Shown: positions 1 through 64,000 of the stretch, piece by piece | Numbering within the stretch: position 1 is the first letter of the stretch | Layout of the letters: each line of letters begins with the position of its first letter | Source: Tetracentron sinense | Lineage: Eukaryota > Streptophyta > Magnoliopsida > Trochodendrales > Trochodendraceae | DNA: 64,000 bases | Direction: 5' to 3' | NCBI GenBank assembly: GCA_015143295.1 | Contig: CM026557.1 | Coordinates: 41,921,965 to 41,985,964 of the forward strand | Position numbers and translations under genes: made by a program | Notes under the pieces: model-generated | The model's input: the letters and a program-made list of their open reading frames with translations, nothing else | What the model was told of the DNA's origin: nothing | The model's database searches: none

Positions 1-277
1 AGCATCCAACTCCATTGATAAACCTAGTAGCATAACTATTATATCTCTTTTTAAGTCCTTGTTTATACTAAATTTAGGATAAAGTTGCATTTATCAGATG
101 CTTGAAGATTTTTAGAAATGATGCTTTCTATTTTTAAGAACAAACCTACATAAAATCTCTAATTTCATTTTTCTCAATTATATACTGTCATATTATGTAG
201 AGCAACTGAGTGGAATAGGTGGAATTTACATTGTAATGTGGAAGCTACTTTATTTTGCTGCCAGAGATGACATTTCT

Positions 278-431
278 CAGTACACCTGGTTCACTCCAGT
301 GGTTAGACATTTCCCCTTTGGAGGACTTGGTTTTAGTCTTGGTGTGGCGGTTGAGAGGCCCACCATGTGTCCTAACCTAACTACTAGTTGGGGTTGCAGC
401 CTAACCGTATGACTTGTACCCAAAAAAAAAA
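278..431 (+). mobile_element. tRNA-derived SINE (about 150 bp)
   Basis: The stretch has an A-box-like segment around 295-310 (GTGGTTAGACATTTCC), a B-box-like segment around 322-340 (GGACTTGGTTTTAGTC) and an A-rich tail at 421-431, the layout of a Pol III-transcribed plant SINE. The flanks AGATGACATTTCT and AGATGGTGTTTCT look like a degenerate target-site duplication. The open frame on the opposite strand is incidental. The exact 5' end is uncertain. Confidence 0.55.
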
Positions 432-884
432 AGATGGTGTTTCTGTCTATAGTTTGTTTCGACGCAAATACTCTCTGGATGACTTCTGCAGTTCTACTGG
501 CAGCAGCAACCACAAATTACTTGTATCTTAGGCATCAAAGCAGCAGAAGAATGATGCAGAAAAATTAGATGGTCTATATCTGTTTGCGGCATTAGGGCAC
601 TTACAGTTCATGTGAAGCAACACTTTAACCAGGTTGAATATTATACTTGGTTATTTTATCTTCTTTTCTTGGCCAGGGTATTTGAGTTTCATTTTGGTAT
701 GTTTTTATCACTTTTTTTTTTTGCAAAATGCTCGAGCATCTCAAACAACTGAAGAAAACGTAAACCTGAAAACAAGCAATAAGGCCACATCATGTATATC
801 TTTATCAGCCATCTTTCAACCCTTTTCTCAGGAAACAAAGTATTTTCAATTAATTTCAGAAAAGTTCTGATTTCCAGGGACCCA
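432..884. other. Intergenic, no feature recognised
   Basis: AT-rich sequence with a poly-T run near 712-722. No convincing coding exon, RNA gene or repeat border was seen. It may contain the 3' UTR of a minus-strand transcript whose possible last exon lies at 885-1000. Confidence 0.4.
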
Positions 885-1000
885 TTAGATCGTGAGGATC
901 ATGCGAAAGATTTCAATGACTAGAAATCCTATCACAACCAAACCAATAAATAGAAAAATCCAATCAGATCCAGCTGAAACAGGCTCTGCCCCATCAAAAT
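885..1000 (-). CDS. Possible terminal exon of an unidentified membrane protein
   Basis: On the minus strand an acceptor-like TTTTTAG (1007-1001) is followed by about 38 codons ending in TAA at 885-887. The peptide has a short acidic start (residues like FDGAEPVSAGSDW), one strongly hydrophobic segment of about 20 residues, and a short polar tail ending FRMILTI. That is the layout of a tail-anchored or C-terminal transmembrane exon. I do not recognise the family and found no convincing upstream exon. It could be a chance open frame; the clean acceptor and the membrane-like composition are the only support. Confidence 0.3.
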
Positions 1001-1471
1001 CTAAAAATTGAGAGTGCCAAAATTGAAAGAAACAAACAAGGTGTCAAGGACCCCTCCAAAAAAAAAACCCAAACAAACAAGGACCCAAAAATCAATAATG
1101 TAAGAAATTAACAGCTAATGACTTAAGGACTCAAAACATTGTAACTGCATGTCAGGGAACTCAATAACCAGAGAACAAGTGAGCTTTCTGATCGACAGAA
1201 CATCCCATTCCCCATGGGGGAAACTGCATTCTCCCTTATATTGTTTGCCACTCTTGAGCATCTTCAACAGATGCTGATTCAAACCCAGTAAAAATTTCAA
1301 ATTTTGGGGAAGAAGTAGAAGTTTCAAGTATTCCCAGCTGCTATCTAAGCCCAAAGGCAGCTCCCCCCAACTTTCAAAAGTGCCACTAGTTGAGATCAGA
1401 GAGAGATTTTGATTTGTGTCTCATCTAGCCATCACTTTATTTTCTTTCTTTACATTAGCTCTCTCCCTAAT
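1001..1471. other. Intergenic, no feature recognised
   Basis: Non-coding AT-rich sequence. A minus-strand open frame at 1115-1354 has no recognisable domain and no splice context, so it is not called as a gene. Confidence 0.4.
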
Positions 1472-1693
1472 CGTTTGGCAAGAAAGTAAAAGAAAGGTGA
1501 GTTTTCTTGCACTTTTCTTGCGTTCAGTGTACAAGAAAGCACACTTTCATTTTCTTGCACTTTCTCAATAGTGACAAACTTTCTCCCCAAAACCATCTCT
1601 AGCTTTTGATGGTTATTTTGAAAGAAAATTTAAGTTTTTTCTTCTTTTCCTTTCCTTTTCTTTCACCACTTTCTTTTCAAACAAACACAACCT
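1472..1693. mobile_element. MITE, copy 1 of a two-copy family
   Basis: The sequence is clearly similar to 45382-45579. Shared blocks include GGCAAGAAAGT, TTTCTTGCAC, TGTACAAGAAA and CAATAGTGACAA, and both end in a GAAACAAA/CAAACAAA-like segment. The ends (GTTTGGCAAGAAAG and CTTTCTTTTCAAAC) are imperfect inverted repeats. No open reading frame. Superfamily not assigned. Confidence 0.5.
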
Positions 1694-1834
1694 TATGTTT
1701 GGTTGCCGAGAAAATAGTTGAAAACAGATAAAAGAAGAGAAAATATTGAATTCCTAATAAATTCTTAGCTGTGTTCTATCTAATTTTCTTTTCTTTTCTC
1801 TGTTTTTACTTATTTTCTCGGTAACCAAACATAG
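1694..1834. mobile_element. Small TIR MITE (about 140 bp)
   Basis: The termini ATGTTTGGTTGCCGAGAAAA and TTTTCTCGGTAACCAAACAT are near-perfect inverted repeats of 20 bp around a short AT-rich core. This is a non-autonomous DNA element without coding capacity. It directly abuts the preceding MITE. Confidence 0.6.
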
Positions 1835-2338
1835 TTAAATTGTGTCATTTGTAGCATCAAAAAATACGAGCTAATCTTGTAGGCAAGGTAGCTGTGTGTG
1901 AGGTGGGAACACTTGTTTCATAGTTGCCTCTCTAATGATCCGAGTAGCGACACTCCATTTCTTTTCTAGAACAAGTGTTAATGCAATGATGCCAGATAAA
2001 AGAATGGGAAGTATCCAAAAGTTGATGGAAGTTCATTACACCATGCTATGAAGTCATCTTCAAATATTGCTCCAGAACCCCACTGGTTCAAGGTTGGTAA
2101 CTTGATATGTTAAGCTCTGCTGAGGAAGGCCAGCTGAAAACTGGATTTTGAAAAGGGAAGGGACCAAGCAAATCTGTTGGAGTTGCTTGGTTTGTGGGTG
2201 TTTTATAAATGAAATTTAAGGTTTTGAGGGGAAATCTTTGTTACCGGAATTTGAAATCAAAAGGTATTTTTGTGTTGGTTTTACAAGTGAGGTTGAAATT
2301 TTGGCATGGTTTTCTACAATTTGAGGACATGTTGAGCA
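1835..2338. other. Intergenic, no feature recognised
   Basis: No domain-bearing open frame or repeat border seen. The 61-residue open frame that starts at 2209 runs into the neighbouring SINE and is not credible. Confidence 0.4.
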
Positions 2339-2353
2339 TGGCATTGGCAGAGT

Positions 2354-2529
2354 TTTTTTTTAGGGTATCCCAAAGCCTTGGAGCCAAGGGCTAGTCCCTT
2401 CGGGTATCCGTACCAGCCCACTCAGAATTTTCCCTATGGATATCAGGGTAAGTCGAGAAGTGGGAGTTGAACACACGACCACATGGAGCAAACCCGGGAT
2501 GCTAGCCCACTGCACCAACCCCTGGTGGG
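2354..2529 (-). mobile_element. SINE with perfect 15-bp target duplication
   Basis: The insertion is flanked by the direct repeat TGGCATTGGCAGAGT at 2339-2353 and 2530-2544. Read on the minus strand it starts with an A-box-like GGTGCAGTGGGCTAGC, has a B box near GTTCAACTCCC, and ends in an A tail (T8 at 2354-2361 on the plus strand). Structure and duplication make it a recent tRNA-derived SINE insertion. Confidence 0.8.
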
Positions 2530-2544
2530 TGGCATTGGCAGAGT

Positions 2545-3777
2545 ATGTCGACCCACCATATGATCACTGAAACAAGATATACCCGGTATTCACCTGCATT
2601 ACATGTCATCTTATAAATTAATCCATGAACATACGATCTCTTGGAAGGACTACCCACTTACCGTATCTGAATTGTTCTAATCTTCAGCCAATACACTTCC
2701 AGGCACACAGCAATTGGAGAATCTGATGTAATTCTCACTAGGTTAGGGACTAAGAGCATGGTAAAGGACCCCACTGTCCAGTTGGTCTTGAGCTTTTCTT
2801 TACAAATTCTTGCATAATGTTGGATCGCCCGTCTAATCTTTCTCATTGTACGAAAACAGAATTGATGCCTGCCCACTTCGCAATCCATCTGAATATCCCA
2901 TTGCTCTGCTTATGGGGGTTATGATGCCAAAGCAACAGCAATATAACTGGTACTCATTCCCGTCTTTACATACTAAGAGCTGATGCAAAGGAGTGACAAA
3001 AGATAACGAGTTTTACACCTGTTCCACTTTAAATCATCTTCTTGAAAAATAAAATAAAATTAATCCTCCTAATATTTTAGACCCGAGTGGCCGAAGTAAA
3101 ACCACAGCCAGATTCAGCAATGTGAATGTGAGTTCAAGGTGAATCATCTTCTACAACATATACCACCTGCCGCTGAATCACTATAAACATGGCCTTACTC
3201 GAACACAAAAAGGAAAAAAGAATAAAAAACAAATATTAAACCTTATCTATGCTCTAGTTTGAGAGCATGAGTAAAAACAGCACTGAACGATTTTAACCGA
3301 GAATGCTGTAATTATGCATTTCTTTAACATGATAATGCCTACCATTCTGTCAAAACACAATGGGTTTATCAAGTTGAAAGTTTCAAGTTCAAACTCATAG
3401 AGGTCCCATTTCCTCCAACAAAATGGATTTCTAAAGTTTAAACACTTAGATGTAAGTTTCGAGCAAACATTAGATTTTCACACACTGAACGCCCATTAGA
3501 AGGAAGCAAAAGGATCATATCAGAAACACTGCTTCAACGACAATTACTCAGATCCAGTAGGGTTTGCAACATTACCTACCAAATCATTGTCCATAAAGAC
3601 TACACCAATAAAAAGGAAGGACATTATGATTGTGGACTTCAAGTAGAGTAGCTCTCTTCCAATATGAAATCCATACTAGTCAACTTTAGGGGCTAAAAAA
3701 GTGATATTTAAGCAGACTAGCTACTGCAGGCAAATCAAGGGAAACAAATTCACAATTTCCGGACTAATGGTGAACAT
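2545..3777. other. Intergenic, including likely 3' UTR of the DUF1138 gene
   Basis: The part adjoining 3778 probably includes the 3' UTR of the minus-strand DUF1138 gene. A minus-strand open frame at 2658-2888 ends at a donor-like GGTAAGTGG, but its peptide matches no family I know. No repeat was delimited here. Confidence 0.4.
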
Positions 3778-4103
3778 TCAAGATTCAGAACGGGACTTAA
3801 CAATAAAATTCTGGCGACTGATAGGGTTCATCACCACTGGGGGCCCTGCTGTACGAGGCCATGCCTGGAACTTCTTGTCAGTTTCTTCCCACCATTCTTT
3901 ATTTGAAACAGTTGTGGGGGTGGTACCTGGTTTCAGAACCAGTAATAATGTTAAACTACAAAAGGCAACAGCTGTGAAGCAAGTTTTTACAAAGATCACC
4001 ACAACTTACCTCCAAATAGCTTCTTGTCGGCGAGGACATAATCCAATGAGAATGCGAGTACTCCGGATGCCAATAAAGAGCCTATGATGTACTTGGTTGT
4101 CAT
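3778..4103 (-). CDS. OZI1: DUF1138 small membrane protein (OZI1-like), two coding exons
   Basis: Two coding exons: 4010-4103 (ATG at 4103-4101) and 3778-3926 (TGA at 3780-3778). They join through a GT-AG intron (donor GGTAAGTTG, acceptor AACCAG) and encode 80 residues. The N-terminal half (residues 1-32) has one hydrophobic segment, residues 5-22. The C-terminal half carries the invariant-looking blocks KEWWEETDKKFQAWPRTAGP and MNPISRQNFIVK that define plant DUF1138. The length matches the Arabidopsis ozone-induced OZI1 protein as I recall it. The biochemical function is unknown; the site II-like TGGGCTT box upstream would fit a housekeeping role. A 5'UTR acceptor (TTGCAG, 4116-4111) lies 7 bases before the ATG, so the promoter is distant (see 6695-6821). 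Confidence 0.9.
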
Positions 4104-4343
4104 GTTCAGACTGCAACGAGGGAAAAAAATCACGACACCAAATGACAGACATCGCTAGAATGAAAACATATAACATTGTAGAAAGTAGCTCGAAAGTCGC
4201 ACCTATTAGGCTACTACAAGAAGGTCGAATATTAAAGAATGATTAGACAAGCTGAAACATACCCACCTTAGGGGCATAGCGAACAAGAAGTAGAACAAGC
4301 AAGACATATATTTGCTTCTATGAAACACAGGAACTGTTTATAC

Positions 4344-5211
4344 CAGTGTTTTTGAAAGGCATGTCAGGCTTACGCCTTAAGGCTCACTTTGAGGTGAAGC
4401 TCAAAGAAAACGGCTCGAAGCTTAAAACCAATAAGGCTTATGCCTTAAAAGTGTGAGGCTCACATGAGGTGCATGGCCCACACCTTGAAACTCGCTTTAT
4501 GGTTGAGGCATGCACCTCATACACTAACCAAAAATAGGATTCTGACCACATAACCTAGAGTTAAATATATTTTTTTTCATGATTTATTTGCATGTCTGTT
4601 GTAATTTATCATTTTCCACATGCATAGATAATTGATAACCAACCATAGTTACCAAACCGAGAAGCGTAAACGAGAAGCAGGAAGCGAGGCTCAAAAAATT
4701 CATAGGAAATGGAAAGCGAGAAATAGATATAGTTGCCTTGTTCTCATTATATTAGGATGACTAATCATCATACCTTAAAATTTATCTTACTTGAGATATT
4801 TTGGAGAAGTAGGTGTTGTATAGCCTTAGGTTTCAATCAAACAATACTCGCTTAGATCTATGTCGTAGGCTTTGGACTCAAGTCTATCCCATTACTTTCT
4901 AGATATATAACCTCCTTTGACTACTAAATGAGACTTGATGGAAGCGAGGGGAAGCGAGTCAAGGAAACGAGCTTCCCACCTTGTCATAGCTTCCCGGCAA
5001 CTATGTCACCATCTATCCTTCAATATGTATATGAACCATAAGTAAATTTAAATTGCAGCTTTTGCTTTCTTTATTTTCTTCTATATGATGGTTCAATTAT
5101 CTAAAAATAATTCCAATATATACAAAAAAAAATTCCATCTTTTTCAATTTCTCATTTCTAATTATTTTTCCTATTTACAAATGAACTTATACCTCACCTT
5201 TTAAAACACTG
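4344..5211. mobile_element. hAT-like non-autonomous element in the DUF1138 5' intron
   Basis: The termini CAGTGTTTTTGAAAGGC and CACCTTTTAAAACACTG form inverted repeats. The flanks GTTTATAC (4336-4343) and GTTTACAC (5212-5219) are an 8-bp target duplication with one mismatch, as expected for hAT. There is no transposase frame. A second element is nested at 4643-5005. Related copies or ends occur at 6025-6068, 39150-39310 and 55514-55800. Confidence 0.7.
4643..5005. mobile_element. Nested MITE (ATAGTT-type TIRs), copy A
   Basis: The element starts with CATAGTTACCAAACCGAGAAG and ends with AGCTTCCCGGCAACTATG; the ends are inverted and purine/pyrimidine-biased. It is clearly related to 50486-50939 (shared GAAGCGAGGCTCAAAAAA, TTAGGTTTCAA and GAGACTTGATGGAAGCGAG-like blocks). 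It sits wholly inside the hAT-like element at 4344-5211, so it inserted later. Confidence 0.6.
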
Positions 5212-6740
5212 GTTTACACAAGTATTATTTATAAATGAAAAAGAGTAATTATGATCAGTTTACATTTACCTGTACTTAAATAAGAGTTCATTTACTTTTA
5301 TAACACATAGAAACCTGTAATATGGATCAGATCAGTTTCAGAAAAAAAAATATGGATCAAACGAAGATCCCCAAAGTGTCAGAAGACTCACAACAATAAG
5401 ATCAGTAACGACAACCCCCAATTCCAGTTTAAACCTACGAAGATCTATCTCTAGCATCCGAGAAAATCAGATCAGCAAGAAACTAAGATAATAAGACTTC
5501 AAAATTAATGCATAAATGCCCAGAACACGAGTCAGGTCAGTTTCAGAGGAAAATGAAAATAGTGAACCAAGTAAAAATCCACAATTATATCCATAGTTAC
5601 CAAGTAAGGGTAGGGGTATAACACAAAAATAATTTGCTCGCGGTATTATACGACAAAAACAAGAGAAAAGTACGGGAAAATTAAAATATAATTAATAATT
5701 ATAAATAAATAAGAATTATGATACTAACTAATAACAATTATTTAATACGGAATATGAATTTAACAGACAAAAATACGGCAAAGAGAGCCGCCCATATAAG
5801 TTTCAAGGGGCCTATAACCTATTAAGCAACGACCTGACCTTCAGAGCCTCCAGAAATTGCCTCGCTAAACCTTAGCTTGCTCTCTTAGATTTATTTTCTT
5901 CTATATGATGGTTGAATTATCTAAAAATAATTCCAATATATATTTCATTTGTTTTTTCAATCTTTTTCAATTTCTCATTTCTGATTACTTTTCCTATTTA
6001 CAAATGAAGTAAAGTGAAGCTTAAGTCTCATGTCTCAAGGCTTACACCTCGCCTTTTAAAACATTGGTTTACACAAGTATTATTTGTAAATGAAACAGTG
6101 TAATTATGATCAGTTTACATTTACCTATTATTAAATAAGAGTTCATTTACTTTGAAGTTATAACACATAGAAACCTATAATATCTCAGATCAGTTTCAGA
6201 AAAAAAATATGGATCAACCAAAGATCCCCAAAGTGTCGGACAATAAGATCAGTAATGACAACCTCACAACCCCCAATTCTAGTTGAAACCTATGAAGATC
6301 TATCTCTAGCATCCGAGAAAACCAGATCAGCAAGAAACTAAGAGAATAAGACTTCAAAATTAATGCATAAAGCCCAGAACATGAGTCAGATCAGTTTCAA
6401 AGGAAATGAAAACTGTGAACCAAGTAAAAATCCACAATTATATCCATAGTTACCAAGTATGGGTACAGGTATAATACAAAAATGATTCATTCGGGGTATT
6501 ATATGACAAAAACATGAGAAAAGTATAGGAAAATTAAAAACAAATTAATAATTATAAATAAACAGGAATCGTGATACTAACTAATAACAATTATTTACTA
6601 TGGAATATGAATTTAACAGAGAGCCGCCCATATAATTTAATACGGCAAAGAGAGCCGCCCATATAATTTTAGTGGGGTCAAATTAAGCAATGACCTGACC
6701 TTCAGAGCCTCCAGAAATTGCCTTGTTAAAACCCTAGCCA
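5070..6740. repeat. Direct tandem duplication, two units of about 0.82 kb
   Basis: Unit 1 (about 5070-5889) and unit 2 (about 5890-6740) align over most of their length. Both contain TTATTTTCTTCTATATGATG, the hAT terminus, AAGATCCCCAAAGTGTC, CTATCTCTAGCATCCGAGAA and the first-exon segment CTTCAGAGCCTCCAGAAATT. Since the 3' end of the hAT element is present in both units, the duplication happened after that insertion. Unit 2 keeps about 40 bp of element sequence that unit 1 has lost. Confidence 0.8.
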
Positions 6741-6785
6741 AGAAAACTAGGAGTGGTGCAAAGTAGAGAAAGAAGGATAAGGTAT
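6695..6785 (-). other. Probable non-coding first exon of the DUF1138 gene
   Basis: On the minus strand a pyrimidine-rich leader (CTTATCCTTCTTTCTCTAC) is followed by CTAGGGTTTT and GGAGGCTCTGAAGGTCAG, then a GT at 6694. It lies downstream of a TATA box at a suitable distance and is followed, 2.6 kb on, by the acceptor 7 bases before the DUF1138 ATG. I infer a 5'UTR exon plus a 5'UTR intron. A degenerate copy is at about 5831-5875. The donor is not a consensus GTAAGT, so the exact end is uncertain. Confidence 0.45.
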
Positions 6786-6930
6786 GATGAAGAGAGCCGC
6801 CAATATAAATTTCTCTATATACCCATTTTGGCCCCAAAAATCGCAACTATTTCATTTTTGCTCCAAGTTTTGCTATTAGATCCTCTAATTGGACTTTTGA
6901 CTGGTGAACCCAAGCCCATAATAATGTATA
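6786..6930 (-). promoter_or_regulatory. Putative core promoter of the DUF1138 gene
   Basis: Read on the minus strand, TATATAGAG (6821-6813) is a good TATA box about 30 bases before the pyrimidine-rich leader. Upstream, near 6910-6920, is TGGGCTTGGG, a site II/TCP-like element typical of plant housekeeping and mitochondrial-protein genes. The assignment rests on spacing and motif only. Confidence 0.4.
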
Positions 6931-7154
6931 TCATGTAATGTAGGACATGTGTAGTCTCATTGGTGCCTAGGATCCTCAGTGAGTTCATTCAATAAACGGT
7001 CAGCCATTCTCAAATACAGACGGGATACCAAGCAAAGGGCTGGGGCCCACCATACAATGAATTCCACCTAGGAAATGACCTAATTTTAATTACCCATCCA
7101 TTTCATTATTAGATCCTCTTCCTCCTCCTCCAAAAACCCCTAGGCAACAAATTA

Positions 7155-7400
7155 ACTACACTGGGCCTAGGCGACATTTTGACTAAACTAAGATGCAATG
7201 AACCATCTAATTCGTCATCACCATCAATTCCTTATCCCAAACATTTGAGGTCAGTAATGCGAATTGTATTTTGCCATTCACTCTTGCTTGAAAGGACCGT
7301 TTAAGATTCATGTCATAGGATTTGTCAATGTTATTTTACACCGGCTGCAGACTTGCATAACCCTATTCCTTCATCTAGGATTGGGATCGGCAATGGTAAG
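7155..7400. repeat. Degenerate MITE end and RTE-LINE-tail-like fragment
   Basis: TGGGCCTAGGCGACATTTTGACTA (7163-7186) matches an end of the GCCTAGGCG MITE family found at 8400-8690, 43251-43436 and 55265-55492. The following CCTTATCCCAAACATTTGAG resembles the 3' tail of plant RTE-type LINEs seen more clearly at 43080-43245. Both are eroded. Confidence 0.4.
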
Positions 7401-7408
7401 CTATCATA

Positions 7409-7612
7409 ATTATTCCTCTCTCCAGCACAATGCGTTCTCTACCACACTGTGTTTTTTTCTTCCTAATTCCTCTCTCTCCGTGCGTTCTCTACCGCACTGC
7501 GTTTTTTTTTTCTTCCTAATTCCTCTCTCTCTCTCTCTCTCCAGCATAGTGCGTTCTCTACCACATTGTGCGTTTTTTTCTTCCTAATTCCTCTCTCCAG
7601 CACAGTGCGGTA
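7409..7612 (+). repeat. Minisatellite, about 4 units of 50-60 bp
   Basis: The module TTCCTAATTCCTCTCTC-CAGCACAGTGCG-TTCTCTACC-poly-T recurs about four times with length variation in the CT run (7525-7542). It lies immediately before a possible transcript start region. The 107-residue frame running through it is an artefact of the repeat. Confidence 0.7.
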
Positions 7613-8395
7613 GAGACGCTTGTGGGGAAGTTGATTGATCCCCTTGTTTATTTATATGTTCCGAGATTTTGGATTTAGTTGCAGAAATTCGGAGAGAATT
7701 TTCTAGATTCCCGTATTGGTTCGATGATTCGTTTGCCTATTTATTTGTAGATTTGGAGCTCCAATTGTAGCTACTCCTAGCTCGAAGCTAAGACTGATCG
7801 ATCATTTGATCGATTGAGAGGGTGGTTGCTCGATCTGGTTGGAGATATCGACTTCTAGGTATGTGCTTATAAGTTATAACCATCCTCTCTGATTTTTTTT
7901 AAGTTTTTGGAATGAAATTGGGTGCTTATTTTTTACGTTTCTGGAAAGAAATTGTTTCTTGGATCAATTGATGCTGTTTTTTTTTTAAAGAGGAATGCTA
8001 TCCATAGATCCTTATTTTTTTCCTCAAAAAAACCATTCCTTGGAGAGAGATCAATATTCAATAGTCAATATCGCTCTCAATCTTCCCCCACTCAAATTAA
8101 TGATTCATGTTCCCATAGGTAACTTTGGTTTGATTCTTTTAAATGGGATCCTGAATCATTAATCTGAGAGGGGAAAGATCATTGTTGGATATTTGACATG
8201 ATTTCAATTGCTCTCTTTAATGACATGAATATGAATTATTAATCTGAATATTGTGAATACTGCGCATAATTGTGTTTGATTATGTTTGAATGCATATCAC
8301 ACAATAGGTGACACTGCTTTTAAACTTTATTTTATGTTTTTGTGGAATGTGGATATGGAGTTTTGGTCTTTTGGATGTTATATATAATAATATAT
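7613..8395 (+). other. Possible non-coding first exon and intron start
   Basis: GC-richer sequence from about 7600 ends in GACTTCTAG followed by GTATGTGC (7859-7866), a good plant 5' splice site. The region holds no long frame. It could be the 5'UTR exon of a plus-strand or long non-coding transcript, but no downstream coding exon could be identified before the repeats at 8400. Confidence 0.25.
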
Positions 8396-8399
8396 ATGT

Positions 8400-8690
8400 A
8401 TATGAGATATATATATATATTAAATTTATCGCCTAGGCAACGCCTCGCCTAGACGCCTTAACTACACTGCATAGGCCTTACCTAGCCGGGGCTAATCGCC
8501 TAGACGCCTTAACTACACTGCCTAGGCCTCGCCTAGTCAATGCCCTCATCACCTAACCATGATTTAGACTGGTTCTGGTTCAATTTTTAATATTTTAAAA
8601 GAAAAAGTAGATTTTGGTCGCAAGGCATTACCTAGGGAACACCCTATTACCTAGGAGCTGCCTGATCGGTTTGACTACGCTGTTGCATTT
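8400..8690. mobile_element. GCCTAGGCG-type MITE, copy 1
   Basis: Recurring CGCCTAGACGCCTTAACTA and GCCTAGGC motifs and an end TTTGACTACGCTG match the copies at 43251-43436 and 55265-55492. This copy carries an internal partial duplication: CGCCTAGACGCCTTAACTACACTGC occurs twice within 100 bp. Non-coding. Confidence 0.55.
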
Positions 8691-9141
8691 ACTTGTACAA
8701 GAGCCAAGAATGCAATTTTAAGGATTACAAATAATAATAATAATAATCAATAAGAGGAGGAGGAGGAGGAGGAGGAAATCCAAAAAAAGAAAATGACAAA
8801 AATGTGGTTCTTCACATAAGAAAAATATTTTTTTTTTGGATCAATTCCTAGGATGTAAGTTGAGCTACAATGTATTGTTATCATGTGTTTGTCTAGTTCC
8901 AACATGCTTGCTCATGTCTAGAGGAGTAGTTTCTATACAGATTACGTCTGCAAAAGTCTCCCATTGAAGCGTGAAGGCTAACAATTGGACCTTGTATTAT
9001 ATGCATGTGAAAAGCAGGAATTAAATGAACTACAACAGAAACATCCTCAAGATCTATCATGAACTGATTCTGTTAGCTCAAGATGAGTACCTTTTGTCTA
9101 GTGCAATAGCATTGACTACCATAAAACACTCCTAAAGTATG
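8691..9141. other. Intergenic, no gene recognised
   Basis: Contains short microsatellites (AATAAT near 8730-8750 and GGAGGA near 8755-8775). No coding exon seen. Confidence 0.4.
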
Positions 9142-9149
9142 TTCATTCT

Positions 9150-10451
9150 CAGGGGTGGAGCTAGGATTCTCTTGCAAGGGGGATAACAATGGGGCTCGGG
9201 ATCGTAGCCCTCAATTTTATTTTATTTTTTTGAAAGCCAAGTTTCTGGGCCATTGCGTCTGTTTGTGTGCCCGTTTGCCTTTTGTATAGAATATATTTTT
9301 TCTCCAAAGTTTTTTTTTTTTTTTGGGGGGGGGGCTCCCCGTCCGAGCTCTGCCCCTCTCCCAGGCTATTAATGTCAGTTACCAAACACCGGTATTATAC
9401 CTGCTATAGTACCTGTATAATACTTTTTGGGGGCTCGCCGTTTAAAACTGCATACTTTTGTCGTGTTATGTACATGGTTGTTAAATTCTTGCAATTTGTG
9501 ATTCAAATCCTACGATTTGAATCGAATCTCAAGCAAAACAATTCAAATCACAGGTGAAAATCTATTTTAGGTAAATTTGATTCAAATTGCGATTTGCGAT
9601 TCAAATTGCATGATTCATGCGATTCGAGCACGAAATCCCTGTTATGGACCGATACTTTAAAAAAAAAATTATTCCTTCAATTTTCTAAAAGTACTTTATA
9701 TTTTTAAAAAAGAGTGAAGAAACTGAAAAACTCCTATTATGGACATGCCAAAACCCCTATTTGGATTTTCTCTCTGTCGTTGTGAAAAAAAAAAGGAAGA
9801 AGAAAGTGGATGGAGTTAAACTCTGGGAGAACTTGATAGGTTATTTTATTAGTCTTTTTAATTATATAAGTCTTTTGATACTTGATCTCATACAACATGA
9901 TTATATGAGTTTATTTTTGAAGATATTGAGGGTTATGTTTCATTTTATGGATTTCATTTGTGTTTTGTATAGTTTGTGCAATGAAATGTTTATTACTTTC
10001 TTTTATGAATAGTGATGAATGAAAGATTTTGGATGATAGATTATTCCCTCTTTTTTTTTTAATTCATAATTTTTTTATGTTTTTTTTAACATTTTAAAAA
10101 AAAAGAATTAAATCTTACGATTTACAATTTGAATCGAATCGGTTCTAAAATGATTTTACGTTCCGATTACAATTTAACAACCTTGGTTACGTACTATACG
10201 TGTATCTCCGTATAATACCTATTTAATCCACGAATTATGTATTAAACACGTACAATAAGCATATTTTGCCGTACTTTTACCGCGTTAAACGCATATTCCA
10301 TATTAAATGATTGTTAACTATTGATTTTTTTTTAATTTTCCAGTACTTTTACCGTATAACACCCATACTCCCTGAATGGATCATTGTCGTATTATACCCG
10401 TACCTGTACTTGATAACTATGATTAATAAGCCCCATGTGGCTCCGCCCTTG
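9150..10451. mobile_element. hAT-like non-autonomous element, 1.3 kb
   Basis: The termini CAGGGGTGGAGC and GCTCCGCCCTTG are inverted repeats. A perfect 8-bp target duplication TTCATTCT flanks it at 9142-9149 and 10452-10459. It belongs to the CAGGGGCGGAGCC family also present at 22260-22556 and 30645-31249. No transposase frame; a second element is nested inside. Confidence 0.85.
9471..10191. mobile_element. Element nested inside the 1.3-kb hAT-like element
   Basis: The ends GGTTGTTAAATT (from about 9475) and AATTTAACAACC (to about 10187) are inverted, and the sub-terminal blocks GATTTGAATCGAATC occur on both sides. The flanks GTTATGTAC and GTTACGTAC are a 9-bp duplication with one mismatch. 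AT-rich core, no coding capacity. Confidence 0.6.
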
Positions 10452-10459
10452 TTCATTCT

Positions 10460-11215
10460 AAAAGAATCATGACTAGCAGGAGCTTATTAAGTTATATGGG
10501 GGGAGGGGTGGTGAAATAGTAATAATGAACTAAAGGCCTGCTTGCCTGTAATTGAAACAAAGAACTAGACTTATGTATATTGAGAAGTGCTATCTTCAAA
10601 CTGACACTGCATGGTTCCAGAAACTCATCCCAAGGTACAACTATCGTGCTCAATATGACCCCATGAAATGGATATCTGGAAGTGTACAAAATCAGGGGGA
10701 AAAGTAAATCCAATAAAAGAGGGCAAAAATTATTGTGAACATAGATCACCAGGAAATTCAAGGCATTCCTACCTAATTTTGCTTTATTTTAGTCTATATA
10801 GTATATATCCTGATACTTATATAGTTTAAATGTATTTCTATCATCAATGAATTTTCCATAGGTTACAAAAGGATTTTGGAATTAATGGGAAGAGATTTAA
10901 CACATTGTGTGCCATCACATGAAGGTAATGACCGCAAATGGCCATCACTACCATAATAAATTTCTATTCTAATGAGAAACCCTCAAAAGTTTTAACATCT
11001 CTCTTACAAAATAGTATTCCATTATCCATTTCAAAATCGCATCTTTTCTTCATTTTTTCATCAGTAGCCAGAATATATATAAAAAGAGACAAGGAAATAG
11101 TACAAGCAAGTGAAAAGCAAAAAGGGTCATAGGAATATGAACCCAACGGCTAAAGGAAAGTAAAATCATGATACTAGAACAAGTGGGAAAAGAAGCATAA
11201 ACGATCCTGTCAAAA
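10460..11215. other. Intergenic, no gene recognised
   Basis: AT-rich; small overlapping frames at 10492-11232 have no domain or splice support. Confidence 0.4.
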
Positions 11216-11640
11216 CTCAAAAGAATGTCCACAACCCACTAGAAGGCCCAAGGCCTAAGTAGGTCACAGCCAAGCAAAGACATCCAAATCCTTCAGGTCC
11301 CTCCTCACTGAACACCAGGACAGAATTAGGCAATGGATCCCCACGCAAATCTACTAAGAGGAAGAGACAACATCGTCAAAAACTCTATGGTTCCTCTCCT
11401 TCTAAATCGGCCATGCTAAAGCACCCGATAAATAAGCCCATAGTGTAGAGATGGGGGACTCCAACCTCCCCGAAAGTCAACAAGATATGAAGCTTGAAAA
11501 GAACTCAAGAAGACCCACACCACACTCAATCTCTCAAGGAAATAATTTCATACCTCTATTGCAAAAAGACAATGCAAGAACAAGTGATCCACCGATTCCT
11601 CCGACTCAACACATATAAGCATTGATTAACTAACCTTCAT
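11216..11640 (-). pseudogene. LINE reverse-transcriptase C-terminal remnant
   Basis: On the minus strand around 11625-11555 the peptide reads with the zf-RVT signature of plant L1-type LINEs (C-x-E-S-E-E-S-V-D-H-L-F-L-H-C). Downstream similarity is interrupted by stops. Only the 3' region is present; no reverse-transcriptase catalytic core is seen. Confidence 0.6.
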
Positions 11641-12205
11641 CCTCTATTTTTTAGATGGTCACAACTCACAAATGATTAACGTACCCAGTAATGACAAAAA
11701 AAAAACCACCTTAGATGGAACCCCAAGGTTCCATACAGCCTTAAATAGAAAAGAACACCAAGAATCACCCCATAAAACTATGGTAAAAGATCTCAAAAAG
11801 AGCACACCCTTGCTATCTAAGGCCAAACATGCTTATCGTATCATATAAGAATACACACTCTACTTTGACCATTGAAGTCCTTTCCATTTTATTGTATTAG
11901 AAGAATCTCTCACCTTCATATTTTTCACATAAATTCAAAAAATAACAGCAGTGGCAGCTCAATGGAGGCATCTAATTTCCCATGTCCAAAGGACTTCCAC
12001 TTCTCTCAAATCTTCATGTCATCCTAATAAGTAGATGCTCTTTCCATTGTGGACTTCACATTTCTGCCTCTTACTTTCCACAACAATATTTCAGTGACAG
12101 CTTTGGGCAATCACAGTCAAGTTTAAGCTTCTTAGAATTTATTCTTTCTTTTCCTTTTTCACCTGGGACCTTAACCAACCAAAGAATAGGTAAATTTTTA
12201 GATCC
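11641..12205. other. Intergenic, no feature recognised
   Basis: AT-rich sequence leading to the target site of the solo LTR. Small frames at 11982-12215 have no support. Confidence 0.4.
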
Positions 12206-12210
12206 TTTTA

Positions 12211-15200
12211 TGTGACGCCCCGAACCCGCGCCTAGGAAACAAGTTCCGAGACACGTGCTCATTCGTCATAACCACGCATGCGGAAGACTTTACCCGCGAA
12301 AATGCGGGAATTTTTCAATTTTTCTTATGAGCTTACATAAGCAATAACAACTGGTCATCACAATAACCCATCATAAGCAAATACGTTACCTCACTGGCTA
12401 GAATAGCCTTTACTTTTGGCGCCACAACTGTGCCGGAACACTCTCCAAACTCTATCAAGCTATCCGCTTCAAAATCTGAAAACATCAAATGAGAGGAGTG
12501 AGCCATAAAGCCTAGCAAAATCCACAATCCATCTAGGCTATTTTCCACCTAGTAATACACATCAGAATGATATAATAATATCGCTCAATTTCCATATTAC
12601 AATAGTAAATAATATCATAAATCGTGACACGAGGTCACCCAGAGTTATTTCACTTTAGTCGAGGTTCTCAACCTCCAAATATTTTCCCTTGTCAAATTCA
12701 TCCAATATCAACTATATTCACAACACAAGGTTACCGATTCCAGATAACCGCTCACTCTCTATTCTTGCGTCCACAGATTCGATCGACTAGGCTTTCGTCC
12801 GCATACAACTTCTATCCCTGAGTTCACAGACTCAGCTATCAATCAATCGGGCTCATGCCCATTCAAATCATACCTTAAGTCTTTAGACTCAATACAAGAT
12901 CATACAACTATCTGACTCGGCCACAGTGAGAACCTTGTCCTCACGACATCTCTTTTGAATAGTACACCCATCACTTTCCCTGACCTAGTTAAAGAGGATC
13001 TATGAATATCAAATCCACCCACTTCCAACTATCAGTCACGGAGGACTAACATAACTCACCACTACAGACCCAGCCAAAGAGGATCTATGGATATCAAATC
13101 CACCCACTCCCGACTATCAATCACAGAGGATTACATAACTCACCACTCCAGACCTAGCCAAAGAGGATCTATGGATATCAAATCCACCCACTCCCGACTA
13201 TCAATCACAGAGGATTACATAACTCACCACTCCAGACCTAGCCAAAGAGGATCTATGGATATCAAATCCACCCACTCCTGACTATCAGTCACAGAGGATT
13301 ACATAACTCACCACTCCAGACCTAGCCAAAGAGGATCTATGGATAACACTCCACCCACTCCCGACGATCAGTCACGTACCTCGCCAAAGAGGATCCATGG
13401 ACATTATTCCACCCACTCCCGACGATCAGTCACGCACCTCGCCAAAGAGGATCTATGGATATTATTCCACCCACTCCCGACTATTAGTCACGGAGGACTA
13501 ACATAACTCACCACCCCAGACCTAGCCAAAGAGGATCTATGGATATCAAATCCACCCACTCCCGACTATCAGTCACAGAGGATTACATAACACCACCACT
13601 CCAGACCTAGCCAAAGAGGATCTATGGATAACACTCCACCCACTCCCGACGATCAGTCACGTACCTCGCCAAAGAGGATCCATGGACATTAGTCCACCCA
13701 CTCCCGACGATCAGTCACGCACCTCGCCAAAGAGGATCTATGGATATTATTCCACCCACTCCCGACTATCAGTCATGGAGGACTATACGACATCACCACT
13801 CCTGACGTAGTCAAAGAGGATCTATGGATAATAATCCACCAACTCCCGACTATCAGTCACGGAGGATTACACTTTAACCCTGGTTAGGTTTTCTAACCAC
13901 CGAGTAACCCCAGTTAATCCAAGCTTTGCTTGATTAACTGAAACAGTTGGGTCCCACGCCCGTGAACCAAATCCAGTAACACACCGTCCCGTTAGGGAAC
14001 ATTTTCAGGCTAATGGATGTGTTCATAGCCTTATACGACTTGCAAAATAACTTTTCGACACCCCAGGGTGACGATACAATTTACCCGGGACCTGATCTGG
14101 GCTCCCGAAGGTCCACAGAAAATCAAAACATCACATAGGGGTTTCTGACCCTTTTTCCATCCACGCCTTTTACACAGTGAGTCTAAATCCGGGGTTTTGA
14201 GACCCGAGACCGAGGGCTACACCCCTCTACTCATTTTTCACGCACAACCACCTTCCCATAACACTTCCACGGGGTCTCGTACCGTTTTCCATCAACGTAC
14301 ATACATTCCACATAAATAATATAGCAAATAATAGGAAAAATAGAAGAGATGGAAGAGGTTTTTTTACCTCTTTCACGCACTTCGAGACGTCTATGGCCGA
14401 AACGGACACCGCCAACGCGCTCGGGAGGATGATCAACCCCAAGGTAGAACGCATGCAACTCTCTCTCCACTTTCTCTCTCTACCTTTTTCTCTCTCTCTC
14501 TACACGCCAAACGAGACGCCAGGAAAAGAAACGGGCGTCACCAGCGCGTCGGGAACGTCGAAAAACCCCAAGGTGATCTCCCTTTTCCTTTCTCTCTCTT
14601 CCTTTCTCTCTCCTCTTTCTCTCTCTTCCTTTCTCTCTCCTCACTTTCTCTCTCTAAACATGTATGTGGCTCTGTCTGCACAACCGTGAGAATGAAGGGG
14701 CTGGTCCTCTTTTTATAAGCCTTATAAGGGTTTAGATCATGTGCAAAAGCACATGACCATTTGGTGTGGCAAAAAGTGAGGTTGACCAAGTCAACCGGTT
14801 TGACTGGATTTTCACACTTTTCACGTATATATCATTTGAAATCCTACGATATAATACCCGATAATGACGAAACTTTAGGTGACCGAACTTGGGACAGTCC
14901 GACACCCGCTGTAAAATTTTGGGGAAGAAATACTGAGTTTTGATAGCTGCACTTTAGTCTGGAAGAAAACTGTAAAACCCACTAACTTCCTGATTTTGGA
15001 CACAAAATACGCTGTCGCTTCTTCGTTTGAGATAACTAACTGCCGAGACGACAAACATTAGTCCCCACGGCCGACTGACACGCATTAGTGCCGACCGCAC
15101 GGATTTCTATTAGGATCTCCAACAGATATTGGGTCCCACTTAATTTCTGGAAATATGGAAATTTCCCGTTTTTCTCAATTTTATCACACATAATGGCCCC

Positions 15201-15429
15201 GCGGTCCCGCGAAATGATACCTGACGGAACCGATACGGTAGGGGTGTGTCCCGGCGGTCGACCGGCACACTGTGTGCGATTTTTGCCAAAAGATACTGAG
15301 ATTTCCTCGATGCACTTCAATCCCGAGCAAAATTCATTTTTTATTACTTTAGCAAATAATTAACTAATTACCTTCATTAAGGACCCATAAACACATAATT
15401 TTATTATATTAAAATTCCGGGTCATTACA
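12211..15429 (+). mobile_element. Solo LTR, 3.2 kb
   Basis: It begins TGTGACGCCCCGAACCC and ends GGGTCATTACA, the TG...CA borders of a plant LTR. The 5-bp duplication TTTTA flanks it exactly at 12206-12210 and 15430-15434. There is no gag-pol frame and no second LTR, so it is a solo LTR left by recombination between the two LTRs. The very long LTR and the TGTRACRCCCC start suggest Gypsy, but this is inference. It contains a minisatellite (12975-13875). A TATA-like TTTTTATAAG at 14708-14717 may mark its promoter. Confidence 0.85.
12975..13875 (+). repeat. Minisatellite with higher-order structure inside the solo LTR
   Basis: About 12 tandem modules each begin near CCAAAGAGGATCTATGG and include CCACCCACTCCCGAC and ATCAGTCAC. 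Spacing alternates between about 84 bp and 58-60 bp. A block of four modules (84, 60, 58, 84) repeats with a period of about 287 bp, so the array is ordered on two levels. The array stops abruptly at CCTGGTTAGG near 13880. Confidence 0.85.
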
Positions 15430-15461
15430 TTTTATCTGTCAACCAAAAACTTAATTACTAA

Positions 15462-16082
15462 GTGCAACTCCAAAGCAATACTCTAAAAACTCTCCTCTAT
15501 TTCGGCATCTCCTCTATATTTAGAGGAGATGGGGCCCACTTTAAAGTTATTTGCTCCATTGGAGGAAACTCTAAATCACTATTCCTACTCTAAAACTCAA
15601 AGGGTGGATACCTTTGAGGCTGCCACATGTCCCTTTTGACACCCTTAACCGTGGTTAAGTTTCACCCACCCGTCCTTGGTTTTTTTAAATATTAATTCTT
15701 TTTTTAAAATTAAAAAACTGTTTTTAGAGTTTTTTAATATTAAAAACAATTTTTTTAATTTTAAAAAATAATTAATATTTAAAAAAAAAAAAAGGATGGG
15801 TGGGTGGGTGAATCTTAACCACGGTTAAGGGGTGTCAAAAGGTAAAAGGACACAATCAGCATTTTAAAAAAGATTGAAAGACAAAAAGAGGACACAAATG
15901 GTATTGTAAGAGCATGAATAGTGTTATAGAGGCCATCTCTATTTTCTCTCCCATCCTCTAAATATAGAGGTTCACTGTAGCAATATAGAGGACCTCCTCT
16001 AAATATAGAGCACGGTTGGAGTTGGATTTTCCAACCAAAACTCTATATTTAGAGTTATAGAGCAGGGTTGGAGATGCTCTAA
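15462..16082. mobile_element. TIR element ending GAGCATCTCCAAC, with a nested MITE
   Basis: The left end (GTGCAACTCCAAAGCAATAC) and the right end (GGTTGGAGATGCTC) are degenerate inverted repeats. Blocks of TATATTTAGAG near both ends pair with each other. The family is common in plant promoters. A palindromic element of the second family is inserted at about 15610-15860. Confidence 0.55.
15610..15860. mobile_element. Palindromic MITE, GGTTAAG family (family M1)
   Basis: The left arm (TTTTGACACCCTTAACCG, GTGGTTAAG, TTCACCCACCC) and the right arm (GGTGGGTGAATCTTAACCAC, GGTTAAGGGGTGTCAAAA) are inverted copies around an A/T-rich centre, so the whole element can fold into one hairpin. It is one of about ten members in the window. 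Confidence 0.75.
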
Positions 16083-16253
16083 GGGCTTTCATTTTCTATC
16101 ATGGGGTTCCCACCTTCATTTTTTTCAACTATTTTTCTTTTCAATTGTTTTTATTCACATTCTTACATATTGACATCTTAAAGGGAAGCAAACCTGTTCC
16201 AATTCATAGAGGTAAAATCACGCTAATTCAGGATTCTAGTTCTTTATAATATA

Positions 16254-16392
16254 AACTCTCTTTCACCAATATGAGGAACAGGAAGCCGGACTTTCCATTG
16301 AATCCCTAAATCTAACTATCAATAAATCTCTTTCACCAAGATGAAAAATAGGAAACAGGATTTTGCGTTAAATCCCTAAATCCCACAATCGA
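16254..16392. repeat. Tandem duplication, 2 x about 68 bp
   Basis: TCTCTTTCACCAATATGA and TCTCTTTCACCAAGATGA start two adjacent units that share ACAGGA and AATCCCTAAATC at corresponding places. Confidence 0.6.
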
Positions 16393-16609
16393 TTACTGGA
16401 AGATTATTAATGAAAAAATAGATCAATTGACAATAATATATCAATGAAAAATCATGAGAAAGAGGAAACACAAGAACTTGATGAATAAGAACATGATTAA
16501 TTGGAGAGATGGCCACATACAAATGAAACTACTTAGATCTCTTCGCTCATCTTCGTTAGCAGAGATTTTGAAAAACAAAACAGAAATTAGAGTAAATCGA
16601 AACCCTAGG

Positions 16610-16725
16610 AGAGAGAAATCAAACTCACCACGATCGATTTGTAAAGCTTGATTGGATCTGCAGTGTTGGTCGTCGAAAATAGGTTTGTATTTTCTGAAAC
16701 CTGGGCTTTTTTAGCTCTCCACGAA
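16610..16725 (-). other. Possible 5'UTR exon of an unidentified minus-strand gene
   Basis: On the minus strand the stretch reads like a plant leader: a GATCCAATCAAGCTTTAC segment, then ATCGTGGTGAGTTTG with a good donor GTGAGT near 16630, then a CTCTCTCCTAGGGTTTCG segment. No coding exon was found downstream before the MITEs at 16082, so this may be a transcript cut by transposons or chance. Confidence 0.2.
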
Positions 16726-16769
16726 TTAAATAGGAAAATGGTTAACGGACCGCGCATTCCACTATCCGG

Positions 16770-17500
16770 TCCTTTGTGGTTCACGCTACCCTTTTACTAG
16801 TCACTAATTGTGGTTAGATTCACTCAGCCCTAAGGTTCATTCGTCCAACCTTAGATTTTAGAAAATTTAAAAAAAATATATATATATATATATATTAATC
16901 ATAATTTAATTAAGTTTAATCACATTTAAAAGGAACAATAGCAGATGGCATGGTCTCAGTTAATATACTCATTTAAAAATCTTCACTATTATAATGGGAG
17001 AGCCGGACACAGCCTGATTTTTCCGAAATTCCCAATCTACTCTCATATAAAATAAAACTTTGATTTAATATTTTACTTTAATTCCCAAATTACCCCTTGC
17101 TCATCTTAAAGAATAGAATCATAGCCAATCGCGATTGAACTCGGGGAGAGTTCAATCACACCTACGGGTTAACACGTGTCCCTTTTATCTCCTATTAACT
17201 GTGGTTAACTCCTTCCCCTCGCTCTCACATGCATTGCACATGCCACCCGCTAGTAATAATAATAAGAGAAGAAAAATAATCACATCTTAAGGAGGCTGTC
17301 TCAGTTCCCTTTTTTCACCACGTGTCCTTTTTTAACTTCTTTTTAACTGTGATTAACATTCACTAACCTTTAGTATTCAAGCATCTATCCTTGATTTTTA
17401 GAAAAATAATAACTAAAAAAAATTAACCACAAGGTTTAAAACTTTTTAACCAGAATTCAAGGGCAATTAAGGAGGTTTAAGAGACCGAGGATCACCCATG
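16770..17500. mobile_element. Cluster of M1-family palindromic MITE fragments
   Basis: Three degenerate members lie at about 16770-16960, 17108-17260 and 17305-17500. Each shows CACGTGTCC or CCTTTTA, then AACTGTGATTAAC or TTGTGGTTAGATTCACT, and where preserved the inverted partner on the far side. A module with self-inverted GATTGAACTC...GAGTTCAATC occurs at 17126-17155. Non-coding. Confidence 0.55.
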
Positions 17501-17893
17501 AAGCGAAGCTCATAAGAGAAATGCTAAGAATAAAAATAATAATTAAATGATATTGCTAATGTTCACTCAATTTGTAAACTTGTTAAATTTCACCTAAAAT
17601 TTTTTATTCATGTATTAATTATCAAACTCACTAAAATTAAAAGATGGTTTAGTCTTCTTACACTGGACCAATCATTACATGCACGTGGAGATAAATATGG
17701 TTATCTCTCTTGTTTAAAGAAGTGTCCCCTATAAAAATATCAAAATACATCTGTATTTAATAAAATGTTATTTAATACATAGAAGGTTAACAAATTCATT
17801 AGTATGAGTGAAGGATAGCATTCCCCATAATTAAATAAGTTTTTAAAAAACAACTGAGGTTGAACGGATGAGATGGCTGAGTTGTTGGTGTTT

Positions 17894-18054
17894 TTTTTGG
17901 TAGTCGATATCATTTACCTACGTCAATAGAGTCAACCGGTCAGAAGTTAGCTTGGGCAGTGGAGCTCTTGCTGCTCGTACCAGGGGGGATTAGATCCCCA
18001 GAAGCCCTTGGAAGGCCACACCCCTACCACTCATGCAAGAGGTGGGGTATCTAA
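17894..18054 (-). mobile_element. SINE with perfect 13-bp target duplication
   Basis: It is flanked by GTTGTTGGTGTTT at 17881-17893 and 18055-18067. The minus strand carries an A-box-like GCATGAGTGGTAGGGG, a B-box-like GGGGATCTAATCCC and a terminal A run. It is a different SINE family from 2354-2529. Confidence 0.8.
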
Positions 18055-18067
18055 GTTGTTGGTGTTT

Positions 18068-19059
18068 GGCATCATTCTAAATAAGAAACTGATTCTAAAA
18101 ATGGATAACTCAGGAATAGGATTCTTCATTTAACACTCACTTTAAAAAAAAATAAAAAATTAACATGTCTGAGAAAAATCATTCCGTTCCATAAGAAAGA
18201 TCAACTTTTTTTGTTCTTTAAAAATTGTTCCGATCGTGAAAAAAATGTGCCATAACAAATACGTTCCTAGAAACGGAACAAGAAATCATTATGTGGGAAC
18301 GATACCACACTAACGGGTGGACAAAACTGAAGTTAGCCCCGAACGGAAATGAGATTAGATCACTGTCAATTGTGATTGAACTCTCCCCAAATTCAATCGC
18401 ATCCATAGGTCAACACTACCCCTTTTAACCCTTATTAACCTTGGTTAAGATTCACTAACTGTTGGGGTTCAACAATATAACATTGGTTCTTAAAAAATAT
18501 ATTTAACTCTGATTCAGAATTGTCCTTGATTTATCACAAACTGCATTGAACAATTTCAAATCTAGGAGTCAGAAACAGCAGCTCACCTAAAAATGTGGAG
18601 GGAAAGAACGCATTAGTTTAACTCTCAGACATAAACTGATTACTAGTACCAGTATTAGTATTGAAATTATTAAATAAAAAGTAGCCCAAATCAAAGGTAG
18701 AATGATCCTAAGCATCTGAAAACGCATTCCATAGAGTTCACAATAACGCAATTGATCAAATAGTTAGTTAGAGCAAAGGGAGACTTTTGGGAAATTGAAA
18801 TCCCACATATTTCATTTTGATAGATTTCGTCCGAAATTTCAAAAATTTGTTTTGAAATACTTTTAAAATTATTTTTAATAAATTTATGAAATATCACAAA
18901 ATATTTTTGAAAATGTTTATTGAAATTTCAAAAAAGATATATTTATATAAATATATTAAATTTTAATAAATTGTTATTTCAACCTAAAAATGTGATGCCT
19001 TATTTGACTTTTACAGACAAAACGAGCAAGATATAGCAATGAATAAGAATTTCCATCGC
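18068..19059. other. Intergenic; one M1 fragment, otherwise AT-rich
   Basis: An M1-type fragment (GATTGAACTCTCC, then AACCTTGGTTAAGATTCACT) lies at about 18360-18480. Around 18840-18975 is very AT-rich sequence with short inverted repeats. No gene seen. Confidence 0.45.
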
Positions 19060-19195
19060 TATGTCTTTCACCAATGCTAATACTACCATGGAATGGCGAC
19101 GGTAAATGTTATTGTCGGAAATAGTAGTAGCGACGTTAATTTGAGTTTTAGCGACAGTTTTTAAGAGTCGCTAAAAATTGTTTTTTCTTGTAGTG
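19060..19195. mobile_element. Terminus of a CACTA-type DNA transposon
   Basis: The stretch ends TTTTTTCTTGTAGTG; its reverse complement CACTACAAGAAAAAA is the canonical CACTA end. The adjacent sub-terminal repeats GTCGCTAAAA, GCGACAGTTT and TAGCGACG are typical sub-terminal sites. The opposite terminus was not found, so the element is truncated or very divergent. Confidence 0.65.
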
Positions 19196-19700
19196 AAGAC
19201 GTGTTATTGTTTAAGAAAAAGTATGTTTGAACCAACACTGTCCAATAAAAAAGAGAGCCAGTCTTAAAAGAAAGTAGAGCGAGTATTACCCACTTAAGGT
19301 ACGTATAGAGGATTTGCCCTCAATTGAGGTTACAACAAATCTAATAAAAGCAACAGTTTCATAGACCTCACCAGTTACAACCATCACTCCATAGTCCATA
19401 CCCAAAATGCTCTATAACTAACCCAACTCTTCATCTGGCAAACTCATGCATTGCAAAGATCACCAGCCTCTAAAATTAGACTGGAAGTAGAGGTAGAATA
19501 AATTTTCTACCATAGGGACGACGGACAGATCTTGATGCTCCTGATCTTGGCATTGCAGCTACATCGATCATTTTTCAGCAAAAACAAGAGAAAATGAGTA
19601 AGAGAGATGCTTACTTAACATGCCTGAATAAAGTAATCACAGGTTTTGTTTTCTTATTTTTTCTTCTCTGACCATATTAAATGAAATGCCTCTTAAGAGG
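19196..19700. other. Intergenic, no feature recognised
   Basis: No coding exon or repeat border seen up to the target site of the second solo LTR. Confidence 0.4.
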
Positions 19701-19705
19701 AAGAA

Positions 19706-22171
19706 TGTAACAACCCCAAAATTCTACAAGGCTAAAATAGTACTTTGGAATCATCGTATTTTCTTAACCTACTTAAATCCATGACATACAAGGCATACTA
19801 ACACGAGTCTCCAAAAATGAGGATAGTAAAATTCTGATATATATAAAACCAAGTCATGATGCTCAGGTCTATACTCAACATAACCATCCACAATAAACAA
19901 ATAGTCTAATACTCAACTGTAAGGTAATCTAATGAGCAACATCATCTAAAAGTCTATTACAATTCTCTTAACCAAAGCAAAACATAAACTAATAAGGGTA
20001 ACCATCAAAACCCCTGGCTCTCTCCTCTGAAGGTTCACCTTCTCCTCCTTCCTCGACATAAGCATCCTCAATCCACGGCTCCGCCGTATGCTCCTACTCT
20101 AAACCTACCAAGACAAAAGTCTGGCTGAGTAAAAAAGTACTCGGTGTATATAAAATTCAATCAACAATAATAATATACTTGCACTTAGTTAGAACCATAT
20201 CTAATATCATAATAACATAATCAGAGTGTGGAAGAACTTGTGCTCATATACATCATATCATCACCTTGACTCATGTACTTATGAGAACCTTAGACTTAGA
20301 AGATAACATACTTATGAGATGCTTATGCTTGTGAGACCACGTGCTTGTGAGATGCTTATGTTTATGCACTTATTCAGATCATACACTTAACTGACATGCC
20401 ACTCTTGGAGGTTACAGACCATGCATATGCAATTTCTTAATTGACATGCCGCTCTTGGTAGGATACGGACCATGCCGGGCTTATTCAGAATGACAGGCAT
20501 ATGCAATACTTATGCTTATGAGTCTCGAGCAGCTTATTCAAAACATGCACTTATTCAGATCCCTCATTGGGCTTATTCAGAATATCAGGCGTATGCAATG
20601 CTTATGCTTATGAGTCATAAGCAGCTTATTCAAGACATGCACTTATTTAGATCTCTCATTGAGATTATTCAGAATATCAGGCGTATACAATGTTTATGCT
20701 TGTGGTCCACATATGAGACTTGTGAGACTCTTATCTTAACATACACGTGCGTTGTGCATAAGTGTTGTAATTAACATTTGAGTAGGTAATTGCTTAGATT
20801 CCGATCTCCCACCATAGAAACTCTACTATGTTGTCTCATACCATATAGTTAGAGAATTCCCGGTTTGAGGGATTTTCCTCCAAGTTCTTACATTCCCGAA
20901 TATCAATTATCATGCAAACAATTAAGCATAACTTGACAAGCAATCACGTACATATATATCCTATCATGATTCTTAGCATAATTCATAGTCAATTCCTAAC
21001 AATTTCATAGTGATATATTAGTATTTATCCTCTCAAGCATTTTCACAAACACCTTGAGTATATAGATTATGAATCCATTACCCTTTCACATTTCCAATAT
21101 TTCATCAAACCATAATCCATCCATACAATCCACATCCACACATTCATCCCATCCTTCATAGTATTTCCCATCTTCCATACATTTCATCCACATTATTAAA
21201 CCATATTTCCATCCATAATAGCTTACTTTATACAAAAATGGGGAAAAACACATCTAATCTCTATTTCTATCATTTCTATCATATTAACATTCATAAAACA
21301 TTATAATAGGGTTGATTTGGATAGTATATCGACTTTAGGGATCCTTCCCTTGGATCCAACTCGCTCCAAAGAAGCTTTGGTGAAGATCTCCAAGCTTTTC
21401 TTGCAATATCCAAGCTAATCTCCTTCTTTTCCAAGAAATTTCTCCTTCAAAACCCTAGGTTTTCTCTCCCTTTTTGCCAAATTAGGTTAGAATACTCTAA
21501 AACCTCGAAATAGGATCCTTATTTATAGTCCCAATGGTTAAAAACCTCAAAATCTGTGTCTTTTAATAAACAGGGTCATATCCTGACGATCGATCGTCCA
21601 AATTCCTGAGGCTAAATCAATTTTCTGGGCTCCGGATGATCGATCGTCGGCTTGTGACGATCGATTGTCAAAAACCTGATGAGTAGTCCGAAAATCGCAT
21701 TTTGGTATTTTAACTATAACTTTTGATTCGCTCATCGGATTTTGACAATTCAACTTATGTTGGACTCGTCTTTGAAATGGGAACAACTATGGTGTTTTAC
21801 AAAAATCCTAATTTTGAAGTTTTAAAGGTCTAAATTGACTCCAAAGCTGACTAGTCTGCAAAAATATCTCAAAACCTACTTTTGACTTAGCTTAGACTAA
21901 AAATATGGAAAAACATTAAACATCAACCTCGAAGAGGGTTCCAATACCTTTCTAATGGTTCAAGAATCACTCAATTACGATAAATGGTGACAAAACTAGA
22001 GCTACCTAAAGTTCAAGCTGTGTTAAGACTTCTCTCTCTTTACAACTTTGATTAAGCATAGATCACACCACACTAATTAGATATAAATATACACACATTA
22101 AAACATGATAAAAGACTAAAATATCCTTAATACTTACATAAAAAGCATAAAAAAGGATTCGGGTCTCTACA
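19706..22171 (+). mobile_element. Solo LTR, 2.5 kb
   Basis: It starts TGTAACAACCCCAAAATTC and ends GGGTCTCTACA, with a 5-bp duplication AAGAA at 19701-19705 and 22172-22176. No internal gag-pol and no partner LTR. The long LTR and its TGTAACAACCCC start resemble the element at 12211-15429, but the body differs. It contains the 105-bp repeat at 20388-20740 and, near 21574-21670, three GACGATCGAT-type palindromic motifs. Confidence 0.85.
20388..20740 (+). repeat. Tandem repeats of about 105 bp inside the second solo LTR
   Basis: GCTTATTCAGAATxxCAGGC, ATGCTTATGAGTC and AGCAGCTTATTCAA recur about 2.5 times. A shorter module, TGACATGCCxCTCTTGG, occurs twice at 20392-20462. The 100-residue open frame here is a product of the repeat. 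Confidence 0.7.
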
Positions 22172-22259
22172 AAGAATCTGCTTAGTCTTCATACTATTTA
22201 TACAAACAAGACACTGTATACAACTACTAGCATCATTTAACTGCTGCACAACCTACAGT

Positions 22260-22556
22260 CAGGGTAGAGCCACATAAGGCCTGGGGGGCTGTAACCCCTG
22301 AACTTTTGAAGAAAAAAAAATCTGTTAATACTTCAGAGGTTTAAAAATATATATTCTTTACAAGATGAGATGACCCACGAACTTGATTCTATAAAAAAAC
22401 CTACGCATCCGAACCCCCCACACCCCCTAGACCAAGAATATTTCATACCCACCTAATCATTCTTTACAAATCCATCAATAATAATTAATTACTAACATTA
22501 TCAATCAACCTTTGTTAGCCCCCCTCCTCTACAAGAAAATCCTGGCTCCGTCCCTG
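22260..22556. mobile_element. hAT-like MITE, CAGGG(C/T)GGAGCC family
   Basis: The ends CAGGGTAGAGCCA and TGGCTCCGTCCCTG are inverted. The flanks CCTACAGT (22252-22259) and CCTACACT (22557-22564) are an 8-bp duplication with one mismatch. Same family as 9150-10451 and 30645-31249. Confidence 0.75.
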
Positions 22557-22813
22557 CCTACACTACCTATCTGGGAAGGAAGTCCAATTGTGATAATGCC
22601 TCTTGATGAAAAGCCGAACCATCTCATTACTTGACTCTTTCATGGTACTTTCTTGATTGTCTAAAGCAAAGAATTGATGGGTATCAGTTTGTTGAGATCA
22701 TATTAGACCTACTACCTTGGGCTATGGCCATACCAGAGACCAGCTCCATTAGAGTCTTTTAGTTCTAGATCAATGGGTGTCCACCAGAACTGATCGGTGA
22801 GGAGGATATGCAG

Positions 22814-25800
22814 CTATATGACAGAAAATTCATCGTCGAGGCCATGTAGATCTCCTTTAGGACTGTGTTGTTGGATGATCAACACAGAGGCCATGACTGA
22901 GAAATCAGATGCTGCAAGAATGCCTCCTACAGGTCCCAACTCTGGACACTCCTCCCAATCACTCATCCCAGCGGTCAAAATAGAATCCACCCTGTGTCCA
23001 CGCCCCACGACGAAGAGTGCATATAGCCCCTCCAATGTTCTCAGGGTAGAAACTGTCTCAGCTGCATTTACTACATACTTCTCAACATATGTAACTCGCC
23101 CATCTGCCAAAAATCTCTCATAGAATTCAGCAAAGCATTCATCATCAAGCTTCATCTCCTCTTCCTGCTCCGAAATGGCATGTCGAGTGCTTCTGGCTCT
23201 GATTGAGCCATTATCTGCATTGGAGTCCAGTAAGAATCTGATGGCAGTGAGGTTGATTCCAGGGTGCCCGGCTATGCGACCTGCATAAGCTAGTGCTTCT
23301 CGGTCATCCTTGCCGCCGATGAAAATGACTCCTACTTTGAGGGATTCTAATGATTTAGACACCTTTCCGGTCAATCCAAGACCCCTATCAACCAGAATCC
23401 CCACGGAGCAAGGGGCGTGTCGAAGCACCTGTTGAACACAGTACCAAAGGGGAGAAAGGTGAGTGAGTTGAGCTCGGAGCGAGTTGAGATGCGAATGGAC
23501 CTGATATTTTGTGTGATTTTTTGTGTGCAAGGTGTCGTTTATTCAGCTTGTTACAATTTTAGTACTGCTCACCAATACCCTCATGCAGTTTTTTGATTGT
23601 ATTAGGAGTTTGTTTCAAGTTAGGTTTCTGACCGGGTATATAATATAATATTCGGTCTAGGGTTTTTTTTTTTTTTTTTTTGCAGAGAACAAGTTTGCAT
23701 GAGAGGCTGTGAGAGAGTGATCTCTAATCTCATTGCTTTGAACTAGTGAAGAAGTCGACCTCTGTGAACGTAACCTACATAAGGTGAACCACGTAAATAT
23801 TCTTGTGTGTTTCTATTTTTGTATTTGCAGGTTATTTTCACCACAATTGTTACAAGCCTTAACTTCTTTGATACTAGAGCGCTGAGGATGATTACCTTAC
23901 GGTTCACATGTCTAAACCACAAGTGGCCCTCATCCAGTTTCCCATCCCCCCTCTGGCGCTTGTGGAAAGGCAAGATGATGAGGGAAGCAAGCGCATCCTC
24001 GGCCAAGACGCAGATTTCCTGGTGCATGTTATTGAAGGTTGAAAGGGCAAGCATTCGTCGAAGAGTGATTCCCTTGCCACTCTCCTCCATGTACGCTTGG
24101 ATCGCTGCAGTAATTTGCTCTCTCATTTCTACTATTGATTCGTCGGTCACTGTCACAGCTTCCACTCCTTCCCTATGGATAAGCGTGGATGCTACCTGAT
24201 CGGTGAGTTCAATCATGTCGGTGGCATAGACCATGATGCCGGGTTCTGCCGTTCCTCGAGATATCTCCATGAAGTTAATGGCGGTAGTCAAGTTTTGAGG
24301 CCCCTGGAGGCACAACAACATCCGTAGCTCGCTCGAAGGGTCAAGCCATTGCAGTACCATTCTTGGGTTATTTGATCGTTGCCTTGCGCGACTAATTATG
24401 TATTCCACCACCAGTGGGATGTAGACTATGGTGAGGAGGGTCACAATTATCATCACTATGGAGCTACTAGTACTGATGATCCCAACCTGTCGTGCAGATA
24501 GAAGCTGTGTTAAAAACTGAATACTGTTATAACAATTAACTGCCAAATTATAGAGGAAGAGGAGGAGGGTGGCTTACTTCCCCGGAAAATACGGCCAAGT
24601 AGATATGAAAGTGACCTTTGACACCCAGAAGCAACCCAATTGCAATTGATTCCTGCCATTGCAGCCCTGACAACATACCAGACACCAGGGTTCCGGAGAT
24701 TTTTCCGATTGTTGCAACCATGAAAAGGAAGAAGAGATTGGACCATGTGCTGAACTTTCCGGGATTGAATTGATCAAAATCGGCTTGCAATCCCGCCCAA
24801 AAGAAATAGACTGGACACAAAAATGAGCTCCAGAAGTAGTTAAGTTTGCTAATCACCATCTTTGATAGTCTCCCCTCCCTTGGTAAGACTAATCCTGCCA
24901 GGAATGCGCTGAAGATGGGGCTGGCCGCCCATATGACTGGTGCGAAGGCGCAAATGAAAACCATGAATGCAACTGAGAGCACCAAGTGAGATCCTTTCAT
25001 GGGTTTCCCCTTGGGGTTCTGGTCATTAATCCAGCATATGAAGCTTGACCCAAACTTGGCTATGAGCATCATTTGAACAACCGTGGCAAGGGTCACAACA
25101 AAAGCATGACCTCTCGATTTTGATATAATTGTACAGATTGCCATTAGGAGAGTGGAGACCATATCGGAGTGAATTCCGGCGGCTATGACGAGCTTTCCAA
25201 TGTCTGACTTACCGATCTTAAGGTCGGTGATTAGGCGGGTTAAGAGAGGAGAGGCAGGATTGGAGATGGCGAGAGCGAGGAAGATGATGAACTCAAGTTT
25301 TGAAGTGGTACTAAAAAAATTCATAAGTGGAGCAAAGATGCAGGAGAGGAGGAAGGTGGAGAGCATTCCAGCGTAGGCAACTTTGGCTTCGCGGGTCGGC
25401 CGGTGCACAAGTACATAAGGATCCATCTCTAGGCCTAACGCGAACATGTAGCAAAGCATGCCGATTTCTGCCACTGAATACAACGTCCAGGGGACTGACT
25501 GCCCGAACGCCTTGGTGATGAAATTCAGGTTGCCTACAATCAATCCCACCTGTAAATGGTATCACCCATCAAGTCATATTTGTCCCTGTAATTATATATA
25601 TATACACGTATGTATGTAGAGATAGAGAGAGAAAGAGAGAGAATGGGGGACTTACAATGGATTCAGAGATGATGCGAGGTTGGGATAGGGGCCTAAGCAT
25701 GGAGTGTATGAAATTGCATGCAAAAAAGATGAAGAAATAACCAAGGACATATGCTATGAAATTTGCAAAAGTCATAGATATGAGATCTTGGCATCGCTCT

Positions 25801-25844
25801 TTGGAACCCAGAATTTTGAGTTCCTTCCTATCTTCACCATCCAT
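22814..25844 (-). CDS. CHX-family cation/H+ antiporter (CPA2), four exons
   Basis: Exons 25656-25844, 24578-25549, 23896-24486 and 22814-23428 (TAG at 22816-22814), all phase 0 with GT-AG introns, give 788 residues, normal for plant CHX proteins. Exon 1 (1-63) holds the LRPLSQPRIISES block that opens the Na_H_Exchanger domain. Residues about 20-430 contain many membrane segments. The C-terminal cytosolic half has the family blocks HAPCSVGILVDRG and FIGGKDDREALAYAGR. CHX proteins exchange K+ or Na+ for H+ in plasma or endomembranes. The usual Asn-Asp pair of the transport core appears here as Ser-Asp (AGIHSDMVS), and the KGHFHIYLAVF block replaces the usual KGLVELIVLNIG. These traits suggest a CHX28-like branch, from memory only. 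The ATG at 25844-25842 is the first in frame after the leader. Confidence 0.92.
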
Positions 25845-26441
25845 CACCTTCTCTTCCTTTCTTTCTTTACAGAGGGAGAAGAAGGGGTGTTTTGAGTTTT
25901 CCTCTGTTTCCTGAGAGAGAGAGTAGTTTTGTGATTGAGCTGATTTGGCGCTTTATCTAAGGACGAGAGTCATTTGAGTACCAGATTTTTACAAAAAGGA
26001 CAATACAAAATGCAATCTGGTACGAACAAGCAAACGTATTATGTATGGGCATGATAATTATAGCCTTCGATTATTAATTAGGGACACTTGCTAATAAGAT
26101 GGTGAGACCCAAACTTGCCATTTGCCAACGAGTGAAAGACATACCTTAAGCCTGGCTGTGGCTGTGTGTTTTAGAGTATTTGTGAGTTAGATGATATTTT
26201 TTCAAAAAAAAAAAACCAATTTGGCTTTGTTACCACGTGCGTTAGGGTGTATCCGGGGTTTAGTCCTCCATTGGTTAGGAAGTGGGCTTCACAGGGGGTG
26301 TATTAGAGGCCATCAACTCTCCTTAAGACATGCTCTTTTAGAATGGTTGCTTCGACTTACCCTTATGGCACCTTAGGTCTGGCTGGCTATGTGTGTTTAG
26401 AGAGTGTGTTAGTTATATGATATCATTTCAACCTTTTAAAA
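25845..26441. other. CHX upstream region with a 60-bp direct repeat
   Basis: The first part is the probable CHX leader and promoter (GA/CT-rich around 25850-25925). Two copies of a 60-bp sequence, starting ACCTTAAGCCTGGCTGTGG (26145) and ACCTTAGGTCTGGCTGGC (26371), flank about 165 bp of unrelated DNA. No gene seen. Confidence 0.5.
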
Positions 26442-26798
26442 AAGGAGCCAAATCATCTCCGGTGATAACCGGAATTTGGAAAATCCGGTTATCACCCTAC
26501 CCCTAGAGGTCACAACGTGTCTCCTTTGACACCCCTTAACCGTGGGTAAAGTTTTTTTTTTTTACTATTAATTCTTTTTTAAATATTAAAAAAACTGTTT
26601 TTGATATTAAAAAAACTCTAAAAACAGTTTTTTAATTTTAAAAAAAGAATTAATATTAAAAAAAAAAAAAAAAACCAAAAATGGGTGGGTGAACCTTACC
26701 CATGGTTAAGGGGTGTCAAAGGAGATACGTGGCGACCTCTAAGGGTGATAACCGGATTTGCCAAATCCGGTTATCACCGTAGAGGATTTGACTCCTTA
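26442..26798. mobile_element. Long compound inverted repeat (M1-family MITE with nested hairpins)
   Basis: Arms of about 115 bp (AAGGAGCCAAATC...GACACCCCTTAACC and its inverted partner ending GATTTGACTCCTT) surround an A/T-rich loop. Within each arm GGTGATAACCGG...CCGGTTATCACC is itself an inverted repeat, so two small hairpins lie at the base of a large one. Non-coding. It could give a long double-stranded transcript. Confidence 0.8.
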
Positions 26799-27939
26799 AA
26801 AATAAAAAAGAAAAAAAAAGACGCACTTCAAGATTCTGAATAAGTCATCCTTACGACTACACCAATCCGATGGTCTTAGAATTCACGCGGTGCTATATGG
26901 AGGACCATCCGACAGTGGAGGACGCCTTGCAAGTTTACCATGTAAATCATTTTTAGTGTAAAAGCTTTTCGGCATAAGTTTTCTACTAATCTTCTATTGT
27001 TTGACTTCATCCTTAAATATATATTGGAAAATTGGAAATTCAATGAAAGAGACTTTGTCATTTGAATACAAAGCATGTATATTTTTTTTTTCAACATCCT
27101 AACTGAACAATTGTCATGATGACGTTTTTTTTTTCTTTTTTTCTTTTTTTTTTATAAATATTTTAGAAAATAAATGCAAAGAAAGGAGTTTCTGTAATTT
27201 CAAAATGTGGTTATGACAATTGACAATGCACTAAAAAATTACATTACAAATTTCAAAATATAAGTTGTTTTTCTGAAGAACCTACCATTTTCCATCAAGA
27301 CCTTTTATTCCGAAATATTTTATGAGCAAACATACTCCGAAAATTGCCTCTATTTTACAACGAAATAAACAGAGACTAGATTTTAATCCAAGATCAAATA
27401 GGTCAATACCATCTAATGGGACAATCACCAAAATCCTCTTAATTCAGAAAATTAGTAGTTTAACCTCCCTCTAAGCAGATCAAGGCAGTTCCTTGGTAAT
27501 CTGCTCGCAAGAGAGTTTTCTTCAAGAACCCAGGTCTGCTAGCGTCCGACAGTCAAATCTTACCAACTGAGCTGATGAACCAAAACATAATTACCCATAC
27601 AATGTAAATTTGAGTGGAGAAACATCCATTTTTCATACTTCATTAAAAATCTTCCCCTGCATCTCCTGGGTCAGCCTTATTTGCATATTATCTGGCTACA
27701 TTGGCACTTTTGTGTAGGAATTCCACATTCAAGGTTCAGAGAAAGTAGAGGACCATTTAGGGAGCATTGTTCAGATTATAATTACTTCTAATTGGAACAA
27801 TTCAAGTATATTAAGGGACCAGACAACACAACAACATTTGATTGACATCTGAAATGTTATTTGCAGAGTTGCAAAGTGACCTTGAAACAATGGAGACAAA
27901 TAAATCATGGATAATGTGAACTTTGATGATGATACCTTT
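26799..27939. other. Intergenic, includes SAP gene 3' UTR
   Basis: AT-rich and T-tract-rich (27080-27155). The portion next to 27940 is the likely 3' UTR of the SAP gene. No other gene seen. Confidence 0.45.
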
Positions 27940-30900
27940 TTAAGCTTTTGAAGTCCCTCCATGTTCCCTCTCAACATGGTCCACAAGGGATACCGGATCC
28001 CGGAATCCTCTATTACACTTGGGGCAGACATCAATTGTCAACTTCCTAACTCCTTCTCGGTTATCACTCCTCTCATGGACTTTCTCCACGTGCTCTACCA
28101 AAGCTGTAACAGAGGAGAATTTTGTCTTACACTGAGGACACTCCTCTACTTGGGCATTACCATTGCCATTGCCATTGCCATTGCCATTGCCATTGCTGCT
28201 CTGCCCCATCTCCTCCTTTGCCATCTGCAATGCTTGGCTAGTTGCAACGCTCAATTTTGCCATGCCTGCTTCAGCCGAGGCTCGGATGGTTGAAGCCGCA
28301 TTAAGAAAGCTTGTAGCCCACTTTGGCGAGGATGCAGTTGGAGTACGATTCGATCTTGACACATCTTTCTGACTCTTCTTTAAGAGAGCTATAAATGGAA
28401 ACCCTGTGTCAGGTTTCTTGGGTCCCGGACACATGTGGTCAGGCCCAAATCGGTGCTTCAAGCAGTGCTCTACGTTGCAGTCTCTGCATCTGATCGTGTT
28501 CGAGAATGTTAGAGCCTCTTTGCAGCGAGGAACAGGGCACCTTTTCTTCTTTGTTGCTCTCTCAAAGTTTGATGGGTCGCAGTCAGTGTTAACATGTGAC
28601 TCCCAGGTGATATTTGGGTCTTCATCAGGGACTAAGCGGACTCCTTTAGCACAAAGCGGGCAGATGACAACGGTGACATCCTGTCTGTTGGCATTTGGAC
28701 AATGGTGTTTAATGTAACTTCTATGCTCTAAACAAAAAACCTGTGAGAGATTTGACAAAACATCATAAGCACAACCAAGAACATGTGTCTTTGAATAAAA
28801 CCAAACGAATAATTTACAGGAGACAAAAGACAATTAACTTGTATAAAAAATGGAGGAAAGTTACTAGCCTTCCCCAGTAAAGTGACAAAAAGGGAGTAAG
28901 AGTGAGTACTCAAAGAAAATTTACAAAGCCTCCCTCCATCCAAACCAATTTAACTGGTCCATAATTCTTCAAGCCTGGAGAGGGAAGTTTTTGTCCAATG
29001 GCCAGAACAATTGGGGTGCTTAATATTGATATTTTCAATTACATAAGGATATCATGGAGAAAAGGGGGTAATGGTAATTGCACATTTATTTTCTTGTTGA
29101 TCTGTAGTAGTTTTGTTCCATATTTTTCTGTAATATAAATGTTCCAAGACAAACAAAAAATTTTCAGCGCTAATTACAGCAACTTCACAAAATGATATAT
29201 GCATTAGTTAATTAGAAATCCCATGGAGCATATCAACAATAGAGGAGCACTTGAGGATATTGATATTTTCAATTACACAAGGATGTCATGGAGAAAAGGG
29301 GGTAATGGTGATTGCACTTTTATTTTCTTATTGATCTGTAGTAGTTTTGCTCCCTAGTTTTATGTAACATAAAGGTTCCAAGACAATGTAGTACTTCAGC
29401 ATGCTAATTAAAACAAGTTCACCGAATGATACATGCAATATTCAAATTAGTTAGACATCCCACAGAGCATATCAATGATGGAAGAGCACTTGAGGAGTTT
29501 TCTTTCTTCTTTATCACAGGTAAAGAGAGAGTTAAATTGATAAGTTAAAAGGAAAATAATCCGCTATTTGCAGTGTACGAAGATTGCAAACTGACACCTT
29601 TTACAAATAAGTTTGCATACTCATTTACACTAGTAAGGGTAACTAAACACACACACACACATAAATCAAATTTCCCTTTAGCTTATGTGTCTGAATCGAT
29701 AAATTTGCAAGCCTCCACAGACCATTCGAGGCATCTGGCACCCAAACAATAACATTTATAGAATCATTTTCCACCACTATGAACGATAGAAACATTGATA
29801 AAAAAAATCTTAGCCCTTTGAGAAAGAGAATTACACATGCTGCGTTTGAATTTTTTTATGCTGATGGGGTTGGATAATTATCACCTCATAGCAGTCCTAA
29901 TGTGCTAACAATCATCTAGAATTACCTTGGGACATCCTTCCTACAGCTTTCTCCATATAGGGGATACTTTTTCCGGGGTATATTATTCACAAATAGTAAA
30001 TGAATTAGAAATAATTGAAGAGACCTACATAATTGAGTTTGTTGAAGATGAACTGAGTTCTAGAGATACTGCTGGAAAAATGTTAAATTAACATTCATTT
30101 AGAAACCTCAACATATGCCAATAAGAAGGATCCTCCAAAGAACTGTCCCTGTATCACCAGAAGATACATAATACCAAATGAACATAGATTGCTAAGGAAA
30201 ACTCAAAGATTTCTTCTCGTAATGGAAGGACGAGACGATAACATCAGAAGATTGTTTTTTTATTATATCTCCCATGATTGTCTCTTTTTTATTTCCACTC
30301 CCAAGAGTTGAAAGACAGTATTGTGACGTCATGGGTCACCCTTAAAGAGTTAGGGTCAGGTTTGGAGATGCTGAAGAAGATATTTCAGAAAGTCATTTTA
30401 CGTGAAAACAGCTTGTATTTGTTAAAAATTTGCATAAATTATTGGCAAAAATAAGGAAATAGATTAATAGTAAAAAGAAGTTATCAGTTGGTTTCTGAAT
30501 GAATAAGAGAAACCACCTGTGTAGTGTAACCTTTATTTGTTTTTATTTCCTCCAGTTTCATTCTAGAAAATTCCTTCGCTCCTTCTCTTGATTTTTGTTC
30601 TCATATATTTTGCCATGTGTTACATATAGTGTATGAGTTCAGTGCAGGGGCGGAGCCAGGGAGGGGCCGGGGGGGGCCATGGCCCCCCCAAATTTTTTGT
30701 AAATCCCTATTGTACTAGTATGACTAATGGGCCCCTCAATTAAAAAAAAATATTTTTAGTATACTTGGCCCCCCCAATTTTTTTGTCCTATATGATGTAG
30801 TGGCCCCCCCAATTTTTTTTGTCACATATATAGTGGCCCCCCAATGGAGTCCCCTTATGCTCATGTCCCTATTGACACCCCTTAACTATGTTTAAAATTC

Positions 30901-33900
30901 ACCCAATCTCATGGTTCACCTACTTATCCTTGATTTTAGAAAAAAATATTTAAATAATTTTAATCTTAGGAGTTAGTGAATTTTTAACAAGGGTTCAAAA
31001 AGAAATTTGATATATTTTTTTTAAACCAAGGATAGGTGGGTGAATCTTAACCACAATGAAGGGGTATTAATAGGACACGTGGCGACCTCAAAGGTATTAC
31101 CGAGAAAAAAAAATTTCAAAATAAAAAAACTACCCCAAAAAAAATTTTCTCGGGGGCTACGCCCCCAAATCCCATACCCTCAAACAAAATTTTTTTTTGT
31201 ATACATGTATTTTGGCCCCCCCAATGAAAAATTCCTGGCTCCACCCCTGGTTCAGTGGTTAAAGGAATATATCAAACTCCAGATATATAAAAGTACAGAA
31301 GATCCCTGATCCAGAATTAAGGCTAAGGACAATAGCAAATCAGTCTACGCCCCAGTCCTCACTGCCAACAATTTTGTGAACTATAGATCTCATATTGAAG
31401 CATATCTCCTAGGCCGTAGACCATGCAAAGTTGTTTCGGTGGAGATGGTTCCCAAGAATTGTTTGATTAATTCTGTTAAAATGTCTAACACAAATAAAGA
31501 TGGTTAAAGACAACCTCATGGGGCAGAAGGGAATGCTGTGAAGAATGAGATAAATTGGAGCTGTTCATTAAGTAAAGCAGTCTGGGTGTGGTTCCTGGAG
31601 AATGAAATTACGATGTCGAGGCAAAGCAACAATGACCATTCGCAGCACTCCATCAAGGAGAAAAGTCGAGTAAAGAAGCCATCTGAGCTTGATCCAAAAA
31701 GCAACTTTGAAGAAATGTTGAAATGTCAACTGTTAGGGATTTGAGATTTTCGTGCAATATTAAGTAAAAGAAGAAAATTTATCTTGCCAAGGAAAAGACT
31801 ACAAGGCTGGGGGGGGGGATGGACAACAAATCTGTTAGGAGTTACGATCACCATCACTCGTTGGGATATTGCAGAGTACAAGATCAATATAAAGGAGTCT
31901 TAAAGGGATATTACATCCAAAAAACTCACATTAAGACAAATTAATGACAAAAGAATATAGAGGCTGTCTGGAAATTTTGTGCATCTAATTATGCTAGAGA
32001 AGGTTAAAGCCTCGTTTGGGCAAGGACGCGAACTCAAGATCTCATGAAAATAAGTACGCTATGCTCTCACTTCTTCCAAAACTTTCCACAAGGTTTAATT
32101 ATAAAAAAGGCTCAAGCATCAATCAGGAACACCAATTTCAAAGCAGATAGATAGAATAGAAGCAAATTATTTGCTAACTCGACCAAAATCATAAGGGTTA
32201 CTGTCGAGCCAATCCGAAACCTATATGCATGGATTGACAATTCAAGTCCAACGGCCATAAAATTTTCAGAGTGATCCATGTTTAAGTAATGAATTGCTGC
32301 ATATTTGTATTGGTCAACATGTGACCAAGGAAGTATGGACAAATACAAGCTTGAATTTCATATTTCATTTTCTTCCCTCTAGTCTGAGAATCTCTTCCAA
32401 TTGAATCTTCATGACAGAACCGATTCAATATCGACTAACTATGGACTTAACAAAGCGAAGTCGATCTTCAATACAAAAAAATTAAATCTTGATCCTGATG
32501 CAGGATCCCTGCGCTATATGTGTGCATGTGTGTGTGTGCGCGCGTATATAATATAAAAATTAAAATGTGAAGTTACAACATACACACCACTTAAAGGTGA
32601 CATTGAAATGTCAAATGTTCACCTAAAGTGTGGATACGAAACCGTTCCAAGAAATGTATAATGCACCAAGCGGATAAAAAAGAAGACATGGTGGATTAGG
32701 GAAAGTTGAAACTGACCACTATATTGAGTAAGGGCTTTTGAGAGTGCCACTGTCTTCAAAGGTTAGGAATGATTATTTATGTCAAATGAATAATCTATGG
32801 AGGACACAAGTTACTTATCACGAGTCAATGCATTAAACACAGTAACTCAAATGAGATCGTGCATGCAAATGTGTTTTGAAGAATAATCATACCCTCCCCT
32901 CCCCTCCCCTCTTTAGGAGATCAAAGTCAATATTCATGAATGACTATTTCAGGTACTTGTGAAAATATATTCAAGGGAATTTTTGAACTCCTTTAAAAAT
33001 CCAACAATATATTGACGAGAAGTTAATTGGGCATGAGATTAGTGCACCAAATAGCACATAAATACTTTAAAAGGCAAGATGACTCTCATCAAAAGTACGC
33101 TTAATAGCCTCCCTACCTCTTTCATTTTTGTCCTCACTATGCCTCAGTCGATAGCTGCCACTCTCGAAAGAGCGCAGTGGAACTTCCTCTAGAACGACCA
33201 ACGGAGTGGCTCCAAATATCACCAAGTGGCTTGGGACAAGATTTGTCGGCCCAGAAAATGTGGGAGTCTCAACTTGAATTCTCTTGCTCAGGTGAATATA
33301 GCTTTGCTAAGAAAATGGATATGGAGATTTGGGAAGGAAAGAGAGAGTCAATTGAGTGAGGCCGGGGTGGTGTGGTGTCCTAAGTTGAGACAAAATCTAA
33401 ATGATTGGGAAGTGGAGGGCTTGGGTAGGCTTTTACAATGCCTAGCTTCTTCTAATGTGAGTACTCAGGGCAGAGATGTTAGAATTTGGTCTAGAGGCAA
33501 TGATGGGCAATTCTTAGTTTGATCTCTTTTACAGTCTTTTGAGTTAGTCCCTCATGGTTCTTTTAGAGTGGTTTGGAATCCTGTTATCTCCTCTAAGGTT
33601 TCTTTTTTCCTTTGGAATGTGGCTTTGAATAAGATTTTAACTTGTGACCATTTGCAAAATAGAGGATGGAGGATGGCTAACCGCTGTTACATGTGCCTTC
33701 GTACAGAATAATCTATGGACCATCTGCTTTTGCATTGCCATATCATGATCGAGATGTGGGGTTTTTTCTTCTCCTGAATAGGCGTGGAGACGGTCTTTCC
33801 TTCCTCCTTTCTAAGCTTCTTATCCTACTGATTTGGGGTTTGTGCGGATGGGGCGCGTAACGCTATTTGGTTAGTCCTTAGGAGTGTCGTATCTCGGTCT

Positions 33901-35002
33901 CTGTGGAAACAGAGGAACAAGATAGTTTTTGACAACTCCCCTTCTTCTCCCCTCCCCTCCGAATTTGTTATTGCATCGGCCTTCTCATTTTGGATCGGTG
34001 TTCCATTAGGCACGAGGGGGAGGGGGAGGGTGTGGGTTAGATCTTGGGTTGAAGTGGGGGCTCTTCTTTCTTGCTTCATTGCCTTTCTCTCTTCTTTTTA
34101 GTTTTCCTCTTGAATTTACTTCTGTAATCTCCCTTTGAAAATCATGAATACTTCATGAATTAATTGTTCGACGTAAACTTTGCAAATTATTTGGGACTTT
34201 TCGAACGAATCAGAGAATTCTATAACTATATAACTATCAAAGAGGCAAAACCAAACCGTACTTTAGCATGCCGGTTGTAGCCAACACTAAGTGTGAGGGA
34301 AGACTCTGCAATTGACTCCCAAGTCCCATCACATTAATGGAAAAGTACACCAAACAATATGACAATAGGAATTCATTTTAAAATTTCACTATGCTCTTTC
34401 ATTGTTTGTACCCACTTCATTTTCAATTTTTAACAAGCTGATATATTTTCACAATTAGGGTTTCAGGAATTAATACAGAGACTCATCACTGTAAATGTGT
34501 TTCCACAGTTTCACTAATTCTAGTTCAGGCTTCAATTTTCAATTAATGCGCTTGATGCTGGAAGAAGAAAGTTTTAGTTCTTTTACATTATCTAACAATT
34601 ACTAGCTTCTAGCAAATCAAATAGTAATTTACACTATCTAATTCAATATAAATTCGAAGCAACAACAGCTTCCGAATTCAACAAAGATTCACCATAAATC
34701 CCTGCCTGTATTAACGAACTACATCAATCTAGAGGCAGATCCGATGCAAAATTTAGTCCATCGGAAAACAAGATCACGATACGACTGACAACAGCATCGA
34801 AATATGATGTATTTCTCAAATTCCTTGAACCATATACACGTGAAATAGAGAAAAACACCGCCAAAAATCGAGAGAAAAACAAGGAGAAGAGGAAGAATCG
34901 AACCTTGATGCATCGATCGCAGGTGAACGGAAGAAAGTCGATCTGATTGCAATCTTCGACGCTGCAATGCTTGCCTAGATCAGGGAATTCAGGAGTTCCC
35001 AT
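27940..35002 (-). CDS. Stress-associated AN1/C2H2 zinc-finger protein (SAP11/SAP13-like), two exons
   Basis: Exon 1 is 34904-35002 (ATG at 35002) and exon 2 is 27940-28740 (TAA at 27942-27940), both phase 0, joined across a 6.2-kb GT-AG intron; 299 residues. The start [13 protein letters not shown] is the typical start of this subgroup. AN1 finger 1 spans C13-C47 and is split by the intron. A CPLC...H...C group lies at 60-87. AN1 finger 2 spans C101-C137 (CPVPRCKE...HRFGPDHMC). Two C2H2 fingers lie at C234-H255 and C272-H293, and the protein ends GTSKA. Family members are linked to abiotic-stress responses and bind ubiquitin-related partners; the exact role here is inference. An Asn-Gly tract at about 216-228 is encoded by a hexanucleotide microsatellite. 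The intron contains the elements listed at 29025, 30645 and 33170. Confidence 0.93.
28158..28197 (-). repeat. Coding hexanucleotide microsatellite (NG)n in the SAP gene
   Basis: CATTGC repeats six to seven times on the plus strand, giving alternating Asn and Gly codons between the linker helix and the first C2H2 finger. It is in frame and should be length-variable without disrupting the fingers. Confidence 0.85.
29025..29496. repeat. Tandem duplication of about 236 bp in the SAP intron
   Basis: Two adjacent units share ATTGATATTTTCAATTACA, GGAGAAAAGGGGGTAATGG, GATCTGTAGTAGTTTTG and GAGCACTTGAGGA in order, with scattered differences. Non-coding. Confidence 0.8.
30645..31249. mobile_element. 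hAT-like element (CAGGGGCGGAGCC family) with nested M1 MITE
   Basis: The ends CAGGGGCGGAGCCAGG and CCTGGCTCCACCCCTG are inverted, with a perfect 8-bp duplication GTTCAGTG at 30637-30644 and 31250-31257. It is rich in GGCCCCCC tracts. At about 30870-31095 it carries an M1-type palindrome (GACACCCCTTAACTATG, later GGTGAATCTTAACCAC and GACACGTGGCGACC). It lies in the SAP intron, so it is probably transcribed and spliced out. Confidence 0.85.
33170..34160 (+). pseudogene. 5'-truncated LINE (L1-type) in the SAP intron
   Basis: The plus strand, in two frames, reads the C-terminal part of a plant LINE polyprotein. First comes a [22 protein letters not shown] segment near 33230, then [15 protein letters not shown] near 33370. 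The zf-RVT region ([19 protein letters not shown], later C-Y-M-C and D-H-L-L-L-H-C) follows at 33590-33750 with in-frame stops. It is antisense to the SAP transcript. No catalytic reverse-transcriptase core remains. Confidence 0.75.
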
Positions 35003-35477
35003 TCGAATCGAAGAAGCAGAGAGAATGATTTCAGAAGGCTTTGACTTCAAATCTCCGGTTTTACTTCCGGGATTTTGGAATTCGATGTCCGTAAGTTCCG
35101 ATTTCCGCGTAGAGAAACCGCGGATTTGAAATTTCAGAGAAGCAGTTGTATTCTCAGGCTAGCTAGCACGCCCCAAACAGACAAATACCACGGAACTTCC
35201 GGGGTATTATTTTACGTAAAGACAAAACTGCCCCCCTTAAGGGATGTTTGGTTATAGCGCTAACACTACTGGGAGCTGGTTGGTGATTAAAGTCAATTTT
35301 GCCCAGTCGAAACCATCTTTCTTTTCTTTGGCAGTGGCGGGTGGGCTAACTCACCCCAGCCCCATACATGTCGCAACCCCTACCCAGCCAGCAATGACTC
35401 CAACCAATACATCTTATGCATTTAAGGTGTGGTTCACTCACCCTGGCCCAATCACCAATGTGGCAGACCAAAGTGTT
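35003..35477. promoter_or_regulatory. SAP upstream region
   Basis: This region contains the SAP leader and presumably its promoter. No TATA box was singled out. Beyond about 35220 the sequence looks repeat-derived (CACCCCAGCCCCATACATG and similar). Functional elements cannot be fixed by eye. Confidence 0.3.
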
Positions 35478-35485
35478 CTCCTATG

Positions 35486-35891
35486 TAGGGATTGCAACGG
35501 CCGGGGTAACCCGCCCTGACCCGACCCGACCCTATAAACGAGATAGGGGCAGATTTGAGAATGAAAGGTTAAACCCGACTCAAGTTCAGGCCAGGAATGG
35601 ATTTTAGATGTCATGTCCAGCCGTTTATAATGTGAAATTATTATTTTATCCTTAAATTAATCATAAAGTTATCTTACTATATTACTTATAATGTGAAATA
35701 TTGACTTTCCTGCCCCAACTAGTGCTTAAGAGGATGGGGATGGAGTTTAAGAATGGTCTTGATAAACGGGAATAGGTCACCTGCCCCACCTCAACCCGGG
35801 TTTGCAATGGGAGAGGAGTAGGAGTTTACCCATTAGGAGCGGGGTAGGGTTGGGGGTGCCCCAGCCCAAACCCGCCCCATTGCCATCCCTA
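35486..35891. mobile_element. hAT-like MITE (TAGGGATGGCAATGGGGCGGG type)
   Basis: The left end TAGGGATTGCAACGGCC and the right end GGCATCCCTA-type terminus (TGCCATCCCTA) are inverted. The flanks CTCCTATG (35478-35485) and CTCCGATG (35892-35899) are an 8-bp duplication with one mismatch. GC-rich arms, no coding capacity. Confidence 0.75.
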
Positions 35892-36145
35892 CTCCGATGG
35901 AACTAGAGTACCTCTCAAAACTTATAGTCGCATAAATGGACCAGGCTTGGGCTTGCCTTTTTTTTTTTCTTGTTTTTTCGAATGGGACCTGCTCAAACCC
36001 AGATTATTTAGAAGAGATTTTTGCTGCCAGAATTCATCCTCACTCTTGGCGAACTGATACTGAAAAAGTTAAGTTCGGTCAGGTCTTTTCCATATATAAT
36101 GAAAATGGAAAATGGACTACACAATGTCAATGGTACACGCCCTCC

Positions 36146-37233
36146 TTTTTTTTTTTTTTTTTTGATCAATAACTCATTTTATTCAAATGAAAGAGAAGGA
36201 AACAAAAACAAAACCAAACAAAGAAAAAGGCCACCAAGTTTACAAGCAAGTAAACTTGGCTCCTACCACTAAATAACCTGAAACATCCCCCTTCAGCTTC
36301 TACACATAATTCTGAATTTCCTCCCTGGTACAATATAACCCGACCCACTCCAACACTACCAAGCGTATGCGCTCACAAATCCTCGGCACGGGAGAATTTT
36401 GATCGTCAAACACTCTACGGTTTCTCTCTTTCTAGAGTATCCAAGAAATAGCCCCCGGAATGACTCCCCAAATCCTCTCTCGAACTCCTGCTCCATGATC
36501 CCAAAGCCAACTTTCAAGAATATTGCGAAAGGTTGAAGGGAAAACCTATTCCATTCTCATTCGGGATAGGAAGAAACTCCACACCTCCGACGCAACTGGG
36601 CAATGCACTAAAAGATGATCCACTGTCTCTTCCGCTTTAAGGCACATGAAACATCTATTCGCCATACTCCATCCTCGTTTCTTCAACTGATCCCCAGTGA
36701 GGATTTTGCCCAACGAAGCTGTCCACAGAAAGAAAGAGACCTTAGAGGATAAACCACAGTTCCACACCACTCTATGAGGGAATGCTCCTCCCAAACTAGG
36801 AGACATCGATCAAAACAAAAGGCTAACTGAGAAACGCCCATGACTGCACCTCGACCATTTCCTGCAATCCCTCAACTCTGGACATACGCCTGAGGAGGTA
36901 ATACGCTCCAACAACCAGGCGTAATCACTGATTTCCCAATCATTAAGATCTCGACGCATCTTTGGGCACCAAACTAGGCCCTCCAAACCTCCCTCATAAG
37001 AATCCGCCACAAGAGCATCCCTGTCGGTGGATAGAATAAATAAGTTTCCAAAATCATCCTTGAGTAGCGTGGATCCTGACCATCTGTCCTTCCAAAACCG
37101 CACCTCCGTTCCTCGTCCTGCCCGATAAGTAAAGAAATGCACTACCAATCCAGCCGTTGCCATGATCCCCTTCCAAATCCCCGTACCATGTGGACCCTTG
37201 ACTTCCCGGGAGATCCAGCAAGAAGTCTCCCCA
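36146..37233 (-). pseudogene. 5'-truncated LINE (L1-type), minus strand
   Basis: The poly-A tail appears as T18 at 36146-36163. Upstream on the minus strand, 37250-36810 encodes a late polyprotein segment including VRFWKDRWSG, LVWCPKMRRDLNDWE and SRCSHGRFSV. 36806-36546 encodes the zf-RVT domain ([20 protein letters not shown], then C-F-M-C and T-V-D-H-L-L-V-H-C). A frame break lies near 36808. The reverse-transcriptase core is missing. Confidence 0.8.
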
Positions 37234-38023
37234 TACTTTTTAACACACACTAACGGTTAAGATTCACTCACCCCTAAGGTTCATCCATCCAAACTTAGTT
37301 TTTAGAAAAAGAAATTATATATATATAAATATATTCATCATAATTTAGTTACACTTACCATTGGTTAAAAAGAGGTTTAAAGGGACACGGGGACACTGCA
37401 GTCAACTAGGTCCCCTTCACAGGACACTGATGAAATTCTCTCTTCCAAAATGGACAACGGATTAGTGTTGTCGAATTATTATCATTTTTTTGTGGACAAG
37501 TTTTCTATCAAAATATTTGAGAGAATACGTGTTTTCAAAGGTAAGACTAATTTGAATCAGAATATTCAAACTGCTTGGATATCATAAGAACAAATACAAT
37601 CAGATGTTAGGGTCAACACAACGTTTCACTATTTGAAACTGCATAAGTAGGATGCAAGAGAATGATTCAAATGAGCTCAACCGCACTGACAGAAATGAGC
37701 TCAATAGATCATTGAATCTTTCCTCTCAGATATCAAAATCATACCCAACCTTGTAGCAATCAAGCCTCTTGAATAGTGCCCCTTCATAAATATAAAGTTA
37801 TTATCAGGCCTTCCCCTCCTATGGAAAGTCAAAATTGGCCCAACATGGTCCACCTTTGAAGAATGCCACCACCTGGTATATTATCTCTGATTTAGGATTT
37901 CTCCAACTCACCATGAGTCCCTTTTAACTCCCTATAACTGTTGTTAAGATTCACTAACCCTTAGGGTTAAGGGGGGGAGAGGATTAACCATAACACTACT
38001 TAACCAGAGTTAAAAGGGTGTTT
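37234..38023. mobile_element. Two M1-family MITE fragments with unassigned sequence between
   Basis: Fragments at about 37234-37410 (AACGGTTAAGATTCACTCACC ... GTTTAAAGGGACACGGGG) and 37907-38023 (TTGTTAAGATTCACTAACCC ... TTAACCAGAGTTAAAAGGG) show the M1 arms. The 37411-37906 interval has no recognised feature. Confidence 0.5.
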
Positions 38024-38774
38024 GAATGACAGTAACCATCCAAGTTATTATCTTCAAGAGAAATTTAGCAATCTGGTTGCCAAGAGAAGGGTCTCTACAC
38101 AAGAGGGTACAAATAATCACGTGCGTATGAGATCTAGGCGCTACAATGCTTGTGACCAAAGTGCCATTTGTAGAAAACTCTTAACTGTCCACCCAACTGT
38201 AAGACTGAGTTTATATTCTTAAACGACGTTGAAAAGTTATTAATCAAGAAAAAACAACCAGATTAAGGGGATTAAATGTCATGACAATCATGGTTCAATT
38301 CCATTCAATATAACAAGAAATTCATCGGCATTTTTGCTCACCATTCTCTGCTTGAACCTTCTGGTGTACTCTTGTGTATTCTGTTTATGGAAACATTTCA
38401 GCGAGCAATCCATCAGACATGCTGCTTCCAAGTGAGTTTGCATAAATTAAAAGCCCACAAGTACTACATAAAACAAAAACCAACTTACGGTTACGGTTGG
38501 CCGATCAGAACATTTTTCATTTCCAGGCAAGCTAGTTAGTACTCCCTCGGATGCTTCGTCATCTCATCCTGCAAATCAGTAATTACATGCAGTTTGCGTT
38601 TTGACAGAGCATTGGATAAGCATATACAAGAATGCTCAAGGTGTAAATTGATTCATTAATTTTCAGTCATTTAAATATACTAATACTATATGCCGATTGG
38701 TTCCACGTGACATCTCTCAACATCCTCCATTCTCTTTTTATGTTAACGCCACGTGTATGTTGATATGACACATT
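38024..38774. other. Intergenic, exon-like sequence of unknown value
   Basis: On the minus strand 38440-38357 is an open stretch (reading EAACLMDCSLKCFHKQNTQE and on to KQRM) ending at a donor-like ATGGTGAGC, but I could not connect it to any family or other exon. The rest shows nothing recognisable. Confidence 0.2.
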
Positions 38775-39140
38775 CTCTTAATTGAGCATCTACTTAATAA
38801 CAATCCTTAATTAAAACCATAATTTTTTCTAAATTAAATAATAAGACTTCTAATTAATTAAATATTAAACGTGTTAAATGAAACTTCTTCCACCACAACT
38901 CTCTAAAAGTTGAACCCCCCATCTTCTTTGTTAATTGATCATCCACTTAATAAGAACCCTTAATTAAAATCATCATTTTTTTCTAAATTAAATCATAAGA
39001 CCTCCATTTAATTAAATATTAAATGCGTCAAATGATACTTCTTTTATCACAACACTGTAAATGTTAGACCCCCCATCTCCCTTCTTAGTTGATCATCCAC
39101 TTTATAAGAACTCTTAATAAAAATCATTATTTTTCCTAAA
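38775..39140. repeat. Tandem repeat, about 155-bp unit x 2.3
   Basis: GATCATCCACTTAATAAGAA-type segments recur at about 38782, 38937 and 39091, each followed by CTTAATTAAAA and TCTAAATTAAAT. AT-rich, non-coding. Spacing is 154-155 bp. Confidence 0.75.
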
Positions 39141-39149
39141 TGCATAAAG

Positions 39150-39310
39150 TGTGCGTCCCATTTTAGCCTCAAACTTTGAGGCATAAGCATCTTAGGAGAT
39201 TTAAGCCTCAAGTTTGAGCCTCGAGGCATTTTCCTTCTGACTCTCCTCAAGTCATTTTCCTTCAGACTTGTCTCGAGGAATAAGCCTCACACACTTTTTA
39301 AAACAATGGT
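39150..39310. mobile_element. Fragment of the AGTGTTTTAAAA hAT-like family
   Basis: GCCTCAAACTTTGAGGCATAAG, AAGCCTCA and the end CACACTTTTTAAAACAATGG match the terminal part of the element at 4344-5211 and its relatives. Only one end is present. Confidence 0.5.
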
Positions 39311-40298
39311 TGTCAATAAACCAACTTATATACTTTAAAATTGATTTGTAGATAATATAGACAGAGATAATGATTTTCTATCTATTAAAGAGTTTTTTAT
39401 TATTATTACTATCATGTTGCAAAACTCAGAACAGACAAACTTGGAAAAAGGCTTAAGGCAATTCCATTCGACCACAACCCAAAAAACTGCCAAAACCCAT
39501 AGATCGAGCTGACTGGTTATCAAACTGGTTGAATCCATGTCATCTTCATGAGTAATGAAAAAAGGCAAGCAGGACAAATTTTCAGTTTATTTTCCAGCGA
39601 AACGGCTAGTAATGTAAAACCTCCCCTCATTCATGTAGTTGGGGACTTTAGAGCCTGACTTGACCATAAAAGGGCAAAAGAGAAAGAGGGACACCAGGTT
39701 TTCAACTGAGAAGAGTGAAATCTATGAAATTGGTGAGCAAATCTGACAAGCTTTTTAGCTGAAGAAGCACCTTTGGAAAGTTCAAAAAATTGGCACCACT
39801 TACACTCCATAAAGTCCCTTCAACCTAAAAAAATTATCCTAAAAAATCTACTTACCATACTTAATGCAATTACAACACTATTGACTTGCTTAGAATGCAA
39901 CTAATGCAGTAGCTCATATAGACTATCTTACATCTTAAGCAACCTACTCCTATGTGCCATGTGGATTGTTTATTCTACTTAATTACAATTTACTCGAACA
40001 GCTATATGCTACATAAACTTCCAATGACCATAGCATGGATCAAAACAGGATCCTTGAACATCCAAACCCCAGCTATAATTTAACAATGCAATGTTTGGAT
40101 GGTTGCAACCAAGATGAGGATCCCAAATACTTTCACTGAAAAATAAGATTGATGCAAATAGATAGCTTCATCTAGCAGAGAGAGATCCACTTGTCAGACA
40201 GACAAGGGAGTGAGCTACAAGCAGGGGAAAAAACCCATAATTTTGTTCCTCGATTCATAAAGTCCTGCTTCCATTAACAACTTACATGTGTGTCTCTT

Positions 40299-40300
<2 letters not shown>
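39311..40300. other. Intergenic, no gene recognised
   Basis: No domain-bearing frame or repeat border seen. Confidence 0.4.

Positions 40301-40360
<60 letters not shown>
40301..40360. repeat. (CA)n microsatellite with CATACA interruptions
   Basis: An uninterrupted CA run covers 40301-40333 and continues as CACATA units to 40360. The 75-residue minus-strand frame through it is an artefact. Confidence 0.9.
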
Positions 40361-40674
40361 GTGGAAAGAGCAAGAAGAAAAGGATTAAACTTCTCGATGT
40401 TGCCGAGGCCCTGAAGAGGAGATATCTACAACTGTCCAGCAATTAGTTCGGTTTCGGAACTCATAGAATCACTAACGACTTTGACCTGAGTAAGATGTGG
40501 TAGAGGGCAGAGAAAGAGCCAAAGATCAAACTCCTTCTGTTTTTCCTTTCGCTAAGCGGTTCTTTCGAGCTAGGCTAGTTCGGTAGGCACTAGGAATAAT
40601 CAAAGAGTTTTCGTACGTTCGGAGCAAGTCAAGCTCTTGGTCTGCTTAAAGGAATCTTCCCTCTTTTGGTTTTG

Positions 40675-40812
40675 AATATGATCTTTACATGGAAATGATA
40701 GAATTTGGAGTGATTAATGAACAAAATATTGTAGAATCAAAAGTAGCTCTAGTCTACGGTCAGATGAATGAACCATCGGGAGCTCGTATGAGAGTTGGGT
40801 TGACTGCCCCAT
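40675..40812 (+). pseudogene. atpB: Plastid atpB fragment
   Basis: The translation includes [20 protein letters not shown] and [11 protein letters not shown], the ATP synthase beta-subunit segment between the nucleotide-binding P loop region and the catalytic region. It is about 45 codons, without start or stop. Changes such as S for P in MNEPSGA indicate drift. A transferred, non-functional copy. Confidence 0.9.
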
Positions 40813-40815
40813 CTT

Positions 40816-40992
40816 TAGAGATAAAGAAGGGCGTGAGCCTTTTGTACATCGTATGCATGCCTATTTTATTTTTTTAACATTTCCAGTAGTTTTGGTAGAC
40901 GGGGACGGAATTGTGAGAACTGATCTTCCTTTTAGAAGGGCAGAATCGAAGTATAGTGTCGAACAAGTAGGTGTAACTGTTGAGTTCTATTT
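40816..40992 (+). pseudogene. psbB: Plastid psbB (CP47) fragment, frameshifted
   Basis: The segment [12 protein letters not shown] is followed after a small frame disturbance near 40857-40885 by [20 protein letters not shown] and [16 protein letters not shown], part of the large lumenal loop of CP47. It joins the atpB piece with almost no spacer, although these genes are far apart in plastid genomes. Confidence 0.9.
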
Positions 40993-41196
40993 GTATCAAT
41001 GTATTAGTTCGATCCAAAACTTGAGATAAGGGGTGTAGGCCAAAAAATAATTCATAAGTGGTTGTTAATGGAGTTGAAGTTACCAAATTCTGAGGAGTCG
41101 GTGTCAATTTATGCCTAATTGCTCCAGATATAGTGCCTTGAATTGCATTTTCTAAACAAATTAGAGTCAATCTGAATTGATCTTGAATGAATACAT
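40990..41196 (-). pseudogene. rpoB: Plastid rpoB fragment, inverted relative to neighbours
   Basis: The minus strand reads [39 protein letters not shown] and [15 protein letters not shown], a central segment of plastid RNA polymerase beta. It abuts the psbB fragment and has the opposite orientation. About 65 codons, no start or stop. Confidence 0.9.
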
Positions 41197-42248
41197 TTAT
41201 TTTTTAAGTTATTAATATCGTCACTGCTAAGCTTATGACTATGATCCTAGCAATCGATCACTGATCCAATTTGAGTACCTCTACGGGATAGACCTAGGAT
41301 CGTCAACAAGGGCGTCCAGTGCGTTGTAGATACTTATCCAAGACTTGTATCATTTGATGATGCCATGTGATTTCCTAAAGTACCTCGAATACTAGGAAGC
41401 TACAAGCTCATTGAGCAAGAAGGTTGATTTTCCTTTGCCCATGTTATCTTTAATCCAGCTATGGTAGGGAGGAGAGAAAGCTACGTTAGCGACACTCTCT
41501 CACTCCCTTCTAGCTCTTTCTTACATTTGCTTATCTCTAACAAGAACAAGTTTGCTTTCAAGTGTAGTGCAACAATGTGCTTACCATCATCAAATGGTTC
41601 TCAAAAATGCCAAACAAAGCTTCGTTCTTCTCCTTATTCATTCTATAGGGCGAGTGCTTTAGCCCTCTCCCGCTACTGAATTCTCCCCCGACAATTCTTA
41701 ATTCTCACCTATGATGCAAGGAATGGACTTAAATCACGATATCTTTTTCTTCCTATCTTTTTCTTCCTCATTCTGATTTTGGTTTTCGTATCACAGATGT
41801 TGGTTTGCGCTTTATGGTATTTCCACTATCAAACTAATCCAATCCCGCAAAGGATTTGTCTTATATGTATCACAGTTTCTATCCTACGTAAAAGCAAACT
41901 AGATTATTAGAAAGATCAAATTTCGTCAATAACCCCCAAGGTTTTAAACTTTAATTTAAGTTATAAACTCTCCCCCTCTCCCGGGTGGCGCTTGAAGGTG
42001 ATTTTTGGAAATTTATGGAAACACTGTAAATATTTTGGAAACCATAATTTATGGAAGCAAATATAGGTGCTCATCATTCATTGCCTCATTGGTGGAAGGT
42101 GAACCTTATGATAAAGAAGAACCCGGATACAGATGTCAATCTACGAAAGTGAATCTAAGTATTTCTTTTCTTTCTTTCAGAAATCAATGGATGGAACTTC
42201 GAAGTACTTCTATTGTTTACCTTATCTCCCCCTGATCTCTTCCCCCAA

Positions 42249-42470
42249 ATCAAGCTCAACTAATAGATGCTCTAATAGATGGTGAGCTAACTAATCCAGC
42301 AGATAATACTTGCTTACATGTCTGCGAAGACAGGTATATTATGTCAGAGTGGTTCTCTCCCTATAGCCCTCCTTTAGATCTTTGATTCTCTAATAAATAG
42401 GAAGCTAACTAATCCGGCAGATTATATTTGCTTGCATGTTTGAGCAGACGGGTATATTATGTCAAATAGA
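42249..42470. repeat. Direct repeat of about 97 bp, two copies
   Basis: GAGCTAACTAATCCAGCAGA...GGTATATTATGTCA (42249-42345) recurs as GAAGCTAACTAATCCGGCAG...GGTATATTATGTCA (42371-42470). Non-coding, at the edge of the organelle-like insertion. Confidence 0.7.
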
Positions 42471-42500
42471 AGAAATATTGAACATACCACTCCCTTTAAC

Positions 42501-42767
42501 ATTACAGAAGCAAAATCTCTAAACGAAAGGGACAATAGAACTAACATCTATTATTTATTCTATAAACTGCAATCAACCCTCCAAAGCCCATAGAAAAAGT
42601 CATTTTGGCAAAAAATCCAAAAGACTGATCCTAAATAATTATAATCCCATCCAACACTTCTGCTCCATATTTTGAAACATTACATCTAAGCATTATCACT
42701 ATTTTAGTTGTTAAGAATTAGCAAACCTATAACATGCAATAATAAGCATCCTAATTTGATAATTTTA
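42501..42767. other. RPB11 downstream region
   Basis: AT-rich, probably the RPB11 3' UTR and flank. Nothing else recognised. Confidence 0.4.
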
Positions 42768-44386
42768 TCAAACCTCGAATGCCCTCTTCAAATGATTAAG
42801 CTCTTTATCTAGATCATTGATAGCCTGATTGTACGCTTGCATTGGCGAAGACTGGCTAGTCGTGTGAATCTGCAAAACCCAGTCCAATTGTTCAAAACCA
42901 TATCCACCAGAACCCTACAATTACAGATTACATGCTACATTCTTTTATCGGTAAATGATACATTCTTCATGTGTTTAAACAACTTCCCATAACCATGAAT
43001 TAAAATAATAATAACAAATTCAAAGCCAAGAGAAGACAAAAGAAGTGTAGGAAATAAACAAGGTTATGATTGATCCATCATCATTAGAGCCTTACCCCAA
43101 CTATTTGGGGTCTGCTATATGAATATGTTCCTCAAATCCATTCTATCTAGGTCCATAAATCCATACCTTCTGTTAAAGCATGCCTACAAATCTGTCATAA
43201 CTACCTACCTCCATGTCCTTTTTGACCTTCCTCTTGTCCTCTTAGCATTGTAGTCAAAATGTCGCCTAGACCACCACCACGCCTAACCAAGACCCCTACC
43301 ACCTAATCATGATCTAAGCAGGCAATCGCTAATTTTTCTTAGAAAATGTAAATTTTGGTTGCCTAGACAATGCCTTTTCTAGGGAACCACCCCCTTCATC
43401 ACCTAAGCATCACCTGGACACTTTGACTATACTGCCTTTTAGAGACTTCATCAATACAAGAAACCTTCTCATTGGTGCTACCATCAGCCTTTGTTGCACA
43501 TAAATGGTTCATCTCAATCAATTCTCCTTTTTATCACCTACTGAGGTTACTCCTGGTTTCTCTGAATGTGCCCATTTATAAGTTTGTCTTTCCCTCGCCA
43601 TCCATCTCAACACCCCCATCTCGGCAAGCTCAATCAACAATAAACCATAGTTGGTATACTTTAGTTCCCAACTGATAGACAACACCACAAAACACATCTC
43701 CGCTTCAGCCACCCTACCATGTAAGATTCTCGTATAAACCCTAAACCCCAATTGCATGAGCATAATGCATTTAACTTCTCATATATTTATACACAAAAAT
43801 TGACTCGATAACCAATAAGAAATCATAAACCCTAAATGCATGAGCATAATGTATTAACAATACACATTTATACTGAAATCAACACAATTCCAAACAACAA
43901 ATCGGCAACCCTAAATCATTTCCATTATGATGTTATTCTAAATAAATAAAATCAAAAGGTCAGAGAGAAAGGGAAACACTAACCCTAACAATAATTTTGT
44001 ACTGCAGAGGGTGTGGAAGCTTGTAACCTGCAAAGAGAACACTTTCATCCCTGTGCAATTGCCTGAATATAAATCCAAAAAACAAAAATGAAAAAAAAAA
44101 AAATCTAAAATTAACTGAAAAGTATAGAGAAATTATGGATTAAATGGTACATGCGAAGGACGTTGCCAACGGTGTGATCTTCTCTCTCAATGGTGAAGGA
44201 AGCTGCGTTGATAATCTTCGTGTCTCTTTCGTAAGATACCCTGTCATTCACAGTAGAAGAACCGCCATTACAATTTACAGAGAGATATGAAGAGAAGAAG
44301 AAGAAGAAGAAGAAGGATATGAAGGGTATTAACTTTTTGGTTCCCTCGGGAACAACAAAACGCTCGTAACGATCAGGAGCGTTCAT
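42768..44386 (-). CDS. NRPB11: DNA-directed RNA polymerase II subunit RPB11, four exons
   Basis: Exons 44334-44386, 44151-44240, 43984-44062 and 42768-42869 (TGA at 42770-42768) join into a 107-residue protein. All introns have GT-AG borders (for example donor AAAAAGTTAAT and acceptor GACAGGGTATC for intron 1). The start [18 protein letters not shown] matches plant RPB11; an in-frame ATG 14 codons upstream is less likely. The protein carries the RPB11/RpoA dimerisation fold with [19 protein letters not shown] near residues 25-43, [16 protein letters not shown], and the C-terminal helix [20 protein letters not shown]. It pairs with RPB3 in Pol II assembly in the nucleus. The last intron (1.1 kb) holds an RTE-like tail and a MITE. 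No defect seen. Confidence 0.95.
43080..43245. repeat. RTE-type LINE 3' tail fragment in RPB11 intron 3
   Basis: CCTTACCCCAACTATTTGGGGTC, then TATATGAATATGTTCCTC and CAAATCTGTCATAACTACCTACCTCC, is the familiar plant repeat at the 3' end of RTE-clade LINEs and their derivatives. No coding part remains. Assignment from memory. Confidence 0.5.
43251..43436. mobile_element. GCCTAGGCG-type MITE, copy 2 (RPB11 intron 3)
   Basis: The ends GCATTGTAGTCAAAATGTCGC and GACACTTTGACTATACTGC are inverted repeats. Shared internal blocks (AAATTTTGGTTGCCTAG-like, ATGATCTAAGC) link it to 8400-8690 and 55265-55492. Inside a spliced intron. Confidence 0.7.
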
Positions 44387-44465
44387 GGCTCTACTGCTCT
44401 TCTTGATCCTTTTCCCTCCAGTCCCCACAATTCTCGGAGTCTAATTTCCAAAGCCCTTTTATGGG

Positions 44466-44690
44466 ATCGGATTTGGTCTGGCTCCACCCACAAAAGAAGA
44501 CCCTGCTTTTTTAACCCTGATTAATTTTTTAATTGCTGTGGTTAAATTTTTTTTATTATTTTTTTCTAAAAACCAAAAATACATAGTTGAACCCTAAGGA
44601 CTAGTGAATGTTAACCACGGTTTAGAGGTGTCAAAAGGGTCACGTGTGGACCTGTGGGACGGAGCCAGACGAAATGGTCTGGCCAAGGCT
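44466..44690. mobile_element. M1-related palindromic MITE just upstream of RPB11
   Basis: GGATTTGGTCTGGCTCC and GGAGCCAGACGAAATGGTC are inverted ends. The interior has CTGTGGTTAAATT with the partner GTTAACCACGGTTTAGAGG. It begins about 80 bp upstream of the RPB11 ATG and may lie in or next to its promoter. Confidence 0.6.
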
Positions 44691-45381
44691 AGACGAAATC
44701 CCATCCTCCCTTTTATATACTGCCCAAATACTCCTTAAATAAGTTACTACACTAATATACCTAATAACCCAAACCTCCCACCCTACTAGGCCCAAATACT
44801 CCTTAAGATAAGTTGCTACACGAATGTACCTAATAACACAAACTCCCCACCCAGCTACTCGCTTCTAATCTCAAACCTCATCTCGCTTTCATCTTCTGAG
44901 AGCGATTTCAAGTTTTGTAGAGCACGGTTTATGATTTATAAGGAGTATGAATTATAATTTCTGGAGATCACCTGTTTAGAGAGCTTGGTTTTTGTGTAAC
45001 GTTTCATTTTTATCTCTATTTGTCATGTTTTTTTTTATAAAGGTGGATATTTTGAGAAGACTCAGACTAGTCTCACGTGCTAGTTCCACGTGCTACATAT
45101 GGAATACCTCCACCGCATACAACCGATATTGAGGAGAGCCTAGGGATCGACCTCCGGGTTTATGGTTCGTCCCTCATATTTCATGTTACGTGAAGTGTTT
45201 TTTGTTTTTTTTCTTGTTAAAGTTCAAAATCTTTGTAAGGTTTGTTAATTATTGGTTATCTTGTAATTGAATTTGGAATGAGATATCTAATTGTCAATAG
45301 TCATCTTGTTTACTATAACTACAAATTTGAACAATGAATAATTCAGCACGAAACTAATAATAATAATTATTATTATTATTA
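44691..45381. other. Intergenic, no gene recognised
   Basis: Contains an AATAATAATTATTATT palindromic microsatellite at 45355-45381 and imperfect repeats of a ATACTCCTTAA...ACCCAAAC-type segment near 44727-44850. No exon recognised. Confidence 0.4.
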
Positions 45382-45579
45382 ATTTGGCAAGAAAGTGTGG
45401 GATAGTTAAAAGAAATGTGAGTTTCCTTGCACTTTTCTTAGTGTACAAGAAACACATTTCATTTTCTTGCACTTTCGCAATAGTGACAACCCTTATCCCA
45501 AAAACTTCCTCAATGTTGTTTTGCAAGAAAAATTATTCTTGTATTTTCTTCCACTCTTTCTAGCGAAACAAACGCCCTC
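45382..45579. mobile_element. MITE, copy 2 of the family at 1472-1693
   Basis: It shares GGCAAGAAAGT, TTGCACTTTTCTT, TGTACAAGAAA and CAATAGTGACAA with the first copy in the same order. Non-coding. Confidence 0.5.
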
Positions 45580-46674
45580 CAAGACTCGGAATGTGTTGGA
45601 AATATAAATTTAAGCTTATTCCCGCTTTTGCTGCATCCAGAAGACAATGGAGCAAAATAGAGTTAATCACTACTTGTGTTGCTAATGACTGTTGCAACAA
45701 TGCATCATAAAAAGTCACAAGTCAAATTCTCGCAATTAATTATCTAATAAGCACTGACAAGAATAAGCAATTACACAATAAGAGATGCTTGCTCTGAGGG
45801 TAGGGTATGACCTCTCTTATGAGAGACCTCTTCGGATCCATTCCCACCGTGTAAGAGCTCCCCAAAAAGAAAAAATGTGCTTCCAACAATCCTAAAGGTA
45901 CATAATCAAATAATATATTATGCTGCACAAAATCACCCAAGCAAGATTCTGGAATCGAACCGAGTACAGGTGACCTGAAACCCTAATCATCAAATTTTAC
46001 GATTCCTACTTAATTCTTGGTAGATAAATTCTTAAAATCTATCTTAAAAAATCGATACTCATGGTTTAGTAGACTAATATATCAAATCAGCTTTGAAGGG
46101 TAATTCTATGATTGACGCTCATACCATCCAAATGGCCAAGCTCCATCTTTATCCACCTCTGCATAGTTGGTGAAAGTTGAAAAAACAAATCCTCTTAAGG
46201 TCTGTACCCTAATTAAAACCAACTGGGAGTTGTTCAACACTCATGTAAAAAGTGCTTGAGACAAGTGCTGATGGATCCCCTGTTGTAAACATGAAGCAGT
46301 TCTACCCAAATATCTGAAGAGCTAGAGGAAAAAACAAAACCTAATTGAATAGAGAAGGCATGGAATTCCCCACCCTTGATCAGGTTTAAGCAGCTCTCAT
46401 GGGCATTGAAATTTTGAGAACAATTGAAAATCAAATTGCAACTTGCTAACAGACAAACATTGAATTCACGATACTTAAATGTCAATGCAACACTCGGCAA
46501 AATAACATGTTCGTCGACTTATAGTTACAATGGCCTAAAACCCAACTCAACTTTGGCTATAACCAAGAGATTCTTATGTCTGAAGATGCACACCCAGTTC
46601 AAGATAAAAAGAAACTACTATTCATTCTAAATCTCTCATAAAGTTTCTCAATACCTATCCGGATCTCTCCCTCA
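45580..46674. other. Intergenic, includes possible RPS2-fragment downstream flank
   Basis: No gene or repeat border recognised; several small frames without domain support. Confidence 0.4.
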
Positions 46675-46833
46675 CTAAGCTTCCACCTTTTCAGCATCCT
46701 CTAAAATGATGGCCTTTGTAGGCTTTGCCAACAGGTCTGTGTACTCCTGGAATGGGGATTTTGTAAAGCGAGTCTCTCTCCAGAAATCAGGTGTCAGAAA
46801 TCCATACGTCTTTAGGAGACAATCAAAGGTTGC
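46675..46833 (-). CDS. RPS2: Terminal exon of cytosolic ribosomal protein S2 (uS5)
   Basis: The minus strand has an acceptor TATATGCAG followed by 52 codons ending TAG at 46677-46675. The peptide starts [15 protein letters not shown] and continues with [19 protein letters not shown], the well-known C-terminus of eukaryotic 40S RPS2. It is intact and in frame. The earlier exons, which should contain the S5 RNA-binding core, are not visible anywhere upstream in this window (46834-64000). So either the preceding intron is more than 17 kb or this is an orphan exon or pseudogene piece. Open coding sequence argues for recent or current function; absence of the rest argues against. Confidence 0.8.
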
Positions 46834-48163
46834 CTGCATATACAAGCATAAATACAGATTAAATTATTAGATATCAACCATAACATTTCCTGCTACATAA
46901 AACTACCAAAAAAAACACCCTTTAATTAGAACCTACAAGAACCACATTAGCATCCAAGAACTATAAGATCTCATTTAAATGAATATCCATCATTTCCTGC
47001 TTGCACTATAATCTTCATGTCCCACATAATATATCTAATGGACAAGAATAAGTACAATATTAACATTGGAGATTGAGGTTTCATTCATATGATAAGAAAC
47101 CAAGACAATGGCACAATAACTCCTGCATAAAGATCCAATCTCTCAATGAAACCATGACAATGGCACTATAATTCCTCCATAAAGATTCAATCACTCAATT
47201 TGCCATCTTCTCGCCGAAGAATTTACCATGCTTAACCTCCCTACCAATGTAGGGTATGCTAATAACATCACCCGCATCTAGGTCGAGTTAAATTCCCATT
47301 GAAGACTGGGAAAGGGTCAAACAAAGAGAAGTGTAGCATTTTCCACTAGATCCCAACAATATGGTCTCTACTTGACCCGCCTGTGGGGACAAGTATTCAA
47401 GCTTAACTAGGAGATCTGAGTAAGCATTTCAGCATCAGTTTTTGCTGCATCCACAAGAAAAAAAGACCATAGTAATGTGGATAGCCTCACTAAGCCATGC
47501 TTGCACTGTAAACTGACTTCATCTATTCCATCAATGCACGTAGAATACACAGCTGTACAGATTTAGGATATACACAGCTGTATATTCCGCCACTTTAAAT
47601 CACACAAGGTAGTAAAACAAGCTTAAATAACCTTTACATTTTCACAAGATACTTGTACACAGCTAGCAACCAAAAGGAAAACCACCAAAGCTGCAAAGCT
47701 CCTTAGCTGAAGTAGAGAAAGAATATCTGTGTAGTAAGTACTAATTACTGCTACCTCTTGTAATAGTTGCTTACTGGTCAGTCATCATGTGGAATTGGAT
47801 AAGGTTTAAGGAGAAGGTATCGTGCTAACTACCCACTTAATCCGGCTGTAGGGCATATTGGTGGCACTGCATCATTACAGGAGAATGAGAGAGAAAGAGC
47901 TCTAAGACCATTATTATCTACGATCTTTAAAAGCTGTCTCTCTCTAGCTATATATATATGTGCATATAATTGGACTTGGATTGGGGCTTTAACCCAAGCC
48001 CAACCCTACATCAGGTTTGGTTGAGATTTAAAACCCAAGCCCAAATATCACAAATGTTCAGCCCAAGCCTGCCCATGCTGCTTTCTCTCTAGCTTCTGCT
48101 TCTGGTGGTATCTCAACTTCTTTCTCTCCTGCTCCCCAATACTATTTTGGCACCCTCTTAGCT
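46834..48163. other. Intergenic or RPS2 intron, no feature recognised
   Basis: AT-rich. A short near-duplicate (GACAATGGCACAATAACTCC and GACAATGGCACTATAATTCC, with adjoining sequence) at 47103-47190. CCCAAGCCCAA-type repeats at 47990-48070 are probably transposon debris. Confidence 0.4.
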
Positions 48164-48660
48164 TCTTTTTTAATATCAATAATCATGAGGATATATTAAT
48201 TAAAAGAGAGTTACAAAAGAACAAAAGCAAAGTAAAAGAGTTTACAATAGCGTAAACTCAAGACAAAAAGCAGGAAAAAAAAACATGAGAGCTAAAGGGG
48301 ACAGAATCCCAAATTGTAACTGTCTCAACCCAACATCGCTCCCAAATCCACCCAATCACTCCGAATGGAGATTCATTCTAAGCACAGTAAACAAATTTGT
48401 GATCGAATGCGAGAATGGGAAAAGGCACTCTCCTATTTCTTTCTTTCCATATCAATCACGAAATGGCACAAGGAAAAACCAACCAAATTGACCTCTGCGC
48501 ACTAACTGCACATACAAAGGACCAACAGGATAAGAAGTTGTGAAAGGAAGACCCAATCCACACCTACTCGGGCTAGAAAATACCCCCTGATCACACCCAC
48601 AATAGGGCAGTGCAAGAACAAATGATCAACTGTCTCTTTCACTTGAAGGCCCAAGCGAAG
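48164..48660 (-). pseudogene. LINE remnant, minus strand
   Basis: A T run near 48165-48171 marks the tail. On the minus strand near 48655-48570 the zf-RVT end KETVDHLFLHCPIVGVIRG is recognisable. The rest is decayed. A sequence break at 48660 adjoins an LTR-like segment. Confidence 0.55.
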
Positions 48661-49008
48661 TGTTATGATATGTAACAACCCATATGGCCAAGTGGAAGAT
48701 ATTTGGCTCTTAAGGCCAAGTGGGAGATGAAGGAACGTGTTGTCGATATATAGCCAAACCGTTTCCATTCTTTCATATCAATGCTCCTAGTCGTAACAAT
48801 TTTCACCTTGATGGAGGGAGCGGTTCTCCGAAATGAGGGATATCCAACTGTTTCTATAAGCATCTATAAATAGACATATACATGTCTGTGTGCAATACAC
48901 TAACACAAGGTCATGGAGTAAATCCCTCATACCGGCGATCACCAGCCTCACGACATTAACCGCTCATCATCTTCCTTCTTCATCTTGTATACTTTCAATT
49001 TCCAACAG
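48661..49008 (+). mobile_element. Possible Copia-type LTR remnant
   Basis: It starts TGTTATGATATGTAACAACC and ends TTTCCAACA, with a TATA box CTATAAATAGA at 48863-48873 and a GT/CA-rich leader. The size (about 350 bp) and layout fit a Copia LTR. No matching flanking duplication was found, so it is truncated or misjudged. Confidence 0.35.
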
Positions 49009-49009
49009 T

Positions 49010-50243
49010 CTAACGGCGATTGAACTCTTGAGTTGAATCGCAATCACAAATCCTCTTTGACCGCCCTTTTGTTAAGAAGTTTTAACCGTGAATAATTTTT
49101 TGAATATGTTTTTCTAAAAACTAAGATTAGAAGGGTTAGAAAATCCTAACCATAGTTAAAAGGAGTTAAAAGGGACAGATGTTGACTAGTGGGTGCGATT
49201 GAACTCTCCCAAATTCAATTGCGATCAAGGTATTAAACTTCGGTTTCGGCATAAACTTCGGTCGCTAAGGAAGTTAACACGTTTCGAAGAAAGTTTAAAT
49301 CCAAAGAAGTTATGTAAAAATTAAAGAAGTCTAGGAAACTTTTTTTAAAAAACATTAAAAATCTAAGATGAAACTTTAGAGATTCAATACCTAAGCATAA
49401 ATACATATCTAGAATTCATTATATTACTTATGCAAGCATGTAGTACTTAATGTGAGAATCATGTTAAATGACATGCATTGTCTGCTTATTTAAGCTATAA
49501 TTTCATCTTGACATTCCTCTATATTTTCAATAAAAATTTACTATATTTGAACTTCTTTGTCAAGTGAAGGGAATATGTAACGCCCTTTTATTCTCTTTAT
49601 TTTACAATGTTTATCCATGTTAATTGTTTTAGAAACCTGAAAAACTTATGAATGCAAATTAAAGTTGATAAACAATTAAAATTCGATTTAGTTTCTAAAC
49701 CTATTTCAATATACAATTTATGAGTTTAATGTTTTTATTGAATCAATATGTGAAGTGGATATAGGTAGTTAAATAATTTTAATTATAAAATACTATTGGA
49801 AAATTATTTAATTTTGTAATATTACTAAACAGCACTTATGGACATAATATACTAATAATAAAATTATTAGAATTATAATATTATAATTTATAATAAGGTT
49901 AATGCTAGCAACACTCTCTTTTAAAGCTAATTATATTTATAATATAGTTAATGCTAGTGACAAATGTCTTTCCTTATGAAAAAAAATAAGCTTAATGCGA
50001 GTGGAACTTGTATTACCCTTTTAAGTTAAAACTTAGAAAATCCTTCAATTTACAGAATTTTTCTATACACTTCAGTTAACTTCTACCGAAGTACTGTATT
50101 TTCTCAATAATTTTTTTTCTATTTCGATCGAAGTTTACCATTAAGTCGAGTATTTTTAAATACAAGTGCATTTTGCTTCAGACACCATGGAAGTTGACCC
50201 AATTCGTCCAAAGTTGACCGAATTGAGTCGATTTTTGACACCA
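49010..50243. mobile_element. M1-family MITE interrupted by a 1-kb TIR element
   Basis: 49010-49228 is an M1-type inverted repeat (GGCGATTGAACTC ... GCGATTGAACTCTCCC). From 49229 (GGTATTAAACTTCGGTTTC) to about 50243 (CGATTTTTGACACC) is an AT-rich element with weak inverted ends. Its right end recurs at 52440-52535 (GACCGAAGTTGACCGAAATG). No coding capacity. Confidence 0.5.
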
Positions 50244-50485
50244 CGACCACAATTGAATATGATCATTGATAACTATTCGTTAGTTAAGAGGGTTAGAAGC
50301 CTAGTGCTAGACGTTGGGCCAGATGATGGATATCTCAACTGCTAAAGGGAGTTGAACACTGATCACCCGAATGTGGAACACACACAATGCCACTAGCACA
50401 AGCAAACGAGTATACTCCCTAACTGTTATTAACGGATTTCAAAAGGATAACTTCCTTTTCCTCAACTCCCAAAACTTGAAAGTCT

Positions 50486-50939
50486 ATGGTAACCAATAGT
50501 TACCAGAGTGAGAAGCGAAAACGAGAAGCAAAGCGAAAGCGAGAAGCAGGAAGCGAGACTCAAAAAAATCTTAGGAAACGGGAAGCGATAAATGAGATAT
50601 AGGCTCCTCATTCCCATTATATTATTTATGGGTAGTTATTCATTTGATTTTATCTTACATGAGATTTTTGTAGAAAAGTTGGTACCTTAGGTTTCAAACC
50701 GACGATACTTGCTTAGAGTCTACACCCTAGGCTATAGATTGTGGTCTACCACATCACTTCACACATACAACTTTCTTTGACTATTAGATGAGACGTGATG
50801 GAAGCGAGCTTCCTAGGAAGAGAGTTTGTTCGAGAAAACGAGCTTCCTAGGAAGCGAGTTTGTCCGAGGAAGCAAGTTTGGGAAACGAGCTTCCTGAGAA
50901 GCGAGCTTCCCACCTTGTACATAGCTTCCCGGCAACTAT
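50486..50939. mobile_element. ATAGTT-type MITE, copy B
   Basis: It starts ATAGTTACCAGAGTGAGAAGC and ends AGCTTCCCGGCAACTAT. Internally it has several GAGCTTCCTAGGAAGCGAG palindromic repeats that are expanded relative to copy A (4643-5005). A partial related segment is at 51060-51180. Confidence 0.65.
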
Positions 50940-51225
50940 ATAACCAACAACAGCAAAGTTCCATGGCAAGTCAAACTAATTCTCACCAGAATTCAGCTCT
51001 CTAATATACAAACACATCTCCAATTTCTGCACCATACGCTATAAGTTCAGATATATCCCATAATGTCCCACATATAACTCTCTTTGACCACTACATGAGA
51101 CTTGATAGAAGTAAGTCTGGGAAACGAATTTCCTGAGAAGCAAGCACTCGCCCTATACATGGCTTTCGTGCATCTATGGTTGGGTGTGATCTGTAATGGA
51201 TACAATCAAAACTCTCTCGTTAGGT

Positions 51226-52153
51226 ATTATACTATATACTATAGAAATAAGAGTGGTTATGTGAAACCCCTAAATGATCTCCATTTTCATTATATCGTGA
51301 CAAAAGTCATCACCTCTCACACAATGGGACCCACCACTTATCATTTTTCTTTCTCGATCCAAGCACATATTAAATATCATCTCCCACTCTTTCTTGAATT
51401 TGTCTCTCCCAATGAGTCTTTTCTTCTCCTTAAATTATTTTGTGTCAAGTCATCATCTCTATCACAATGGGACCCACGACCTATCACTTTTCTATCTATA
51501 TTCAGTCACATATTAAATACTCTATCTCACTCAAATTTGTCTCTCTCAAAGTCTTTTCTTCTCACATTTGACGATTTATGTTTATCAAAACTTTGTAGCC
51601 AAACACAGGAAGTTTGCCAACCCCCCCCCCCCCCCCCCCTTCTTTCATTAGTTACTTAAAAAATGTAGGCACCAAAAGGAAGGTAATTTCTAAATTTGTT
51701 TTGAATGCTATATAGTGTTCTCTCCTCTTTAAAGATTGTAGCAAGTAATTTACAAATGAAAAAAGGCAAATACCCTATGTTTGGCTACAAAACTATGATA
51801 AACACAAATCCTCAAACGTGAAAAAAAAAGACTCATTGGAGGGGGGGGGAGAGAGAGATGATTATTTTTAATATGCGATTGGAATAAAATAGAAAAGTGA
51901 TAGGTAGTGGGTCTCATTGTGAGAGGTGATGACTTGACAATATAAATTCTAAAGAGAAGAAAAGACTCCTTGAGAGAGACAACTGAGAGAGATAGAGACA
52001 TGATATTTGGATATTTAAAATGTGATTGGATAGAGAAAGAAAAGTGATAAGTGGTTGGTCTCATTGTGAAAGAGATGATGACTTGGCACAATATAATGAA
52101 AAATGAGATCATTTAGGGGTGCAACATAGGCACTCTTATTTCCATAGTATATA
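51226..52153. mobile_element. Large foldback element, 0.93 kb
   Basis: The left arm (ACTATATACTATAGAAATAAG, GTCATCACCTCTCACACAATG) is mirrored by the right arm (CATTGTGAGAGGTGATGAC, CTTATTTCCATAGTATATAG) over about 400 bp. Each arm carries its own internal direct repeat (TCTCACACAATGGGACCCAC-type, twice). A C17 tract lies in the left arm (51621-51638) and a G tract in the right (51841-51849). The frames at 51102-51659 and 51750-52112 are artefacts of the arms. Confidence 0.75.
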
Positions 52154-52549
52154 GTTTGTTTCTCTCCCTAAACCCTCCCATCTCTCTCTCTCTCCCCTTT
52201 TCTTTCTATATATCTCACAACATTATTCCTTCTGTATTTTGTAGCCAACGCATCTGCTTCTGCACGCTAGGGTTTCCTAAGAAGCTTCAGAATGAGAAAA
52301 GGAGGAACGATTTCACCGAAGTTCAGTGACTTCAATGAAATTCCTCATGATGTTCAGAATTTTTCAATTACACTACCATTTTCAGTCGACATTTACCAAA
52401 GTCGAATGACATTCACCAAAGTGCGTAAGGAAATCTTGTACTTTTTAAAATACATGGGGGTTTCGCTTCGGACACCACCGAAGTCGAATCATTTCGACCG
52501 AAGTTGACCGAAATGAGTCAATTTTTTACACCTTAGAGCTAATTGATCC
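52154..52549. other. Element fragment and flank
   Basis: Most of 52290-52535 is related to the 3' part of the element at 49229-50243 (CACCGAAGTTCAGTG, AAAGTCGAATGACATTCACC-like blocks). The frame at 52292-52507 is not a gene. Confidence 0.4.
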
Positions 52550-53023
52550 ATGGTTTAAAAAAAGGCCGAAAAAGTTACGTAACGCTTTCGGTGAATGTCA
52601 TTACCCGCTACCGTGTCGCTACGCTTTTTATCCATACAGGCACCGTAATGCCCGAATCCGTTATGTAACAGGAGTTACGCCCGTTACGTAACGGTAACAG
52701 GCGAAGGACTCGTTCGCAGAAATCCAATTCGAGTTTTTTTAACTAAAAAATATCATTTTTTCATTAAAAATATCATTTTCGACTGGGGGCTACACCCCCT
52801 TGCCACCCCTCGGGGCAATTTGCTAAAGGTAAAATGATATTTTTAGTGAAAAAAACTCTTTAGAATCTTGTTACTTCTTCCTTACATATATTTTTTTTTT
52901 CCTATTTATTGTGATTTTTTGGATTTTTTTTAAGCAAAAAAAAAAGTCGTAACGGCCGAAACCGTTACGTAACGGTTTCAGCCGTGTCCGTTACGGTGTC
53001 CAAAACCTTTCTTTTGAACCTTA
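52550..53023. mobile_element. MULE-like MITE with CGTTACGTAACGG motifs
   Basis: A 9-bp duplication AATTGATCC at 52541-52549 and 53024-53032 flanks ends ATGGTTTAAAAAAAGG and CCTTTCTTTTGAACC, which are imperfect inverted repeats. The palindrome CCGTTACGTAACGG appears near both ends. The 9-bp duplication suggests Mutator-like transposition. Confidence 0.65.
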
Positions 53024-53089
53024 AATTGATCCGTTCTTATTTTAAAAAGCATATTTGTTGTGTTTCCTCCATATACTAGGGTGTCCAAT

Positions 53090-53524
53090 TTAGGCCTGGC
53101 GCAATTAAATAGTTAGGCGATCATGGGATGGAGTCTTGGTCTCAATTCCATTATAGTATACTTCTAACCGGGCTTGACCCGACTCGACAAGACCCGTTTA
53201 CCAAAATGGCCTTATTTTTACACTATTTCTTAGGTGGACTTGGCCCAACCCCATCCTGGCCCGAACCTGATTAATAAATTAGTTGGGCTGGCCTATTTAC
53301 AAATCAAATTTAGACAGGTTCGAGCTGGGCCAGGCTTGGACCAAGCCCACTTGAGGAATCCATAGTGAAAAATGTTTTTTTGGGGGTTTTTAAATAAACA
53401 GACCTTTTTGGGCCGAGCCAAGCCCGGTTAGAAGTATACTAGAAAGGGTCTTGGGCCTAAGACTCTAATCTTAAGTCTCAATTATTTAATCGAGCCAGCC
53501 AGGCCCATTCACACCCCTACTCTT
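53090..53524. mobile_element. hAT-like MITE, GGGTGTxAATGGGCC type
   Basis: The left end GGGTGTCCAATTTAGGCCTGG and the right end CAGGCCCATTCACACCC are inverted. Internal GGGCTTGACCCGACTCG and GCCGAGCCAAGCCCGG blocks also pair. No coding capacity. Confidence 0.6.
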
Positions 53525-55264
53525 AAGTCTTAACCCACAACAAGAGCTTAAAAGACTGCCCATATGTTGCCCAACTCTCGTATCAAAGATGAGATTTCAC
53601 CTACCCCTCCTTAAGACCTATAATTTAATCTCCCCTTAATTTTGGGGAAAACACATCTAACCTTTTTTTAAAAATACCTAACCATTTCTTGGGGTGAGTT
53701 CCATCCTTCACTATTGAGATAAATGGACTTCTCTTCACATACATACATAGAGGCTCCCTCTCACCCTCTCTCTCCACGGGTATTCTCATTGGTGATTATG
53801 CAACACCACTTGTACAGTCAGGAATCTAGTTTAGGTGCAGATGGGACAATCACAATGCCCTAAAGCCATATTTAACTCCAAGTAATGGATCACGGGAAAA
53901 AGCACCCATTACACACCTCCTTGAGCAAATAAAAATTTTCAAAGGCCTCAAATGCCTGATATCCTTTGCAAAATCCAAACCACCATTTTCTTTAAACCAA
54001 GTCAGTCGAACAATCTTAAAGTAGTAATTTTTTCCCATACTATGTTTGCTAGCAATAGGCAAGTAATACCAAATAAACCATTCTATAAGTAACTAAGACG
54101 CCCTTTAGCATCACTCGTGGAGAGCAAAAATGCATTTGACAAGAGTTGGGACTCAGGACCGGAATGATTTTAAGAATCATCATGATTTTAGCATAAAATT
54201 TTTAGAACAAAAGAAGTTGACTAATGAGAAAATCAATTCTGATAAACAATTTTTTTTGCATGAGTCTCAACACTACTTCTCCAACTCTCTATCATTCTCT
54301 CTCACAACTACCACCATCAACACCCCTGCAAGCATCACACCTACCTCATCCCCACCCATCAAAATGTGATTTATGGTGTTCTCATAATTAGTTTTGTCTG
54401 ACTTTCCAAACAAATTATCTGCACAAAATTGATTATGAGAATCCAACCCATTATGTAACAATTTTGACAATTCTCTATACTTGACATGAATGGGACGAGA
54501 ACTGAAAGTTGGAAAAGTAACGTCGAGACTCGTACAAAAAAATTGTTTTGAGAATTGGTTTTCAAACGTAACTTTCTTCATTCCCAAATGTCTATGCTAG
54601 AATCAAGATGATTCCTATAATCATTCCTATCTCAAGCCCTACCAAATGTGTTTCTACGATTTTGTTCCTTAGGAATAGAAATCCCATGAGTGATGCCAAA
54701 ACGGCCCCGATCATTTTCAAGATTTTAGTACGACCTTGCTTTACTCATATTTCAAGTGCTACTCTAAAGCAACAATTGTATCCAAATCTCAGTTGTATGG
54801 CATTTGAAAATTATCTTCATATGCAAGTATGCAACTGACATACTTGTCCCACACATCAATCGATTGAGAGAAAAGAAATTTTTTTTTTACTTGGTCAAAA
54901 TACCCACAGCAGATGCATGGATGCCATAGTAATCCGCAAAATCCATCCAATCACCCTAAATTTTACTTATTTTATGAATCTATGACAGCTTCTCAAGTAT
55001 CATACCAAGTAGTTAAACAATAACAAGAATCTTGCAAAAACCTTGCATGCACTTTTGCATCCCTTTAGGCTGAGCAAAACCACTTCACTTACTATTTAGC
55101 ACAATGCGCAATCAAATGCCCCTTGTTGGTAACTATCTACAACATTTCTCTTTTATTTCTATCTCAACTTTCTTATATGATCTATAGACATGGACAAGAG
55201 TGTTGCATGTCAACATAAATCCAGTCTCTCTCTCTCTATGTGTGTGTGTGTGTGTGTGTGTCTG
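53525..55264. other. Intergenic; possible LINE debris
   Basis: The minus strand at 54062-53850 contains WFKENGGLDFAKDIRHL, reminiscent of a LINE segment after the reverse transcriptase, but too short to be sure. A (TG)n microsatellite occupies 55238-55262. Otherwise nothing recognised. Confidence 0.35.
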
Positions 55265-55492
55265 TGTAGCGTAGACAAAATATCACTTAGGCAACACTTA
55301 GGTCACTGCCTTGCCTAGCCAAGACTCTAATCTCCTACAAATGATGCAAGCGGGCACTCATAAATTTTTTATAAATTTCAAAACAAAGGTAGTTTTGGTT
55401 GCCTAAGCATCGCCAACACTAAAGCAATGCCTTGCCTAAGGAAACTCCAATGCCTAGGCGAGTAGGCGTTGCCTAGACGCTTTGACCATACT
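55265..55492. mobile_element. GCCTAGGCG-type MITE, copy 3
   Basis: The ends GTGTAGCGTAGACAAAATATC and GACGCTTTGACCATAC are inverted repeats. It has the same internal order as 43251-43436, with TAGTTTTGGTTGCCTAAGC. Confidence 0.65.
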
Positions 55493-55513
55493 TGAATTAT
55501 ATATGTATATATC

Positions 55514-55800
55514 AGTGTTTTAAAAGGCGTGAGGCTTATGCCACAATGATCACGTCGAATCGAGGTTAAAGGAAAACATTTTTGAGGCTTAAATTACATG
55601 AGGCTAATGCCTCAAACCATGAGAATAGCTTTATGTCTGAGGCATGTGCCTTATACATTAATCAAAAATAGGGTTCTAACAACATAATTGAGACTTGAAC
55701 ATCAAATATTTTTCCAAGTGAGCCTCATACATTAATTAAAAAAAATTGGGTTCTAGCTTAAACATTAAATTATAAGGTGTGTGCCTCATAATTGTTTTTA
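55514..55800. mobile_element. AGTGTTTTAAAA hAT-like family member (partial)
   Basis: CAGTGTTTTAAAAGGCGTGAG, then GAGGCATGTGCCTTATACATT and AAAAATAGGGTTCTAACAAC, parallel the left part of 4344-5211 (CAGTGTTTTTGAAAGGC ... ACTAACCAAAAATAGG). The right end is not found. Confidence 0.55.
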
Positions 55801-56192
55801 TTAATAAAATCATTAAAAAATTCTTTTTCTTTTCTTTTTTGTTATTAGTCTAAATCAAAACTTAATTTATTATGTGTAATGTAATTAGGCTTTTTAAAAC
55901 CTTGTTGAGTATATTTTACTGGAATTTTAATAGTAGACTTTGCAAAGATCTGGAGTCATTGTCTAACATATATAGTTGGTGACTACTTTGCAATTTTTTG
56001 TTGGAATCCAAAATCAACCATATAATGATTGAACATTATCGGTCTTTTAATATGTATATCCACGAAAAAAGTAAATCTAAATTTTAACTTTTTTTGCCTC
56101 TTAATTTTTTTATGACTGAATAGTTTATATTGTATATAGTATTACGTATGTGTGTGCATACAAAAACATAAATATATATAGAGAGAGAGAGA
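55801..56192. other. Intergenic, no feature recognised
   Basis: AT-rich, ending in AT and GA microsatellites (56170-56195). Confidence 0.4.
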
Positions 56193-57250
56193 GAGTCAGG
56201 GTACTCCCTGTTTTTTACTCCTTATCTAAGTCATCTTTTAAAGAAAATTAATGGCTTTAAACATCACTAAGGTGACATCCTTTTATAAAAATAAATATTT
56301 CCAAAATTTTCCTCTTCTTGTAAAAAAAAATCCACATGATCAAACCTCATTCTCGTTCTCTCTCTCACATTCTCATCTCTCTCCTAAACGTCATTCCCCT
56401 CCTGCTTATTCTCACACTTCACAACTGTATTCGAGATCGAGAAATGATAGAAAGCTTAATGAATCAGCCTTGTTGGGAATCATAGTTGGTGGTTGTTTTC
56501 TAGGGTTTGTGGCATTTGCTTTTCTGCGGATTGTTTGATGCTAGAGAAGAAAAGCTCAAGAAGAGTTCTCTGGAAAGTCACATACAAAGAGAGGGGGAAG
56601 ATTATTAGTGGAAGCAGGAACAAGCATGAATGCAAAGGATTTAAAACATCCGAAGTTTGGTTTTGGGGGCCAAACACTAGACTAAGGGAAGATGAATTCT
56701 TCAAAGACATGTTTGCAGACAGAGATGAAACATCTATTCGGTTTTAGGAGCCAAATTCTTGACATGAACAACAAGCAATGTAAGAGAGCAAAGAAGGCAT
56801 ATGGCTAAGACTATTGGAAATCAGGAAGAAAAGAAGAAGAATAGCAGAGAAGCAAAGTGAAAATCAAGAAGAATGAGAGCAACATATTCAAAGAAGAGCT
56901 ACCAAGGCCAAAACCCTAGCAACTCCAATTCTACTGATCAAAACAGAGCCTTAGAGGAAAAGAAAGGAAATCTGCGCCGAGAAAAACCAAAAGCTGGATT
57001 CAAAGAAAGGAAAGGGGAAGATGGAGATGCCATTGCAGGGAAGAAGAAAGCCGAAGAGGAGATGGTTTACAGGATTTGAGTCGTTCACCATTAACAAGAG
57101 GAATTTTTTTAAGGGGGGCGTTTTTGGAATTATTAATTTTTATAAAAGACACCACCATAGCGATACTTAAAGCCATTGATTTTTTTTTTTAAGAGTGGCT
57201 TTGATAAGGAGTAAAAATAGGGAGTAAGAAAAGACAGTACCCCTAGACTG
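56193..57250. mobile_element. TIR element carrying a receptor-kinase gene fragment (Pack-type)
   Basis: The ends, about 90 bp, are inverted: GGGTACTCCCTG...TTTTTACTCCTTATC...AATGGCTTTAA on the left, and TTAAAGCCATTGATTT...GATAAGGAGTAAAAA...AGTACCCC on the right. The interior has no transposase but encodes a host-like peptide (see 56440-56540). The flanks are AT/GA microsatellites, so no duplication can be read. Confidence 0.6.
56440..56540 (+). pseudogene. Captured LRR receptor-kinase transmembrane fragment
   Basis: RKLNESALLGIIVGGCFLGF followed by VAFAFLRIV and a stop closely resembles the juxtamembrane and transmembrane segment of plant LRR-III receptor-like kinases (At5g58300 and At4g23740 type), where S-A-L-L-G-I-I-V-G-G-C is typical. 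No kinase domain follows. Identification is from memory of the family. Confidence 0.5.
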
Positions 57251-57395
57251 ACTCATATATATATATATATAGGATAGATACTTATGCTACCTTCGAAAGA
57301 AATGATCCATCCCTTACCACTAGTCCGATATACCAGGTCTACTATAACAACCTCATGGTGATTCTTCCACATGCTAATCAAGAAAACAAATTTGG

Positions 57396-57827
57396 TTGTT
57401 TGAAAATAGATTTACAACTGGCATTGAATCTGAATCTCCAGATGATCTCTTTGGCTTTCCTAAATGCATCCAAGAAGCTTGCTCTATTGTTCGCTCTAGC
57501 TCTTATCACCAATACCTTTATCTTGAGGTAATCAGCTCTTGTCCTCAATGGGACCATGAAAGTTATATTTGTCATCCTTCAATGCACATTATCCTTATCC
57601 ATCATTTTGATTCGGACGATAATCCTCCTGCTCATATTCGAACCAAATCCTTCTATACAGTAGAGGAACTTCAACGCAGAAAGGTGAATGGATTAATTCG
57701 TATTCAAACATTATTACAAAACTCTCATCATTGGCGCATTCTCACCCAAACCAAAAGAATACTCGTCTTCTTTAAGGATAAAAATATTTCTCTTCGCTGG
57801 CATCTTTTGTACTCTGATATAATGTAA
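57396..57827 (+). pseudogene. Viral C-terminal or accessory ORF remnant of unknown function
   Basis: A 143-codon open frame without a domain I can name. The same protein, diverged, is encoded in the inverse arm on the minus strand (around 62303-62064), which supports that it was once coding. In-frame continuity is lost upstream of 57396. Probably the region after RNase H or a separate ORF of the virus; this is inference. Confidence 0.5.
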
Positions 57828-58129
57828 GACACAATCAATGGCTCTTCTGAAGTCTGTGATGCTCTTTATCATGTTTACCAGAATATTAACAATCCTCTCA
57901 GACCACTTGGTTACTTCAATCAGACACATCGCAAAGAATATAAATATCTCGATGATTCTGATCATGATAATGACCCTGATATGGACTTCTTAATTCCTGA
58001 CCCACCTGATGTTGCTATAGTGGATCCAGCTTCTGCTCCATGACCCGAATTTTCTATCCCAAAGCTCCTAAGAAGATTGTTGATTGTTCAAAATCTTCAA
58101 AAATATCAAGATAACTCTCATGTCACGCA

Positions 58130-58250
58130 CTGCTACAGTAACGCTACAGTGACTTTTGCTACAGTGACAATCTACAGTTGATGTGAATAGTATGTGAACA
58201 GTAGACCCGTGAGTCTACAGTAGTTGACTTGTAAACTCTATAAATAAAAC
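58130..58250 (+). promoter_or_regulatory. Putative viral promoter with CTACAGT repeats and TATA box
   Basis: CTACAGT occurs five times (58133, 58144, 58159, 58172 and 58214) just upstream of a strong TATA box CTATAAATA at 58238-58246. The motif spacing and position suggest promoter elements. The inverse arm keeps several of them but has a changed TATA box near 61620. Confidence 0.55.
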
Positions 58251-58505
58251 ATTTCTCTTTGAGTTGAGGCATAACCGGGATAGTGTCCTGACCTTTTTAC
58301 TTGTTCTAGTGTGCTTTTTAGTTTGCTTGTGTGGTTCTCTAGCTTGGCTTCTTAAAGCTTCTGTACATCTTCTTTTTCAAGTTTGTTCAAAGGCTTCGGC
58401 CTCAGTCCTCAATCTGTAAGTATCTTTTCTATGTATTAAAATTTGATTGCTTAGCTTGTTTGTTTTAACTTTTGTTTTAGCTTATCTCTCAATCTCCCCT
58501 ATAAT

Positions 58506-58519
58506 GGTATCAGAGCCTG
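58506..58519 (+). promoter_or_regulatory. Initiator tRNA-Met primer-binding motif
   Basis: TGGTATCAGAGCC is complementary to the 3' end of the plant initiator tRNA-Met, the primer used by caulimoviruses and many LTR retroelements. The same motif, inverted, starts the right arm at 61343-61356, so the viral arms break precisely here. Confidence 0.8.
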
Positions 58520-59279
58520 TTCTTAACACTGTAATGGCTCCTTGTTCGCAGAACATGATCGCTTAAATTAAGATCTTATCCCTGGATCTATTACCTTAGA
58601 TGGTTTTGTTATCTTACTGAGCATGGATCTTTGTTGGCTTATATTTCTTAACTAAGTACATTATTTTAATTTTTCAGATTAGTATAAAGCATAATCCCCC
58701 TGATCAGTATGCTCTGACTGCCACTTTGCATGGATCTCTCACATCAGAAAACAGGAGGCTAACTATCTGGCAGAAAACTAAAAACTTAAATTAACATTAA
58801 ATACGGACCATCTCATAGCTTATGGGATTAGCATGAACATGTCTAATCAGTACGCACTGGGGAACGCTTAGACCCTTCGAGGCCAGGAGAGTGCCGTTAT
58901 GTGGTCAAGAGCATGCGGTGTATGATTTTGAGTTTCACTGCCACGTTTGTCAAAAACTATTATTGACTACTTTAGAAATACTAGGCAACACCAGCTTTGC
59001 TCACTAGATAACACTGTTTATCAACGGTTAATAGCTAAGGGGATAGACTCTTAAATATTCATGGAATCTGCTCGACTTTCAACTTTATCTACTTCTAGTT
59101 TATCTAATTCACCTTCTTTCCGCACTTCTACTTCTTCTAAATTAGATTATTTATATGAAATCGAGTATCAATCTGAAGATGTTCGAGTTCCTCCTACATC
59201 TTATCCTATAGTTAATCTTTATAGTATTTATGATCGTATTTCTAAAAATAGTAACAAAATCCATAAAAAAAAATTTAGT

Positions 59280-59830
59280 TGGTCTTAATACTACTAAGTC
59301 CGTTAAGGAATATGTTCAAGCTTCTAAGTTTGACCAATTCCAAATCCTTGCCTCAGATCAAGAATCCTTCTATACTCTCTCTCTCTACCAAGAGAGCTTA
59401 TTATACCTTGGATTCAAGAAGGATACACCCATTTACACTTTGGTGCTGTAAAATTGGCCTTAACTTTTCATGGAAGAAAAGATCTCCTTGATGTCTCTAG
59501 GATAGCCCTGTTAAACTCAAAGTTTAGAGAATACCAACATGCCTCAATAGGAACAGTTCAAACAACACTCAACTCAAGCACAGTATTCATTACCCTTTTC
59601 CAAATTTTCAATATGCCTCTACGAGTCCTCATCTCATAGACGCTCTTAAGGTCCAAGTACAAATTAATGGTGCTCCTTTGATCTCAACCACATATGCAGC
59701 CACCCTTCATTATTAAATGGCTTATCGCCTTCAAAATCATGCATTTGAAGGTGTTTCTACAAATTAATGGTTCCAGACTTTGATCGCACTGAAAATGCAC
59801 TTATGATCAAAGTTGATGCTGGCAAAGTAC
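59280..59830 (+). pseudogene. Pararetroviral movement-protein (30K superfamily) remnant
   Basis: Segments in changing frames resemble the plant-virus 30K movement-protein core as found in Caulimoviridae: a basic and hydrophobic entry segment, then YQHASIGTVQTTLNSSTVF, then an ALKVQVQING-like segment. Movement proteins widen plasmodesmata so that virus can pass between cells. Here at least two frame changes (near 59400 and 59590) and an in-frame stop near 59715 make it non-functional. Confidence 0.6.
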
Positions 59831-60059
59831 CCTAATGTACTTATGTCCCTCGCCAACTTAGTTTGATTGAACTTACCACTCTCTTACTAAATTGATTACT
59901 CACTATGAGTCAATTCATAATGAAAACAAGACAATTTAGTCTGACAATCCCATCTTCATCAGACACTCTGATGGTACTGTAGAAACACAAATCCCATTAA
60001 ACACATCTTGTGATACCCCATCTGTTTTCACTACTGCTCTACCAGCTACATCTACGCAA

Positions 60060-61348
60060 ATGCTGCTCAATCCAGAAGAAACTTCTCCACTTACAAAAGT
60101 GTCTAAATCCTTTAATATCCCTTGTGATATTTGCTCATGTGAGGATTGCCTTAATTATGATTTTGACGATGATTATGATATCATTCTCATTAAACCTGGT
60201 ATTAGGAAGAAAACATCTCAACAGCTTCTTCAAGAACGATATGAAGCAAGAGATCCCGAAGTTGGCCTTCTTGGCCATCCATCTGGCAAGTTTGACTATT
60301 ATGTCCTTTACTCTAGATCTAAACCATCAGATTTACCTAATAAACCACCAAATCTACCAAGTAAACTATTATCATTACCTCCGCCAGTTACTACCCAACT
60401 ACCAATATCTAATCCAGTAACCAACCCAGTTAAGTTTTCAAACCCAGTTCGTAAACCATCACCTTACACACCTACTCCACAGTATGAACCTAAAGACCTT
60501 GTAATTGGTGCTTCCTCCTCCGAACCTCCATTATCACTTCTCATAGAAAAGGAACAGTCAAATCCAATATCTTCCTTTCTTAAGAACTTAACTAAACCAG
60601 TCGACTTAGAATTATTTCATGTTTCTCTTACAGATACTGAAAGTAATTCTAATTCTACCACCAAAACTCAGTCAGATAATGACACTACTCCATCTGATAT
60701 TGTCCCTCTTACCTTTATGATGGACACTCCCGATATTGATGATCCTCATATTGAAGACCTGAACCTCCTGAGATCCCTCCTCATCTTAGGATACCTCACC
60801 CCGATGCTAAAAGATTCTTCACTATCGATGACATCCCTCCATCAAAATAGCGTGAACGTCTTTTTGAAATATTTACTTGGTGTACTACTGAATACCAAAT
60901 CCCTGGTACTATTGTTAGTATGGTAATTCAAAAAAATTTTACTCGACTCAATGGACGACTTCGTGAATGGTATAATAGTCTTGCTGAATATAGACAAATG
61001 CAACCCAATCAACTTCCTACCCTTGACGCTGTTCTATCCACAATCCATCAAGAATTCATAGGTTCTCATCTTCATCACACAGAGAAATGTCATGATGAAT
61101 TTCTTAAAATGAAATGTTGCTCTTATCAAAGATCAAATTTAGAAAAGCATTATGATCGAATGTCTAGACGCTTCTATGTCCTCAATGGCATGGATGATGT
61201 TAATCTCAAGCAAGCTTTCCTATCATCATTACCAAAACCCCTTGGTGATGACACAACTAGGCTTATGAATACAAAACGTATAACGCTCCAACAAACTTCT
61301 CTCGGTGAAATTTTTCAGTTTAATCTGCAAACTCTTGAAACGCTCTGA
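60060..61348 (+). pseudogene. Pararetroviral capsid-protein remnant
   Basis: The first part (60060 to about 60765) has a C-x2-C-x-C-x2-C cluster and then an acidic, proline-rich linker, typical of the N-terminal capsid region. The later part (60920-61348) has an LREWYNSLAEYRQMQ-like and KCCSYQRSNLEKHYDRMS-like capsid core. A frame change near 60765 and an in-frame stop near 60849 separate them. The frame stops at the arm junction before any zinc knuckle, protease or polymerase. Confidence 0.65.
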
Positions 61349-62617
61349 TACCATTATAGGGGAGAAGAGAGATAAGCTAAAACAAGAGTTAAAACAAATA
61401 AGTTAAGCAAGCCTTAATACATAGAAAAAATACTTACCGACTGAGGACTGAGGCCGAAGCCTTTGAACAAATTTGAAAAAGAAGAAGATGTACAGAAGCT
61501 TTAAGAAATCAAACTAGAGAAGCACACAAGCAAACTAAAGAGACTAAAGAGCACACTAGAACAAGCAAAGATGTCGGGACACTATCCCGATTATGCCTCA
61601 ACTCAAAGAGAAATGTTTTATTTATAAAGTTTACAAGCCAACTACTATAGACTCACGGGTCTACTATTCACACACTATTCACATCAACTGTAGATTGTCA
61701 CTGTTCATATCACTGTAGCAAAAGTCACTGAAGCGTTACTGTAGCGGTGCGTGACATGAAAGTTATCTTGATATTTTTGAAGATTTTGAACAATCTATAA
61801 TCTTCTTAGAAGCTTTAGGATAGAAATATCAGGTCATGGAGCAGCAACTGGATCCACCATAGAATCATCAAGTGGGTCAAGAATTAAGAGGTTTATATCA
61901 AGGTCATTATCATGATCAAAGAGATCAGAGTCATCGAGATATTTCCATTCTTTGCGATATATCTGATTGAAGTAACCAAGTGGTCTGAGAGGATTGTTAA
62001 TTTTATGGTGAACATGATAAAGAGCACCACGGACTTCAGAAGAGTCATTGATTGTGTCTTACATTATATCAGAGTACAAAGGATGTCAGCTAAGAGAAAT
62101 ATTTTTATCCTTAGAGAAGACGAGTATTCTTTTGGTTTGGGTGAGAATGCGCCAATGACGAGGGTTATGTAAGAATGTTTGAATACGATTAATCCATTCA
62201 CCTTTCTGCATTGAAGTTCCTTCACTATATAGAAGGATTTGGTTCGAATATGGGCAGGAGGATTATCATCCGGATCAAAATGATGAATAAAGATAATGTG
62301 CATTGAAAGATGACAAATATAACTTTCGTGATCCCATTCAGGACAAGAGCTGATTACCTCAAGATAAAGGTATTGGTGATAAGAGCTAGAGCGAACAATA
62401 TAGCAAGCTTCTTGGATGCATTAAGGAAAGCCAAAGAGATCATCTGGAGATTCATATTCAATGCCAGTTGTAAAACCATTTTCAAACAACCAAATTTTAT
62501 TTTCTTGATTAGCATGTGGAGGTATAACTATGAGGTTATTATAGTAGACCAGGTATATCGGACCAGTGGTAAGGGATGGATCATTTCTTTCGAAGGCAGC
62601 ATAAGTATCTATCCATT
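61343..62617 (-). repeat. Right inverted arm of the pararetrovirus insertion
   Basis: It reads, on the minus strand, the same order as the left arm: coding remnant (62303-62064), promoter region (61620-61760), leader and primer-binding motif. It ends near GCATAAGTATCTATCC, the inverse of the left arm's start. The plus-strand frames at 61912-62172 and 62310-62717 are shadows. Confidence 0.85.
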
Positions 62618-62648
62618 TTCGTTCATCAGAAAGAGTAAATCGATGAAT

Positions 62649-62697
62649 TTTCGCTTAGATGTCACAATGAAGGTCATTGTGACATCCAAGCGAAATT
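62649..62697. repeat. Near-perfect 22-bp stem hairpin
   Basis: TTTCGCTTAGATGTCACAATG is followed by a 4- to 5-base loop and its inverse CATTGTGACATCCAAGCGAAA, with a single mismatch. It lies about 30 bp outside the viral right arm. It could be a terminator-like fold, a very short MITE or transposon excision remains; the sequence does not decide. Confidence 0.75.
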
Positions 62698-63171
62698 TTT
62701 TCATTATTAAAATATAATTTTGAAAAAATATATAATTTTTAATATTCTTTCATTAGACGTCACGTTACTCCCTTTATATTAAATAATTTTTTAATAAAAT
62801 ATTATATAAATATAAATATAATTGAGTAATTAAATTTAATATTTCTTATATTAATTTAAATTTAATATTAGAAAAATTATTTATCTTTTCATGGTTGCTC
62901 CCTGGGTGCCAATCCAGAATTTCTACAGTCCTTCCCATAAGGGTCGATCAATTAGGGTGTGGAGAGTCCTAAACCAACTCTGTTTTAATAATGGGTCTCA
63001 AATAATATTAAATAGTGACTTAATTAAAGTTTGGTTATATTATAAGTTATGTATTAAATAAATTCACTTGGGTATTTACGTCAAAGTAAAGTTTTTCATA
63101 CTCCTTGTACTTTTATTAGTAGAATGATATAGATACATATATATATATAGAAACACATACCTTGCTTTCTA
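62698..63171. other. Intergenic, no feature recognised
   Basis: Very AT-rich up to about 62880, then mixed sequence to the LINE start. No coding exon seen. Confidence 0.4.
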
Positions 63172-64000
63172 GAGGGCATTTCAAGGTTAGACTTCAAGGA
63201 GGAGCAAACCTTGCTTTCTGTTTGCGAGAGTAAGGAAAGAGATGCTTTGAGGCAGGAGTTTCAACTGTTTTTAAAACGGGAGGAAATTAGTTAGAAACAA
63301 AAGTCGAGAGCTAGATGGCTCAAAGAGGGTGATAATAATACGAGATTTTTTATTTGTATGGCTTCTGTGCGCCGTAGAGCAAACAAGATTGTCAGCCTTC
63401 AGATAGGGGCCCAGGTTTGGAATACGGATAAAGAGATGGGGGTGGCAGTAGCGGAGTACTATGGTTCGTTATACGAAGAGAAGTTTGTCAGTAGGCCTTT
63501 GCTTGATGGTTTGGATTTTGCGAGTATTTCTGAGGAGATGAGCAGTCTGATGGAACGGCCATTCTCAGAATTACAAGTGCAATCGGTTATCTCAGATATG
63601 GTAGGGGACAAAGCCCCTGGGCCAGATGGTTTTTCGATTGAATTCTATAAGCTATGTTGGCCGGTTATTGGGCCGGATTTAATGAAGGTCTTCCACGAGT
63701 TCTTCCAATCTAATTCGTTTGATCAAGTGCTCAATTGCTCTTTCATAGCTCTAATCCCTAAGGTGTCGGGGGCTCTTGACATTCGAGATTATCGTCCTAT
63801 CAGCCTTCTTGGTAGCGCATATAAAATTCTATCAAAGGTGTTGACGGCTAGATTGAGTTGGGTGATTGGGCTGGTGATTTCCCCGGACGGAGCACCTTTG
63901 TGGGAGGTAGGCAAATTGTGGATGGGGTCCTTATTGCAAATGAAATGGTGGATGAGCGTCTGAAGCAGGGAGTCCTAGGTATAATTTGCAAGATTGATAT
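63172..64000 (+). pseudogene. L1-type LINE, reverse-transcriptase N-terminal part, frameshifted, runs off the window
   Basis: The frame WLKEGDNNTRFFICMASVRR leads into the reverse transcriptase with KAPGPDGFSIEFYK near 63612-63653, IALIPK near 63750 and DIRDYRPISLLGSAYKI near 63780-63825, the standard order for plant L1 reverse transcriptases. After about 63890 the expected FVGGRQI block is in a different frame, so a single-base change breaks the copy. The catalytic Y-x-D-D lies beyond the window. An in-frame stop near 63290 lies upstream of the coding start chosen here. Confidence 0.85.

Follow-up and report, generated by a model that had tools for sequence, protein, structure and literature searches.

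A mirror-image endogenous caulimovirid in Tetracentron sinense with its inner seam at the virus's own replication nick

The window, a 64,000-nucleotide stretch of contig CM026557.1 from the genome of Tetracentron sinense, harbours near its right end a decayed endogenous caulimovirid arranged as a mirror image, in which two inverted arms flank a truncated core. The features of the insert and its immediate host flanks, in window coordinates, are as follows:

57255..57271, no strand: (TA)n tract where host DNA meets virus on the left, from sequence
57272..58504, plus strand: left arm, made up of the ORF2 C-terminus (as far as 58043, in a broken frame), the intergenic promoter and the leader
58239..58246, plus strand: TATAAATA, which we take to be the TATA-box-like element of the left-arm viral promoter
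58505..58516, plus strand: primer-binding site (PBS) TGGTATCAGAGC, presumably matching the initiator Met tRNA, read through in the left arm
58517..59939, plus strand: core part 1, decayed, with homologous copies, presumed movement protein by gene order
59940..61341, plus strand: core part 2, decayed, presumed capsid by gene order, cut before the protease
61342..61347, no strand: inner joint, a 6-nt microhomology (GCTCTG) between capsid sequence and PBS complement
61342..62677, minus strand: right arm, inverted, with 12 nt of PBS, leader, promoter and ORF2
61619..61626, minus strand: presumed TATA-box-like element of the right-arm promoter, from sequence, pointing inward
62646..62698, no strand: palindrome of the viral end and its snap-back copy of about 20 nt, followed by microhomology (AATT) with the host repeat
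62694..63149, plus strand: high-copy host repeat, from genome matches, at whose edge the virus inserted

Comparison of the arms with blastn (57272-58516, plus strand, against 61342-62677, minus strand) gave 89.68% identity over 1279 columns, with 92 mismatches and 8 gap openings, and a self-comparison of 54000-64000 by ungapped pieces recovered the same pair. The two inverted 1.25-kb copies reported in the initial annotation are therefore real, except that the outer limit of the right arm lies at about 62677, and not at 62617, some 62 nt further outward than that of the left arm. Homology between the arms stops on both sides at TGGTATCAGAGC, located at 58505-58516 in the left arm and, as its complement, at 61342-61353 in the right arm. 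Priming by Met-tRNA is described in PMC7660458. The right arm does end exactly at the PBS, as had been claimed for both; the left arm is not broken there and runs on into the core, such that the PBS break belongs to the right arm only. In the phylogenetic tree the two arms were sister sequences (support 0.986), indicating that their source was one molecule or near-identical molecules, and they differed at 104 of 1215 sites. The left outer edge at 57272 is not a viral terminus, since other copies carry virus further upstream, and the outer ends were rejected as a second break hot spot because other copies run through both.

The truncated movement-capsid core previously described between the arms is indeed cut in the capsid region, and it has a further internal loss near 60360, where a stretch of several hundred bp, at most about 950, that is present in other copies is missing at approximately 60354-60362; the gene labels themselves are putative and follow gene order. 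Pfam searches of the viral pieces in the window returned nothing above cut-off, the few matches (E 0.03-0.08) all being to unrelated families, and the movement protein domain PF01107, named in PMC4241990, was not found in the short, decayed frame pieces searched separately. Protease, reverse transcriptase (RT) and RNase H were matched in related copies only, and not in the window virus, with RVT_1 scoring above the Pfam cut-off (5.9e-26) and protease and RNase H below theirs. For the RT piece from one of the related copies, the best solved chain was 8r0s_A, ‘Enzymatic polyprotein’ (7.5e-41), versus 1.1e-27 for 7q5b_A (named Ty3-G). Nothing useful was retrieved by a homologous-protein search with the ORF2 piece, by viral-contig searches with the capsid, movement and ORF2 pieces, by Rfam at the gathering threshold or by a solved-structure search with the protease-bearing piece of locus L025.

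Across the copies, the gene order was read as CP-AP-RT-RH-intergenic region-MP, plus an ORF2-like frame. At 11 loci, comprising 12 copies besides this one, the ORF2 type carried by the arms was preceded by a protease and no more than a stub of RT, which points to an RT-less viral form, and RT-bearing copies matched the window from about 58061 onwards, the intergenic region being common to both forms. The loss of polymerase sequence that had been proposed for this insert is consequently not needed, as its arms carry the ORF2 type of the RT-less form. The insert is a copy of the RT-less form of an endogenous caulimovirid that is present many times in the genome and is probably florendovirus-like. 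Like the florendoviruses (PMC4241990), these viruses are multi-copy, have what reads as the MP-CP-AP-RT-RH plus ORF2 order and occur as fragmented insertions flanked by (TA)n; like their RT-less component B with its ORF2 homologue, the form described here is missing RT, carries an ORF2 homologue after AP and shares its intergenic region with an RT-bearing form. It differs in keeping a stub of about 95-157 residues before the RT domain.

At the inner joint, virus is joined to virus without intervening host DNA, 12 nt of the PBS are kept, and the capsid sequence shares GCTCTG (6 nt) with the complement of the PBS; at least six shared bases were seen in 0.16% of simulated joints. A second, unlinked locus (L080) has the same PBS/capsid joint with a different leader type. 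That L080 is a duplicate of the window locus was rejected, there being no match to window positions 50000-57250 or 62701-64000, and was also ruled out by its capsid piece, which is not sister to that of the window. A candidate third locus (C10, L081) was likewise rejected, its capsid-side sequence being directly joined to the leader at about 58483 and not to the PBS.

The right outer end carries a templated snap-back insert of about 20 nt, within the palindrome at 62646-62698, followed by AATT microhomology to the host repeat, so that GCTCTG, AATT and the templated palindrome, all traits of microhomology end joining, are present in the one insert. The host repeat at 62694-63149 had at least 110 matches among the matches listed, 40 of 1717 candidates being scored. 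Sequence read upstream of 13 other copies of this repeat suggests the pre-insertion state at the window locus, and the site so reconstructed from paralogous repeats would be consistent with one insertion accompanied by the loss of about 30 bp.

Breakpoints of this virus concentrate at the PBS in the T. sinense genome, a hot spot that is hit repeatedly in unlinked copies. Of the leader breaks lying no more than 60 nt from the PBS, 18 of 20 were at -3 to +15, a count that includes two by-eye corrections (p 4.6e-13); with the ambiguous L017 omitted and both sides of one joint taken as a single break, the figure was 16 of 18 (p 1.5e-11). Since loci were found via the intergenic region, breaks near it are over-represented, and the short query is less able to recover copies that are cut far up the leader. 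In a second scan of 42 places, 16 were broken at -3 to +16, one was broken elsewhere in the leader and 25 were read through (window left arm included), most of the latter also carrying TGGTATCAGAGC. Breaks at the PBS often fell exactly after CTATAA, the point at which minus-strand DNA begins, and one locus has a perfect head-to-head joint of CTATAA to TTATAG. The ICTV text places the discontinuities where priming occurs and describes a short displacement of the strand there. Another nine 3' breaks were found elsewhere in 57272-58460, including a cluster of four at 58387-58418 that the PBS model leaves unexplained. Among the loci read, there is a segment that begins 4 nt before the PBS and another that begins about 17 nt beyond it.

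Virus-virus joints at PBS ends were inverted in 9 to 11 of 18 cases according to which of three rules was used, L079 and L045 being classable either way; this ratio of inverted to direct near 1:1 is predicted by the joining of loose ends. The initial annotation had proposed recombination of two opposite molecules broken at the minus-strand discontinuity, and the repeated breakage of this site and the frequency of inverted joints bear this out in part, although the insert has one PBS break and not two, and the joint at that break lies within the PBS and uses microhomology. We consider it probable (about three in four) that viral ends at the minus-strand discontinuity were captured by microhomology end joining during repair of a host break. 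Viral DNA would have served as filler in the repair of a double-strand break at the (TA)n margin of the host repeat; the first piece, beginning in ORF2, would have extended across the intergenic region as far as the capsid gene. Another molecule, nearly identical to the first, would have ended at the minus-strand discontinuity, its plus-strand 3' end lying 12 nt into the PBS (...TGGTATCAGAGC); this end may have paired through its CAGAGC with the GCTCTG of the capsid sequence and been joined there, yielding the inverted arm, after which this second molecule would have folded back on itself at its opposite end, been extended by about 20 nt and been joined at AATT to the host. We infer a polymerase-theta-like enzyme, a 3' overhang, a single event and this order of steps.

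An inverted recombinant virus molecule could instead have existed before capture, made in reverse transcription when the plus-strand 3' end, fresh from copying the tRNA primer end, mis-annealed to plus-sense GCTCTG and was extended. Such a route is favoured by the +12 joints of the window, L009 and L080, whose inverted orientation is clear and which employ GCTC, GCTCT or GCTCTG, by a fourth +12 joint (L079) that begins with 14 inverted bases, and by the occurrence of one and the same joint at two loci that are unlinked and differ in leader type. Nonetheless, the orientation bias of the +12 class was not significant (Fisher p 0.09, 0.12 or 0.58 by rule), the longer partner of L079 is direct virus and the snap-back at the right outer joint is of the repair type, and we regard this origin as unlikely. 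The more general suggestion, that copying of the tRNA primer by the plus-strand 3' end is a recurrent strand-transfer hazard, with CAGAGC mis-annealing at fixed viral GCTCTG sites so that specific inverted recombinants are repeatedly formed in replication and then captured, is put forward tentatively, and we hold it to be doubtful.

Multi-copy clusters elsewhere, such as C5, lend something to the view that the arms came about through two independent insertions or a post-integration inversion, but this is quite improbable given the virus-to-virus inner joint, the common stem of the arms in the tree and flanks that fit a single site with about 30 bp lost. That the structure is an artefact of assembly is highly improbable, as the arms differ at the 104 sites noted above, the window lies inside a 47.5-Mb contig and joints of the same kind occur at many other loci. 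The initiator Met tRNA also primes many LTR elements, yet the insert can scarcely be an LTR retrotransposon rather than a pararetrovirus: no direct repeats of at least 40 bases were found in 54000-64000, the leader ends in TATAA and not CA, and the RT piece of the related copy is closer to 8r0s_A than to Ty3-G.

The insert has parallels in several published systems. A head-to-head caulimovirid of upland cotton (PMC10458927) likewise comprises two inverted copies at a locus delimited by Met-tRNA PBSs, though those copies are nearly full-length and 98.98% identical, whereas the copies described here are partial, the inner joint is at the PBS and the insertion is older. Endogenous RTBV-like sequences of rice (PMC526188) similarly have AT-repeat flanks, and their ends cluster in the intergenic region and at putative sites of discontinuity; they represent another genus, and neither a base-level joint nor a snap-back is described in the text as far as it was accessible. 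Hepatitis B virus, an unrelated virus of an unrelated host, also integrates reverse-transcription DNA with preferred ends (DR1), and non-homologous and microhomology end joining are among the models proposed in PMC8398950. The cotton and rice reports show that this kind of structure is already known; the present analysis contributes the base-level resolution of the joints.

The mechanism by which caulimovirid DNA is captured was called speculative in a 2023 review (PMC10377300). Recurrent breaks at the virus's own replication nick point to how such viruses get into plant chromosomes, and the finding that breaks in many copies lie only a few bases from where the minus strand begins, and that joints show microhomology and a snap-back, makes the question testable in the form of viral-end counts in any plant genome. 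According to the same review, inverted endogenous caulimovirids are reported to yield 22-nt siRNAs; the insert in the window has two predicted promoter-like regions that face inward.

The insert at 57272-62677 of the window, on contig C7 of an assembly of 1.16 Gb in 1479 contigs, consists of a core between two inverted arms:

57272-58516, forward strand: left arm
58505-58516, forward strand: initiator Met tRNA primer-binding site (PBS) of the left arm
61342-62677, reverse strand: right arm
61342-61353, reverse strand: PBS of the right arm, read as its complement

The arms were 89.7% identical across 1279 columns, which bears out the two inverted copies described in the initial annotation. The 1215 aligned bases held 75 transitions and 29 transversions (K2P 0.092); with an assumed 2.5e-9 to 1e-8 substitutions per site and year, and with the arms taken as identical at the start, this divergence would give an age of about 5 to 18 My. 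The same annotation had both arms ending at the PBS, and the homology of both does end there, at TGGTATCAGAGC, but the left arm itself reads on into downstream virus.

The reverse transcriptase (RT) piece of a related copy matched RVT_1 (5.9e-26), and its best solved chain was 8r0s_A, 'Enzymatic polyprotein' (7.5e-41), which we take to be cauliflower mosaic virus RT, followed by 4ol8_A (1.6e-28), presumably Ty3, and 7q5b_A, named Ty3-G (1.1e-27). This piece had 894 protein relatives, and all organism-named ones among the 120 listed were plant proteins; the window's own virus pieces gave no Pfam match at cut-off. In one viral form, CP-AP-RT-RH and a further domain precede the intergenic region, and the window's match to this form begins only at about 58061. 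In the other, AP is followed by a stub, about 95-157 residues long and ending near the RT domain start, and then by ORF2; this form was seen at 11 loci in 12 copies (two in L009 and one each in L010, L012, L017 and its paralogue L018, L021, L022, L023, L025, L027 and L028), and the ORF2 of the window arms is of this type. Both forms occur in a cluster of rearranged copies with arms in both orientations at C5:1855001-1885000 (L009-L011), where the ORF2 of L010 is interrupted by roughly 2.5 kb. As far as the available text of each source goes, the AP-stub-ORF2 form is similar to component B of bipartite florendoviruses, which lacks RT (PMC4241990), and to non-autonomous grass pararetroviruses (PMC5491270).

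A genome scan with 58400-58520 as query (46 candidates, 40 scored) returned at least 42 places, all classed by eye. Among the 42 listed, 25 continued past the PBS into the viral sequence downstream (the window left arm among them), 16 stopped at -3 to +16 of the PBS (the window right arm among them), and one ended upstream of that zone; several of the 25 are similar and on small contigs, so that their independence is uncertain. The break thus belongs to the right arm, and the left arm is an ordinary copy.

Breakage at this site was also frequent in loci chosen by their match to 57700-58500, in which the 3' end of every leader copy was classed (39 rows). Merging or exclusion removed five of them: a repeat entry for the L013 copy, the L016 copy also present in L015, L018, L054 (paralogue of L053) and L051, in which the PBS is deleted yet the sequence reads on. 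The L013 paralogue L014 was never entered. Of the 34 rows kept, 14 read through and 20 had a break no more than 60 nt from the PBS; the positions of two of these breaks (L010 at 8800, and L049) were corrected by eye. Eighteen of the 20 breaks fell at -3 to +15, the exceptions being L020 (-36) and L049 (about -5), with a binomial p of 4.6e-13 if breaks are independent; without the ambiguous L017, and with the two sides of one L019 joint counted once, the figures were 16 of 18 and, under the same proviso, 1.5e-11. Counting against a hot spot, chained matches in 10-kb loci gave nine other 3' ends within 57272-58460, although L020 enters both tallies and one L010 case is an interruption, not a true end. 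Four of the nine lie at 58387-58418 (L012 4685, L013 4711, L015 2944 and L021 5177); these breaks coincide with a splice-donor-like CTGTAAGTAT or fall upstream of it. L013 and L014, separated by about 670 kb on C13, are near-identical in insert structure and may represent a segmental duplication.

These loci, the scan with 58400-58520 and the window together yielded 24 PBS-end joints, compiled by hand.

Partners of the 24 PBS-end joints
Inverted virus (10): window, L009, L013, L019, L025, L026, L028, L064, L079, L080
Direct virus (8): L010, L016 (two), L019, L045, L052, L072, L080
(TA)n (2): L050, L065
DNA of no identified kind (4): L023, L024, L046, L067

Some of these assignments depend on short pieces: 40 bases in L025, 30 bases and then a long inverted arm in L009, 14 inverted bases and then direct pieces in L079, and about 17 inverted bases and then direct RT in L045. 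Inverted against direct partners stood at 11 to 7 by first neighbour and 9 to 9 by first blast-size match. At L019 5600 a perfect head-to-head junction, CTATAA/TTATAG, links two viral ends, and at L064 127 the PBS end abuts inverted protease-region sequence.

Relative to the PBS, 16 joints lay at about -2 to +2, three at about +3 to +6 (L023, L028, L045) and four at +12 (window, L009, L080, L079); the L067 joint reached up to +16. The accessible ICTV text places discontinuities at priming sites, produced by short strand displacement; minus strands should accordingly start at 0, and the tRNA-complementary stretch should end at about +12. Joints at +12 tended to inverted partners (4/4 or 3/4), non-significantly (Fisher p 0.09, 0.12 or 0.58). 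In the portions available of the published accounts, rice ERTBV ends cluster at putative discontinuities as well as in the intergenic region (PMC526188, which attributes an open-circular model to Jakowitsch et al.), a cotton head-to-head locus is bounded by PBS motifs (PMC10458927), and (TA)n bias is considered along with end joining (PMC4241990, PMC8256270, PMC10377300); no base-level count of PBS ends was found among the listed papers and passages, which were mainly open-access main text.

At the inner joint, the capsid sequence, which in other copies runs on as GAAACGCTCTGTAATCAG, shares GCTCTG (61342-61347) with the PBS complement, GCTCTGATACCA; six or more shared bases arose in 0.16% of simulated joints of the same sequence. 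A search with 61280-61420 (62 candidates, 40 scored) gave at least 44 places, and two of those listed, namely the window and C5:33461774 (L080), cross the joint. L080 matched neither window 50000-57250 nor 62701-64000, its leader piece is short and, by eye, of a type unlike the window's, and its capsid piece is not sister to the window's. Derivation of both joints from one recombinant molecule integrated twice is less likely, though the near-star radiation of the copies leaves room for it.

At the outer ends, virus extends upstream of 57272 in other copies, and the right arm tracks their viral sequence as far as about 62677, beyond which come some 20 bases reverse-complementary to the viral end and then a host repeat. 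The right outer joint has the microhomology AATT; a snap-back insert with microhomology is a signature of polymerase-theta end joining. The repeat had at least 110 matches listed (40 of 1717 candidates scored), and in 13 of 13 other copies examined a stretch like TAGTAAAAGTGCACGTGCCTTGCACGTAT, much shortened in L033 and diverged in L031, precedes a shared AATTTTTT upstream of it; by eye, at least four TA units stand immediately before this stretch in six of the 13. The window has (TA)n at the left side and lacks the TAGTAAAAGTGCACGTGCCTTGCACGTAT-like stretch, an arrangement that fits a single insertion with about 30 bp lost at the repeat edge. A LINE-like RT frame adjoins the insert at 63358-63960 (RVT_1 E 0.037, below cut-off). 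Elsewhere in the window, a tandem array at 12982-13871 has units of 58, 84-85 and 285 bases, with a Tandem Repeats Finder score of up to 1238.
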